From assembly GCA_026388655.1 (NCBI GenBank), contig JAPLJI010000080.1, forward strand, positions 1 through 36,193: 36,193 nucleotides of DNA. The letters are read 5' to 3'. The stretch comes from Pseudomonadota bacterium (GTDB lineage: Bacteria > Desulfobacterota > JAPLJL01). Position numbers and translations under genes: made by a program. Below are positions 1 through 36,193 of the stretch, piece by piece. The notes beneath the pieces are model-generated. The model saw only the letters and a list, made by a program, of their open reading frames with translations. It was not told the DNA's origin and did no database searches. Within the stretch, counting starts at the first letter, position 1, and the number at the start of each line of letters is the position of its first letter.

Positions 1-1
1 C

Positions 2-802
2 CGGCACCTGGGCGAGCAGAAGATTCTGGAGCGTATCCCCCAAATCAAGGATCTGGCTTGGAAATACCTGGGGGTGGATTGCGTGACCGCCCCGGTCCCG
101 ATCCAACCCACCGCGCATTACTCGATGGGGGGAATTCCCACTACCAATGACGCCGAGGTGTTGGAGGACGGGAAGGACAAAAAAGTTATCGGACTTTATG
201 CCGCCGGGGAATGCGCCTGCGTCTCGGTGCACGGGGCCAACCGCCTGGGCACCAATTCCCTCCTGGACGCCACCCTCTTCGGGCGGCGGGCCGGGCGCGC
301 GGCCGTCAGGTTCCTGCGCGACGCCGTCCTGGCTTCCCTGCCCGCCGACGCCGCCGACGCGTCCCAGAAACGGATCGAGGAAATCTGGGCCAAGAACGGC
401 CGGGAAATGCCGGCGGCCATCCAGCAGGAACTCCAGGCGGCCATGACCGTGGGTTGCGGAGTCTTCCGCCAGGAGGAAGGGTTGCGCGTGGTCCAGGAGA
501 AGATCCGGACCCTGAAAGAGCGTTACCAGAAGATCCGGGCCGTGGACCGGAATTCGATATTCAACCTGGACCTGATCGAGGCCATCGAGCTCGGGAACCT
601 GCTTGGGTTCTCGGAGATGATCGTGGCCGGGGCGATCAACCGGACGGAAAGCCGGGGCGCCCACTACCGGAAGGATTTTCCCAAGCGCGACGACGTGAAC
701 TGGCTGAAGCACACCCTGGCTTACCGGGACGAGAGCGGGGTCCGCTTCGATTACAAGCCGGTCCGGATCACCCGGTATCAGCCGCAGGAAAGGAAATACT
801 AA
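2..802 (+). CDS. sdhA: Succinate dehydrogenase/fumarate reductase flavoprotein subunit, 3' part
   Basis: The frame is open from base 2, so the 5' part lies outside the window; about 266 residues remain. The visible part has HYSMGGI, the family's substrate/FAD-site histidine region, then GANRLGTNSLLDA, which carries the catalytic arginine region. The C-terminal helical domain includes SRGAHYRKDFPKRDD, typical of SdhA/FrdA. SdhA oxidises succinate to fumarate, or the reverse, using covalently bound FAD, and passes electrons to SdhB on the cytoplasmic face of the membrane. sdhB follows after about 150 bp containing two REP-like hairpins. No membrane-anchor gene (sdhC/D) is seen downstream, so the anchor probably lies upstream of the window. 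Sequence alone does not decide between oxidative and fumarate-reducing direction. Confidence 0.95.
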   Translation, partial: RHLGEQKILERIPQIKDLAWKYLGVDCVTAPVPIQPTAHYSMGGIPTTNDAEVLEDGKDKKVIGLYAAGECACVSVHGANRLGTNSLLDATLFGRRAGRAAVRFLRDAVLASLPADAADASQKRIEEIWAKNGREMPAAIQQELQAAMTVGCGVFRQEEGLRVVQEKIRTLKERYQKIRAVDRNSIFNLDLIEAIELGNLLGFSEMIVAGAINRTESRGAHYRKDFPKRDDVNWLKHTLAYRDESGVRFDYKPVRITRYQPQERKY

Positions 803-831
803 ACAAATCACCGGTAGCCAGGAAGAGGACT

Positions 832-914
832 GTAGTGGTCGAGCTTGCTCGACACCAGGTGGTTGGGTGGTTAGGAAATAACGAATAAAGTAGGGCAAGG
901 CTTTAGCCTTGCGT
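832..914 (+). repeat. Two single REP-like hairpins between sdhA and sdhB
   Basis: Two units each begin with GTAG followed by a short imperfect palindrome. The first (from 832) has GGTCGAGCTTGCTCGACACC; the second (from 890) has GCAAGGCTTTAGCCTTGC. Both point the same way. The second closely resembles the REP inside cpoB at 11633. A GTAG tetranucleotide 5' of a palindrome is the hallmark of REPs mobilised by RAYT (TnpA-REP) enzymes, but no such gene is in the window. The hairpins lie between co-oriented genes and could affect the sdhA/sdhB transcript ratio. Confidence 0.7.
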
Positions 915-953
915 ATACAACGAGTTTTAGACGGTAAACGGGGAAAAGAAAAA

Positions 954-1655
954 ATGAAAGCAATCTTAAGAGTCAAAAGGTTTGATCCGGAGAAAGACCG
1001 AAAGGCGTACTCCCAGGATTACGAGATCGGTGTGCAGGAGGGCACCACGATCCTGGACGGCCTGCTCCAGGTCCGGGGCGAACAGGACGGTACCCTGGCT
1101 TTCCGCCGGAGCTGCCGGAGCGCGATCTGCGGGTCCTGTGCCATGATGATCAACAAGGTGGCGGGCCTGGCCTGTTACACCCAGATCCAGGAACTGCGCT
1201 CCCAGCTGATCACCCTCGAGCCGCTCCAGGGTTACTCGGTCATCCGCGACCTGGTGGTGGACATGGAACCGTTCTTCGCCAAGCTCAAGGCCGTGATGCC
1301 CTACATGGTCCACAAGACCCCGCCCTCCGACCGCGAGGTGCCGCAGAGCCAGGAAGAGCACCGCCTGCTGGCCGAGGCGGTCACCTGCATTCTCTGCGGT
1401 TCCTGCAGCGCCAGCTGCCCGCGCTACTGGCACGACGAGAATTATCTGGGGCCGGCGGCCCTGTTGAAGGCCTACCGCTTCGTTTTGGATTCCCGGGACG
1501 AGGCGGAGGAGGAGAGACTGGCGATTGTCAACGATCCGAGCGGGGTTTTCCGCTGCCGGAAGATCTTCAACTGCGTCGAGGCCTGTCCGAAAAAGATCAA
1601 CCCCACCGAGGCGATCACCGCCTTGAGCCGGAAGATCCTAACCAAGAAGCTTTAA
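954..1655 (+). CDS. sdhB: Succinate dehydrogenase/fumarate reductase iron-sulfur subunit
   Basis: This 233-residue protein carries electrons between SdhA flavin and the quinone site. The N-terminal plant-ferredoxin-like domain holds the [2Fe-2S] cysteines at about residues 54, 59, 62 and 74 (CRSAICGSC...C). The C-terminal domain has the [4Fe-4S] motif CILCGSCSASCP and the [3Fe-4S] motif CRKIFNCVEACP, then INPTEAI, as in classical SdhB/FrdB. I chose ATG 954 because the protein then starts MKAILRVKRFDP, the normal SdhB beginning; an upstream in-frame start at 909 would add a REP-derived tail. sucC follows after about 60 bp in the same direction, giving an sdh-suc-kor gene string. Confidence 0.96.
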   Translation: MKAILRVKRFDPEKDRKAYSQDYEIGVQEGTTILDGLLQVRGEQDGTLAFRRSCRSAICGSCAMMINKVAGLACYTQIQELRSQLITLEPLQGYSVIRDLVVDMEPFFAKLKAVMPYMVHKTPPSDREVPQSQEEHRLLAEAVTCILCGSCSASCPRYWHDENYLGPAALLKAYRFVLDSRDEAEEERLAIVNDPSGVFRCRKIFNCVEACPKKINPTEAITALSRKILTKKL

Positions 1656-1717
1656 ACCGGAGACCGAAAACCAGAAACCGGAAAAATTTCAGATATTCAA
1701 ACTTATTTGAGGAAAGC

Positions 1718-2887
1718 ATGAAAATCCACGAATACCAGGCAAAGGAAATCCTCGCCCGCTACGGGGTCAAGGTCCCCAAGGGACAGGTGGCTTTTACCCC
1801 GCGGGAAGCCCGGCTGATTGCGGAAATCATCGGAAAAAAGGTGGTGGTCAAGGCCCAGATCCACGCCGGCGGACGGGGCAAGGGAGGCGGGATCAGGACC
1901 GCGGATAACCCCAACGATGCCGAAAAAGTGGCGCACGAGATCATCGGGATGAACCTGGTCACCCACCAGACCGGCCCGGAGGGCCGGAAGGTCAGGCTGG
2001 TCCTGGTGGAAGAAGCGTCCACCGTGGCCCGGGAACTCTACCTGGGGGTGGTGGTGGACCGCAACACGGCCCAGCCGGTCCTGATCGCCAGCGCGGAAGG
2101 AGGAATGGAAATTGAAGAGGTGGCCCGGAAGAGCCCGGAAAAGATCCTGCGCGAGGGCATCAATCCCCTCACCGGACTCCTATCTTTCCAGCTCCGCCGG
2201 CTGACCGCCGCCCTGGGGATCACCAAGGAGCAGACCAAGGCGTTTTCGGCCTTGATTTCCGGACTGGTGAATTGCTTTGTGAAAGAGGACTGCACCCTGG
2301 CCGAGATCAATCCTCTGATCGTCACCCCGGAAGGTGACGTCGTGGCCCTGGACGCCAAACTGAATCTGGACGATAACGCGCTCTTCCGCCACCTGGAACA
2401 GGCCAAGCTCCGGGATGTCAACGAAGAGGACTTCCTCGAGGTGGAGGCCAGCCAGCATAACCTGAATTATATCCGCCTGGACGGGAACGTGGGCTGCATG
2501 GTCAACGGGGCGGGCCTGGCTATGGCCACCATGGACATCATCAAGTATTGCGGCGGCGAGCCGGCCAACTTCCTGGATGTGGCGGGGGCCGCTAACCCGG
2601 ATACCGTCGGGAACGGTTTCCGGATCATTCTCAAGGATCCGAAGGTGAAAGCCATCCTGGTCAACATCTTCGGCGGGATCGTCCGCTGTGACCGGGTGGC
2701 ATCCGGAATTGTTCAGGCCACCCGCGAACTCCAGAAGGAAGGAAAAATCCGGGTTCCTCTGGTGGTTCGGCTCGACGGAACCAATGCCAAGGAGGCCGGG
2801 CAGATTCTGAGGGATTCGGGTCTGAATATAATCGAGATCCAGGGATTGAAAGCGGCCGCGGAAAAGGTGGTATCACTGATAAAGTGA
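1718..2887 (+). CDS. sucC: Succinyl-CoA ligase (ADP/GDP-forming), beta subunit
   Basis: The protein has 389 residues, the family's usual length. It starts with MKIHEYQAKEILARYGV, the standard SucC N-terminus of an ATP-grasp domain. HAGGRGKGGG is the nucleotide-binding loop region, and the C-terminal CoA-ligase half includes NIFGGIVRCD. With SucD it couples succinyl-CoA + phosphate + NDP to succinate + CoA + NTP. The ATG is preceded by TTGAGGAAAGC, a good ribosome-binding site. It sits between sdhB and sucD, with KorDABC downstream, so these genes cover the step from 2-oxoglutarate to fumarate. I cannot tell ADP from GDP specificity by eye. Confidence 0.97.
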   Translation: MKIHEYQAKEILARYGVKVPKGQVAFTPREARLIAEIIGKKVVVKAQIHAGGRGKGGGIRTADNPNDAEKVAHEIIGMNLVTHQTGPEGRKVRLVLVEEASTVARELYLGVVVDRNTAQPVLIASAEGGMEIEEVARKSPEKILREGINPLTGLLSFQLRRLTAALGITKEQTKAFSALISGLVNCFVKEDCTLAEINPLIVTPEGDVVALDAKLNLDDNALFRHLEQAKLRDVNEEDFLEVEASQHNLNYIRLDGNVGCMVNGAGLAMATMDIIKYCGGEPANFLDVAGAANPDTVGNGFRIILKDPKVKAILVNIFGGIVRCDRVASGIVQATRELQKEGKIRVPLVVRLDGTNAKEAGQILRDSGLNIIEIQGLKAAAEKVVSLIK

Positions 2888-2996
2888 GGCGTCCGAAGCC
2901 ATTCATCCCGGGCCCGAAGTCAAAATAGAAAGACCAGAGAGATTGGACAAATCAAAATCGGGCGTCGGACATAAACCATGAAACGAGGTTAGTAAC

Positions 2997-3881
2997 ATGA
3001 GCATCATAGTTGACCAGAATACTCGTGTGGTAGTCCAGGGGATTACCGGTGCGGAAGGCAGCTTCCACGCCGCCCAGATGAAGGCCTACGGGACCAAGGT
3101 GGTGGCCGGGGTCACGCCGGGCAAGGGCGGGACCCAGCACGAAGGCACCCCGGTTTTCAACGGGGTGGCCGAGGCGGTCCGGAAGGAGGGCGCCAACGCT
3201 TCCATCATCTTCGTGCCCGCCTCCTTCGCCACCGACGCGATCCTGGAATCGGCCGACGCCGGGATCGCCGTCATCATCTGCATCACCGAGGGCATTCCGA
3301 CCCTGGACATGGTCAAGGCCGTCCGCTATGTCGCGGAGAAGAAGGCCCGCCTGATCGGACCAAATTGCCCGGGGATCATCAGCCCGGGAAAATGCAAGAT
3401 CGGGATCATGCCGGGGGATACCTTCCTCTCCGAGGGTAAAAAAAAGGTGGGGCTGATCTCCCGGAGCGGCACCCTGACCTACGAGGCGGTCAAGCAGCTT
3501 TCCGAGCTGGGGATCGCCCAGAGCACTGCGGTCGGGATCGGCGGAGACCCCATCGTGGGCTCGATCTTCACCGACCTGCTCCCCCTGTTCGAGGCCGACC
3601 CCGAGACCGACGGGGTGATGGTGATCGGCGAGATCGGGGGTAACGCCGAGGAAGACGCCGCCCGCCTGGTCAAAGCCCGGATGAAAAAACCGGTGGCCGC
3701 CTTCGTGGCCGGGATGACCGCGCCCCCGGGGCGCCGGATGGGCCACGCCGGGGCGATCATCAGCGGGGGCAAGGGCACCGCCACCGAGAAAATCCAGGTT
3801 TTCCGCGAGTGTGGCGTGGCGGTGGCGCAGAGCCCGGCGGAGATCGGCTCCACCGTCGCCAAGATGCTGAAACTGGCCTAA
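2997..3881 (+). CDS. sucD: Succinyl-CoA ligase, alpha subunit
   Basis: The protein has 294 residues, full length for SucD. The N-terminal CoA-binding Rossmann domain opens with [15 protein letters not shown]. The mid-region has [20 protein letters not shown], and the C-terminal half carries [16 protein letters not shown] with the phosphorylated active-site histidine. ATG 2997 gives [15 protein letters not shown], the family start, with CGAGG upstream. It pairs with sucC about 110 bp upstream. The following 133-bp gap before korD shows no clear terminator, so read-through into the kor genes is plausible. Confidence 0.97.
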
Positions 3882-4014
3882 ATCCCGAGCCGACTTACAT
3901 TATTTCCATCAAATCCTTTTTGGTTTTTTCATATGAGATTGAACCTGGTGGGTTGCCTCTGGACTTCCCAGTCCTTAAAGTGGTAATTTTTTATCTGAAT
4001 TTTTCCCAGGACGA

Positions 4015-4278
4015 ATGAAGATGCCAGCCAAAAGGCCGAGAGGCAAAGTACACACGGCGGCGGAACGCTGCAAGGGCTGCGGTTTCTGCATCGAGTTCTG
4101 CCCCTTGAAAGCCCTCCGGGCCTCGGGGGCCTTGAACCGGGGCGGTTTTCATTTCCCCGAAATCGTCGCCCCGGAAAAATGCAGCGGCTGCAATATGTGC
4201 GGGATGATCTGTCCCGATTTTGCCATCTGGTCGGAGAAGTTGGTCCGTGAAAAAGACGAAGCCGAAGCCGAAGATTAA
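4015..4278 (+). CDS. korD: 2-oxoglutarate:ferredoxin oxidoreductase delta (ferredoxin) subunit
   Basis: This small 87-residue protein has two [4Fe-4S] motifs: CKGCGFCIEFCP near residue 19 and CSGCNMCGMICP near residue 60. That is the typical 2[4Fe-4S] ferredoxin subunit encoded first in korDABC operons. The start is ATG 4015 behind CCCAGGACGA. It would carry electrons from the KorB thiamine site to free ferredoxin. Its 3' end overlaps the likely korA start by about 30 nt, implying translational coupling. The gene context (korA, korB and korC immediately after) makes the assignment secure. Seen alone, it could have been a delta subunit for other 2-oxoacids. Confidence 0.92.
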   Translation: MKMPAKRPRGKVHTAAERCKGCGFCIEFCPLKALRASGALNRGGFHFPEIVAPEKCSGCNMCGMICPDFAIWSEKLVREKDEAEAED

Positions 4279-5431
4279 GGAATTGGTTCACCTCACCGCC
4301 GACCCCAGGGGGGTGCTGACCGGCGTGCATTTTATGAACGGTGACCAGGCCGCCTGTGAGGGAGCCCTGGCGGCGGGCTGCCGCTTCGTGGCCGGCTACC
4401 CGATCACCCCCTCGACCGAGATCGTGGAGCGCTTCGCCTCCCGGATTCCCACCGTCGGCGGGATCTTCATCCAGATGGAGGACGAGATCGCGAGCTCGAT
4501 CGCCATCCAGGGGGCGGCCTGGGCCGGATTGAAGTCCATGACCGTGAGCTCGGGCCCCGGGTTCTCCCTGATGATGGAGCACGTCGGTCTGGCCGCGATG
4601 CTAGAGACCCCCTGCGTTTTCATCGATGTCCAGCGGGCCGGGCCTTCCACCGGTCTCCCCACGCTTCCCGGGCAGGCGGACATGATGCAGGTGCGGTGGG
4701 GCGCCCACGGGGATTATGAAATCATCGCCCTGGTCCCGAATTCCCCGCAGGAATGTTTTGACCTCACCATCCAGGCCTTCAATCTCTCGGAGGAATTCCG
4801 GGTCCCGACCTTCGTGATGATGGATGAATGCGTCGGGCACATGGCCGAGCGGGTGGTGATTCCCCCGGCGGACAAGATCAAGATTTTCAACCGCCGTTAT
4901 ACCACCCTGCCCCCGGAGGAGTATCTTCCCTACCGGACCGGCAAGGATCTGGTTCCCTGGTTCGTCAAGGCCGGCACCGGCCGGAGGTTTCACATCACCG
5001 GGCTGACCCACGATGAGCGCGGCTATCCGATGATGAACGCCGAGACCCAGGGGAAACTGGTCCGCCGCCTGGTGGACAAGATCCGGGCTAATGCGGAACA
5101 GATCGTGCGCTACGAAGAGGAGGACTGCGAGGGCGCGGAGGTCGTCGTGATCTCCTACGGGATCACCTCGCGGGTGGCGAGCCGGGCGGTGGAAATGGCC
5201 CGCAAACAGGGGATCAAGGTCGGCCGCTTTCGGCCGGTCGTGGTCTGGCCGTTTCCCGAGAAGAGGATCCGCCAGCTGGCGGGGATGGTGGGGGGATTTG
5301 TCGTGGCCGAGCTGAATTACGGCCAGATTTCCCTGGAAGTGGAAAGACTGGTGGCCGGCAAGGTGCCTGAAAAGGCAATTGAAAAAAGAAGAGTCAATCA
5401 GCCTGGAGCCGCGACCGCAAAATCCGATTGA
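4247..5431 (+). CDS. korA: 2-oxoglutarate:ferredoxin oxidoreductase alpha subunit
   Basis: Contains FVAGYPITPSTEIVE and the IQMEDEIASSIAIQGAAWAG segment, hallmarks of the KorA/VorB pyrimidine-binding domain. A long insert and a transketolase-C-like domain follow (VVVISYGITSR near the C-terminus). It forms the catalytic heterodimer with KorB, oxidising 2-oxoglutarate + CoA to succinyl-CoA + CO2 with reduced ferredoxin, or running in reverse for CO2 fixation. I favour the GTG start at 4247 (MKKTKPKPK...) because GGAGAAG lies just upstream. The frame stays open to a TTG at 4220, and an ATG at 4334 would lose part of the N-terminal strand. It overlaps korD at its 5' end and korB at its 3' end. 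Confidence 0.93.
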   Translation: MKKTKPKPKIKELVHLTADPRGVLTGVHFMNGDQAACEGALAAGCRFVAGYPITPSTEIVERFASRIPTVGGIFIQMEDEIASSIAIQGAAWAGLKSMTVSSGPGFSLMMEHVGLAAMLETPCVFIDVQRAGPSTGLPTLPGQADMMQVRWGAHGDYEIIALVPNSPQECFDLTIQAFNLSEEFRVPTFVMMDECVGHMAERVVIPPADKIKIFNRRYTTLPPEEYLPYRTGKDLVPWFVKAGTGRRFHITGLTHDERGYPMMNAETQGKLVRRLVDKIRANAEQIVRYEEEDCEGAEVVVISYGITSRVASRAVEMARKQGIKVGRFRPVVVWPFPEKRIRQLAGMVGGFVVAELNYGQISLEVERLVAGKVPEKAIEKRRVNQPGAATAKSD

Positions 5432-6266
5432 GAGCCTGATCCGGGTGGAACGCCTGCCCCACATGTGGTGCCCGGGCTGCGGGATCGGGATCTCGATGGG
5501 GGCCTTTACCCGGGCGGTGGTGGAGAGCGGGATCGATCAGAATTCCCTGTCCGTGGTTTCCGGGATCGGCTGCACCGGCCGGGTCGCCGGGTATCTCCGG
5601 CTGGATACCTTCCATGTCACCCACGGCCGGGCCGTGCCCTTCGCCACCGGGCTCAAACTGGGCAATCCCAAGCTCAAGGTGGTGGTTTATTCCGGCGACG
5701 GGGACCTGATGGCGATCGGGGGCAACCACCTGATCCACGCGGCCCGGAGGAATGTTCCCCTAACCGTGATCCTGATCAACAACTTCAATTACGGGATGAC
5801 TGGCGGCCAGTTCGGCCCGACCACGCCGATGGAAGCGTTCGGAGCTACCGCTCCCTACGGCAACTATGAATACCCGTTTAATCTGCCGTACTTAATGGAT
5901 GTCTGCGGGGCCGCTTACATAGCCCGCTGGACCGTTTACCATGTCCGCCAGTTGACCCGGTCGATCACCGAGGCCATGAGCAAAGACGGTTTTAGTTTCA
6001 TCGAGGTGATCACCCCCTGCCCGGAGCTTTACCTGCGCCGGAACCGGCTGGGGGACGCCTTGAAGGAAATGATTTATTTGAAGGAAAATTCCCGGATCCA
6101 GAACGGCGCGGAAACCCGGACGGTGGCGATCGAAAAAATCCGTGGGGAGATCATCATCGGGAAATTCGTGGACCGGGAACGGCCCGGATACATCCAATCC
6201 CTGGACGGGCATCTCCAGAAGGTTCTGGGGGCCCGCTACCAGCGGCCTCCGTTCTGGGAGAAATAG
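5379..6266 (+). CDS. korB: 2-oxoglutarate:ferredoxin oxidoreductase beta subunit (thiamine-binding)
   Basis: This subunit binds thiamine diphosphate. It has MWCPGCGIGI near the N-terminus (a cysteine motif of KorB/VorA proteins), the pyrophosphate-binding YSGDGDLMAIGGNH, and INNFNYGMTGGQFGPTTP, which completes the GDG...NN signature. The start is uncertain. TTG 5379 gives 295 residues and a 53-nt overlap with korA, with AAAAGG just upstream. No ATG occurs before the essential CPGCG region, so either this TTG or a nearby non-ATG codon must be used. The last domain (PCPELYLRRNR...) is normal for the family. korC follows after 20 bp. Confidence 0.93.
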   Translation: MKKEESISLEPRPQNPIESLIRVERLPHMWCPGCGIGISMGAFTRAVVESGIDQNSLSVVSGIGCTGRVAGYLRLDTFHVTHGRAVPFATGLKLGNPKLKVVVYSGDGDLMAIGGNHLIHAARRNVPLTVILINNFNYGMTGGQFGPTTPMEAFGATAPYGNYEYPFNLPYLMDVCGAAYIARWTVYHVRQLTRSITEAMSKDGFSFIEVITPCPELYLRRNRLGDALKEMIYLKENSRIQNGAETRTVAIEKIRGEIIIGKFVDRERPGYIQSLDGHLQKVLGARYQRPPFWEK

Positions 6267-6286
6267 GGATTCATCCGGAGAAAGCC

Positions 6287-6901
6287 ATGGCCAAGCTTTT
6301 AAAGAAAGTACAACTGGAAAACCCCCAGATCGAGATCCGGATCAGCGGATTCGGGGGCCAGGGGGTGATCCTGGCCGGTTTTATCATCGGCCGAGCCGCG
6401 GCACTTTATGAAGGGAAGCAGGCGGTCCTGACCCAGAGCTTCGGGCCGGAGGCCCGGGGCGGCTCCTGCAGTGTCCAGGTGATCCTGGGTGATAAACGGA
6501 TCGATTATCCCTACGTGGTCCAACCCCGGGTGCAGGTCTGCATGTCCGATGAGGCTTACCGCAAATATGGCGGCTACCTGGGCCCCCACGCGATCCTCCT
6601 CTACGAGGAAGACATTGTCCGGGTCAACCGGGAGGAAGTCGCCTCCTGGGGCAACCGGGCCCTGGGCATTCCGGCCACCCGGCTGGCCGAGGAGGTGGGC
6701 AAGCGTCTGGTGGTCAATATCGTGATGGTGGGTTTCTTCGTCGCGGTGACCGAGTATCTGAAGCCGGAGTCGGCCAAGAAGGCGATCCAGGATCTGGTCC
6801 CGAAGGGAACGGAGGAACTGAATTCCAAGGCCTTTGAACGGGGATTTAAATATGGGAAGAAAATATTATCCCAGATTAATAAGGATAGAAGCTCTGGATA
6901 A
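6287..6901 (+). CDS. korC: 2-oxoglutarate:ferredoxin oxidoreductase gamma subunit
   Basis: This is the 204-residue gamma domain. ISGFGGQGVILAG and TQSFGPEARGGSCS are the conserved gamma-family motifs, and the CoA-binding-associated segment continues to DLVPKGTEELNSKAFERG. The ATG at 6287 has CCGGAG upstream. It completes a full four-subunit Kor complex in the order D-A-B-C. In 2-oxoacid oxidoreductases this subunit contributes to CoA handling and assembly. With sucCD next door, 2-oxoglutarate is the most likely substrate; a 2-ketoisovalerate or generic 2-oxoacid preference cannot be ruled out from sequence. Confidence 0.93.
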   Translation: MAKLLKKVQLENPQIEIRISGFGGQGVILAGFIIGRAAALYEGKQAVLTQSFGPEARGGSCSVQVILGDKRIDYPYVVQPRVQVCMSDEAYRKYGGYLGPHAILLYEEDIVRVNREEVASWGNRALGIPATRLAEEVGKRLVVNIVMVGFFVAVTEYLKPESAKKAIQDLVPKGTEELNSKAFERGFKYGKKILSQINKDRSSG

Positions 6902-6983
6902 CCCGCCGAAGTAAGGGAATCACCCGCTAAAATATTTTAAGTCCGGATCGGAATTTTCAAACAATCGGAAAAGGGAAGAATAA

Positions 6984-7412
6984 ATGGAGCAAACCTTAAT
7001 CTTAATCAAGCCGGATGGGGTTAAGAAGCATTTGATTGGAGAGATCATCAAGCGTTTTGAGAGCACGGGCCTGGATATCCGGGCCATCAAGCTGGTCCGG
7101 ATCAGCCGGTCACAGGCGGAGGGGTTTTACCAGGTTCACGCGGGGATGCCCTTTTTCGAGGAGCTGGTCCAGTTCATGACCTCCGGCCCCATTATCGCCG
7201 CGGTGCTGGAGGGGGAAAGAGCGATAATGAGGGTGCGGGAAATTATGGGGGCCACCGACCCCAAGAAGGCGGAGAAGGGCACCATCCGGAATGATTTCGC
7301 GGATTCCATCCGGTATAACATCGTCCACGGTTCCGATTCGAAAGCCTCGGCCGACTACGAGATTCCCTGCTTCTTCAACCGGTTGGAGATCATTGGAATC
7401 CAGGCCGGGTAA
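6984..7412 (+). CDS. ndk: Nucleoside diphosphate kinase
   Basis: The protein has 142 residues, the usual Ndk size. MEQTLILIKPDGVKK is the family N-terminus, followed by the nucleotide-site region and NIVHGSDSKASADYEI containing the phospho-histidine (H in NIVHGSDS). It transfers the gamma phosphate from ATP to other NDPs through that histidine. The ATG at 6984 has GGGAAGAATAA upstream. It closes the sdh-suc-kor string. This is biochemically sensible because SucCD can make GTP or ATP and Ndk equilibrates them; the link is inferred from gene order only. Confidence 0.96.
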   Translation: MEQTLILIKPDGVKKHLIGEIIKRFESTGLDIRAIKLVRISRSQAEGFYQVHAGMPFFEELVQFMTSGPIIAAVLEGERAIMRVREIMGATDPKKAEKGTIRNDFADSIRYNIVHGSDSKASADYEIPCFFNRLEIIGIQAG

Positions 7413-7489
7413 TTCAGGTAAAAATAGTTTCGAGTTTCTGGTTTCTTGTTTCGGGTTGTTTTCTCCGAACGTCATTCCCGGGTCTTTTT

Positions 7490-7655
7490 GTAGTCTGCCG
7501 ATTCACGTGTCCCGTCACTGGGCGGGATCGGCGCTTTTGAAAAATCGCCCGATCCCTCCCGTATCGGGATAAATCCCTCTGAAGTCGGGACAAGTAAATC
7601 GGGCAACTACACAATTTTTTGGAAATACCAACTGCATTTTTCGGGTTAAAATGAA
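7490..7655. repeat. Head-to-head REP pair with conserved flank (ndk-mtnP gap)
   Basis: The element begins GTAG (7490) and ends CTAC (7610). Hairpin arms lie at each end (CTGCCGATTC / GGATCGGCGC, and GGGATAA...AAATCGGGCAAC). It is followed by a conserved flank at about 7611-7651 containing GGAAATACCAACTGCATTTT and CGGGTTAAAATG. The reverse complement of this flank recurs next to the REP pair at 28271-28373, and in part at 35629. A GTCATTCC half-element precedes it at about 7470. This explains the whole 245-bp gap; I see no gene there. Confidence 0.7.
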
Positions 7656-7672
7656 TAGTGAAGAGGAAACGA

Positions 7673-8590
7673 ATGAAAAGCCAGAAAACGACCAAATCAA
7701 TCTCGGCGGGTAAAAAAAGAGGCCGGCTTTTCGAGGCCGGGACCATCGGGGTGATCGGCGGGGTGGGGCTTTACGAAATGCCCGGGCTTACCGAGATCAA
7801 GGAGATTAGGGTCAAGACGCCCTTCGGCGACCCCTCCGACCCGTTCGTGGTCGGCCGGATGGGCGGCCGGCGCCTGGCCTTCCTGGCCCGTCACGGCCGC
7901 GGCCACCGGATCCCGCCCGGGGACATCAACTTCCGCGCCAACATCTTCGGCTTCAAGCTCCTCGGGACCGAGCGCATCTTCTCGGTCAGCGCGGTGGGGA
8001 GCATGCGCGAGGAGATCCATCCCGGCGATATCGTTCTGCCCGACCAGTTTTTCGACCGGACCGCCGCGAGGCCCCGCACCTTCTTCTCCCGCGAAATCGT
8101 TGCCCACGTGGCCATGGCCCACCCGGTCTGCCCGGTGATGGCCGGGATCCTGGCCCGGGTCGGAAAGGAAAAGGGTTTCCGTTTGCACCGGAAGGGGACC
8201 TACATTTGCATTGAGGGGCCGCAGTTCTCCACCCGGGCGGAATCCGATATCTACCGCCAGTGGGGGGTCTCGGTGATCGGGATGACCAATCTGCCGGAAG
8301 CCCGCCTCGCCCGCGAGGCCGAGATTTGCTACGCCACGGTCGCGATGGTGACCGATTACGACTGCTGGAACGAGCGGGAGGGCGAGGTTGAGATCGAGGA
8401 TGTGATCAAGGTGATGAAGGCCACGATCGGCAAGGCCAAGGAAATAATTTCGGGAGCGGTCCCCCATTTGCCGGAAGAGAGGAATTGCGTCTGCAGCCAG
8501 GCCCTTAAGGACGCCATCGTCACCGACCCGAAGGCCATCAGCCCCCGGCTCCGTAAAACTTTGGATCCAATTCTCAAGGGAAGAGTGTAG
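7673..8590 (+). CDS. mtnP: S-methyl-5'-thioadenosine phosphorylase
   Basis: A family 2 purine-nucleoside phosphorylase fold of 305 residues. Motifs: GVIGGVGLYEMPGL (phosphate loop), TPFGDPSDPFVVG, FLARHGRGHRIPP, INFRANIFGFK, SVSAVGSMREEIHPGD and CIEGPQFSTRAESD with the substrate-binding GMTNLPEARLAREAEI. These are diagnostic of MTAP. It cleaves methylthioadenosine to adenine and methylthioribose-1-phosphate in methionine salvage. I chose ATG 7673 because GAGGAAAC lies six bases upstream; the longer frame starts at GTG 7658. A related enzyme, methylthioinosine or purine-nucleoside phosphorylase, is possible, but the motif set favours MtnP. The next gene, gatB, is functionally unrelated. Confidence 0.93.
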   Translation: MKSQKTTKSISAGKKRGRLFEAGTIGVIGGVGLYEMPGLTEIKEIRVKTPFGDPSDPFVVGRMGGRRLAFLARHGRGHRIPPGDINFRANIFGFKLLGTERIFSVSAVGSMREEIHPGDIVLPDQFFDRTAARPRTFFSREIVAHVAMAHPVCPVMAGILARVGKEKGFRLHRKGTYICIEGPQFSTRAESDIYRQWGVSVIGMTNLPEARLAREAEICYATVAMVTDYDCWNEREGEVEIEDVIKVMKATIGKAKEIISGAVPHLPEERNCVCSQALKDAIVTDPKAISPRLRKTLDPILKGRV

Positions 8591-8595
8591 CCGGG

Positions 8596-8827
8596 AATGT
8601 CAAAGTTCAAAATCCAAATGACAAAATAATGCCAAAGTTCCAAGTTCAAAGTTCAAATGACCCCCCCAAAAACCCAAAAGCAAAATCAGATTTGTTATTT
8701 TTTTGTTTTTTAAACTTTATTTAAACTTTGGATTTAAGCATTTGAACTTTTATTTTAGGTGTTTATTTGGCATTTGAACTTCTATTTTGGACATTTATTT
8801 GACATTTGAGCTTTGAACTTTGACATT
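8596..8827. repeat. AAAGTTCAAA-type repeat array with long inverted ends
   Basis: The mtnP-gatB gap is made of short A/T-rich words such as CAAAGTTCAAATG and TTTGAACTTT. The first 16 bases (AATGTCAAAGTTCAAA) and the last 16 (8812-8827) are perfect inverse complements, so the whole spacer can fold as one long hairpin immediately before the gatB start. Related arrays occur at 16595-16715, 19741-19800 and 28213-28240. Confidence 0.75.
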
Positions 8828-8834
8828 TAATAAT

Positions 8835-10280
8835 ATGAACGATCACACTTTTGAGTCCGTCATCGGCCTCGAGGTCCACGCCCAGCTCCTGACCCAGTCC
8901 AAAATTTTCTGCGGCTGTTCGACCCGGTTCGGGGACAAGCCGAACAGCCATACCTGCCCGGTCTGCCTGGGGATGCCGGGGGTTCTGCCGGTAATCAACC
9001 GGCTGGTCGTGGAGTACGGGGTCATGACCGCCCTGGCCCTGCATTGCGAGGAAGTCCCCCCCCGCTCGATCTTCGCCCGGAAGAACTACTTTTACCCGGA
9101 CCTGCCCAAGGGCTACCAGATCTCCCAGTATGAGTCGCCCCTGGCGCTCCGGGGTTATCTCGAGATCCCCGCGGGCGAGAACCGGCTCAGGAAGATCGGG
9201 ATCACCCGGGTTCACCTGGAGGAAGACGCCGGCAAGCTGGTCCACGGAGAGGGCCCGGAGTCCGAATCCAGCTTCGTGGACTTGAACCGCGCCGGCGTGC
9301 CCCTGATGGAGATCGTCTCCGAGCCGGATCTCCGGACCCCGGAGGAGGCGGGGGAGTATCTCCGCCGCCTGACCGCGATCCTGGTTTACCTGGGGGTCTG
9401 CGACGGCAAAATGGAGGAGGGGTCCCTGCGCTGCGACGCCAACGTTTCCATCCGCCGCCGGGGGGAAACCGCCCTGGGGGTCAAGACCGAGCTCAAGAAC
9501 ATGAACTCTTTCAAGAACGTGGAAAAGGCCCTGGCGAAAGAGATCGAAAGGCAGATCGAGCTCGTCTCGAAGGGGAAAAAGGTGGTCCAGGAGACCCTGC
9601 TCTGGGATCCCGATAATGAAGTCACCCTGTCGATGCGGGGCAAGGAAGAAGCCCACGATTAGCGCTATTTCCCCGAGCCGGATCTTCTCCCCCTGGTCCT
9701 GGAGCAGGACTGGGTGGAAAAAATCAGGGGGAGAATCCCGGAGCTTCCCCAGGAAAAGGCGGATCGCTTCGTCCGGGATCTGGGCCTGACCCGATATGAC
9801 GCCGAGGTTCTGGTGGCCGCCAAACCCATCTCCGATTATTTTGATGAAACCGTCAAGATCCATCCGGAGCCCAAGAGGGTGAGCAACTGGGTGACCGGGG
9901 ATTTCTTGAGAATTTACTGGGCGGAGGGCGGCGGCCCCGTCAAGATGCTTCCGCAAAACCTGGCGCGGATAATCAAGATGGTGGACGAGGGAAAAATTTC
10001 CGGGCTGATCGGAAAGAAGGTGCTCGAGGAGTCATATAAGACGGGCCAGGACCCGGAGGCGATCGTCCGAGAACAGGGCCTGGCCCAGGTCTCGGACGAG
10101 TCCGAGCTTGAAAAGATCATTGACGCGGTGATCAATGAAAATCCCCAGGAAGTCAAAAGGTTCCAGGCTGGGGAGGAAAAACTTCAGCAGTTTCTGACCG
10201 GTCAGGTGATGAAGAAGAGCAAGGGCAAGGCCAACCCCAAGCGGGTGGGCAAGCTCCTCAAATCCCGCCTCGGCAAATAG
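8835..10280 (+). pseudogene. gatB: Asp/Glu-tRNA(Asn/Gln) amidotransferase subunit B, interrupted by one in-frame TAG
   Basis: The reading frame covers the whole GatB family length, 481 codons. The N-terminal catalytic-core part is clear: [44 protein letters not shown], and [12 protein letters not shown]-like motifs. The C-terminal GatB/YqeY helical domain ends ...GKLLKSRLGK. Codon 276 (9660-9662) is TAG where the family has tyrosine in HDYRYFPEPDL; the frame continues without shift as RYFPEPDLLPL. Only one base differs from a TAT or TAC tyrosine codon. TAG also ends mtnP, korB, nrdJ and mutS2 here, so general recoding is unlikely. The cause could be a sequencing or assembly error, a strain-level nonsense mutation, or read-through. 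ATG 8835 lacks a visible Shine-Dalgarno site and abuts the repeat array. Confidence 0.9.
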
Positions 10281-10350
10281 CCAATAATCAAATCCCCACT
10301 TTCAAATATTTATTCATAAGCAACTAAATAAGGCCACTGGAAAACTCTTA

Positions 10351-10668
10351 AAATGTCACCCTGAGCCCTTCGCTCTTTGTCATTCCTTCATTTCATTCAG
10401 GACGGCGCCTGAATCATTCACTTTCTGTCATTCTGAACACGTTCACTTCGTTCAGTGTAAACTCCGTGAAGAATCTCAAGGCGCTTATCAGGGTAAACGC
10501 CAGCGAAGGGTCTGATTTTAAAAGTCTTTCAGATGGAAGAGAGATTCTTCGCCTCCCTCCTTCGCCAATCCATCCTTCGCAGAAACACTGCTTCGGAGGA
10601 CAGGGGCTACGGAGGACAAGTCGGCTCAGAATGACAGGAAAGGTATTTTACGATGGTCTCAAAATAAA
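10351..10668. repeat. Dispersed repeat of the GAAGAATCT family (gatB-cpoB gap)
   Basis: The 510-bp gap between gatB and cpoB has no credible gene. Bases 10351-10563 are, with some divergence, the reverse complement of 35664-35850. Shared words include GCTCTTTGTCATTCCTTCAT, GACGGCGCCTGAATC and GAGATTCTTCGCC. The tail, TTTTACGATGGTCTC, recurs at the ends of copies at 27560 and 34395. Downstream at 10680-10780 lie smaller hairpins, CCCGTGGCCTCTGCCGCGGG and a GTAG-type unit on the minus strand, just after cpoB. Confidence 0.75.
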
Positions 10669-10791
10669 GATATCCCGTGGCCTCTGCCGCGGGAAGATTC
10701 ATTTTGATTTCGATTTTTTGTTTTGAACCGGTTACTGGCGACCCCTCGTGTTATCCTCGAGGCAAGCCTGCTCCTGGCTACCGACAGCTGA

Positions 10792-11697
10792 TCATTTGGT
10801 CTTCTTCAGCTTTTTCAGTTTTTCCTTGGCGGTCTTGGCGGAATCGGACTTGGGGAACTTGGAGACTAAAGTCTCGAAGGCCATCCGGGCTTCCTTCTGC
10901 TGGCCGAGTTCGAGGAAGGAAAGACCCAGTTTCAGATAAGCGATGGGCGCTTTGGCACTTTTCGGGTATTTCTCGATCACCTCGTTGAAACTCAGGAGGG
11001 CCCTTTCGTAATCCTTGAGGTTGAAGTAACACTCCCCGATCCAATAGCGGGCGCTTTCGGAAAACTGGCCGCTGGGATAAAGGCCGAGGAGTTTCTCGAA
11101 CTTGGCCCGGGCCAGGTCGTATTTTTTCCCCTGGTAGTTTGAATAGGCTTCCCGGTAGCCGGCCTCTTCGTTGGCCCATTTCGGGGTCAATTTCTGGGCG
11201 TCCACCTGCCCGCCCGGGGAGATGATCCCTTCCAGCTTGGCCAGGCGGTCGTTTTGTTCCCTGATCCGGTCGGATCGCTCCTTGATTTGGTCGGTCTGCT
11301 CCCTGACCTGGCCCTCCAGGGTTTTCAGCCGGGAAAACAGGTTTTCCCCTTCCTCGAATTTTCCCCCGAGAGAAAGGATAGTCTGCTTGATCTGTTCGAT
11401 CTGATTCAAAAGGTCGGCCTGCTGGCGGGTGAGCCGCTCGAGTTCCTTCTGGTTGGCCTCGCTCTGGGCCTTGAGCCGGGGCAGGTCCTGGTCCATCCGG
11501 TTGACCTTGGACTCGAGGGTGTCCAACCGGGCGGAGATAATCAGCCCATCGTTTTTGGTCATGAGCAAACAGCCGGGAATTAAGCAGAGAACAGAGAGCA
11601 GAGAGCAGAGAGTGAAGATGATAAAAAAACTGGTAGGCGCAGGCTTTAGCCTGCGTTTTTTCGCAGCCTGAAGGCTGCGGCTACCGGGGATTTTCAT
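10792..11697 (-). CDS. cpoB: Tol-Pal associated TPR lipoprotein (CpoB/YbgF-like)
   Basis: The 301-residue protein has a signal region ending in a lipobox-like CLIPGC (Cys43), a coiled coil (about 50-160, heptads such as LDTLESKVNRMDQDL), and C-terminal TPR repeats (about 180-295: YREAYSNYQGKKYDLARAKF and two more). This is the YbgF/CpoB layout, last in a tolQRAB-pal operon; in E. coli CpoB coordinates cell-wall synthesis with outer-membrane constriction. ATG 11697 has TTAGGAAATA upstream, 50 bp after pal. Oddly, residues about 5-22 are encoded by a REP pair and about 27-38 by a 7-bp tandem repeat. These supply the basic n-region and hydrophobic core of the signal peptide. There is no alternative start closer to the lipobox. 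Confidence 0.85.
   Translation of the reverse strand: MKIPGSRSLQAAKKRRLKPAPTSFFIIFTLCSLLSVLCLIPGCLLMTKNDGLIISARLDTLESKVNRMDQDLPRLKAQSEANQKELERLTRQQADLLNQIEQIKQTILSLGGKFEEGENLFSRLKTLEGQVREQTDQIKERSDRIREQNDRLAKLEGIISPGGQVDAQKLTPKWANEEAGYREAYSNYQGKKYDLARAKFEKLLGLYPSGQFSESARYWIGECYFNLKDYERALLSFNEVIEKYPKSAKAPIAYLKLGLSFLELGQQKEARMAFETLVSKFPKSDSAKTAKEKLKKLKKTK
11585..11612. repeat. Heptanucleotide tandem repeat inside the cpoB signal peptide
   Basis: Four copies of a 7-bp unit, CAGAGAA once and CAGAGAG three times on the + strand, lie within the hydrophobic segment of the CpoB signal sequence. Seven is not a multiple of three, so gain or loss of a unit would shift the cpoB frame just after its start. 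Confidence 0.8.
11633..11684. repeat. Head-to-head REP pair inside the 5' end of cpoB
   Basis: GTAG followed by hairpin GCAGGCTTTAGCCTGC, a short T-rich middle, then hairpin GCAGCCTGAAGGCTGC and GGCTAC (CTAC on this strand). The GTAG...CTAC geometry matches the other REP pairs at 7490, 28319 and 34739. It is translated in frame on the minus strand as the start of CpoB. Confidence 0.8.
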
Positions 11698-11747
11698 TAT
11701 TTCCTAATCCGACTGCTTATTTATCCCGAGACTAGTCGAGGGACTGC

Positions 11748-12533
11748 CTACTTCTTTACAATAAACTCCGCCCGGCGGTTTTTGGCCCAGGCGGTATCGT
11801 CGTGTCCGGGATCGACCGGGATCTCTTCACCGTAGCTGATGATGGTCAGCCGGGTGGTGTCGATGCCGAGAGCCACGAGGTAGTCGCGGGCGGTCTTGGC
11901 CCGTTTTTCGCCCAGGGCGAGGTTGTATTCGTTGGCGCCGCGCTCGTCGCAGTGGCCTTCGATCTGGATCACGACGTTGTATTTTTTCAGCCATTCCGCG
12001 TTCTTGGCCAGGATCTGGCGGGCTTCCTCGGAGAGACTGAAATCGTCGAAATTGAAACGGACCGTTTCCAGGGCGGAAATCTTCAGCCCCTCATCCAGGG
12101 AACCGGTTCCGGTCTGCTGTTTCTGGAGATCGGCCACCGAGATTTCCTGGGGTGGAAGCACGGGCCCGGCGGATTTTTCTTCCTCGGTCAGCCCCGGGGT
12201 TTTCGGTGCTGCCGCTTCCTGGGCGGCTTTATTCTGGGCGGCTTCCTCCAGGGCCCGGTCGGCCAGGAGCCGGGCGTTGATGGCGGATTTCTTGGCGGGT
12301 TTGTATTTCTTTTTCTGCATCTCGGTCTTGGCCTGGGTGAGCATCTGCTCGGCGCTCTTGAAGGTTTCGGGAGCATAGGTGGGCGCCTCGGCCGAGCGGG
12401 CCTTTTCCAGGGCCGCTTCGGCGGTGGCGATTTCCTTGATCGGGGGCTTGGCGCAGGCGGAGAGGATAACCAGCGCCGCTACCCCCAGGGTAATCGCAAG
12501 AGATCCAAACATTCTCTTCTGACGAAAACTCAT
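11748..12533 (-). CDS. pal: Peptidoglycan-associated lipoprotein (Pal), OmpA-family
   Basis: The 261-residue protein starts with a clean lipoprotein signal peptide (MSFRQKRMFGSL... LVILSAC, lipobox LSAC). An Ala/Lys-rich helical region follows, resembling a DUF4398-type segment (about 35-115), then the OmpA-like domain with VRFNFDDFSLS, IQIEGHCDERGANEYNLALG and ENRRAEF-like KNRRAEFIVKK. It anchors the outer membrane to peptidoglycan and interacts with TolB. I chose ATG 12533 since AAGGAGGGTGGG precedes it and gives an ideal signal peptide. An upstream in-frame ATG at 12578 also has a GAGGA site and would add 15 residues. The N-terminal helical insert makes it longer than E. coli Pal. Confidence 0.93.
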   Translation of the reverse strand: MSFRQKRMFGSLAITLGVAALVILSACAKPPIKEIATAEAALEKARSAEAPTYAPETFKSAEQMLTQAKTEMQKKKYKPAKKSAINARLLADRALEEAAQNKAAQEAAAPKTPGLTEEEKSAGPVLPPQEISVADLQKQQTGTGSLDEGLKISALETVRFNFDDFSLSEEARQILAKNAEWLKKYNVVIQIEGHCDERGANEYNLALGEKRAKTARDYLVALGIDTTRLTIISYGEEIPVDPGHDDTAWAKNRRAEFIVKK

Positions 12534-12632
12534 CCCACCCTCCTTTTTGACGTTCCCCATCTGGTTTCTATCATTCATTTCGTCCTCTCTTTTTTATCTT
12601 ACCATATATTGACAGTTATTTTCCGGCCCGGT

Positions 12633-13982
12633 TCAAGGAGAAACCGGGGACCAGGCCGGGGCGGTTTCATTCGATCCTTTCCGGCTGATCAGGGGCCGGG
12701 GGGAACTGCCGTCGAAATTCACCACCCAGATGTCATAGTCGCCGGTGCGATTTGCGGCAAAGGCGATCAGGCGTCCGTCCGGGGACCAGGCCGGGTCTTC
12801 GCTGCTGCCCGCGTCTCCCACCAGGAGGGTGTCTTCCGTGCCGTCGGGTTTGATGGCGTAGAGCGAGAAACGGTTATTTTCCTGGCGGGTGTAGGCGATC
12901 CGGTCGCCCCGGGGGGACCAGGCGGGGGAGCAGTTGTAGGAGCCCTGGAAGGTCAGCCGGGTGGCGTTCTTCCCGTCGGAATCCATGATATAAATCTGGG
13001 GCGAGCCCGCCCGCGAGCTGGTGAAGGCGAGCTTTTTCCCGTCGGGGGAATAGGAGGGCTGCACGTCGATCACCTGGTTATTGGTCAGGCGGGTCAATTC
13101 CTGGCCGGAAAGGTTCATCACGTAGATTTCCGCGTCGTTGTCCCGGGAAAGGGTGAGGACGAGTTCTTTTCCGGAGGGGGAAAACACCGGGCCCAGGTTC
13201 AAGCCCGGGAAGTGGGCGATGCTTTCCGATTTGCCGGCGCGCAAATCGTAGCGGTACAGGTCCGGATTGCCCTTGAGGTAGGAGGTGTAGAGGATCTGGG
13301 ATCCGTCCGGGGACCAGGTCGGGCTTAAGTTGAGCCGGCGGTTCGAGGTGATCTGCAGCTCACGGGATTGCTCGAGATCGGAGATGAAGATTTCCTTCCG
13401 CCCGCCGCGGTTGGATTCGTAGGCGATCCGGCTGCCGAAGATACCCGGGGTCCCGGTGAAGGCCCGCACCACCTCGTTGGCGAGCTGGTGGGTGAGGGCC
13501 GCGCAACTGTCTGGAGCCCCGGTAAACACCTTCCCGGAGAGGGAAAGGCCCTGAACCGTGTCGTAGATCTCGGCGGTGAGGGAAAGCTTCTGGTCTTGCT
13601 GGGCATATTTAATCCGGATCAGGCCCTCCGCCCCGATCGTGCGCCAGGAGGCGAAATCCTCGGCGCCCGCGGGAAGTCCCGGTTTAAGGTAGGATTCGGG
13701 CGGAAGGATCTTGAAGAGGCCGGAAAGTTCGAGATCGAATTTCAGGGTGGAGGCGATCTTCCCGGCCAGGGCTGCGGGGGCATCGGAGGTCGAAGCCGGC
13801 GCGGGAATGGCGATCGGGAACTTTTTGGTGCCGGGGGTTCCGATGTCGATGTAGACCTTTTCCGCCACGGGGGCCAGGACCAGGGGCCCGAGGACAAACA
13901 GGGCGGCCAAAAGGAATAACCCGGGAAGTTTCCGGAGATTCCATTTGGGGTTAGTCTTCTGCGAATTGGACCGGTTTTTCAT
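12633..13982 (-). CDS. tolB: TolB, periplasmic beta-propeller protein of the Tol-Pal system
   Basis: The 449-residue protein has a signal peptide (LPGLFLLAALFVLGPLVLAP), a TolB N-terminal domain (about 45-190, including FDLELSGLFKILPPESY), and a propeller of WSPDG-type repeats: LSPTWSPDGSQILYTS, PVFSPSGKELVLTLS, QPSYSPDGKKLAFTS, SPAWSPRGDRIAYTR, DPAWSPDGRLIAFAA. That is the standard TolB layout and length. It links TolA and Pal in the periplasm. AAAGGAGGAGAGA precedes ATG 13982, a very strong ribosome-binding site. It lies between the TolA-like gene (17 bp upstream) and pal. Confidence 0.95.
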   Translation of the reverse strand: MKNRSNSQKTNPKWNLRKLPGLFLLAALFVLGPLVLAPVAEKVYIDIGTPGTKKFPIAIPAPASTSDAPAALAGKIASTLKFDLELSGLFKILPPESYLKPGLPAGAEDFASWRTIGAEGLIRIKYAQQDQKLSLTAEIYDTVQGLSLSGKVFTGAPDSCAALTHQLANEVVRAFTGTPGIFGSRIAYESNRGGRKEIFISDLEQSRELQITSNRRLNLSPTWSPDGSQILYTSYLKGNPDLYRYDLRAGKSESIAHFPGLNLGPVFSPSGKELVLTLSRDNDAEIYVMNLSGQELTRLTNNQVIDVQPSYSPDGKKLAFTSSRAGSPQIYIMDSDGKNATRLTFQGSYNCSPAWSPRGDRIAYTRQENNRFSLYAIKPDGTEDTLLVGDAGSSEDPAWSPDGRLIAFAANRTGDYDIWVVNFDGSSPRPLISRKGSNETAPAWSPVSP

Positions 13983-13999
13983 TCTCTCCTCCTTTGTTT

Positions 14000-14761
14000 T
14001 TAAAAACGTAACCCAATTTCCAGGGTTCGGCCATAGCGGAGCGAGGGCAGGGGCGGGAGCGGGTTGGCTTTTTGGAGGGCCCGCAGGGCCGAGGCGTCGT
14101 AGGCCGAATCCTGGGAGCTTTTTTCAATCTTCGCGTCAATGATCTGGCCGTCCGCGCGGATCTTGATGCTCACGATCAACTGCTGCCGGGGCTTGGCCGC
14201 CGGATAGGCCCAGGCCGATTTGATTTTCTGGGAGACTCCCTCGAGATAGCGCTGAAACTCCGGGTCGGATTTTTCCGAACCGGTGCCGGGGTTCAGGACC
14301 ACCAGGTCCGATTCAGTCTGGGACTCGATTTTTTTGATCAGGTTTTGCTTGATCGAAGCGATGGCCTGACCCAGCTCCCGGCTGTGATCCTGGGCCTTCG
14401 CGGGTTGGACCGGGGTTTTTACGGGCCCGGTCTTTTTCGCTGACGGGGTTGAGGCCGGGGGGTTTTTCACGGTTTTGGGGAGGAGCCTGGGACCGTCCTT
14501 GACCCGGGGCGCGGCCGGGGCGGCCGGGGCCGGGGAGGGAGGCGCGGGAGCTTTGACCGTCGGTGAAGGGGCTGCGGCCTCGGGTGCGGGGGCGGTCGGG
14601 AGGGAGACCAGGTTGACCCGGTAGACCGGGAACAGGGGGATCGTGGGAGGAGGAAAAAGCCGGGGTTCGAACAGGATATAAACGATGACCAGGAAGTGAA
14701 TCAGGAGGGAAATGGTCAGGGCTTTTTTCAGGGAGAAGGTTTCCGCCTGGAGATAAGCCAT
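14000..14761 (-). CDS. tolA: TolA/TonB-like energy transducer
   Basis: The 253-residue protein has an N-terminal membrane anchor (KKALTISLLIHFLVIVYIL, with the S-x-x-x-H face typical of TolA/TonB anchors). A Pro/Ala/Lys-rich periplasmic linker follows (about 50-130, runs such as APAPPSPAPAAPAAP). The C-terminal domain is TonB/TolA-like (about 160-253: YLEGVSQKIKSAWAYPAA, then VSIKIRADGQIIDAKIEKSS and ALRALQKANPLPPLP). It takes the tolA slot in tolQ-tolR-tolA-tolB-pal and should transmit proton-motive energy from TolQR to TolB/Pal. By sequence it could equally be called TonB; the neighbours decide for TolA. Its ATG directly follows the tolR stop codon. Confidence 0.88.
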   Translation of the reverse strand: MAYLQAETFSLKKALTISLLIHFLVIVYILFEPRLFPPPTIPLFPVYRVNLVSLPTAPAPEAAAPSPTVKAPAPPSPAPAAPAAPRVKDGPRLLPKTVKNPPASTPSAKKTGPVKTPVQPAKAQDHSRELGQAIASIKQNLIKKIESQTESDLVVLNPGTGSEKSDPEFQRYLEGVSQKIKSAWAYPAAKPRQQLIVSIKIRADGQIIDAKIEKSSQDSAYDASALRALQKANPLPPLPSLRYGRTLEIGLRF

Positions 14762-15169
14762 CTACTTCTCCGGGGGTTCGGTCACAATCCCCAGGTCGGG
14801 GAACCCCGCCCCTTTGATTTCGGACATTACCTGGACCACCAGGCCGTAGGGAACCTCCCGGTCCGCGCGCAGGAAGATCTGCTTTTTGCCCGTCTGCTCC
14901 CCGATCAGTTTGAGTTTTTTTCCCAGATCCGCGAGGGTCACTGGTGCCGTTCCGATTGTAACAAGACGGTTCTTGGCGATGGTGATGATCAGATCCTCGT
15001 TTTTGATTTCCACCGGCGGGGATTCGGCCCGGGGCAGGGAAACCCCGATCCCCTGCTCCAGGAGCGGGGCGGCGACGATAAAGATAATCAGGAGAACCAG
15101 GATCACGTCTACCAGGGGGGTGACATTGATCTCGGCCAGATTCTTGTAGTCGCCGCCGGTTGCCTTCAT
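14762..15169 (-). CDS. tolR: TolR/ExbD-family proton-channel subunit
   Basis: A 135-residue ExbD/TolR protein with a single transmembrane helix, INVTPLVDVILVLLIIFIV, that includes the conserved proton-relay aspartate (Asp21). The periplasmic domain follows (VSLPRAESPPVEIKNEDLII ... FLRADREVPYGLVVQVMSEI). With TolQ it forms the proton-driven motor that energises TolA. Its ATG abuts the tolQ stop (TAA then ATG), and its own TAG abuts the tolA ATG, so the three genes look translationally coupled. ExbD is the alternative name, but the operon contains tolB and pal. Confidence 0.94.
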   Translation of the reverse strand: MKATGGDYKNLAEINVTPLVDVILVLLIIFIVAAPLLEQGIGVSLPRAESPPVEIKNEDLIITIAKNRLVTIGTAPVTLADLGKKLKLIGEQTGKKQIFLRADREVPYGLVVQVMSEIKGAGFPDLGIVTEPPEK

Positions 15170-15928
15170 TTAAATAAAATGCCGCTGGCAGATATTCAAA
15201 AAGTCCTGGGAGAAGCCTTCCATCTGGTTGGAAAGGTTGCGCAACTGGTTGACGAAAAAATTGTAGGCCAGAACCGCCGGGATCGCGGCGGCCAGGCCGA
15301 AGGCGGTGGCGATCAGGGCTTCGGAGATTCCCGGGGCGACCACCGCCAGCGAGGCGGAGCCGGCCCGGCCGATTCCCTGGAAGGTGTCCATGATTCCCCA
15401 CACGGTTCCGAAGAGCCCAATGAAGGGAGCGGCCGAGGCGGTGGTGGCCAGAAAGGTCAGGTAGGATTCCAGCCGGGAGGTTTCGGAGGTCAAGGCCCGG
15501 CGCAGGGCTCGCTCGATATTTTCGATCCCCCCGCCTTCGGAGGCGGAAAACCCGGCTTCGGATTCCGCTTCGGGCCGTCGGCTTTTGGTTTTCTGGACCT
15601 TGGTCAATTCCGAGAAACCGGACTGGAAGAGGGCGCGCAGGGGACAGCCGGAAAGATTCTGGGTCTCCTCCATGATCAGCTCGAGCCGCTTCTTTTCCCA
15701 GAATATTCTCGAGAAGGTCTGCGAGCGGGTCCGCGCCAGCCGGAGCTGGAGGTATTTGAAAAGGATAATCGCCCAGGTGGCCACCGAGAGCACGAAGAGG
15801 AAGAGGAGAACGAATTTCACCACCGGTCCGGCCCGGACCACGAGCTCGCCGACGCCGCCGGGTTGGGAAACCCCGGAAATTGCCGAACTGATGATCAGGG
15901 AAATTAAGGTCGGATAATTCTGAGCCAA
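15170..15928 (-). CDS. tolQ: TolQ/ExbB-family proton-channel subunit
   Basis: The 252-residue MotA/TolQ/ExbB protein has a first transmembrane helix around 30-50 (VVKFVLLFLFVLSVATWAII). A cytoplasmic loop follows, then the conserved pair of helices with TTASAAPFIGLFGTVWGIM and LAVVAPGISEALIATAFGLAAAIPAVLAYN. These carry the threonine/proline proton-path residues. The start is a TTG at 15928 (MAQNYPTLISL), because no ATG or GTG occurs before the first membrane helix; GAGGAAAAG lies about 10 bases upstream. It is the first gene of the minus-strand tol operon, divergent from gcvH. The cytoplasmic loop has a Ser/Glu-rich stretch (TKSRRPEAESEAG). Confidence 0.93.
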   Translation of the reverse strand: MAQNYPTLISLIISSAISGVSQPGGVGELVVRAGPVVKFVLLFLFVLSVATWAIILFKYLQLRLARTRSQTFSRIFWEKKRLELIMEETQNLSGCPLRALFQSGFSELTKVQKTKSRRPEAESEAGFSASEGGGIENIERALRRALTSETSRLESYLTFLATTASAAPFIGLFGTVWGIMDTFQGIGRAGSASLAVVAPGISEALIATAFGLAAAIPAVLAYNFFVNQLRNLSNQMEGFSQDFLNICQRHFI

Positions 15929-15947
15929 GGTGCTTTTCCTCTTCGCA

Positions 15948-15977
15948 AATATGCCACAGGTGCGCGAACATAGTCAA
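15948..15977 (-). promoter_or_regulatory. Possible promoter for the tol operon
   Basis: Read on the minus strand, TTGACT (15977-15972) and CATATT (15953-15948) are separated by 18 bases. Transcription would start about a dozen bases before the tolQ TTG, leaving a very short leader, so the real start may lie farther upstream. Confidence 0.35.
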
Positions 15978-16024
15978 TCAAAAGCGGAAGGCAGCAAAAT
16001 ATTTCCGAGGGGAAAGGAGGGGTC

Positions 16025-16054
16025 TTGACAAGGGGGTTTGTTAGTCGGTAAATA
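16025..16054 (+). promoter_or_regulatory. Sigma-70-type promoter for the gcvH-like gene
   Basis: A perfect TTGACA at 16025-16030 is followed 18 bases later by TAAATA (16049-16054). It points at the gcvH-like gene about 70 bp downstream and lies in the divergent tolQ/gcvH spacer. Confidence 0.6.
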
Positions 16055-16125
16055 ATCTCCGGAATCTTTTTTCCGCGAAACCGGAGGTCAACCCGGGGTT
16101 CGCCAGGTAACGGGGAGGTTTAGGT

Positions 16126-16515
16126 ATGGTTGATTTGGATGATTTGCTGTTCAGCGAGGATCATATCTGGGTCCGGCTCGAAGGGAAGAACGCCCGGATC
16201 GGGGTTACCAATTTCCTCAAGAAAGAATACGGCGAGATCACCGCGGTGGATCTCCCGGTGAAGGGGGAGGAACTGGAAAAGGACGCTCCCTTCGGGGAAA
16301 TCGAGTCCTTTCAAAAATCCTTTGACCTGATCGCGCCCATCTCGGGGGCGGTGCTCGAGGTGAATGCGAACCTCGAGGACGAGCCTGGCCTGATCGGCGA
16401 GAATCCTTACCAGGAAGGCTGGCTGCTCCTCGTCTCCCCGGCCGACGCCAACGAATTGCAGTCGCTCTTGGACTTCAGCGAATACCAGAAAGAGGCCGCC
16501 GAAGAGGAAGAATAA
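16126..16515 (+). CDS. gcvH: GcvH-like protein with displaced lipoyl lysine
   Basis: The 129-residue protein has the glycine-cleavage H fold by motif: EDHIWVRLEGKNARIGVTNF, then ITAVDLPVKGEELEKDAPFG, LIAPISGAVLEVNANL and NPYQEGWLLLVSPAD. The lipoyl hairpin normally reads ESVK(A/T)xx(D/E). Here it is ESFQKSFD, so glutamine occupies the lipoyl-lysine position and a lysine follows one residue later. No gcvT, gcvP or lipoate ligase gene is in the window. It may be lipoylated at the shifted lysine, or may be a non-canonical GcvH relative. GGGGAGG precedes ATG 16126, and it appears monocistronic, with its own promoter and a terminator just after. The C-terminus is unusually acidic (EAAEEEE). Confidence 0.85.
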   Translation: MVDLDDLLFSEDHIWVRLEGKNARIGVTNFLKKEYGEITAVDLPVKGEELEKDAPFGEIESFQKSFDLIAPISGAVLEVNANLEDEPGLIGENPYQEGWLLLVSPADANELQSLLDFSEYQKEAAEEEE

Positions 16516-16542
16516 ATTCGTATCGGTTCGTTTTTTTTCTTT

Positions 16543-16578
16543 ATTCGGGCCTGTTTTTAATGCGGGCCCGAATTTTTT
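16543..16578 (+). terminator. Rho-independent terminator after the gcvH-like gene
   Basis: A 9-bp stem pairs ATTCGGGCC (16543-16551) with GGCCCGAAT (16565-16573). A T run follows immediately, and the hairpin lies about 30 bp after the stop codon. Confidence 0.85.
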
Positions 16579-16594
16579 CGTTCATTCCGACCAA

Positions 16595-16715
16595 TGCCAA
16601 ATGCCAAAATCCAAATGTCAAAAAAAGTTAAAATTCAAAGCTCAAAACTTCCATCTTGTAAATGGTTTTTTCCAAGCAGCTTATTTCAATTTTGGAATTT
16701 GAGCTTTGACATTAG
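16595..16715. repeat. CAAATGCCAAA-type inverted repeat array
   Basis: Short A-rich words (CCAAATGCCAAAATCCAAATG, split by small changes; ATTCAAAGCTCAAAA) are answered by their complement (TTTGGAATTTGAGCTTTGAC) on the far side of a short loop. It belongs to the same family as 8596-8827. Confidence 0.65.
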
Positions 16716-16800
16716 AGCCGGGGGGGATAATCCCTGGCTTTTATTTTGGACCTGGAACGATTCCCGCAGGAGCTTTTTCCCGGCGGTGACCAGAAAAGCC

Positions 16801-16829
16801 TTGACAAGAAAAAATACAATATGTAGTAT
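16801..16829 (+). promoter_or_regulatory. Sigma-70-type promoter for nrdJ
   Basis: A perfect TTGACA (16801-16806) lies 17 bases before TAGTAT (16824-16829). The start point would be near 16836, giving a leader of about 50 nt to the nrdJ ATG at 16887. The -10 element overlaps the first NrdR-type box. Confidence 0.7.
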
Positions 16830-16860
16830 GACCAAGTCGAAGAATAACAATATCTGGGTA
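16814..16860 (+). promoter_or_regulatory. Tandem NrdR-type boxes controlling nrdJ
   Basis: Box 1 (16814-16829, ATACAATATGTAGTAT) matches 13 of 16 positions of the published NrdR consensus acaCwAtATaTwGtgt. Box 2 (16845-16860, TAACAATATCTGGGTA) is weaker, with about 9 of 16. The two are offset by exactly 31 bp, the roughly three-turn spacing known for NrdR box pairs. Box 1 covers the spacer and -10 of the promoter, fitting repression of ribonucleotide reductase by the nucleotide-sensing repressor NrdR. The nrdR gene itself is not in the window. Confidence 0.7.
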
Positions 16861-16886
16861 AAATTAATTAAATTCAGGAGAGGGAA

Positions 16887-19472
16887 ATGAATTTGCGAAC
16901 GGGACAGGAATTTCACTCCGAGGGGCCAAAGTCTGTGGAAAACCAGGAAGCCAATCCCCGGCCGCTTGCGGTAGAGGAGAAGTCTTTCGTCCTGCCGGTC
17001 AGCCGGCCCGATCCGCCCCCGGGTCCGCTTGCTCCCAGGGGTTCGCAGCCTTTTTCCCACCCCCCGGTTTCGGTTTCGGAGAATGCCCGCCGGGTACTGG
17101 AACGGAGATATCTAAAAAAGAACGAAGACGGCCAGGTGACGGAAACCCCCCGGGAGATGCTCATCCGGGTGGCCCAGGGCATCGCCGCCGCGGAAGCAAA
17201 GGTGGCGGGGGGAAGGAAAACCGAGGAAGTCGCCCAGGAATTTTTTGAAGCCCTCGCCACTTTCGATTTTGTCCCCAATTCCCCGACCTTGATGAACGCG
17301 GGGAAGGAACTCGGCCAGCTTTCGGCCTGCTTTGTCCTGCCGGTGGGAGACTCGATGGAAAGCATTTTCGACGCCATCAAGTATACCGCCCTGATTCACA
17401 AGAGCGGGGGTGGCACCGGCTTTTCCTTCGCCCGGGTCCGGCCCAAGAATGACACGGTTCTCTCCACCAAGGGGGTTTCCTCGGGCCCGGTTTCCTTCAT
17501 GACGGTTTTTGACGCCGCCACCGAAACGATCAAGCAGGGCGGAACCCGCCGCGGGGCCAACATGGGGATTCTGCGCGTGGATCACCCGGACATCCTGGAT
17601 TTCATCGAGGCCAAGACCAGGTCCGACCGCCTGAACAATTTCAATATCTCGGTGGCGGTGACGGATCAGTTCATGGAGGCCCTGACCCGGGGCGAGGAAT
17701 ACAACCTGGTCAACCCGCGGTCCCGCAAGGTGGTGGGCCGGCTTTCCGCTCCCGAGGTTTTCCGCCGGATCATGGAAAAGGCCTGGCTCAACGGCGAGCC
17801 GGGGATAATTTACATTGACCGAATCAACCGGGACAACCCGACCCCGGAGATCGGGGAGATCGAAAGCACCAACCCCTGCGGCGAGCAGCCCCTGCTACCC
17901 TATGAATCCTGCAACCTGGGTTCGATTAACCTGGCCCGGATGGTGACCAACAACGGGGTGGGGATCCCCGAAGAGGTCCGGAATCACGCCACCGCCAGGA
18001 ATTTGCCTTCCCGCCGCTACCGGGTTGATTATTATCGGTTGCGCCGGGCGGTCCGGACCGCGGTTCACTTCCTGGACAATGTGATCGAGGTGAACTGCTA
18101 TCCGCTTCCGGAAATCGAGAAAATGACCCGGGCTAACCGCAAGATCGGGCTCGGGGTCATGGGCTTCGCCGATCTCCTGGCCCTGCTCGGGATCCCCTAC
18201 GATTCCGAGCCCGCCCTGCAGGCGGCCGATGAGATCATGGGGTTTGTCAACTCCGAGGCGGTGAAAATGTCCGAGGAGTTCGCCGCCGTCCGGGGGCCCT
18301 TCCCGAATTTCCCCCGGAGCCGCTGGGACAAGCTCGGCCTTCCGCCCCGGCGGAACGCCACCGTCACCACCATTGCCCCCACCGGAACGATCAGCATCAT
18401 CGCCGGTTGCTCCTCCGGGATTGAGCCTTTCTACGCCCTGGTTTATACCCGGAACGTGATGGACAACGACAAGCTCCCCGATATTAACCCCGTTTTCCAG
18501 CAGATCGCCCGGGAGGAGGGTTTTTATTCGGAGGATCTGATCCAGGAAGTGGCCCGGGAGGGGAGCGTGCAGAAGAACCCCCGCATCCCCGCCTTTTGGC
18601 GGAGAGCCTTTGTCTGCGCCCATGATATCCCTCCCGACTGGCACATGAAGATGCAGGCGGCCTTCCAGCGGCATACCGAAAACGCGGTCAGCAAAACCGT
18701 CAACTTCCCCCGCCCCGCCACCAGGGAAGACGTGGCCCGGGTTTATCTCCAGGCTTTTGAACTGGGGTGCAAGGGGGTAACGGTCTACCGGGACGGCAGC
18801 CGGGAAAACCAGGTACTCACCTCGGGCCTGGGCCAGGCGGCCCCGGACACGGAAACGAAGGACCCGGGGGTGAAACCCCTGCCGGCCGGCGAGGTTCCCA
18901 CCCGTGGGCTGACCCCCCGTCCGCGCCCCGAGGTGATCAAGGGGAATACCCGGCGAATGACCACCGGCTGCGGAAACCTCTACATCACCATTAACGAGGA
19001 CAAACACGGCCTGTTCGAGGTTTTCACCACCATGGGGAAGGCCGGCGGCTGCGCCGCTTCCCAGGCGGAAGCAATCAGCCGCCTGATTTCCCTCGCGCTC
19101 CGGGCCGGGGTGGACACCGAGTCCATCATCCGCCAGCTCCAGAGCGTGCGCTGCCCCTCGCCGGCCTGGGAGAAGGGCGGAGGCATGATTCTTTCCTGCG
19201 CGGACGCGATTGCCAAGGCCACCGAGCGCTACCTGAAAGACCAGGAGAAGACCACCCCGGGGGCTTTGGAGCCGCCGCCGGCGGCGGAAGAGGCGGCCCC
19301 CCACCTGACCCCGGCGGGAGACCCACCGATCGCCGCCCGGGATTCGTCCCCGGAAGACTTCCCGGTTTCCCCGGTCGGTGATTTCCGCGCCTGCCCGGAA
19401 TGCGGCGGGCAGATGGAATCCGAAAGCGGCTGTTTTTTCTGCCGGACCTGCGGCTTTTCCCGGTGCGAATAG
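16887..19472 (+). CDS. nrdJ: Adenosylcobalamin-dependent ribonucleotide reductase (class II)
   Basis: The 861-residue protein reduces ribonucleotides to deoxyribonucleotides using B12 as radical source, without oxygen. It has NSPTLMNAGKELGQLSACFV (redox Cys148), HKSGGGTGFSFARVRP, GTRRGANMGILRVDHPDIL, and NPCGEQPLLPYESCNLGSIN with radical-site Cys331 and Glu333. A TSCPD-type domain lies near 690-790 (NLYITINEDKHGLFEVF ... QLQSVRCPSP). The C-terminus has a zinc-ribbon-like set, CPECGG...GCFFCRTCG, possibly the redox-relay tail. AGGAGAGGGAA precedes ATG 16887. It appears monocistronic and is probably controlled by NrdR. The linker (about 790-835) is Pro/Ala/Glu-rich. Confidence 0.96.
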   Translation: MNLRTGQEFHSEGPKSVENQEANPRPLAVEEKSFVLPVSRPDPPPGPLAPRGSQPFSHPPVSVSENARRVLERRYLKKNEDGQVTETPREMLIRVAQGIAAAEAKVAGGRKTEEVAQEFFEALATFDFVPNSPTLMNAGKELGQLSACFVLPVGDSMESIFDAIKYTALIHKSGGGTGFSFARVRPKNDTVLSTKGVSSGPVSFMTVFDAATETIKQGGTRRGANMGILRVDHPDILDFIEAKTRSDRLNNFNISVAVTDQFMEALTRGEEYNLVNPRSRKVVGRLSAPEVFRRIMEKAWLNGEPGIIYIDRINRDNPTPEIGEIESTNPCGEQPLLPYESCNLGSINLARMVTNNGVGIPEEVRNHATARNLPSRRYRVDYYRLRRAVRTAVHFLDNVIEVNCYPLPEIEKMTRANRKIGLGVMGFADLLALLGIPYDSEPALQAADEIMGFVNSEAVKMSEEFAAVRGPFPNFPRSRWDKLGLPPRRNATVTTIAPTGTISIIAGCSSGIEPFYALVYTRNVMDNDKLPDINPVFQQIAREEGFYSEDLIQEVAREGSVQKNPRIPAFWRRAFVCAHDIPPDWHMKMQAAFQRHTENAVSKTVNFPRPATREDVARVYLQAFELGCKGVTVYRDGSRENQVLTSGLGQAAPDTETKDPGVKPLPAGEVPTRGLTPRPRPEVIKGNTRRMTTGCGNLYITINEDKHGLFEVFTTMGKAGGCAASQAEAISRLISLALRAGVDTESIIRQLQSVRCPSPAWEKGGGMILSCADAIAKATERYLKDQEKTTPGALEPPPAAEEAAPHLTPAGDPPIAARDSSPEDFPVSPVGDFRACPECGGQMESESGCFFCRTCGFSRCE

Positions 19473-19804
19473 CATTCGCCCGGGATCCGAAGGTTATCTA
19501 GTTTCTTCAACTCTTAATCTCAACGCGACGAATTACGTTCATCGATGGCGCTGCTTCCGCCTTTGGCGGAATCCCGCCAGGGGCGGTGATCGTTTCGTCT
19601 TCCGGGCAACGTCCTGCGGATTTTTAAGCCGATAACCGTATGACCCAACCGATACGAGCCGCGTAACCGCAACCGGTAAGCCTAATCCCGGAAAATCATA
19701 AAGAAACCTGCCCGGAAGGCTCTCCGGGCCGTCCCGACTTTATGCTTACTTGGGATTTTGGATTTGGAGATTAATTGGGATTTGGGATTTTGAGCTTGGG
19801 ATTT
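19473..19804. other. Unexplained 330-bp spacer between convergent nrdJ and aminotransferase genes
   Basis: No gene is visible. Two adjacent hairpins, CCGCCTTTGGCGG and CCGCCAGGGGCGG, lie near 19559-19588. A further hairpin, CCCGGAAGGCTCTCCGGG, is near 19709-19726, without a T run. Between them is a CCGATA/AACCG-rich stretch (about 19630-19700) with no match to an RNA family I know. The last 60 bp is a TTGGGATTTTGGATTT-type repeat array related to 8596-8827. Confidence 0.5.
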
Positions 19805-20938
19805 TTATTTCCGGGTGGTCAGCTTTTCCAGGGTCTCAAAGAACTGCTGGATCTCGGCCTGGGAATTGTAGAAGTGCGGGGACAGCCGCAAGGCATTGCC
19901 CCGGACTGCGGTCACGATCTTTTCGGTTAAAAGCTTGCGGTGGACGAACTTGGGATCCGGCACCTTGAGGCTCACGATCCCGGAGCGTTCCCCTTTACCC
20001 CAGGGGGAGAGCACCGGGATCTCGCGTTCCGTGGCTTCCTGGTAGATATAGTTGGTCAGGGTGAGGATCCGCTCGTAAATCGCCTCGATTCCGATTTCAA
20101 TCAGCAGGTCGAGGGCGGACCCGAGGGCGAAGATCCCGATTATGTTCAGACTCCCGCCCTCGAAGCGGGCGGCGTCGGAGCGGAGGGTGAAATCAATCCG
20201 GTCGAACTCCCGGGGCTTGACCACGCTTTTCCAGCCGACCGAGACCGGCTTGAGCAGTTCGAGATTTTCCCGGCGGCAGTAAAAAATCGCCACCCCCTCC
20301 GGGGCCAGCATCCACTTGTGGCCGTCGGCGGCGAGAAAGTCGATTTTTTCGTCGCGGACATCCAGGGGGATCGCCCCCACGCTCTGGATCCCGTCCACGC
20401 AGAAGAGAATGCCCCGTTCCCGGCAGATCTTCCCGATCTTTTCCAGGTTGGCCCGGAAGCCGTTCTGGTACTGGACCGAGGAAAGGGCGACTAGGCGGGT
20501 GCGGGGATCGAGCTGGGATTCGATCATCTCCGGGGTGATCCGGCCGTCCGAGGCGGAGATGATTTTCAACTCCACGCCGATTTCCTTCAGGTTCATCCAG
20601 GGGTAAACATTGGAGGGAAACTCCAGGTCGTTGATGATGACCTTGTCTTCCGGGAACCAGTTGAGGCCCGCGGCCACCCAGGAAAGGGCCTCGGAGGTAT
20701 TCTTGGCGAAAGCGATTTCATCCGGGTGGGCCCCGATCAGGCAGGCGGCCTGATCGCGGACCCTTTCCACCTCCTGGTCAAACTCCTGGGTGAAGATGCC
20801 CCCGCCCTCGCAGGCCCGCTGGAGGAATCCTTCCACCGCTCCCACCACCCGGGTGGAGAGGGGAGCCACCCCGGCGTGGTCGAGGTAAATCAGCTCGTCA
20901 ACGACGGGGAAATATTTCCGGACTTCTTCGATGTTCAT
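19805..20938 (-). CDS. Class V aminotransferase / cysteine-desulfurase-like PLP enzyme
   Basis: The 377-residue fold-type I PLP enzyme starts YLDHAGVAPLSTRVV, then AFAKNTSEALSWVAAGLNW (cofactor-phosphate loop). ALSSVQYQNGFRANLEKIG, CVDGIQSVGAIPLDV (the aspartate pairing with the PLP ring) and AADGHKWMLAPEGVA, with the Schiff-base lysine, follow. It is of the SufS/isopenicillin-N-epimerase-like group. I see no clear catalytic-loop cysteine near the C-terminus as in desulfurases, so a transaminase, lyase or epimerase role is possible; the substrate is unknown. Its ATG (20938) lies 41 bp inside the 3' end of the preceding barrel-protein gene, so translation is probably coupled, though a functional link is not obvious. 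Confidence 0.85.
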   Translation of the reverse strand: MNIEEVRKYFPVVDELIYLDHAGVAPLSTRVVGAVEGFLQRACEGGGIFTQEFDQEVERVRDQAACLIGAHPDEIAFAKNTSEALSWVAAGLNWFPEDKVIINDLEFPSNVYPWMNLKEIGVELKIISASDGRITPEMIESQLDPRTRLVALSSVQYQNGFRANLEKIGKICRERGILFCVDGIQSVGAIPLDVRDEKIDFLAADGHKWMLAPEGVAIFYCRRENLELLKPVSVGWKSVVKPREFDRIDFTLRSDAARFEGGSLNIIGIFALGSALDLLIEIGIEAIYERILTLTNYIYQEATEREIPVLSPWGKGERSGIVSLKVPDPKFVHRKLLTEKIVTAVRGNALRLSPHFYNSQAEIQQFFETLEKLTTRK

Positions 20939-23915
20939 AGCCGAGGTTCCAGAGTTCGTAATTCATTGTAGCATAAAATTGGGTTTCCCCGTCCCGGTTC
21001 AACCCTCGGGCGAAAGAAAATTGGAAAAGAACTGGGATTGCGTACCCCAGGGTGGTTTTCAGGTTGAGGGAGCCCCCCACCCCGACCCGAAAGGAATGCA
21101 GTTCGTAGAGATCGGCCCCGGAAAGCCCGAGATCCGAGAAAACCGAAGCGTAAACCAGGTTGAGGTAGACCGGCAGGGTGGAAAGGCCGCGTTCGATGAC
21201 CCAGGGCATGGTTTTCAGATTGAGGCCGACCAGCACGGCATATTTGGCGGAGAGGTCAGGATAGCCCCGCGGGTAAAGCTGGTAGGAGCTGTCAGGTTGG
21301 TAGCCGATACCGGCCCGAAGGGAAGCCGCGGCCCGGGCGGGGAGGGGAAAAAAGAGAATTTCGTCCGCCCGGAAACGGTTGATGTTAACCTCGCTTCCCA
21401 GGGCCCGCAGGGTGTTTTCCATCCCGAAGATAACCCATTGGCCCTGAACGGTTCCCGGGGAAAGGGGAAAAGCCTGGGTAGAGTCGTAGATAAAGGTAAC
21501 CTCCGGCCCCAGGAGCCAGAGGGGTTGGGGTTTTTCCCCGGAGGGCAGGACGGAAAGTGGTTTTTTATAGGTTTGATTGAAGGCGAGTTCAAACGCCGCC
21601 GATTTTTGATATGAAAGAAAGGGAAAAATAGCCGCCGCCCGGCTTTTCTGGGAATGCAGCCAGAAAAAGCGCCGGGATTCACCCTGCCCCCATTCCTCCG
21701 GAAGGTAATCCAGGGAAGCGGAAAGGGAAAACCGGGGATAAAAGGAATCTTCTTCGTAATAGATGTATCCTCCCGCCCGCTTCGCCCCCGAGTGGTAGAA
21801 AGGATTCAGGATATAAAGATGCCTGCCCAGGACATCCCGGGCGCCGGTGATGATTCCCGCGGCCATCCCTCGCCATTCCCCGCTGGTTTGGAAGAACGAG
21901 AAGAACGGGATCCAGAAGCGGGGAATGAGACTGGACCAGGGGGAGTATTTGACTGGTGAACTAATGGATGGTGTACAACCTTGTTTTATGTTGTTTCCTA
22001 TGCCGTCATTCCCGTCCCGCATCAGAGTACGGGATAAACTCCAGCGGGAATCCAGTCCGGAAGAGATGGATTCCCCCGTATCAAGTACGGGGCAGGCTCG
22101 GTCAAGCCCGGAATGACAATCAAAAGAAAGAGATTTTTGATGTAATTCGGTTTGGTAATTGCCCCTCTGGGGTTCTTGTTCTGAGATCCCATTCGGGGTC
22201 GAGGGAGAATTTGGTAATTGGTCATTGGTATTTTCGGTTTGGACCGGCTGCCATTTTTCCGGCTCGCAGGGAATGGTAAAAAGATCGAACCCCGAGGCCC
22301 CGTAGCCGGAAAAAAGGATTTCTTTTCCGTCCGGGGAGACGGCGGGGGCGAAGGCCCCGGTTTCGAGATTGGTGACCTGACGGAAATTTTTCCCGGCCGG
22401 GGAATAAGCATAAATATTGTATTTTCCGTTTCGGCTGGAGGAGAAAACGATCTCTTTCCCGTCCGGTGACCAGGTCGGGGAGATATCATCCCCGGGATCG
22501 GAGGTCAGGCGTTCGAGGTTCCGGGTAGAAAGGTCCAGGAGGTAGAGATCCAGGTTCCCGGAGGAATCGGCCGCGGAGAAGACGAGGTTTTTCCCGTCGG
22601 GGGAGAAACGGGGCTCGAAGGCGAAGGGGAGCTCCGCGGTTCCGGACCAGACGGTTTCAGGGTTATCCCCCTCCCCATCGAGCAGGACGATCTCGCTCCG
22701 TCCGGGTTTAAGGCGCGTGGCCGCGATTGAGTCTCGGACCGGGGAATAATCGGGATAGGTCAAATGCCGGCCGCGGGTGAGACGGACCAGGCGTTTCTCC
22801 TCCAGGTCGAATCGGTAGAGGTCGGAAACGATCTCGGTTTTCCAGTTGATTTCCTCCTGGGCGAAGATCAGGGATTTTCCCTCCGGGCCGAAGGCCAGGG
22901 TGGCCCCGGAGTTGCGGAGGACCAGCTTTCGCGGGGAAGAAGGTTGCGCGCTCGAAACAGAAAAAATGCCCGGGTATTCGCGAGGGGTTTCCCGGGTGTA
23001 AACGATCTCCCGGCCCGAAGGGGAGTATCTTCCCCCGTAAGTGAATTCGTGAGAGGCAGTGAGGGGCCGGGGCTCCGGAGTCTCATCCGTGGAAACCCCC
23101 GGAGGCGGGGATTCGGCCTGGAGGGATTTCTCCCATTCCCGCCAGAGGGCGGGATAGTTTTTCCCCAGGATATTTTTTGAGTTCAGGCTGATCAAAAAAG
23201 GCAAAATCATTCGGGAGTGGGAGATCTCGAGCCGGTAAGGAACTTCCGCTCCGTAGGTTTCGCTGAGGTAGCGGTAGAACCCCGATCCGAAGATGTAGGG
23301 GTATTTGCCGCCCGGCCAGCTGGCCAGGACCCCGCTGCCCCGGTCAATCGCGGGGAAGCGTTTTTCCCGCGCTGCGGTTTGGAGCAGGAGGTCCGAGAAG
23401 GGATGCCGGCCCCGGCCCTTGCCGCCCAGCTCGGTCTCGGCGTGGGCGGCGATCCCCTCGATGAGCCAGGTGGGTTCCACGGAGTTGGGGAAGATCACCC
23501 GGCCGAAGATTTTCCGAAAGACCGCGGGCACCCCGCGGGCCTGGTCCAGGTGGAGGATGTGGGTGTATTCGTGCAGGATGAGCGTGTAAAGCCAGTCCCG
23601 GTAGGCGAGGAAGGATTCTACCGGCGGAGGGGCGGGATAGAGCTCGATCGTGTTCAGGGGAAAGGGGGTGGCCAGGCCGTTGGAGATGTCGGTATGGGTG
23701 GTGAGGACGATCTGGGTTTTTCCCGGGGGTGAGTACTGGAGCAGGGGGGAGAGGCGCCGGTGGACGTCTTCGGCGATCCCGGCGATTTCGGTAGCCAGGT
23801 TTTCCTGTCCGGCGGGGAAGTTGACCACGAAATGCCCGGTTTCCAGGCGGTAAAATTTCTGGCCGGGCGGGACGGCGAGCAGGGACAGGAGCAGATAAAA
23901 AATTAACGGATTCAT
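20898..23915 (-). CDS. Large surface protein: zincin-like domain + TolB-type propeller + outer-membrane barrel, with an inserted repeat
   Basis: The 1005-residue protein has a signal peptide (MNPLIFYLLLSLLAVPPG). A gluzincin-like domain carries HEYTH (His115-His119) and WLIEGIAAHAE (Glu153). About five PD40 propeller repeats follow (about 280-550: RYSPSGREIVYTR, FSPDGKNLVFSA, WSPDGKEIVFSS, VSPDGKEILFSG). A C-terminal region of about 350 residues has alternating aromatic strands typical of an outer-membrane barrel. A linker at about 560-652 is made of translated repeat DNA, including a 113-bp GTCATTCC element. I prefer ATG 23915 for the signal peptide; GTG 23939 adds eight residues. Its role could be outer-membrane peptidase or assembly; unknown. 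It overlaps the aminotransferase gene downstream. Confidence 0.85.
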   Translation of the reverse strand: MNPLIFYLLLSLLAVPPGQKFYRLETGHFVVNFPAGQENLATEIAGIAEDVHRRLSPLLQYSPPGKTQIVLTTHTDISNGLATPFPLNTIELYPAPPPVESFLAYRDWLYTLILHEYTHILHLDQARGVPAVFRKIFGRVIFPNSVEPTWLIEGIAAHAETELGGKGRGRHPFSDLLLQTAAREKRFPAIDRGSGVLASWPGGKYPYIFGSGFYRYLSETYGAEVPYRLEISHSRMILPFLISLNSKNILGKNYPALWREWEKSLQAESPPPGVSTDETPEPRPLTASHEFTYGGRYSPSGREIVYTRETPREYPGIFSVSSAQPSSPRKLVLRNSGATLAFGPEGKSLIFAQEEINWKTEIVSDLYRFDLEEKRLVRLTRGRHLTYPDYSPVRDSIAATRLKPGRSEIVLLDGEGDNPETVWSGTAELPFAFEPRFSPDGKNLVFSAADSSGNLDLYLLDLSTRNLERLTSDPGDDISPTWSPDGKEIVFSSSRNGKYNIYAYSPAGKNFRQVTNLETGAFAPAVSPDGKEILFSGYGASGFDLFTIPCEPEKWQPVQTENTNDQLPNSPSTPNGISEQEPQRGNYQTELHQKSLSFDCHSGLDRACPVLDTGESISSGLDSRWSLSRTLMRDGNDGIGNNIKQGCTPSISSPVKYSPWSSLIPRFWIPFFSFFQTSGEWRGMAAGIITGARDVLGRHLYILNPFYHSGAKRAGGYIYYEEDSFYPRFSLSASLDYLPEEWGQGESRRFFWLHSQKSRAAAIFPFLSYQKSAAFELAFNQTYKKPLSVLPSGEKPQPLWLLGPEVTFIYDSTQAFPLSPGTVQGQWVIFGMENTLRALGSEVNINRFRADEILFFPLPARAAASLRAGIGYQPDSSYQLYPRGYPDLSAKYAVLVGLNLKTMPWVIERGLSTLPVYLNLVYASVFSDLGLSGADLYELHSFRVGVGGSLNLKTTLGYAIPVLFQFSFARGLNRDGETQFYATMNYELWNLGYEHRRSPEIFPRR
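22005..22117. repeat. GTCATTCC...GGAATGAC palindromic element inside a coding sequence
   Basis: A 113-bp element bounded by GTCATTCC and its inverse GGAATGAC, with internal inverted arms. It is translated in frame on the minus strand as CHSGLDRACPVLDTG... and lies in the linker between propeller and barrel of the large surface protein. A relative without coding potential lies at 27302-27458, and a half-copy near 7470. Adjacent bases (about 22150-22235) contain TTGGTAATTGGTCATTGG-type repeat words, also translated. Confidence 0.8.
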
Positions 23916-23949
23916 CTCAACAATTTTACCCTCTCCCACTCATTCCAGG

Positions 23950-24407
23950 GTGAGTTTTTTCAGTTTAACCCTCTCCCCTTGTGGGACTTGTCCTGAAGGC
24001 TCGTCCTGAAGGAGAGGGCTTGGGTGAGGGGTCAGTAACAACATGATTTTTCACCCTCCCCTCAATCCCCTCCCATCTAGGGAGGGGAGATGTTGTTTGG
24101 GAGAATCATTTCTTTATATTCCCCTCTCCCCGGTTAGCCCCCGAGTTTTACTCGGGGGGAAAGGGTTGGGGTGAGGGGGTGGAAATAACGGGTTAATTTG
24201 AACATTCATGATCCGAAATATATTTTCAACCGACCAGGGTTAATTCTATATTCAAAGTGGCGGTGAGGGTATAGATTTCCAATGATCATTTTTTTGTTTT
24301 GTATTTGCCTCATTTATGAGGCTCGTTGGAAGAAAAACCTCGTCGCCCGATCCTTCATGCTTCAGGACAAGTCCCTCCGCTGTCGGGATAAATAAATCGG
24401 GCAACTA
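23950..24407. repeat. Repeat-filled gap: CCCTCTCC arrays and a degenerate REP pair
   Basis: From about 23965 to 24185, three inverted-repeat blocks of the type CCCTCTCCCC...GGAGAGGG...GGGTGAGGG lie in a row; a shorter relative is at 34885-34940. From about 24300 to 24407 a degenerate REP pair runs from GTATTTGCCTCATTTATGAG to ATCGGGCAACTAT. It resembles the intact pair at 28319 (GTAGTTGCCCGATTTATCGG). I see no gene from 23940 to 24484. Confidence 0.65.
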
Positions 24408-24484
24408 TGACGACCGTTGGACACCATCTATAAACGCGATCATATAATTCGCTGAACGAATACCAGAACGGGAAGAATGCGAAT

Positions 24485-24513
24485 AAAAAAAGGGCCCCGT
24501 TTCCGGGGCCCTT
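24485..24513 (-). terminator. Rho-independent terminator after the HHH protein genes
   Basis: On the minus strand, AAGGGCCCCG pairs with CGGGGCCCTT around a short AAA-containing loop and is followed by a T run. It lies about 35 bp after the stop of the 24550 gene and should end the transcript of both helix-hairpin-helix genes. Confidence 0.9.
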
Positions 24514-24549
24514 GAAATCAATCCTGAAAATAGTAAAGCAAAATAACTA

Positions 24550-24966
24550 TTATTTGCCGGCCGGCTTCGCCGGAGCCGTAGCAGCGGGTGCCGCAGGCGG
24601 GGCCGGAGCCGTAGCAGCGGGTGCCGCAAGCGGGGCCGGAGCCGGGGCAGCAGGCTTAGCTGGAGCGGCCGGCTTTGCCGCGGTAGGCGGGGTCGGAGCT
24701 GGGGCCGCCGGAGCGGGTTCGGTCTTCGAGGCTTCGACCTTATTGGCGGCCGGGTTAAGGGTGGTTTTTCCTTCAATCACTACCTTGTCCTTGATTATGT
24801 GCCAGCAGGCCTTCCCGACCACCTTTTTAATGTCTTTAGGGGATTTAAAACGCACTTTTGCCCGCTCATTGAGAATGGCCTGGGCGGTTTTTTCCTCCAG
24901 ATTGAGGAGTTTCAACTCGTCCAGGGTGGCGGTATTTATATTCACGACTCCTTTCCAATTTTCCAT
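24550..24966 (-). CDS. Small helix-hairpin-helix protein with Ala/Pro-rich repeat tail
   Basis: The 138-residue protein has one ComEA-like helix-hairpin-helix domain (about 1-70: VVNINTATLDELKLLNLEEK, then AQAILNERAKVRFKSPKDIK). An Ala/Pro/Lys tail follows (about 85-138) with APAATAPAP repeats encoded by a 33-bp tandem repeat. ATG 24966 has AAGGAGGAAGTATC upstream; an in-frame start at 24990 would precede that site. No signal peptide is visible, unlike the paralogous protein encoded upstream at 25016-25669, which has the same VVNINTAT domain. The HHH fold in ComEA binds DNA non-specifically, but the role here is unknown. Both genes share strand and the terminator at 24485. Confidence 0.8.
   Translation of the reverse strand: MENWKGVVNINTATLDELKLLNLEEKTAQAILNERAKVRFKSPKDIKKVVGKACWHIIKDKVVIEGKTTLNPAANKVEASKTEPAPAAPAPTPPTAAKPAAPAKPAAPAPAPLAAPAATAPAPPAAPAATAPAKPAGK
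24569..24655. repeat. 33-bp tandem repeat in the HHH protein tail
   Basis: The unit starting GCCGGAGCCGTAGCAGCGGG occurs at 24569-24601 and 24602-24634 with one base change, followed by a partial third copy to about 24655. The unit is a multiple of three, so copy-number change alters only the length of the Ala/Pro tail. Confidence 0.85.
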
Positions 24967-25015
24967 GATACTTCCTCCTTCTTTTATCAAACAAGTTAAA
25001 TAACTGAAATTTTTA

Positions 25016-25669
25016 CTATTTATTTTTCCGAGCCGCTTCTTTCTTGTGAGTGGCTTTCTTCTTCTGAGCGGCTTTCTCGGCCGGCTTCATGGTGGTCTCG
25101 CCCGCAACCACGACTAGGTCCTTAATCTTTGCCAACTCCTTAACGGTGATTCCTTTTACCGCTTGGAGATCTTCCGCGGACTTGAATTCTCCCTTTTTGC
25201 GGTGGGCAATAATCGCCTTGGCCAGCTTTTTCGTAATCCCCGGGAGAAGACAGAGCTGCTCAGCGGTGGCGGTGTTGATGTTTACCACTTCCTTAGCCAC
25301 GGCGGGAGCCGGAGCTGCGGGAGCGGTAACACCCTGGGGAGCCGGAGGAATGATCTTGGAAAGATTAATATTTTGTTCTGTCAGGATTTTCCCGCCTTCA
25401 ACCAAGATCCCCATCAGCGGCTTCGAATCATAACCTTCCTTTTTAGCTTCCAGAGTATATTGGCCGGCCGGCACCCCGTTGATGGTATAAGTCCCGGAAT
25501 CATCAGTGGCGGTGGTCAGGGCGGTTCCCGCCACGGAAATAGTGATCCCGGCATTACCGGTCGCGGCGCCATCCAGGGTGGCTTTTCCTTCGATTGTGCC
25601 GGGTTTCTTCGCGCATGTAAAAGCCAGAGCTAATCCCAGAGCCAGAGAAACATACATAAACTTTTTCAT
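25016..25669 (-). CDS. Exported protein: carboxypeptidase-regulatory-like domain plus ComEA-like HHH
   Basis: The 217-residue protein starts with a signal peptide (MKKFMYVSLALGLALAFTCAKK), possibly a lipoprotein although AFTC is a weak lipobox. A carboxypeptidase-regulatory-like beta domain spans about 25-105 (GTIEGKATLDGAATGNAGIT, then DDSGTYTINGVPAGQYTLEA). An Ala/Pro linker leads to an HHH domain (about 125-190: VVNINTATAEQLCLLPGITK, then AIIAHRKKGEFKSAEDLQAV). The tail is Lys-rich (AQKKKATHKKEAARKNK). AGGAGGG lies eight bases before ATG 25669. The domain pair suggests an envelope-anchored DNA-binding or scaffold protein, perhaps linked to DNA uptake; no comEC or pil gene is nearby to support that. 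The downstream gene encodes a paralogous HHH domain. Confidence 0.8.
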   Translation of the reverse strand: MKKFMYVSLALGLALAFTCAKKPGTIEGKATLDGAATGNAGITISVAGTALTTATDDSGTYTINGVPAGQYTLEAKKEGYDSKPLMGILVEGGKILTEQNINLSKIIPPAPQGVTAPAAPAPAVAKEVVNINTATAEQLCLLPGITKKLAKAIIAHRKKGEFKSAEDLQAVKGITVKELAKIKDLVVVAGETTMKPAEKAAQKKKATHKKEAARKNK

Positions 25670-26082
25670 TTTTGAATCCCTCCTAAAAATTGGTTAATAA
25701 AACGTTAAACCACTAAAAAAATCCGGCGAAAATAAATATGATTTTTTCTCCCTAAGGCGGCCAGGCATTGCTGTGGTTTTCCACAATCTTCTTCATCTAC
25801 CTTTCACTCCGATCCAAAATTGTCAAAGAAATAATGTCCTTGAATTTTTTCGGAGAAACTAAAGACTATTCCGACTATAAACGCGACCAAAATGGCTATA
25901 ATATTTCAAGCCATTTGCCTTTTGATTTCGATTCTTTTCTTTTAATTAAATGCCAAGAGTATGTTTATTCTTAATGGCATCATAAAAGATAATCCAATTT
26001 CGAATGTATGCCCTATTTTATTTCCGGAATCTATTCCCTTCATAGCGTTCTTAGTCCTTATCTGCCATTTACCCGATCAATT
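25670..26082. other. AT-rich spacer without a convincing gene
   Basis: This stretch is clearly AT-richer than its surroundings. Two short + strand frames (about 68 and 97 codons) cross it, but neither has a ribosome-binding site or a recognisable family, and the second runs antisense through the terminator and the 61-aa gene. A GTGGTTTTCCAC palindrome lies near 25771. I see nothing else. Confidence 0.5.
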
Positions 26083-26130
26083 AAAAAGTCGAGCGTGTAG
26101 GGTCAGTTTCGAATCTGGCCTCACACGCTC
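26083..26130 (-). terminator. Rho-independent terminator after the Pro/Gln-rich peptide gene
   Basis: A stem of about 16 bp with small mismatches pairs GAGCGTGTAGGGTCAG (26091-26106) with CTGGCCTCACACGCTC (26115-26130). On the minus strand it is followed by GAC and five T (26087-26083). It lies about a dozen bases after the stop codon of the 26143 gene. Confidence 0.85.
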
Positions 26131-26142
26131 TTGGTTTGCCTA

Positions 26143-26328
26143 TTACTTCTGCGGATTTGGCGTAATAGGTTGCTGCTCTGGTTTTTGCTGCGGTGAAGAT
26201 GGCTGCTTGGGCGATGGGTTTGGTTCAGGGTTGCCAGTAGGATTTTGCGGTTGATCTGATTTCCATTGAAGGGGAGCAGATTTAGGAGGCTGAGAACGAT
26301 TTTTATTACCGGTTTTCAAATTAGCCAT
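26143..26328 (-). CDS. Small Pro/Gln/Asn-rich protein, unknown function
   Basis: A 61-residue protein, MANLKTGNKNRSQPPKSAPL followed by a tail rich in Pro, Gln, Asn and Lys (QPQNPTGNPEPNPSPKQPSS). It has no hydrophobic segment and looks intrinsically disordered. I believe it is real because AGAGGTGA lies about seven bases before the ATG. A promoter (TTGACA-N17-TATTTT) lies upstream and a strong terminator follows the stop. I recognise no family. It is transcribed divergently from the HTH-EIIA gene, and its leader contains two direct repeats. Its composition and the low GC of this islet differ from neighbours, consistent with separate origin. Confidence 0.65.
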   Translation of the reverse strand: MANLKTGNKNRSQPPKSAPLQWKSDQPQNPTGNPEPNPSPKQPSSPQQKPEQQPITPNPQK

Positions 26329-26344
26329 TATATATTCACCTCTC

Positions 26345-26376
26345 TTCTTTGTAAATTTGAGTAATTCTTTGTAAAT
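26345..26376. promoter_or_regulatory. Direct repeats, possible operator in the leader of the small-protein gene
   Basis: TTCTTTGTAAAT occurs at 26345-26356 and again at 26365-26376, exactly 20 bp apart (about two helical turns), between the minus-strand promoter and the start of the 61-aa gene. A regulator-binding site is a reasonable guess; the adjacent HTH-EIIA protein is the obvious candidate binder. Confidence 0.45.
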
Positions 26377-26388
26377 CTACGAACTTTA

Positions 26389-26453
26389 TTGACATCTAAT
26401 GTAAAAATAGGTAAAATAATTCAGTTTGTCAATAGGCATAGTTAGATTATAAT
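26389..26453. promoter_or_regulatory. Overlapping divergent promoters in the AT-rich islet
   Basis: On the + strand there are two good promoters: TTGACA (26389-26394) N17 TAAAAT (26412-26417), and TTGTCA (26426-26431) N16 TATAAT (26448-26453). On the minus strand TTGACA (26432-26427) N17 TATTTT (26409-26404) overlaps both. Polymerases firing in opposite directions would compete here. The + promoters serve the HTH-EIIA gene and the minus one serves the 61-aa gene. Confidence 0.65.
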
Positions 26454-26479
26454 TAATACCATCGTTATGGAAGTTTGAA

Positions 26480-27211
26480 GTGAAATCTATGGAAGATCGC
26501 CTAATGACGGTTAAGCAAATTTCCTCATACCTCAATGTCAACGAACGCACTATCCTCAAATTGGTTTCCGATGGGGTTCTTCCTGGTGTAAAGGTCGGGA
26601 ATCAATGGCGCTTTCGAAAGGCTATGATTGACACATGGCTGGACGATCAGATGCTTGGGGTTATACCCAGCCAACTGGACATCTTGGAATTCAACATATC
26701 TCCTCGTCAGATGCTCGAGCTTGCAAACTGCTTCCAGCCGGAGAACATCATCCCTGAACTCGTGGCTCAAACCAAGACCGCAGTCGTGGAAGAACTTGCT
26801 GCACATGCACACCGGCTGGGTCTAATCATCGATAAGACTTGGTTTGTCGGAGCACTCATCGAGCGAGAGAATATCCTGCCGAGTGCCATGGGTAACGGTA
26901 TCGCCTTCTTGCATACACTGCGTCGCCATCCGACAAAGATTTCCCGGCCATTTATGATACTCGGTCGATCTCGAAATGGAATTGATTTCGATTCACTAGA
27001 CGGTCAGCCTACCCACCTCTTTTTTGTGCTAGGCCTTAAATTCGAGGAATTACATCTTCCCTGGTTACATAAGTTAATGCAGATGTTTGCACAAGGTGAG
27101 GCGATTAAAAACCTGCTTGTAGCTCCTGATGCTGATGCTATCTATAAAACTCTTTGTAAGGCTGAACTCGATCTTCGGCCAGAGCCGAGGGTTGAGGTCC
27201 ACAAAGAATAG
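26480..27211 (+). CDS. HTH (excisionase/MerR-like) - PTS EIIA (type 2) fusion regulator
   Basis: The 243-residue protein has an N-terminal helix-turn-helix (about 8-58: MTVKQISSYLNVNERTILKL, then WRFRKAMIDTWL) of the excisionase type. A PTS_EIIA_2/IIANtr-like domain follows (about 72-225). GNGIAFLHTLRRHP retains the phospho-acceptor histidine (His145) in the usual GNGIAxxH context, so phosphotransfer is possible. GTG 26480 has GGAAG six bases upstream; ATG 26489 and ATG 26504 are alternatives. It probably senses PTS phosphorylation and binds DNA; targets are unknown. In E. coli ptsN (EIIANtr) is in the lptCAB-rpoN cluster. Here this gene lies beside lptC but on the opposite strand. The gene is AT-richer than its neighbours. 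Confidence 0.85.
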   Translation: MKSMEDRLMTVKQISSYLNVNERTILKLVSDGVLPGVKVGNQWRFRKAMIDTWLDDQMLGVIPSQLDILEFNISPRQMLELANCFQPENIIPELVAQTKTAVVEELAAHAHRLGLIIDKTWFVGALIERENILPSAMGNGIAFLHTLRRHPTKISRPFMILGRSRNGIDFDSLDGQPTHLFFVLGLKFEELHLPWLHKLMQMFAQGEAIKNLLVAPDADAIYKTLCKAELDLRPEPRVEVHKE

Positions 27212-27585
27212 GGAAAGCTATTAAGCGATAAAAACTCAACTCGTTGAATTATTATTGAACTTGTAATTCCCCTTGGTTTTGCCACGGGGTTACCTTATTT
27301 CGTCATTCCGCATCCCCAATCAAGTTGAGGACATGCTTGATGCGGCCTGCTCGAGCTGACGCTCGTGTCGGCTAGGGAATCCAGAATTTATTGAATGACG
27401 ACATCTGGATTCCCGTTCCCCGCTTAAGACCTGCGAGGACAAGTTTCACGGGAATGACGATGCGGATTCCTCCCGCCGCTGGGGGGGTGAAGAATCTTTC
27501 TTCCGATGAGGAAGTCAGAAGAACCAGATCCTTCGCTGGTGCTCAGGATGACATTATGAGCGTTTTACAATGGTTTCCGTAAAAG
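27212..27585. repeat. GTCATTCC and GAAGAATCT repeats filling the gap before lptC
   Basis: A GTCATTCC...GGAATGAC element spans 27302-27458, relative of the one inside the surface-protein gene. A GAAGAATCT-family copy spans about 27489-27575, containing GAAGAACCAGATCCTTCGC, CTCAGGATGACATT and the TTTTACAATGGTTTC tail. No gene is visible. Confidence 0.7.
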
Positions 27586-28209
27586 TTATTTTGGTGAAGG
27601 TTTTTCTTTAACCTTCAGAAATTCGCGGATCTTGGCGGGGGTGAGCTCGGCGGAAATGCCGTTTTCAATCGTGAGCTTGCCAGAGTTGGTATTAATCCTG
27701 AGCAGGTTGCCGCGGGCGTAAAGGTTGGGTCCGGTCACGGTGAGGAAGGAGGCAAAAACCAGCTCCTTAAGCTTGTTGTCGAAGGATCCTTCCCCCGCCG
27801 CGATCCGCAGTCCGTCCTGGGTAACCGCGGTGATGCCGGCGGGAAGGCTCAGGATTTCCCGGTCCAGGTCATACCGGCCCGAATCGCTGAAGATTCGAAT
27901 CTCGCCGCCCGCCTGAGGATAAACGCGGGCCCGGACATCTTCCAGGTTGGCGATTTTGGGATCTTCCCGGTATTCCGCGGCCTTCGCCTGGATTTTCATG
28001 GTCAGATTTTTCCCATCCATGCGGAGATAGGAAACATCCGTGATTCTCAGGCTGCTGGAGGAATAAACCTGGTCCCGGGGAGGGGTCTTTCCCCCGATCA
28101 GCTTTTTCCCGGTTTGGAAGTAAAAGAAAATCCCGGCGCCCAGGAGGACGAAAATCAGGACATAGGTCCGGAGAGGAAATTTCCTGGGCATGGTTTGGTT
28201 TTCGGCCAT
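27586..28209 (-). CDS. lptC: LPS export ABC-system periplasmic protein LptC
   Basis: The 207-residue protein has one N-terminal membrane helix (LRTYVLIFVLLGAGIFFYF, about 14-32) and a periplasmic LptC/OstA-like beta-jellyroll domain (about 55-195: MKIQAKAAEYREDPKIANLE, then YDLDREILSLPAGITAVTQD). LptC hands LPS from LptB2FG to LptA. It lies after kdsC on the same strand, as in many Gram-negatives, but a 260-bp REP-filled gap intervenes and lptA and lptB do not follow. The start at 28209 has no clear ribosome-binding site; an ATG at 28191 is an alternative. By eye LptC is the best call because of size, anchor and position. Confidence 0.82.
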   Translation of the reverse strand: MAENQTMPRKFPLRTYVLIFVLLGAGIFFYFQTGKKLIGGKTPPRDQVYSSSSLRITDVSYLRMDGKNLTMKIQAKAAEYREDPKIANLEDVRARVYPQAGGEIRIFSDSGRYDLDREILSLPAGITAVTQDGLRIAAGEGSFDNKLKELVFASFLTVTGPNLYARGNLLRINTNSGKLTIENGISAELTPAKIREFLKVKEKPSPK

Positions 28210-28212
28210 ATC

Positions 28213-28471
28213 TTATATTGTAAATTCTAAATTCAAAATTCCAAACAATCTTAAAAAACCATGATTTTAGAAACCGTTATAAACCCGAAAAATGCTGTTG
28301 GTATTCCCAAACAATCCTGTAGTTGCCCGATTTATCGGGCGCTTTTTTAAAAACCGCCGATGAATCGGCCTACTACATAAAGTTCAGATCGTAAAAGACG
28401 ATGAGGAAGAGAGATTCTTCTCCCCCGCCATAGGCGGGGGAGAAGAATGACAAAGTAAGTGTTATTTTAAG
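28213..28471. repeat. REP pair with conserved flank and GAAGAATCT copy between kdsC and lptC
   Basis: From 28213 a short AAATTCAAAATTCC array is followed (28271-28318) by ACCCGAAAAATGCTGTTGG, the same flank as at 7611-7651 in reverse. Then comes a REP pair GTAG (28319) ... CTAC (28373) with hairpins TTGCCCGATTTATCGGGC and GCCGATGAATCGGC. A GAAGAATCT-family piece with CCCCCGCC/GGCGGGGG arms (about 28385-28465) ends the gap. It splits the kds/lpt operon. Confidence 0.75.
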
Positions 28472-29011
28472 TTAGGTGCGGCGCTTTTTCCGCCGGGAGA
28501 GACGGGGTTCGGATAATTCGCGCAAAATCAGCTCCGCGATCTCGCGGACGGCTCCCTCTCCTCCCCGCCGGCGGGAGGCATAAAGCGCGACCCGGGATAG
28601 CTCGGGAGGGCAGCCCCGGACGGTGAAAGGCAATCCCACCTTTTTTAGCAGGTCGAGGTCCGGGAGATCGTCACCCACGTAACCGACCTCCCGGTCTTCC
28701 AGTCTGAGCTTACGCTTCAGCTTTTCGTAGGCCGCGACTTTGTTGGCAACACCGGTTTGTACGATCTTGACCCCGAGTTCCCGAGCCCGCAGGGCCACCA
28801 GGGGGGATTTGCGGTTGCTGATAAATCCCACCGCGATCCCGGCTTCCTGCAGAAGCTTGATCCCCAGCCCATCGTGAACGTGAAAGCTTTTCAATTCAAA
28901 TCCCCCGGGGCCGAGGTAGATTTTTCCGTCGGTCAGGACTCCGTCCACATCCAGGAGTAGAAGGCGGAGGGCGGGGGTCCGGCGGGCGAGGGTTCGGGCC
29001 CGGCTGTTCAT
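28472..29011 (-). CDS. kdsC: 3-deoxy-D-manno-octulosonate 8-phosphate phosphatase (KdsC, HAD family)
   Basis: The 179-residue C0-type HAD phosphatase has the motif-1 nucleophile region LLLLDVDGVLTDGKIYL, then VGFISNRKSPLVALRARELG (motif 2) and VGYVGDDLPDLDLLKKVG (motif 4 metal ligands). These are KdsC hallmarks, and the tetrameric family has this short length. It dephosphorylates Kdo-8-phosphate to Kdo. Its ATG overlaps the kdsD stop by 4 bp (29008-29011), so the genes are translationally coupled. A Lys/Arg-rich C-terminal tail (LSRRKKRRT) is unusual but harmless. Confidence 0.93.
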   Translation of the reverse strand: MNSRARTLARRTPALRLLLLDVDGVLTDGKIYLGPGGFELKSFHVHDGLGIKLLQEAGIAVGFISNRKSPLVALRARELGVKIVQTGVANKVAAYEKLKRKLRLEDREVGYVGDDLPDLDLLKKVGLPFTVRGCPPELSRVALYASRRRGGEGAVREIAELILRELSEPRLSRRKKRRT

Positions 29012-30060
29012 AGAATCCCGGCCCGGATCAGGTCGTGCAGGTGGATGATGCCCACCGGGGTATTCATCCTTTCCTGCTCGTAGACGAAAAGGGAGGTGAT
29101 CGAGTATTGCTCCATGATATGCAGGGCCTGGGCGGCCAGGGCCTGGCGCTCGATTTTCTTGGGGTCGCGGTTCATGATCTCCTCGGCGTGGCGCTCGAGG
29201 AGATCGGGGTAGCGCTCCAGGGCCCGGCGGAGGTCGCCGTCGGTAATAACCCCGATCAGCTCCCCGCGGGTATTGGTGACCCCGGCCACTCCCAGCCGTT
29301 TCCCGGTGATGACGAGGAGGATATCCCGCATCTTCAGCCCGGCCGCGGCCAGGGGGATCTCCGAACCGGTGTGCATCAGGTCCTCGACCCGGAGGAGGAG
29401 GCGCCGGCCGATGATTCCGCCGGGGTGGATCAGGGCCAGGTCTTCCTGGCTGATCCCCCGCCTTTCCATCAGGGCGATGGCCAGGGCGTCGGAAAGGGCC
29501 AGGGCCGCGGTGGTGCTGGCGGTGGGGGAAATCCCGAAGGGACAGGCCTCATTCGGGACGCTCGCGTCCAAAATAATGTCGGCGGACTGGGAGAGGGTGG
29601 AATTGGAATTACCGGTGATGGCGATGAGCTTCAGGCCCAGGCGCTTGATGATGGGGAGCAGCTCGAGCATTTCCTCGGTTTCCCCGGAATTGGAGAGGGC
29701 CACCAGCATGTCCCGGCCCGAGAGGATGCCCAGGCCTCCGTGAATGGACTCGGTGGGGTGCAGGAAAACCGCGGGGGTCCCGGTCGAGGAGAGGGTGGAG
29801 GCGAACTTGTGGGCGATGATCCCGGATTTCCCGAGCCCGGTAACCACCACCTTGCCCTCGCAGGCAAGGATCAGGTTGACGGCGTTCCGGAACGAGTCAT
29901 CCAGGTGTTCGATCAGTTTCAGAATCGCCTCGGCCTCGGTTTTCAGAACCTTCCGGGCGCTGATGACCGGGTCGAAACGGGTGATCTTGCGGACGGCTTC
30001 CGTCTCCGGCTGGGGGTTTTTTTCCTTTTCCACCCAGGGATTGGCGGGAACGGTTTTCAT
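29008..30060 (-). CDS. kdsD: D-arabinose 5-phosphate isomerase (SIS + CBS domains)
   Basis: The 350-residue protein has a SIS domain (about 50-200: GLGKSGIIAHKFASTLSSTG, then LHPTESIHGGLGILSGRDML and ALSNSGETEEML). A tandem CBS pair follows (about 230-350: RGELIGVITDGDLRRALERY and PVGIIHLHDLI). This is the KdsD/GutQ layout. It converts ribulose-5-phosphate to arabinose-5-phosphate, the KdsA substrate. It overlaps kdsA upstream and kdsC downstream by 4-bp overlaps, consistent with a coupled Kdo operon. It has about 20 extra N-terminal residues compared with E. coli KdsD (MKTVPANPWVEKEKNPQPET). Confidence 0.94.
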   Translation of the reverse strand: MKTVPANPWVEKEKNPQPETEAVRKITRFDPVISARKVLKTEAEAILKLIEHLDDSFRNAVNLILACEGKVVVTGLGKSGIIAHKFASTLSSTGTPAVFLHPTESIHGGLGILSGRDMLVALSNSGETEEMLELLPIIKRLGLKLIAITGNSNSTLSQSADIILDASVPNEACPFGISPTASTTAALALSDALAIALMERRGISQEDLALIHPGGIIGRRLLLRVEDLMHTGSEIPLAAAGLKMRDILLVITGKRLGVAGVTNTRGELIGVITDGDLRRALERYPDLLERHAEEIMNRDPKKIERQALAAQALHIMEQYSITSLFVYEQERMNTPVGIIHLHDLIRAGIL

Positions 30061-30917
30061 TGTTTCATCCTTTTCAAGTTGGTCTTAACTAAACGATCAA
30101 TGGCCATAACCTCTGAGAGCAATTTAGGCAATTTCCGCAGGGGAAAGATGTTAGGTCCGTCACATGGCGATTTGTCCGGTTCCGGGTGAACCTCGAGATA
30201 AAGGCCGGCCACCCCCAGCGCGGCCGCAGCCCGCGCCAGGCCGGGGATGAATTCCCGGTGTCCGCCGGAACGGTTCCCGTGCTCCCCGGGGGTTTGCACC
30301 GAGTGGGTGGCGTCAAAGAAGACCGGGTAGCCCAGGCCGCCCATGATTATTAGGGAGCGAAAATCCACAACCAGGTTATGATAGCCAAAGAAAGTCCCCC
30401 GCTCGGTGAGAAGGATCTTCTCGTTCCCGGTGGAGGCAATCTTGCGGGCCACCTCTTTCATGTCCTCGGGGGCGAGGAACTGCCCTTTTTTCACATTGAC
30501 GGGCAGGCCGGTTTTCCCGGCTTCGAGCAGGAGATCGGTCTGGCGGCAGAGAAAGGCGGGGATCTGGAGGGCGTCCAGGACCCGGGCGGCCGGTTTGACC
30601 TCTTCCCGGCAGTGGATATCGGAAATAACCGGAAGCCCGGTTTTTTCCCGGACCCGGACTAGGATTTCCAGGCCCTTTTTCAATCCTACCCCCCGGTAGG
30701 CCGTGAGCGAACTCCGGTTGGCCTTATCATAGGAAGATTTGAAGATCAGGGGGAGGCGGAGCCGGGTGGAGATTCTTTTCAGCTCGGTGGCGATCTCGAG
30801 GGTAAGCTCCAGATCCTCGATCACGCAGGGTCCGGCGATGATGACCAGGGGGCGGTGAGACCCGATCTTGATTTTGCCCAGGACAATTTCCTTCATAATT
30901 TTATAATCATAACTCAT
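30057..30917 (-). CDS. kdsA: 2-dehydro-3-deoxyphosphooctonate aldolase (Kdo-8-phosphate synthase)
   Basis: The protein belongs to the class I DAHP/KDOPS superfamily. Motifs: LVIIAGPCVIEDLELT (PEP site), FKSSYDKANRSS, AFLCRQTDLL, VNVKKGQFLAPEDM, LTERGTFFGYHNLVVDFRS and PVFFDATHSVQTPGEHGNRSGG. It condenses PEP with arabinose-5-phosphate to make Kdo-8-phosphate. The start at 30917 gives 286 residues and a 4-bp overlap with kdsB. ATG 30896 (MKEIVLGKIKIG...) fits the usual KdsA N-terminus as well. The metal-dependent versus metal-independent class was not resolved by eye. Confidence 0.95.
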   Translation of the reverse strand: MSYDYKIMKEIVLGKIKIGSHRPLVIIAGPCVIEDLELTLEIATELKRISTRLRLPLIFKSSYDKANRSSLTAYRGVGLKKGLEILVRVREKTGLPVISDIHCREEVKPAARVLDALQIPAFLCRQTDLLLEAGKTGLPVNVKKGQFLAPEDMKEVARKIASTGNEKILLTERGTFFGYHNLVVDFRSLIIMGGLGYPVFFDATHSVQTPGEHGNRSGGHREFIPGLARAAAALGVAGLYLEVHPEPDKSPCDGPNIFPLRKLPKLLSEVMAIDRLVKTNLKRMKQ

Positions 30918-31648
30918 ATTTTCAGGGTTTTGGAAATGATTCCCTCCACCCGGGCCAGGTCTTCCTCGGTATCAACCCCGATCGACCGGTGGGAGGTAGT
31001 CGGAACCTTGATCCGGAATCCGAGTTCCAGGAACCGGAGCTGCTCCAGGCTTTCCGCCCGCTCGAGCGGGGTGGGGGAGGATTTTCCGAAGGCGAGGAGG
31101 GGCTCGCGGCGGTAGGCGTAAATCCCGTGGTGAAGATAAAAAACGGGGTCGGAATCCGGGCGCCGGCAATGGGGAATCGGGGAGCGGGAAAAGAACAGGG
31201 CCCAGTCCTCCCGGTCCACCACGACCTTGACGAGGTTGGGGTTTTCAACTTTATCCGCCGGAGAGAACCTGCTTTTCAAGGTGCTGACCGGGGTGTTCGG
31301 GTCCGCGAAAGGTTCCAGCACCTCCTGGAGCATCTGCGGGTCCATGACGGGCTCATCCCCCTGGAGGTTCAGGTAGATGTCGGCCGGGATTTTCTGCGCC
31401 ACCTCCGCGACCCGGTCCGAGCCGGTGGGGTGATCGGGGCGGGTGAGAAGGCATTCGCCCCCAAAAGCCAGGACGGTTTTCCGGATTTCATCATGGTCCG
31501 TGGCCACCACCACCCGGGAGGCGGCCCGGCATTCCCGCGCCCGCTGGTAGACGTGCCAGATCATGGGTTGACCGGCGATTTTTCTTAAAGGTTTGCCCGG
31601 GAGCCGGGAGGAGGCGAAACGGGCCGGGATCACGATCAGGGTTTCCAT
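30914..31648 (-). CDS. kdsB: CMP-Kdo synthetase
   Basis: The 244-residue nucleotidyltransferase starts METLIVIPARFASSRLPGKP, the KdsB CTP-binding loop. IWHVYQRA, ATDHDEI, LTRPDHPTGSDRVAEVA and YLNLQGDEPVM follow, and later HHGIYAYRR and SLEQLRFLE. It activates Kdo with CTP for transfer to lipid A. It is the first gene of the kdsB-A-D-C operon, with a 4-bp overlap into kdsA. No strong ribosome-binding site or promoter is evident before ATG 31648; the spacer to the divergent mutS2 holds a tandem repeat. Confidence 0.95.
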   Translation of the reverse strand: METLIVIPARFASSRLPGKPLRKIAGQPMIWHVYQRARECRAASRVVVATDHDEIRKTVLAFGGECLLTRPDHPTGSDRVAEVAQKIPADIYLNLQGDEPVMDPQMLQEVLEPFADPNTPVSTLKSRFSPADKVENPNLVKVVVDREDWALFFSRSPIPHCRRPDSDPVFYLHHGIYAYRREPLLAFGKSSPTPLERAESLEQLRFLELGFRIKVPTTSHRSIGVDTEEDLARVEGIISKTLKI

Positions 31649-31691
31649 TTGGGTCTGCTTATTATAAAGACTCTTTTATATTATTATAAAC

Positions 31692-31739
31692 TAAAAGTTA
31701 AGAATCCTAAGAGTTAAGAAGGCTAAGAGTTAAGAAAGA
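31692..31739. repeat. 16-bp tandem repeat in the kdsB-mutS2 divergent spacer
   Basis: Three consecutive 16-bp units share TAAGAGTTAAGAA (the first reads TAAAAGTTAAGAA). They lie between the divergent starts of kdsB and mutS2, so copy number could affect either promoter. A TTAGGCTTATGAACTTATAG repeat-like stretch follows to about 31800. Confidence 0.75.
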
Positions 31740-31836
31740 TGGCAAAAGGGAAGGTTTGATTTTAAAGCTTTTAGGCTTATGAACTTATAGGCTTGTAGTC
31801 TTTAAGGAGCGGTTAGACCAGGGAGAAATTATCAGG

Positions 31837-34224
31837 ATGGAATCGGAAATCGACTGCCTCTCCGCGCGTTCCGAAAGCGAACTGGAATTCCCGGAGATCC
31901 GGAAGAAACTGGCGGAATTCTGCCAGACCCCGGCGGGCCGGGGCCTGGTTTCGGAGCTGAAGCCCTCGGGCCAGTCCGGCGAGGTCGGGCGCGCGCTCGA
32001 GGAGACCGGAGAAATCCGCGCGGAACTGGAGCTGGGCGAGCAACTCCCCCATCTGGCTGCGATTGAGGAGATCACCCCGATCCTGGCCCGGGTCCGGAAG
32101 GACGCGGTTCTGGAACCGGGAGAGTTTCTCCGGATCGACCGGGTCCTGGAGGGTGCGGAAACGGTGCGGAGGCACCTGAAAACCCGGGCCGGAAGGCTCT
32201 CCCGGGTGCGGGAGCATTTCGGGCGGGTGGCGGGGATTCCCCGGGTGCAGGAGAAACTCCGGGAGGCGATTGATCCCTCCGGGCGGATCCGGGACGAAGC
32301 GAGCCCCGATCTTTCCCGCCTGAGAAAGAAGCGGGATTCCCTGGAAAACGAGATCAAGGAGCGGATCCAGGAGCTGATTGTTTCCCCGGAGTGGGAAGAC
32401 GTCCTGCAGGAAAAATATTACACCCTCCGCCTGGGCCGGTATGTGCTCCCGGTCAAGGCCGAGCGGCGGGCGGAGCTCAGGGGAATCGTCCACGATTTCT
32501 CCTCGAGCGGGGCCACGGTTTTCGTCGAGCCGGAATTCGTGGTGGAGCTGAACAACCACCTCCGGGTGGCCGAAGGCGAGGTGCAGAGGGAAGAGGGCCG
32601 GATCCTTAGAAGCCTCTCCCTCCTGGTCCAGGAGCAGGCGGCGGAAATCGAGGAAATTTATTTGCGGCTCGGGGAGTTCGATCTCCTCCTGGCCAAGGGG
32701 AGGTTTTCCCAGCTTCTGGGGGGAGGGGAGGTGACCCTGGGGGAATTTCCCCATTTTGAGATTCGCGGCGGCCGGCATCCCCTCCTCATCCTCCATAAGC
32801 CCCGGGTGGTGCCCAACGATCTTTCCCTGGAGGGGGAGTGCCGGGGGATCGTCATCTCCGGCCCCAACACCGGAGGGAAGACCGTGACCCTGAAAATGGT
32901 CGGGCTCTCCGCGGCGCTCTTCCAGTCCGGGATCATCCCGGCCCTTTCCCTGGGATCGCGCCTGCCGGTCTTCCGCCGGATCCTGGCGGTCATCGGCGAG
33001 GAACAATCGCTGGAGCGCGGGCTTTCCGCTTTTTCCGCCTACGTGGTGCGGGTGCGCGAGGTCTGGGAAGAGGTGGTTCCGGGCTCCCTGGTTCTGCTCG
33101 ACGATCTATTCGTGGGAACGGATCCCCACGAGGGGGCCCTGCTGGGGCGGGCGGTTTTACAGGCCCTGGTCGAGCGGGGGGCGGTGGTCCTGGCCACCAC
33201 CCATCTGCCCGAGCTCAAGATTCTGCCCCTCGAGGATTCCCGTTTTGAGGCCGCCGCGGTGGCCTTTGACCTGAAAGCCATGTCGCCCACCTACCGGGTG
33301 GAGCGAGGTTTCCCGGGGCGGAGCTACGGCCTCGAGATCGCCCGGCGCCTCGGGATCGAGGAGGAGATCGTCCGGGCGGCGGTTTCCGGCGTCAGTGATT
33401 CCCATAATACCATCGAGGAGATTCTCTCCCGGCTGCATGAATTGGAAAACCAGCGGCGGGAACAAAAAATCGAGCTCGACGCCGAAAAGGAGAGACAGAA
33501 ACTGATGCGGGAGCGCCTCGAGGAAGAGCTCAAGCAGGCGGCCCAGAAAAAGTCCCGGGCCCGGGAGGAACTGAAACGGGAAGGGCAGGCCCTGCTTTCC
33601 CGGATTGAACGGGAGGCCGCCCAGGTCATGCTGAAATTGCGGGAGACCAAAACCCGCAAGCAGGCGGAACCCGTGCGGCAGGAATTAAAAGCGGTGGAAA
33701 AAAATCTCGAGCAGGCGCTGGACCTGGGGAACGAATCCGAGGAAAAAAGGCCGCCGGCGGTGATGAAAGCCGGGGCTTCGGTCTGGGTGAAAACCCTGCG
33801 GAAGCCGGGGACGATAATTTCCCTTGATTCCGAAAGCGCGATGGTCCAGGTCGGCGTCCTGCGGGTCCGGGTGGGTCAGCGCGACCTGTCCGGGCTGACC
33901 GAGGCGGCGGGAAGCGGCGGGAAACCGGCTCGTAAAGGTTCCCCGGACGATCCGGGGGATGGCTCAGCCGACATCCGGACCGAAGACAACACGCTCGATA
34001 TCCGCGGGGAAACCGTGGAGGACGGCATCACCCGGCTCGAGGCCTTCCTCGATCAGGCCTACCTGCGCAATTTGGGTTTTGTATTTGTCATCCACGGTTC
34101 GGGGACGGGAAAGCTCCGGGAGGGGATTCGCAAGTACCTGAAGGGCTCCGTCTACGTGCAGTCTTCCCGCCCGGGCGAGGACAAGGAAGGCGGGCAGGGG
34201 GTGACGGTAGCAAAGCTCAAATAG
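31837..34224 (+). CDS. mutS2: MutS2 family ATPase/endonuclease
   Basis: The 795-residue protein has the MutS2 layout: an N-terminal core/clamp region, an ATPase domain with Walker A GPNTGGKT (342-349), LVLLDDLFVGTDPHEGA (Walker B and signature region) and VLATTHLPELKIL. A long coiled coil follows (about 530-640, ENQRREQKIELDAEKERQKL). The C-terminal Smr domain (about 715-795) contains LDIRGETVEDGITRLEAFL and VIHGSGTGKLREGIRKYLK. MutS2 proteins restrain recombination in some bacteria and act in ribosome rescue in others. ATG 31837 has GGGAGA about 11 bases upstream and AGG adjacent. It is monocistronic here. Confidence 0.94.
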   Translation: MESEIDCLSARSESELEFPEIRKKLAEFCQTPAGRGLVSELKPSGQSGEVGRALEETGEIRAELELGEQLPHLAAIEEITPILARVRKDAVLEPGEFLRIDRVLEGAETVRRHLKTRAGRLSRVREHFGRVAGIPRVQEKLREAIDPSGRIRDEASPDLSRLRKKRDSLENEIKERIQELIVSPEWEDVLQEKYYTLRLGRYVLPVKAERRAELRGIVHDFSSSGATVFVEPEFVVELNNHLRVAEGEVQREEGRILRSLSLLVQEQAAEIEEIYLRLGEFDLLLAKGRFSQLLGGGEVTLGEFPHFEIRGGRHPLLILHKPRVVPNDLSLEGECRGIVISGPNTGGKTVTLKMVGLSAALFQSGIIPALSLGSRLPVFRRILAVIGEEQSLERGLSAFSAYVVRVREVWEEVVPGSLVLLDDLFVGTDPHEGALLGRAVLQALVERGAVVLATTHLPELKILPLEDSRFEAAAVAFDLKAMSPTYRVERGFPGRSYGLEIARRLGIEEEIVRAAVSGVSDSHNTIEEILSRLHELENQRREQKIELDAEKERQKLMRERLEEELKQAAQKKSRAREELKREGQALLSRIEREAAQVMLKLRETKTRKQAEPVRQELKAVEKNLEQALDLGNESEEKRPPAVMKAGASVWVKTLRKPGTIISLDSESAMVQVGVLRVRVGQRDLSGLTEAAGSGGKPARKGSPDDPGDGSADIRTEDNTLDIRGETVEDGITRLEAFLDQAYLRNLGFVFVIHGSGTGKLREGIRKYLKGSVYVQSSRPGEDKEGGQGVTVAKLK

Positions 34225-34412
34225 GTCAGGAGTCGGGAGTAAGGAGTTAGGTGTAATGCCTCAATCAAATGACATATTTTCTTTTTGTCATTCTGAGTCC
34301 CCATCTATGGCAGGGGCGAAGAATCTCTCTTCCGTCGGAGAAATCCGAAAAACCAGATCCTTCGCTTGAGCTCAGGATGACATATCGAGGGTTTTGCAAC
34401 GGTCTCTTCAAT
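34225..34412. repeat. GAAGAATCT-family dispersed repeat after mutS2
   Basis: About 34287-34407 starts GTCATTCTGAG, contains GGCGAAGAATCTCTCTTCCG, AACCAGATCCTTCGCTTGAG and GGATGACAT, and ends TTTTGCAACGGTCTC. It aligns well by eye with 27489-27575 and in part with 35672-35730. No gene is visible. Confidence 0.75.
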
Positions 34413-34577
34413 ATATTGAGTAATTTTACTCAAGATATTGAGTAAATTGTTGACGCCTTCTCGGTAGATAATAAAAATTCAAAAATGTTAAATAAAAACA
34501 AGAAGTTATTGGTGAGCGCGCAGGGGGTTTCCCTGGAGGAATTTCTCCTCACCCCGCCCGAAACCTGGTTGGAATGA
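34413..34577 (+). promoter_or_regulatory. TTGAGTAA operator-like repeats ahead of a 30-codon gene remnant
   Basis: TTGAGTAA-TT-TTACTCAA forms a perfect palindrome (34416-34433), and ATATTGAGTAA recurs at 34435-34445, 22 bp after its first copy (34413). A TTGACG-containing promoter-like stretch follows. Downstream, 34485-34577 could encode 30 residues ending GVSLEEFLLTPPETWLE, too short for a recognisable gene and without a ribosome-binding site. It may be the start of a lost gene that kept its operator. Confidence 0.4.
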
Positions 34578-34738
34578 ATTCGGGGACAACTTTACTTCTT
34601 GACATTTGATGAGGTTTTTTCGTCCCCTAAACCATAACGTAATTTCCTAAAAATCCCGTAAAAAGAGGCAAACAAGCTTCGAATCCAGCCTGAAAGGTCT
34701 GGTTCAAGATAAGCTGGAATTTGGAAAAATGATTTTAT

Positions 34739-34794
34739 GTAGAGGCGGGGTTTATCCCCGCCTTTGATTGGGAGGGGGCAAGCCCCTCCCCTAC
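34739..34794. repeat. Head-to-head REP pair (mutS2-hicB gap)
   Basis: GTAG (34739) leads into GGCGGGGTTTATCCCCGCC. A second hairpin, GGGAGGGGGCAAGCCCCTCC, then leads to CTAC (34794), the same geometry as at 11633 and 28319. The rest of the gap to 34968 includes a CCCTC-type array (about 34885-34940). An 86-codon minus-strand frame across the REP looks spurious. Confidence 0.75.
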
Positions 34795-34968
34795 GGGAAA
34801 ACGCGAAATCGGGGGAATCTTGGGGCAGGTTACTTGTCGCTTTGTTGATCAAACAACCATCCCCCCTTTAACCGAATATCTGACTGCTTTTCACCCTCAA
34901 CTCGCCTCTCCCCCAAAGAGAGAGAAGGAAGTAAAGGAATGTTTACGGGACGGGAATATCTGACATTT

Positions 34969-35397
34969 TCAATCGAATGGCTCCCGACTTTCCCTCAAAA
35001 CAAAATCCGCTCCCGGAGACACCGCCGAGAGCAGTTGGGTTAACTTCTCCACTGTCGGCACCGAAACCCCCTGTTCATATCGGGCATAAGCATTCGGCGA
35101 TTTGATTCCTAATTTTTCAGCCACTTCGAGAAGGGAAAGCCCTTTCTTCAACCGCAAACGCTTGAGCAAAAAAGACATTAAAAAGGCTTGATCATTCGCT
35201 CCGATTTCGAAACTCTGCCCCCGGCCCGGAAAAACCTCCACCCGAAAGTCTTTTCTGTCCGCCAGCGATTCAATGGCATCGGCAATCATCAGGAAAGCTT
35301 CTTTTTTCGTTCTTCCCTGGGTGACTACGTTCAGGATCGGCACCTCAATGACCCAAAAACGTTCCGATTTAAATACCCGCCCCGATAAACGCATCAT
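34969..35397 (-). CDS. hicB: HicB-like antitoxin with C-terminal HTH
   Basis: The 142-residue protein has a partial-RNase-H-like HicB domain (about 1-75: FWVIEVPILNVVTQGRTKKE, then ADAIESLADR). A Cro/C1-type HTH follows (about 90-140: KKGLSLLEVAEKLGIKSPNA, YARYEQG, PTVEKLTQLL). HicB antitoxins bind HicA and repress their own operon. The start ATG overlaps the hicA stop in an ATGA arrangement (35394-35397), the usual toxin-first order. A palindrome upstream of hicA is a fitting operator. The tail ADFVLRESREPFD completes the frame; nothing looks truncated. Confidence 0.88.
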   Translation of the reverse strand: MMRLSGRVFKSERFWVIEVPILNVVTQGRTKKEAFLMIADAIESLADRKDFRVEVFPGRGQSFEIGANDQAFLMSFLLKRLRLKKGLSLLEVAEKLGIKSPNAYARYEQGVSVPTVEKLTQLLSAVSPGADFVLRESREPFD

Positions 35398-35570
35398 TCT
35401 TCTCCTTCCGCTTCTTTTAAAATGGCTTTGGCTGTGTATTCGTTGATCTCAACATGACGGGGAACCGCCGTTTCCCGTTCACCGTCGGTCCAAACGTCAT
35501 GTTTCTTCCCATGCCGGGATAACCACCATCCCAGATTCTTTAACTTCATTTCTAAATCCTTCCGTTTCAC
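35394..35570 (-). CDS. hicA: HicA-like mRNA interferase toxin
   Basis: The 58-residue HicA fold is visible: MKRKDLEMKLKNLGWWLSRH (with the family's start helix), GKKHDVWTDG containing the RHGKKHDVW active-histidine motif, VPRHVEINEYTAKAILKEA and a short acidic end. HicA toxins are double-stranded-RNA-binding-fold ribonucleases that cleave mRNA. The start is GTG 35570, because it gives the complete N-terminal helix. ATG 35549, with GGAAGG upstream, would remove seven residues. It overlaps hicB by 4 bp. The active-site histidine is retained, so the toxin could be functional. Confidence 0.87.
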   Translation of the reverse strand: MKRKDLEMKLKNLGWWLSRHGKKHDVWTDGERETAVPRHVEINEYTAKAILKEAEGEE

Positions 35571-35581
35571 TTTTCTTAAAA

Positions 35582-35599
35582 TTACACCTATTCGTGTAA
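35582..35599 (-). promoter_or_regulatory. Inverted-repeat operator before hicA
   Basis: TTACAC and GTGTAA form perfect 6-bp arms around CTATTC. The site lies 11 bases before the hicA GTG. On the minus strand it overlaps TGTAAT, a possible -10, with TTGATC 15 bases farther upstream. It is a natural site for HicB autoregulation. Confidence 0.6.
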
Positions 35600-35628
35600 A
35601 AGATCAAGGCCATCCATCTTTTCCAGAT

Positions 35629-35862
35629 TAAACCCGAAAAATACAGTTAGTATTTTCGAATATTATATGGTGGGGGCGAAGAATCTCGTTTCTATCGGAA
35701 AACTCATAAAAATCAGATCCTTCGCGAAGTTTATCCTGAGCGCCTTGAGATTCTTCACTTCGTTCAGAATGACAGGAAGTGAAGGATTCAGGCGCCGTCC
35801 CGAATGAAATGAAGGAATGACAAAGAGCGAAGGACTCAGGATGACATTTTTAGTGGTTTGAC
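35629..35862. repeat. Dispersed repeat, inverted copy of the gatB-cpoB gap element
   Basis: At 35629-35655 the flank ACCCGAAAAATAC...GTTAGTATT resembles the flank at 28271. From 35664 to 35850 the sequence is the diverged reverse complement of 10351-10563, including GGATTCAGGCGCCGTCCCGA and ATGAAGGAATGACAAAGAGC. The minus-strand 90-codon frame across it is a shadow of the repeat. Confidence 0.75.
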
Positions 35863-35897
35863 AACAAACAATCAAATTCCTTTCAAACCCGGTTAAA

Positions 35898-36193
35898 TCA
35901 CCCGCGGAAAAGCTGAATCTTATATCTCCTGCCAATCGGGCCTCCGGTAATTTCCAGCTTCAGTCCGGATCCGCCGGTAACCCCCGGTCCCAAGGCGATC
36001 TCGCCCGGGCCCGTGCGGGCGGTCATCACGATTTGCCCCGAGTTTGCTTCCAGGTAACAGTCCGAATCCCAGGGGTCAGCCCCGGTGGAGCAGGGGTTAA
36101 GATCGCTTGCCCCCTGGCTGATCCCTGAACCCGCCGGGAGATCGGTATCTTCCTCCAGGGTGATTAAGGTCTCATCCGCGAGGGTAAATTGGC
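35898..36193 (-). CDS. C-terminal end of an unrecognised, probably exported protein
   Basis: A frame open from the window edge encodes the last 97 residues of a protein, ending in TGA at 35898-35900. Visible segments are QFTLADETLITLEEDTDLPA, CSTGADPWDSDCYLEANSGQ (two cysteines), IVMTARTGPGEIALGPG and GLKLEITGGPIGRRYKIQLF. Gly-rich, strand-forming and acidic-to-neutral, it looks like a secreted or pilin-like beta domain, but I recognise no family. The codon pattern is like the GC-rich genes here, and the frame ends just before the dispersed repeat. The start and most of the protein lie beyond base 36193. Confidence 0.6.
   Translation of the reverse strand, partial: QFTLADETLITLEEDTDLPAGSGISQGASDLNPCSTGADPWDSDCYLEANSGQIVMTARTGPGEIALGPGVTGGSGLKLEITGGPIGRRYKIQLFRG

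Follow-up and report, generated by a model that had tools for sequence, protein, structure and literature searches.

The tol-pal lipoprotein gene cpoB carries a head-to-head pair of GTAG REP sequences inside its signal peptide, in the 36,193-nt stretch of DNA analysed here (the window). The pair was probably inserted in frame into a signal peptide that already existed, lengthening its n-region by 18 residues, a reading to which we assign a probability of roughly 0.85. The event is of a known kind and its location is instructive; it is neither a demonstrated switch nor the origin of the export signal. The case is well resolved: the REP pair is almost certainly translated, a housekeeping envelope protein apparently tolerates it, and the sister species has kept the empty site. 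Additionally, it points to where coding sequence accepts REP-type elements, namely in a region constrained by composition rather than sequence.

The two characteristics of CpoB/YbgF, a TIGR02795 domain and a tol-pal context, are both present. The ORF matches TIGR02795 (tol_pal_ybgF, NCBIfam) at 108.7 bits against a cut-off of 90.1, with further domain matches to TPR_6 and YfiO, and pal and tolB are adjacent (Table 1). The nearest relative with a cpoB orthologue is the same-genus MAG STA_72 (genome G002, locus L061), in which the pal-cpoB gene order is the same and CpoB is 89% identical. Comparison of the two orthologues gave a dN of 0.074 and a dS of 0.624 (0.063 and 0.558 for the mature part), and CpoB is under purifying selection. 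The Pal protein of this congener (L061 4700-4820) has a C-terminal KQPETGI-like repeat extension that the window's Pal lacks.

Table 1. Features of the cpoB region, in positions of the window.
Feature	Position	Strand	Remarks
cpoB/ybgF	10792..11697	(-)	301 aa; tol-pal system lipoprotein, coiled coil and TPR
pal	11748..12578	(-)	upstream gene, same cluster; NCBIfam TIGR02802 Pal_lipo, 127.9 bits, cut-off 125.35
tolB	12633..13982	(-)	NCBIfam TIGR02800 propeller_TolB, 391 bits, cut-off 343
ATG start codon	11695..11697	(-)	SD AGGA upstream, 4-nt spacer
In-frame insertion, 54 bp (18 codons)	11632..11685	(-)	REP pair and one base on each side
REP arm GTAGGCGCAGGCTTTAGCCTGCG	11633..11655	(+)	exact copy at 4 other places
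REP arm GTAGCCGCAGCCTTCAGGCTGCG	11662..11684	(-)	inverted relative to the first arm; same family
Heptanucleotide tract (CTCTCTG)3+TTCTCTG	11585..11612	(-)	encodes LCSLLSVLC of the h-region; about residues 29-38
Lipobox I-P-G-C43	11569..11580	(-)	from translation; congener has F-P-G-C at the aligned position

The predicted N terminus of CpoB, translated as MKIPGSRSLQAAKKRRLKPAPTSFFIIFTLCSLLSVLCLIPGC, combines a basic n-region, a hydrophobic core and a lipobox Cys. These features of a lipoprotein signal peptide (Sec/SPase II) are evident from the sequence and the congener alignment, and the Pro at lipobox position -2 is atypical. Tat export was rejected on visual inspection, as no RRxFLK motif surrounds KKRRLK. 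The preliminary description had held that the start ATG is the only one with a ribosome-binding site; its short SD is present, and no other ATG, GTG or TTG of the ORF precedes Cys43. This ATG aligns with the ATG-AAR-ATY start of the congener, whose SD, AGGGG, shows equal 4-nt spacing. The next in-frame start candidates are ATC26, ATC27, CTG33, ATT40, TTG44 and ATG46, of which TTG44 and ATG46 follow the lipobox and are not shared by the congener.

Read on the + strand, the REP pair is GTAGGCGCAGGCTTTAGCCTGCG-TTTTTT-CGCAGCCTGAAGGCTGCGGCTAC (11633-11684), and it encodes CpoB residues 5-22 (GSRSLQAAKKRRLKPAPT); sequence and translation agree with the earlier placement of the pair at about these residues. 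Both arms are palindromic and begin with GTAG, and 6 nt separate them. The TAG in these ends is not a stop, because the cpoB frame reads GGT AGC ... CCT ACC. Genome counts support the earlier view that this is a mobile-type repeat inside a signal peptide: allowing up to 3 mismatches, the 3.56-Mb genome (G000) contains 97 matches to the 23-nt arm, of which five, the window's among them, are exact, and none to the reversed control. A similar pattern gave 35 matches in the same-genus genome G001 and 75 in G002 (controls 0), and a looser one marked 119 distinct sites in the fetched loci. Among these loci, head-to-head is the commonest layout (16 of 21 close REP pairs), with spacers of 6-9 nt in 10 cases. 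G000 also holds seven Y1_Tnp genes over the cut-off, one of which (L124) has a REP-like palindrome in its locus. The attributes of GTAG REPs and REPINs are therefore present, namely the GTAG palindrome, high dispersed copy number, an inverted pair with a short spacer and a RAYT in the genome. The extragenic location that is typical of these elements, though not defining, is absent here, since the pair lies within the gene, between start and lipobox.

Where ORFs in the fetched loci span other REPs, a Pfam scan revealed no Pfam-domain ORF with a REP between a clear start and the protein body. It gave flanking cases only: in a thymidylate kinase and a TAtT protein the REP precedes the likely start, and the rest comprise a DUF1232 tail and a joined ORF. 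In the DUF1232 protein (L006 636-1067; G000:C147), a REP pair encodes the C-terminal tail. At L199 403-3000 (G000:C56), a single stop-free open frame of 866 codons joins an M28 peptidase, whose C-terminal tail is hydrophobic, to a TPR lipoprotein-like sequence, with a REP between the two; this could be a gene fusion or the result of a lost stop.

The congener provides the empty site. Its CpoB signal peptide, MKISFRFLLFTLCSLLPALCLFPGC, is complete without a REP, and a REP pattern search of G002 found no match near its cpoB. The element therefore appears to have been added to an existing signal, and the earlier proposal that a REP was co-opted to make the export signal is not supported. Excising 54 bp (GGTAG...CTACC), with ends uncertain by a few bases, from the window yields MKIPSFFIIFTLCSLLSVLCLIPGC and an ungapped alignment with L061 in which 97 of 132 nt are identical. 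The insertion is the likely derived state, because in most other orthologues with a recognised lipobox a possible start precedes the Cys by 15-25 residues, compared with 43 in the window; this polarity rests on one congener and distant outgroups. Neither cpoB nor pal had an orthologue in searches of G001, the third congener. Because the source is a draft MAG of 194 contigs and the REP is high-copy, assembly could have pulled the element in from another locus. Such an artefact is scarcely credible, however, as the two flanks are parts of a single gene in synteny with L061, no gap is needed to align the excised sequence, and the identical arm pair was not seen elsewhere among the fetched loci.

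Translation of the REP is nearly unavoidable on the sequence, because no ATG, GTG or TTG lies between it and Cys43 and the congener has an empty site; only a rare non-canonical start at ATC26 or ATC27 would spare it. That exception defines a rival explanation, in which the REP is 5' untranslated, translation begins downstream of it and the hairpins act in the mRNA. A survey of REPs inside ORFs of several species (PMC3733652, BMC Genomics 2013) lends it some weight by arguing that most of those at annotated N termini are extragenic, with translation starting downstream, and the window's pair is predicted to fold into two stable hairpins (-26.8 kcal/mol). Yet initiation at ATC26 or ATC27 would lack both an SD and a basic n-region, whereas the ATG ahead of the REP aligns with the congener start behind an equally spaced SD, which makes an untranslated REP very unlikely. 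The cpoB element resembles the intragenic GTAG REPs of PMC3733652 in its head-to-head pairing, its RAYT-encoding genome, its location in an ORF and the roughly 20 residues it encodes. Unlike them, it lies in a signal peptide, has an empty-site congener and leaves no other ATG, GTG or TTG available.

The best explanation is that a CpoB lipoprotein signal peptide was already in place and that the REP pair, as a REPIN-like unit, entered it between codons 4 and 5. One of the REP-associated tyrosine transposases (RAYT) of the genome presumably mobilised the pair. The net insertion of 54 bp would keep the frame and add GSRSLQAAKKRRLKPAPT, lengthening the n-region and charging it further. Export and lipidation of CpoB should continue, because the n-region tolerates changes in length and composition. 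The insertion would then be neutral, apparently tolerated rather than of evident use. The several basic residues added to the n-region and the two mRNA hairpins close to the start could instead mean that the REP tunes CpoB export or translation. Such an adaptive role is unlikely, given that the REP leaves the predicted accessibility of the start region unchanged (0.43 with it, 0.45 without it) and that the insertion occurs in one species only.

Related elements show how far this case follows known patterns. REPINs share the arrangement of two inverted REPs as a hairpin unit in a genome with RAYT genes, but they are overwhelmingly extragenic: in SBW25, about 1,050 copies occupy extragenic space and 14 16-mers overlap genes (PMC3116915). 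Rickettsia palindromic elements (RPE), as cited in PMC3733652, likewise are small palindromic elements lying in frame in protein-coding genes, and some decorate the N termini of expressed proteins. They differ in sequence (CGTC type or RPE-1) and host, and do not belong to the REP family found in cpoB.

Downstream of the REP, the hydrophobic core is encoded by a second repeat. As the preliminary description had noted, a simple repeat encodes most of this core, just before the lipobox Cys43; it covers about residues 29-38. The tract comprises four 7-bp units with one mismatch (CAGAGAA, then CAGAGAG three times, in + strand phase), and TRF reports it at 11583-11612 with a period of 7, 4.3 copies and 91% matches. 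None of 20,000 synonymous recodings of its peptide reached its 7-nt periodicity. The congener cpoB carries a diverged homologue with an equal unit count, for which the same recoding test gave P of about 0.01. Being present in the congener, the tract is older than the REP insertion; the hydrophobic core goes back to a degenerate member of a dispersed heptanucleotide family. Because 7 is not a multiple of 3, successive units of such a repeat fall in each of the three frames in turn, so that every frame reads as the same heptapeptide, and this arithmetic accounts for the tolerance; for CTCTCTG the peptide is the hydrophobic (LCSLLSA)n.

A tract of this kind could also act as a phase-variation switch, with slippage shifting the frame and turning CpoB on and off, as had been proposed earlier. 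Three perfect units and one near-perfect unit are present, a 7-bp change would shift the frame, and papers on other bacteria tie heptanucleotide repeats to phase variation. The comparative evidence nevertheless points the other way. The congener cpoB has the same number of units, now diverged, and an NlpD-like gene retains four diverged units in three species; maintenance by slippage is unsupported, because equal counts with diverged units are the opposite of what it predicts. Copy-number variation among species, the mark of a phase-variable locus, was absent from the one cpoB orthologue and from the nlpD-like genes of three species. Moreover, the tract has only four units, its family is genome-wide and mostly intergenic, and CpoB is a housekeeping envelope protein rather than a surface antigen. 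Phase variation is accordingly highly improbable, and this earlier claim is not sustained. The preliminary description had named an orthologue with the same signal and unit count, and repeats without homologues elsewhere in the genome, as observations that would count against it. The orthologue does share the core and unit count, but both repeats have many homologues elsewhere.

Genome-wide searches place the cpoB tract in a large family. A degenerate three-unit heptad pattern gave 220 matches in G000 against 6 for reversed controls, and a stricter search found the family in G001 and G002 too. Across 741 kb of G000, divided into coding and non-coding DNA by a simple purpose-made gene caller, 111 strong lag-7 stretches fell in 189 kb of non-coding DNA, compared with 0-18 at lags unrelated to 7, and 8 fell in 500 kb of coding DNA. 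Coding members such as the cpoB tract are therefore rare in this heptad family, which lies mostly between genes. Autocorrelation on the window alone showed no heptad excess, the sample being too small. Dispersed 7-bp direct repeats are also known from Beggiatoaceae, in which TAACTGA repeats are intergenic, many lie near start codons, and the reverse strand can be open and encode short peptides (PMC4679880). The unit differs, however, and the cpoB-type tract encodes hydrophobic signal-peptide cores rather than occupying a ribosome-binding-site location.

Several other exported proteins of the genus have repeat-encoded N termini. A LysM/M23 lipoprotein resembling NlpD (by Pfam) has a heptad-encoded core, KKYFTLCSLLPALCLFLLAC in G000 and KYFTLCSLLSALCLFLIAC in G002, with a diverged form bearing a long N-terminal extension in G001. 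Inspection of the DNA by eye found four diverged units in the core in each of the three species, and a G002 paralogue of 71% identity lacks the tract. The n-region of the G000 protein (VQSSKFRVQGSRFTVQNLKK) is also encoded by a 7-bp repeat, of GTTCAAG-like type. The NlpD-like gene (L136 831-1610, G000:C12; L335; L285) adjoins a surE-like gene, and its signal peptide draws on two heptad families; the n-region varies in length between species as the core stays at four units. The predicted signal core of a lipocalin-like exported protein is encoded by CTCYNTG units in G002 (L357 1080-1150) and ACCTTTM units at the same place in G000 (L382). Similarly, the N terminus of an outer-membrane-like protein consists of REP and heptad sequence in G002 (L354) and of two heptad families in G000 (L383), although the start sites of the lipocalin-like and outer-membrane-like proteins are uncertain. 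The G002 form of the latter (L354 1097-1210, G002:C3) has TSP3-type repeats, and its N terminus passes first through REP sequence and then through the heptad tract.

These cases hint that the genus repeatedly draws on dispersed repeats as material for export signals, with orthologues swapping repeats at the same place, a tentative proposal whose chances we put a little below even. In any phase, (CTCTCTG)n would encode a hydrophobic core; basic n-regions would come from (GTTCAAG)n, again in any phase, and from REPs. The wider pattern suggests a simple route from non-coding 7-bp repeats to signal peptides. The NlpD-like, lipocalin-like and outer-membrane-like cases were found through the heptad search and give no estimate of frequency. 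An unbiased survey of the 741 kb found a strong 7-nt period in 2 of 25 lipoprotein-like signals, the window's included, so that heptad tracts were rejected as a general property of signal peptides and belong to a minority. Literature searches for signal peptides encoded by heptanucleotide repeats returned no relevant paper, which does not establish novelty.

Further repeats were observed in and around the loci studied. A GTCTCTG run lies directly 5' of the probable trpC start (named by eye) at L143 about 1472-1521 (G000:C2), and a GGACTTC-type heptad encodes the N-terminal extension of a probable iron-sulfur protein on G000:C176, whose N terminus is MTTDSKTSDLGLRTSDLKVDYSACVRCG. The window itself contains additional arrays with a 7-bp period at 8596-8829, 16593-16646, 19746-19807, 28215-28248, 31691-31736 and 34225-34256, with units that include CAAAGTT, ATTTGAC, AATGCCA, TTGGGAT, ATTCTAA, TAAGAGT and GTCAGGA. 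Another dispersed repeat family has copies near 27477, 34306 and 35666, and a 98-nt inverted pair, 92% complementary, occupies 10341-10438 and 35762-35859.

Follow-up and report, generated by a model that had tools for sequence, protein, structure and literature searches.

A 113-bp palindromic element lies in frame within a long gene of the window (the whole stretch of 36,193 nucleotides analysed here), and it is very probably a REP of the CGTC-tagged type, present as a head-to-head dimer with long arms, that entered an unconstrained linker after this species had split from its two sequenced congeners. The observations on which this reading is built are a repeat family recognised by sequence, copy number and dimer orientation, the absence of the element from orthologues, an open frame, and purifying selection on both sides of the linker. 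The host gene is laid out as follows:

20898-23939, minus strand: host gene, 1013 aa (list of open reading frames, PD40 and TolB matches, orthologues)
22254-23072, minus strand: TolB-like propeller region, limits approximate, residues ~391-577 (PF07676, TIGR02800, TolB structures)
21948-22253, minus strand: hypervariable inter-domain linker, residues ~563-664, holding both repeats (same-genus orthologue alignment, codon profile)
20901-21947, minus strand: conserved C-terminal domain, beta-barrel suspected (orthologue conservation, Ka/Ks 0.28-0.35)

The 1013 residues are counted from a GTG, and the ATG at codon 8 is the likely start, in close agreement with the 1005 codons of the preliminary description. 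The product is probably an envelope protein, with an N-terminal region carrying HExxH (HEYTH), a TolB-like propeller, the linker and the conserved C-terminal domain in this order. The propeller matches PF07676 (E 3.5e-25) and TIGR02800 (E 1.5e-36, yet under the cut-off of TIGR02800), TolB structures were matched by profile in the same part, and the PD40 and TolB matches end at residue ~543-577. The element had been placed between a propeller and a barrel; it does lie between the TolB-like propeller and a conserved C-terminal domain, but for the barrel a Pfam search gave no family match, a profile search of solved structures no relative, and the single-sequence structure model of the domain has a pLDDT of 32. 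A protein scan of the named genomes found no relative.

The element itself is composed of two arms and a spacer:

22005-22117, minus strand: 113-bp head-to-head REP-like heterodimer, tags CGTC/TGTC outside, residues 608-645 (sequence, family comparison, folding)
22005-22054, plus strand: arm A (GTCATTCCCG...CGGGAATCCA), a unit with long arms, of a sort that in the family contains an inner CCCGC...GCGGG hairpin (family comparison)
22055-22066, no strand: spacer between the arms, 12 nt (sequence)
22067-22117, minus strand: arm B (GTCATTCCGGGCTTGACC...CGGGGGAATCCA), the second long-armed unit (family comparison)

Its sequence (GTCATTCC...GGAATGAC), ends and coordinates could be read from the DNA as first described, and the minus-strand frame crosses it without a stop, as had also been claimed. 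The predicted peptide, CHSGLDRACPVLDTGE...MRDGND, comprises ~38 aa (in full CHSGLDRACPVLDTGESISSGLDSRWSLSRTLMRDGND), and two of the six frames of the element are open, one on each strand. With a length of 113 bp, not divisible by 3, the element alone shifts the frame, and other bases of the linker must therefore have changed. The tags are CGTC at 22004-22007 and TGTC on the other strand, and both arms carry the CCA tail. The arms are ~50 nt long, with outer stems of ~7 and ~5 bp and an interior of ~30 nt or more that has its own hairpin; at their outer ends and in their tails they agree with the short units of the family. Neither long arm shows the canonical stem of 8-9 bp with a loop of 4-5 nt, so the window copy is a non-canonical, long-armed variant, a name also suggested by the mixing of long and short arms in dimers. 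Rfam returned no match at the gathering threshold and a chance match alone in the linker, and a literature search by sequence word gave, among the matches listed, unrelated titles alone. In the named genomes, an exact 30-mer of arm A occurs only in two MAGs, bacterium STA_72 (G002) and Proteobacteria LacPavin_0920_SED1_MAG_56_8 (G001).

Its sequence places the element in a dispersed family that shows the traits described in the literature for CGTC-tagged REPs. Chance is exceeded by far, with 296 instances (133 + 163) of the pattern TCATTCC-N6-36-GGAATCCA in the 3.56-Mb own genome against 0 of the reversed control, and the folding of the element as DNA has a z-score of -3.40. A DNA search with the element found at least 42 matches in the own genome, a lower bound since 40 of the 151 candidates were scored, together with 19 in G001 and 38 in G002. 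The sample, made up of the window, 39 loci surrounding matches and 52 surrounding the pattern sites listed first, contains 156 own-genome units at 110 sites, arranged as 40 pairs with the tags outside, 0 with the tags inside, 5 same-direction clusters and 65 singles. A relaxed search yielded 141 distinct units (282 strand-wise matches), 130 with a CGTC or TGTC tag and 129 with a CCA tail; an 8-bp stem closes a loop of 4 nt (n=54) or 5 nt (n=43) in 97 of the 141, and the stems vary with compensation, for instance CCCGCGAAAGCGGG, CCTGCGAAAGCAGG and CCCACGAAAGTGGG. The spacers of 39 dimers measure 10-108 nt, and the arm lengths are 26/49 or 25/50 in 14 of these and 49/50 in 5. The non-coding relative mentioned in the preliminary description is also real:

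27302-27458, no strand: head-to-head relative with other arms, intergenic (sequence reading)

A search with the host protein across 59 genomes (own included) gave matches in 56, mostly to the propeller repeats alone. Among the matches listed, homologues with both halves are those in G001 and G002, of the same genus, and in G032 and G028. Identity to the same-genus orthologues is 80% overall, with 85% in the N-terminal part and 73 and 78% (G001 and G002) in the C-terminal part. The gap between the alignable halves, in search coordinates, measures 258 nt for the window, against 117 for G002, 60 for G001, 72 for G028 and 54 for G032. The orthologue alignment that had been proposed as a check showed that the linkers of G001, G002 and G032 are shorter and without the element; for G028 gap length alone was used, and the absence of the element rests on the three aligned sequences. 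The two distant homologues, in G032 and G028, likewise have shorter linkers, and the aligned one of G032 is element-free. The Ks values point to a sister relation of G001 and G002, which would make a gain on the window branch the simpler history, aided by the element-free distant homologue; the polarity thus comes from parsimony and distant homologues. Codon use in the linker is non-coding-like (codon profile -0.37 to -0.53 around the element), and the region is too variable for exact insertion boundaries or a target-site duplication to be defined.

The same linker contains a further repeat:

22162-22200, minus strand: core of a second dispersed repeat (~50 bp), unrelated to the REP dimer (listed matches, aligned copies, in-gene test)

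The flanking repeat words that had been noticed at about 22150-22235 are therefore real, and 22162-22200 is the core of this second family. Its consensus is near GACCCCGAATGGGGTCTCAGGACGAGAACCCCAGAGGGGC and it is common in all three genomes of the genus; among the matches listed for the block 22118-22240, 28 are in the own genome, 16 in G001 and 32 in G002. Among 19 copies of the core examined for an in-gene position, from the window and from 18 of 19 further loci, only that of the window was clearly within a conserved gene, and the copies L071 and L075 were in open frames. In places the second repeat directly abuts REP arm fragments (G002:C46:18055-18126, G001:C393:9860-9933). It is conceivable, if rather unlikely, that the linker was filled in one or a few events, by recombination or gene conversion, with intergenic DNA already bearing both repeats. 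Two unrelated dispersed repeats within ~45 bp in one linker, the adjoining of a REP arm part and the second repeat in G002 and G001 as well, and the low codon score across the whole linker would fit such an event. However, no intergenic locus was found to carry this combined sequence: in the three genomes the right flank of the element (21942-22004) matches nothing else significantly, and further matches to the left block lie mainly in its core.

For the preferred reading, insertion of the dimer itself, arrival may have occurred by REP-type transposition acting on a single-stranded hairpin. The dimer would have survived if the linker accepts any open peptide, the frame would have been restored by accompanying small changes, since 113 is not 3n, and the insert would now be translated as a mostly neutral flexible spacer.

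The linker of G002 carries ACCAACTC quasi-repeats, for which 14 more dispersed matches, some of them weak, exist in the G002 genome; the linker of G001 resembles these quasi-repeats weakly. In the own genome, a lipoprotein gene (L194, G000 C10, ~1440-1580) also has words of the ACCAACTC type in frame, and its G002 orthologue is shorter and different at the same spot. We tentatively consider that, within the genus, the linker could be a recurrent sink, rebuilt in each species from whatever dispersed repeats its genome carries: the REP dimer and the 50-bp repeat here, the ACCAACTC quasi-repeats in G002. A search for the translated linker peptide of G002 gave no further long ORF with it in frame, which limits the idea. 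If the idea were true, new coding sequence for linkers would steadily be supplied by intergenic repeats.

Several other repeats were observed in the window. The quasi-periodic words AAAGTTCAAAATCC, ACCAACTCACCAACT and AAGTTGGTAAGTTGGT (8596-8827, 16593-16713, 19771-19803 and 28215-28248; also in L193, L191 and L194) fill intergenic spaces and sometimes coding linkers, and by their look they are neither plain tandem repeats nor one family. A 98-nt inverted pair at 92% joins 10341-10438 and 35762-35859. The repeat GGCGAAGAATCTCTCTTCC...CAGATCCTTCGC is present in three direct copies and one inverted (10502-10553, 27477-27577, 34306-34406, 35666-35725), and another around TAAATCGGGCAACTA and AACCCGAAAAATGC in both orientations (7545-7647, 24343-24407, 28282-28334, 35628-35660). 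At 24560-24672 a 33-bp tandem repeat encodes the Ala/Pro-rich tail of a helix-hairpin-helix-like protein.

We also evaluated whether the insert could be functional, the 38-aa spacer or an mRNA hairpin tuning domain spacing or co-translational folding. This appears improbable: the frame is kept and the fold is strong (z -3.40 as DNA), but the congeners have linkers of 20-39 codons of unrelated sequence, and the insert has been seen in one species.

Nei-Gojobori Ka/Ks values for the window against G001, the window against G002, and G001 against G002 are, respectively, 0.25, 0.31 and 0.24 in the N-terminal part, 0.18, 0.16 and 0.16 in the propeller, and 0.35, 0.28 and 0.447 in the C-terminal domain. 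Downstream of the insert, relaxation in the window does not exceed that seen between G001 and G002, which lack the insert, and with purifying selection in the domains on both sides of the linker the host gene looks live. A pseudogene, or a division into two proteins at the element, is very improbable, although a length other than 3n and the non-coding look of the linker codons might suggest it: the 1013 codons are open throughout, Ka/Ks downstream of the insert is not raised in comparison with the relatives, and the homologues have a one-piece architecture. The least credible explanation is an assembly artefact joining two contigs at the repeat, for although the assembly is a draft of 194 contigs and misjoins classically occur at dispersed repeats, the two halves are parts of a single orthologous gene with the same order in G001 and G002 and the same conserved 3' end, and a misjoin would hardly be expected to rebuild a gene in frame.

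Location inside a gene is the exception for this family. Among 107 evaluable own-genome sites, 13 have 40 or more open codons on either side in some frame and only one, the window copy, is gene-internal, which shows strong exclusion of REPs from genes otherwise; in the two relatives, 0 of 17 sites have a frame open for 40 codons on both sides. Eight candidates were discarded as spurious frames or because the gene starts after the repeat (L085, L090, L104, L146, L147, L164, L167, L113), and four by codon score alone (L133, L138, L160, L173). It should be noted that the local codon score did not flag the window copy either (-0.03/-0.08), which was accepted on the whole-gene profile and the orthologues, so that a comparable copy in a gene of low conservation could escape notice; the count is also blind to units within frameshifted genes. 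The other proposed check, a search for ORFs containing the translated peptide, gave 83 + 12 + 28 = 123 matches in the three genomes, among which no second gene-internal copy was found, long open frames alone being opened singly. These long-frame cases are upstream of a gene start (L105, L236, L242, where the gene begins after the repeat) or in ORFs that look spurious (L230, L243, L244, L245, L246), and the other matches, according to the match table, are in short or interrupted frames. The proposal that this lineage tolerates the spread of repeats into domain linkers does not hold as a general habit of the REP family, given the one own-genome site and none in the relatives; the ACCAACTC quasi-repeats of the G002 linker and the own-genome lipoprotein gene back the general idea weakly, through other repeat types. 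REP units directly upstream of gene starts, as in L105, L236 and L242, can lengthen the 5' end of an ORF in mechanical calls, and such extended ORFs are likely a source of false intragenic REPs.

The element shares the head-to-head doublet architecture with the REPINs mobilised by RAYTs (GTAG REPs). However, its tag is xGTC rather than GTAG, and a RAYT gene flanked by the repeat was not found: among the 13 Y1_Tnp genes of the three genomes, the only class considered, none is bracketed by units. RAYT mobilisation as in REPINs was rejected as a shown mechanism because none of the 7 Y1_Tnp genes of the own genome is flanked on both sides; at one of these loci (L122) a single unit lies ~430 bp downstream. 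RAYT-type action in trans is possible.

The closest resemblance is to the CGTC-tagged REPs. According to the sections of Di Nocera et al. 2013 used here (PMC3733652), these have a tag CGTC (or TGTC, CCTC) unpaired at one end, a stem of 8-9 bp with a complementary AT start, a loop of 4-5 nt and a 3-bp tail, mostly CCA; head-to-head dimers dominate and tail-to-tail ones are rare, a linked transposase gene is in general absent, and the units, present in hundreds, are mostly intergenic and at times in frame in genes. The family described here has the xGTC tag, the AT-initiated ATTCC/GGAAT stem, the CCA tail, the predominance of head-to-head dimers, hundreds of mostly intergenic units and no linked transposase of the Y1_Tnp class; it differs in the ~50-nt arms with nested hairpins of the window copy and in its host, an uncultured lineage that does not figure in those sections. 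Neisseria dRS3, classed in the same source as CGTC-1, is described there as mostly clustered, whereas the own-genome units are scattered singles and dimers. Neutrality of such inserts in flexible linkers is already put forward as a possibility in the discussion of PMC3733652, and our case agrees with the suggestion that inserts falling into such linkers survive; it is thus a clean new example, with a long-armed variant, and no new kind.

In-frame palindromic inserts are established, in the parts of PMC2229807 and PMC3733652 consulted, for Rickettsia and other bacteria, and the present case is a well-supported further example of REP insertion in a gene. The parallel with Rickettsia palindromic elements drawn in the preliminary description is apt, because RPE-4 and RPE-6 are classed as CGTC REPs in the sections cited of PMC3733652 and so belong to the same superfamily. 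In-frame intragenic palindromes are common to RPE-4, RPE-6, also RPE-1, and the window, where repeat-free orthologues are available too. The host differs, many genes are hit in Rickettsia and one here, and the likeness is by class and not by sequence; the window adds a case outside Rickettsia of a CGTC-type REP as predicted protein sequence, documented by shorter linkers in orthologues and by measurements of selection on either side.

Follow-up and report, generated by a model that had tools for sequence, protein, structure and literature searches.

The window analysed here, a stretch of DNA of 36,193 nucleotides, carries a gene for an HTH_17-EIIA regulator (P0001) at 26489..27211 on the plus strand, with an ATG start as in its relatives and an alternative GTG at 26480. 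Divergent from it, at 26143..26328 on the minus strand, the ORF listing gives a candidate gene for a 61-aa Pro/Gln/Asn-rich protein (P0002), and the interval between the two holds a repeat array and several promoter-like sites. The HTH-EIIA fusion, read from the letters alone in a first-pass annotation, was borne out by Pfam, where HTH_17 (residues 8-57, E 1.9e-13) and PTS_EIIA_2 (residues 85-225, E 3.6e-25, 89.1 bits against a cut-off of 27) were the only domains of P0001 above cut-off, and no PRD domain was found. The winged HTH, with BldC as its nearest fold, is encoded at 26501..26650 (plus strand; Pfam and structure matches) and the EIIA-2 domain at 26732..27154 (plus strand; Pfam, PtsN alignment and structure matches). 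Among NCBIfam models, P0001 scored under the cut-offs of the PtsN equivalog TIGR01419 (50.7 bits against 138.7), of FruA and of the MADS defence protein MAD1 (NF047737, 58.4 bits against 80), and over that of the excisionase-family model TIGR01764 (54.2 against 28.8).

Alignment placed H142 of the regulator (counted from the ATG; residue 145 of P0001, codon 26912..26914, plus strand) on the PtsN histidine that we take to be the active one, and the roles of the arginine and the second histidine are likewise presumed. H142 would be the phospho-accepting residue, and together with R126 and H189 (ATG numbering) it was invariant in 10/10 proteins aligned. Of the intact phospho-histidine context initially described, the histidine stood but the context did not, as it reads FLH in the window protein versus IPH/PH in PtsN; in 10/10 proteins the residue preceding the active histidine is Leu or Met in place of the PtsN-type Pro, which gives FLH/FMH in the regulator family as against IPH. 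P0001 is single-copy in its own genome and the only EIIA-2 protein encoded there, and EI and HPr genes are present (G000:C171). The view that the regulator could respond to PTS phosphorylation is supported.

The predicted model of the HTH alone reached a pLDDT of 88, whereas the whole-protein model was poorer (pLDDT 74). In VIA-align the HTH model matched BldC best (6amk_A, Z 8.4, rmsd 1.5, 51 residues aligned; second 6ama_P, Z 8.3), followed by the HTHs of RdfS, Xis and terminases, where a Z of about 8 lies barely over the values produced by common arrangements. Foldseek with the same model returned nothing at E 0.001 or better, and the HTH sequence gave no meaningful match among PDB chains. 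For the EIIA part of the whole-protein model, PtsN and EIIA-Mtl were among the best PDB matches.

The repeat array and the promoters

Upstream of the regulator, at 26351..26420 on the plus strand, seven 10-bp direct repeats in a single register (GTAAATTTGA, GTAATTCTTT, GTAAATCTAC, GAACTTTATT, GACATCTAAT, GTAAAAATAG and GTAAAATAAT, in this order) make up a 70-bp putative operator with a unit of about GTAWTYTGAC, located with a held-out PWM. The motif was trained on the upstream regions of 11 non-redundant relatives, each ending at the conserved gene start; the window was excluded, and L069 and L070 were omitted as near-copies of L068. From these 11 upstreams the Gibbs sampler obtained a 10-bp head-to-tail unit with a score of 197.7, compared with a mean of 120.5 (sd 4.2, max 132.9) in 20 shuffles and a mean of 133.7 (max 150.5) in 20 trials with random 230-nt stretches of the same loci. 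When the search was run 8 wide, it gave 173.1 at period 10 and 109.0-117.1 at six alternative periods (8, 9, 11-14). Applied to the held-out window, the K=7 PWM gave 35.0 at 26351, the best site of the whole 36 kb, with shuffles at a mean of -8.8 (sd 6.0, max 10.1; 0/500 reach the observed score) and with scores below 0 at periods 8, 9, 11 and 12. Simple identity at lag 10, taken over 150 nt, was weak at several loci including the window (55/500 shuffles reach it) and was stronger over the best 70 nt (1/200 shuffles). In its strict version, three copies of GTAA spaced by 10-bp steps, the repeat is present at a single place in the 3.56-Mb genome, the window array.

Units 1-3 overlap two copies of TTCTTTGTAAAT (26345-26356 and 26365-26376, plus strand), and exact-match search confirmed that these, 20 bp apart as first reported, are exactly the two mismatch-free copies in the whole window. 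They had been assigned to the leader of the small ORF; the copies are present, but instead of being specific to that leader they belong to an operator that accompanies the regulator in different phyla.

In leave-one-out scans the top-scoring array of each full locus (7.6-16 kb) lay 55-112 bp upstream of the regulator in 9/11 loci, with narrow margins for the L034/L039 pair (12.6 versus 10.2 for the next site in L034, 14.5 versus 12.4 in L039). At L032 and L037 the array occupies a short gap between a divergent membrane gene and the regulator, a geometry as in the window. The PWM scan of locus L038 found no array, and the array of L036 is on the opposite strand, 865 bp upstream of the regulator. 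This strong array (L036:5103-5152) lies between a Na+/H+ exchanger gene and an operon that ends with the regulator.

The three promoters within about 65 bp noted at first were all found again, and the first of them is conserved in the relatives. It is the candidate regulator promoter TTGACA-17-TAAAAT (26389..26417, plus strand, 11/12), which lies within the array. The second, TTGTCA-16-TATAAT (26426..26453, plus strand), also matches at 11/12 and is absent from the relatives; the third, TTGACA-17-TATTTT (26404..26432, minus strand, 10/12), points toward the 61-aa ORF. Of the 14 regulator genes, 11 have a TTG-N3-17-TA site upstream and 8 a stricter TTG pattern tied to the repeat (shuffle mean 0.05, max 1), a shuffle count that is optimistic since the pattern was devised after viewing the sequences. 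A GTCAA element at 26427-26432, about 39 nt after the start of the -35, is present upstream of 10 of the 14 regulators, and since the -35 of the minus-strand site doubles as this conserved element, the site argues only weakly for a second promoter. Another promoter-like match (26355-26327, minus strand) would be unable to serve the 61-aa ORF because its -10 runs into the ATG. Overall, the region has six sigma-70-like sites, a number that does not stand out from shuffles (mean 4.1, sd 2.3).

Judged from these sequences, the operator is conserved together with the regulator from Planctomycetota to Myxococcota. In most relatives the array overlies the promoter of the regulator itself, so autoregulation has the best support as a function, and in its own genome the regulator itself would be the sole target for which the sequence gives support, with the 61-aa ORF as a possible second.

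Relatives, linked genes and origin of the block

Thirteen close relatives, about 60-70% identical to the window regulator, occur dispersed among Planctomycetota, Myxococcota, Proteobacteria and the phylum of the window itself; three further loci (L040-L042, 22-33% identity) were excluded from all close-relative counts. In 395 genomes of the phylum five matched at E 1e-25 or better, namely the own genome and four of family f59, whose regulators show 63-66% identity. The scan of genome contigs yielded 12 loci, nine of them at 62-70% identity and recorded as Planctomycetota (2), Myxococcales, Polyangiaceae, Deltaproteobacteria and Proteobacteria (4). In 9/9 relatives the HTH part was 76-86% identical to that of the window, compared with 60-68% for the whole protein. 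In a tree of the 14 regulators and three second-type HTH-EIIA proteins the 14 formed a single clade (100/100), and because the position of the window regulator inside this clade is unsettled, no donor is named.

The genes next to the relatives differ from locus to locus. A full-length gene for GTP-PEP carboxykinase (pckG) follows downstream of the regulator, on its strand, in 4/13 (L031, L033, L034, L039), and L036 has an N-terminal piece of it and a Na+/H+ exchanger gene nearby. Complex-I/Hyf-like membrane genes are on the divergent side in 4/13 (L032, L034, L035, L037) and a second HTH-EIIA gene in 3/13 (L031, L033, L034); the divergent neighbour is one of these, a pentapeptide protein or another gene. 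In L034:1-8736, Hyf-like genes, second HTH-EIIA, pentapeptide protein, array, regulator and pckG stand side by side. Within the stretches read at the four f59 loci, pckG, Hyf-like genes, second HTH-EIIA and exchanger were all absent.

The pckG of the window genome is located elsewhere and has no array. It is readable only across two frames (L076:8300-10004, query residues 4-91 and 80-571) and was consequently taken as frameshifted, either in the assembly or in the organism. PWM scans found no array before pckG genes away from the regulator (L072, L073, L074, L065 and the own L076), and pckG as a direct array target was rejected as a general rule, unlinked pckG genes being without an array.

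The difference in composition from the surroundings that was described at first holds: GC3 is 0.49 for the regulator (GC 0.475) and 0.35 for the 61-aa ORF (GC 0.46), against 0.69-0.87 for most neighbouring genes. In the congener G002, 25/31 window ORFs are collinear on one contig with 70-95% identity, and a contiguous block of 3.6 kb (23940..27585), comprising two HhH ORFs, the small ORF and the regulator, is absent between the same two neighbours, which there lie less than 0.2 kb apart. The other congener (82% complete genome) gave no match to the HTH-EIIA protein. The block was either gained here or lost in G002, and gain is favoured because of the low GC3 and the scattered relatives. A phage or plasmid origin was rejected, as viral contigs held no relative of the regulator and plasmid matches were EIIA-level, all under 60% identity. 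A mis-binned contig was considered as KdsC and HTH-EIIA are unmatched in both congeners, and was rejected on SucC (84% identical in G002) and on collinearity.

The comparison with the congeners brought out several further features of the window. Neither congener has a match to KdsC (28472-29011), and in G002 the gene is lacking from its place between LptC and KdsD. The GatB-like gene at 8820-10280 is split as by a frameshift into ORFs 8820-9662 and 9714-10280, and DNA similarity to G002 is continuous through it. About 300 nt (21949-22248) inside ORF 20898-23939 are unaligned in the congener's copy of the gene, and 22043-22135 matches two other places on the G002 contig; a dispersed repeat seems to have entered this coding ORF in frame. 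Downstream of the regulator, 27254-27415 is a dispersed repeat with inverted GTCATTC arms, which resembles 9625-9731 of the G002 contig in two pieces (86-90%).

Proposed mode of action and its alternatives

Several known systems resemble parts of this arrangement. PRD-type PTS regulators such as MtlR and LevR control transcription in response to PTS phosphorylation via their PRD domains, which the regulator described here does not have. PtsN/EIIA-Ntr and EIIA-Mtl act by binding other proteins; the regulator shares their EIIA-2 fold and active-site residues, but has a DNA-binding domain built in and, before the histidine, Leu/Met where they have Pro. Streptomyces BldC, the top structural match of the HTH, is likewise an HTH_17-type winged HTH and binds head-to-tail on direct repeats one helical turn apart with the consensus AATTXXXX(C) (PMC5859096). 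At sequence level the operator here, with its period of 10, has the same layout, and by eye the unit compares with that consensus (T/A/W/T at positions 2-5, four bases, C at position 10), while repeat number and phase look more regular here. BldC consists of just the winged HTH and lacks an effector domain, unlike the EIIA-fused regulator. Lambda Xis and RdfS also share an HTH_17-like fold and head-to-tail filaments, but are recombination factors without EIIA (PMC11963761). Fusions of such domain make-up are already annotated, as for chlamydial PtsN_2, a table row in PMC5723314 that reads 'PTS IIA protein + HTH DNA-binding domain'; the likeness is one of annotation alone, and the passages of that source covered here gave no function or operator for PtsN_2. 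We found no study of the operator or binding mode of such a fusion in the open full-text literature. The regulator is neither BldC, having an extra domain, nor PtsN, being below the cut-off, and it probably grips DNA like BldC and senses like PtsN.

We consider it likely that P0001 is a PTS-phosphorelay-sensing regulator that acts through a BldC/Xis-like HTH on a phased array, is gated by its EIIA domain and controls its own promoter. The winged HTH would bind the 10-bp repeats with one protein per helical turn, probably assembling on the array as a cooperative head-to-tail filament. Motif and fold independently indicate one binding mode, an agreement that was not built in, and the modelled HTH probably has a BldC-like grip on DNA. 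EI and HPr would feed the EIIA domain, and phosphorylation of the active-site His145 (P0001 numbering) would alter assembly. As the array spans -35 to -10 of the regulator promoter, its occupancy would shut the promoter (autorepression), and it could also control the divergent side. The sign of control is a guess: the phosphorylated form, at high PEP, may be the repressor, as a product feedback, because high PEP would then limit the linked PEP carboxykinase of the relatives. What the computation shows is the fusion, an operator conserved across phyla, the promoter overlap, the BldC-like fold and the presence of EI and HPr; from there on we infer binding, filament, phosphorylation gating and sign. 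The case for the regulator and the operator is strong. More tentatively, the two may form a horizontally spread cassette in which an EIIA-gated HTH polymer couples the PEP/energy state to pckG and ion-translocating complexes, the local divergent gene being replaceable; such a class of PTS output was absent from the papers searched.

A simpler autoregulator or orphan, whose EIIA domain serves for structural dimerisation or as a decoy and is unphosphorylated here, seems unlikely to us. The FLH/FMH context, the status of P0001 as the only EIIA-2 protein of the genome and the single strict triple repeat would all suit it, but the arginine and both histidines are invariant in 10/10 relatives and the genome encodes EI and HPr.

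The original proposal, a PTS-responsive switch serving a small disordered effector and acquired with it as a pair, we regard as improbable. In its favour, the 61-aa ORF begins with an ATG 23 bp from the array start and is preceded by an AGGTG-like ribosome site and by a promoter-like site that overlaps the array. The terminator ascribed to it is also there, a hairpin with T5 at 26084..26130 on the minus strand (-21.6 kcal/mol, z -3.6; 0/200 shuffles as stable) which a strict terminator scan missed, and both genes have low GC3 and are absent from the collinear region of G002. Against the pair, a search of 98 other genomes of the phylum turned up no relative of P0002, the best match being a low-complexity one at E 0.0069, and neither Pfam nor NCBIfam gave a match to it; with the own genome included, matches at E<=1 arose in 41/99 genomes and all were weak low-complexity matches except its own place. 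Moreover, its GC3 is unlike the host's, and among ORFs of at least 70-80 aa no common divergent small ORF was seen in the 13 relatives. The expected co-occurrence of the two genes was not supported, the ORF being unmatched in the 98 genomes and the divergent neighbour differing among the relatives; the regulator with its operator is supported, the two-gene unit is not. The 61-aa ORF may not be a gene, and a small effector is unsupported. A mobile-element origin of the HTH, as what is left of an excisionase or recombination factor with the array as its attachment or excision site, is very improbable, for the excisionase-model score, the RdfS and Xis matches and the lack of the block in G002 are outweighed by an EIIA fusion kept in 14 proteins, an array that coincides with the promoter in most relatives, metabolic linked genes and, by eye, no integrase recognised among the listed ORFs of the block.

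In the autoregulatory reading that we prefer, the grip known from BldC, Xis and RdfS, filament-forming winged HTHs without a built-in sensor, would be combined with a phosphorylation sensor in one protein. With its operator defined to the base pair, the system offers a test of whether a reversible modification can open and close a nucleoprotein filament. It may also connect the PEP/pyruvate ratio directly to gene control in lineages where regulation has yet to be studied, and the presence of the repeats before relatives in very different bacteria suggests an unstudied tie of gene control to energy state.
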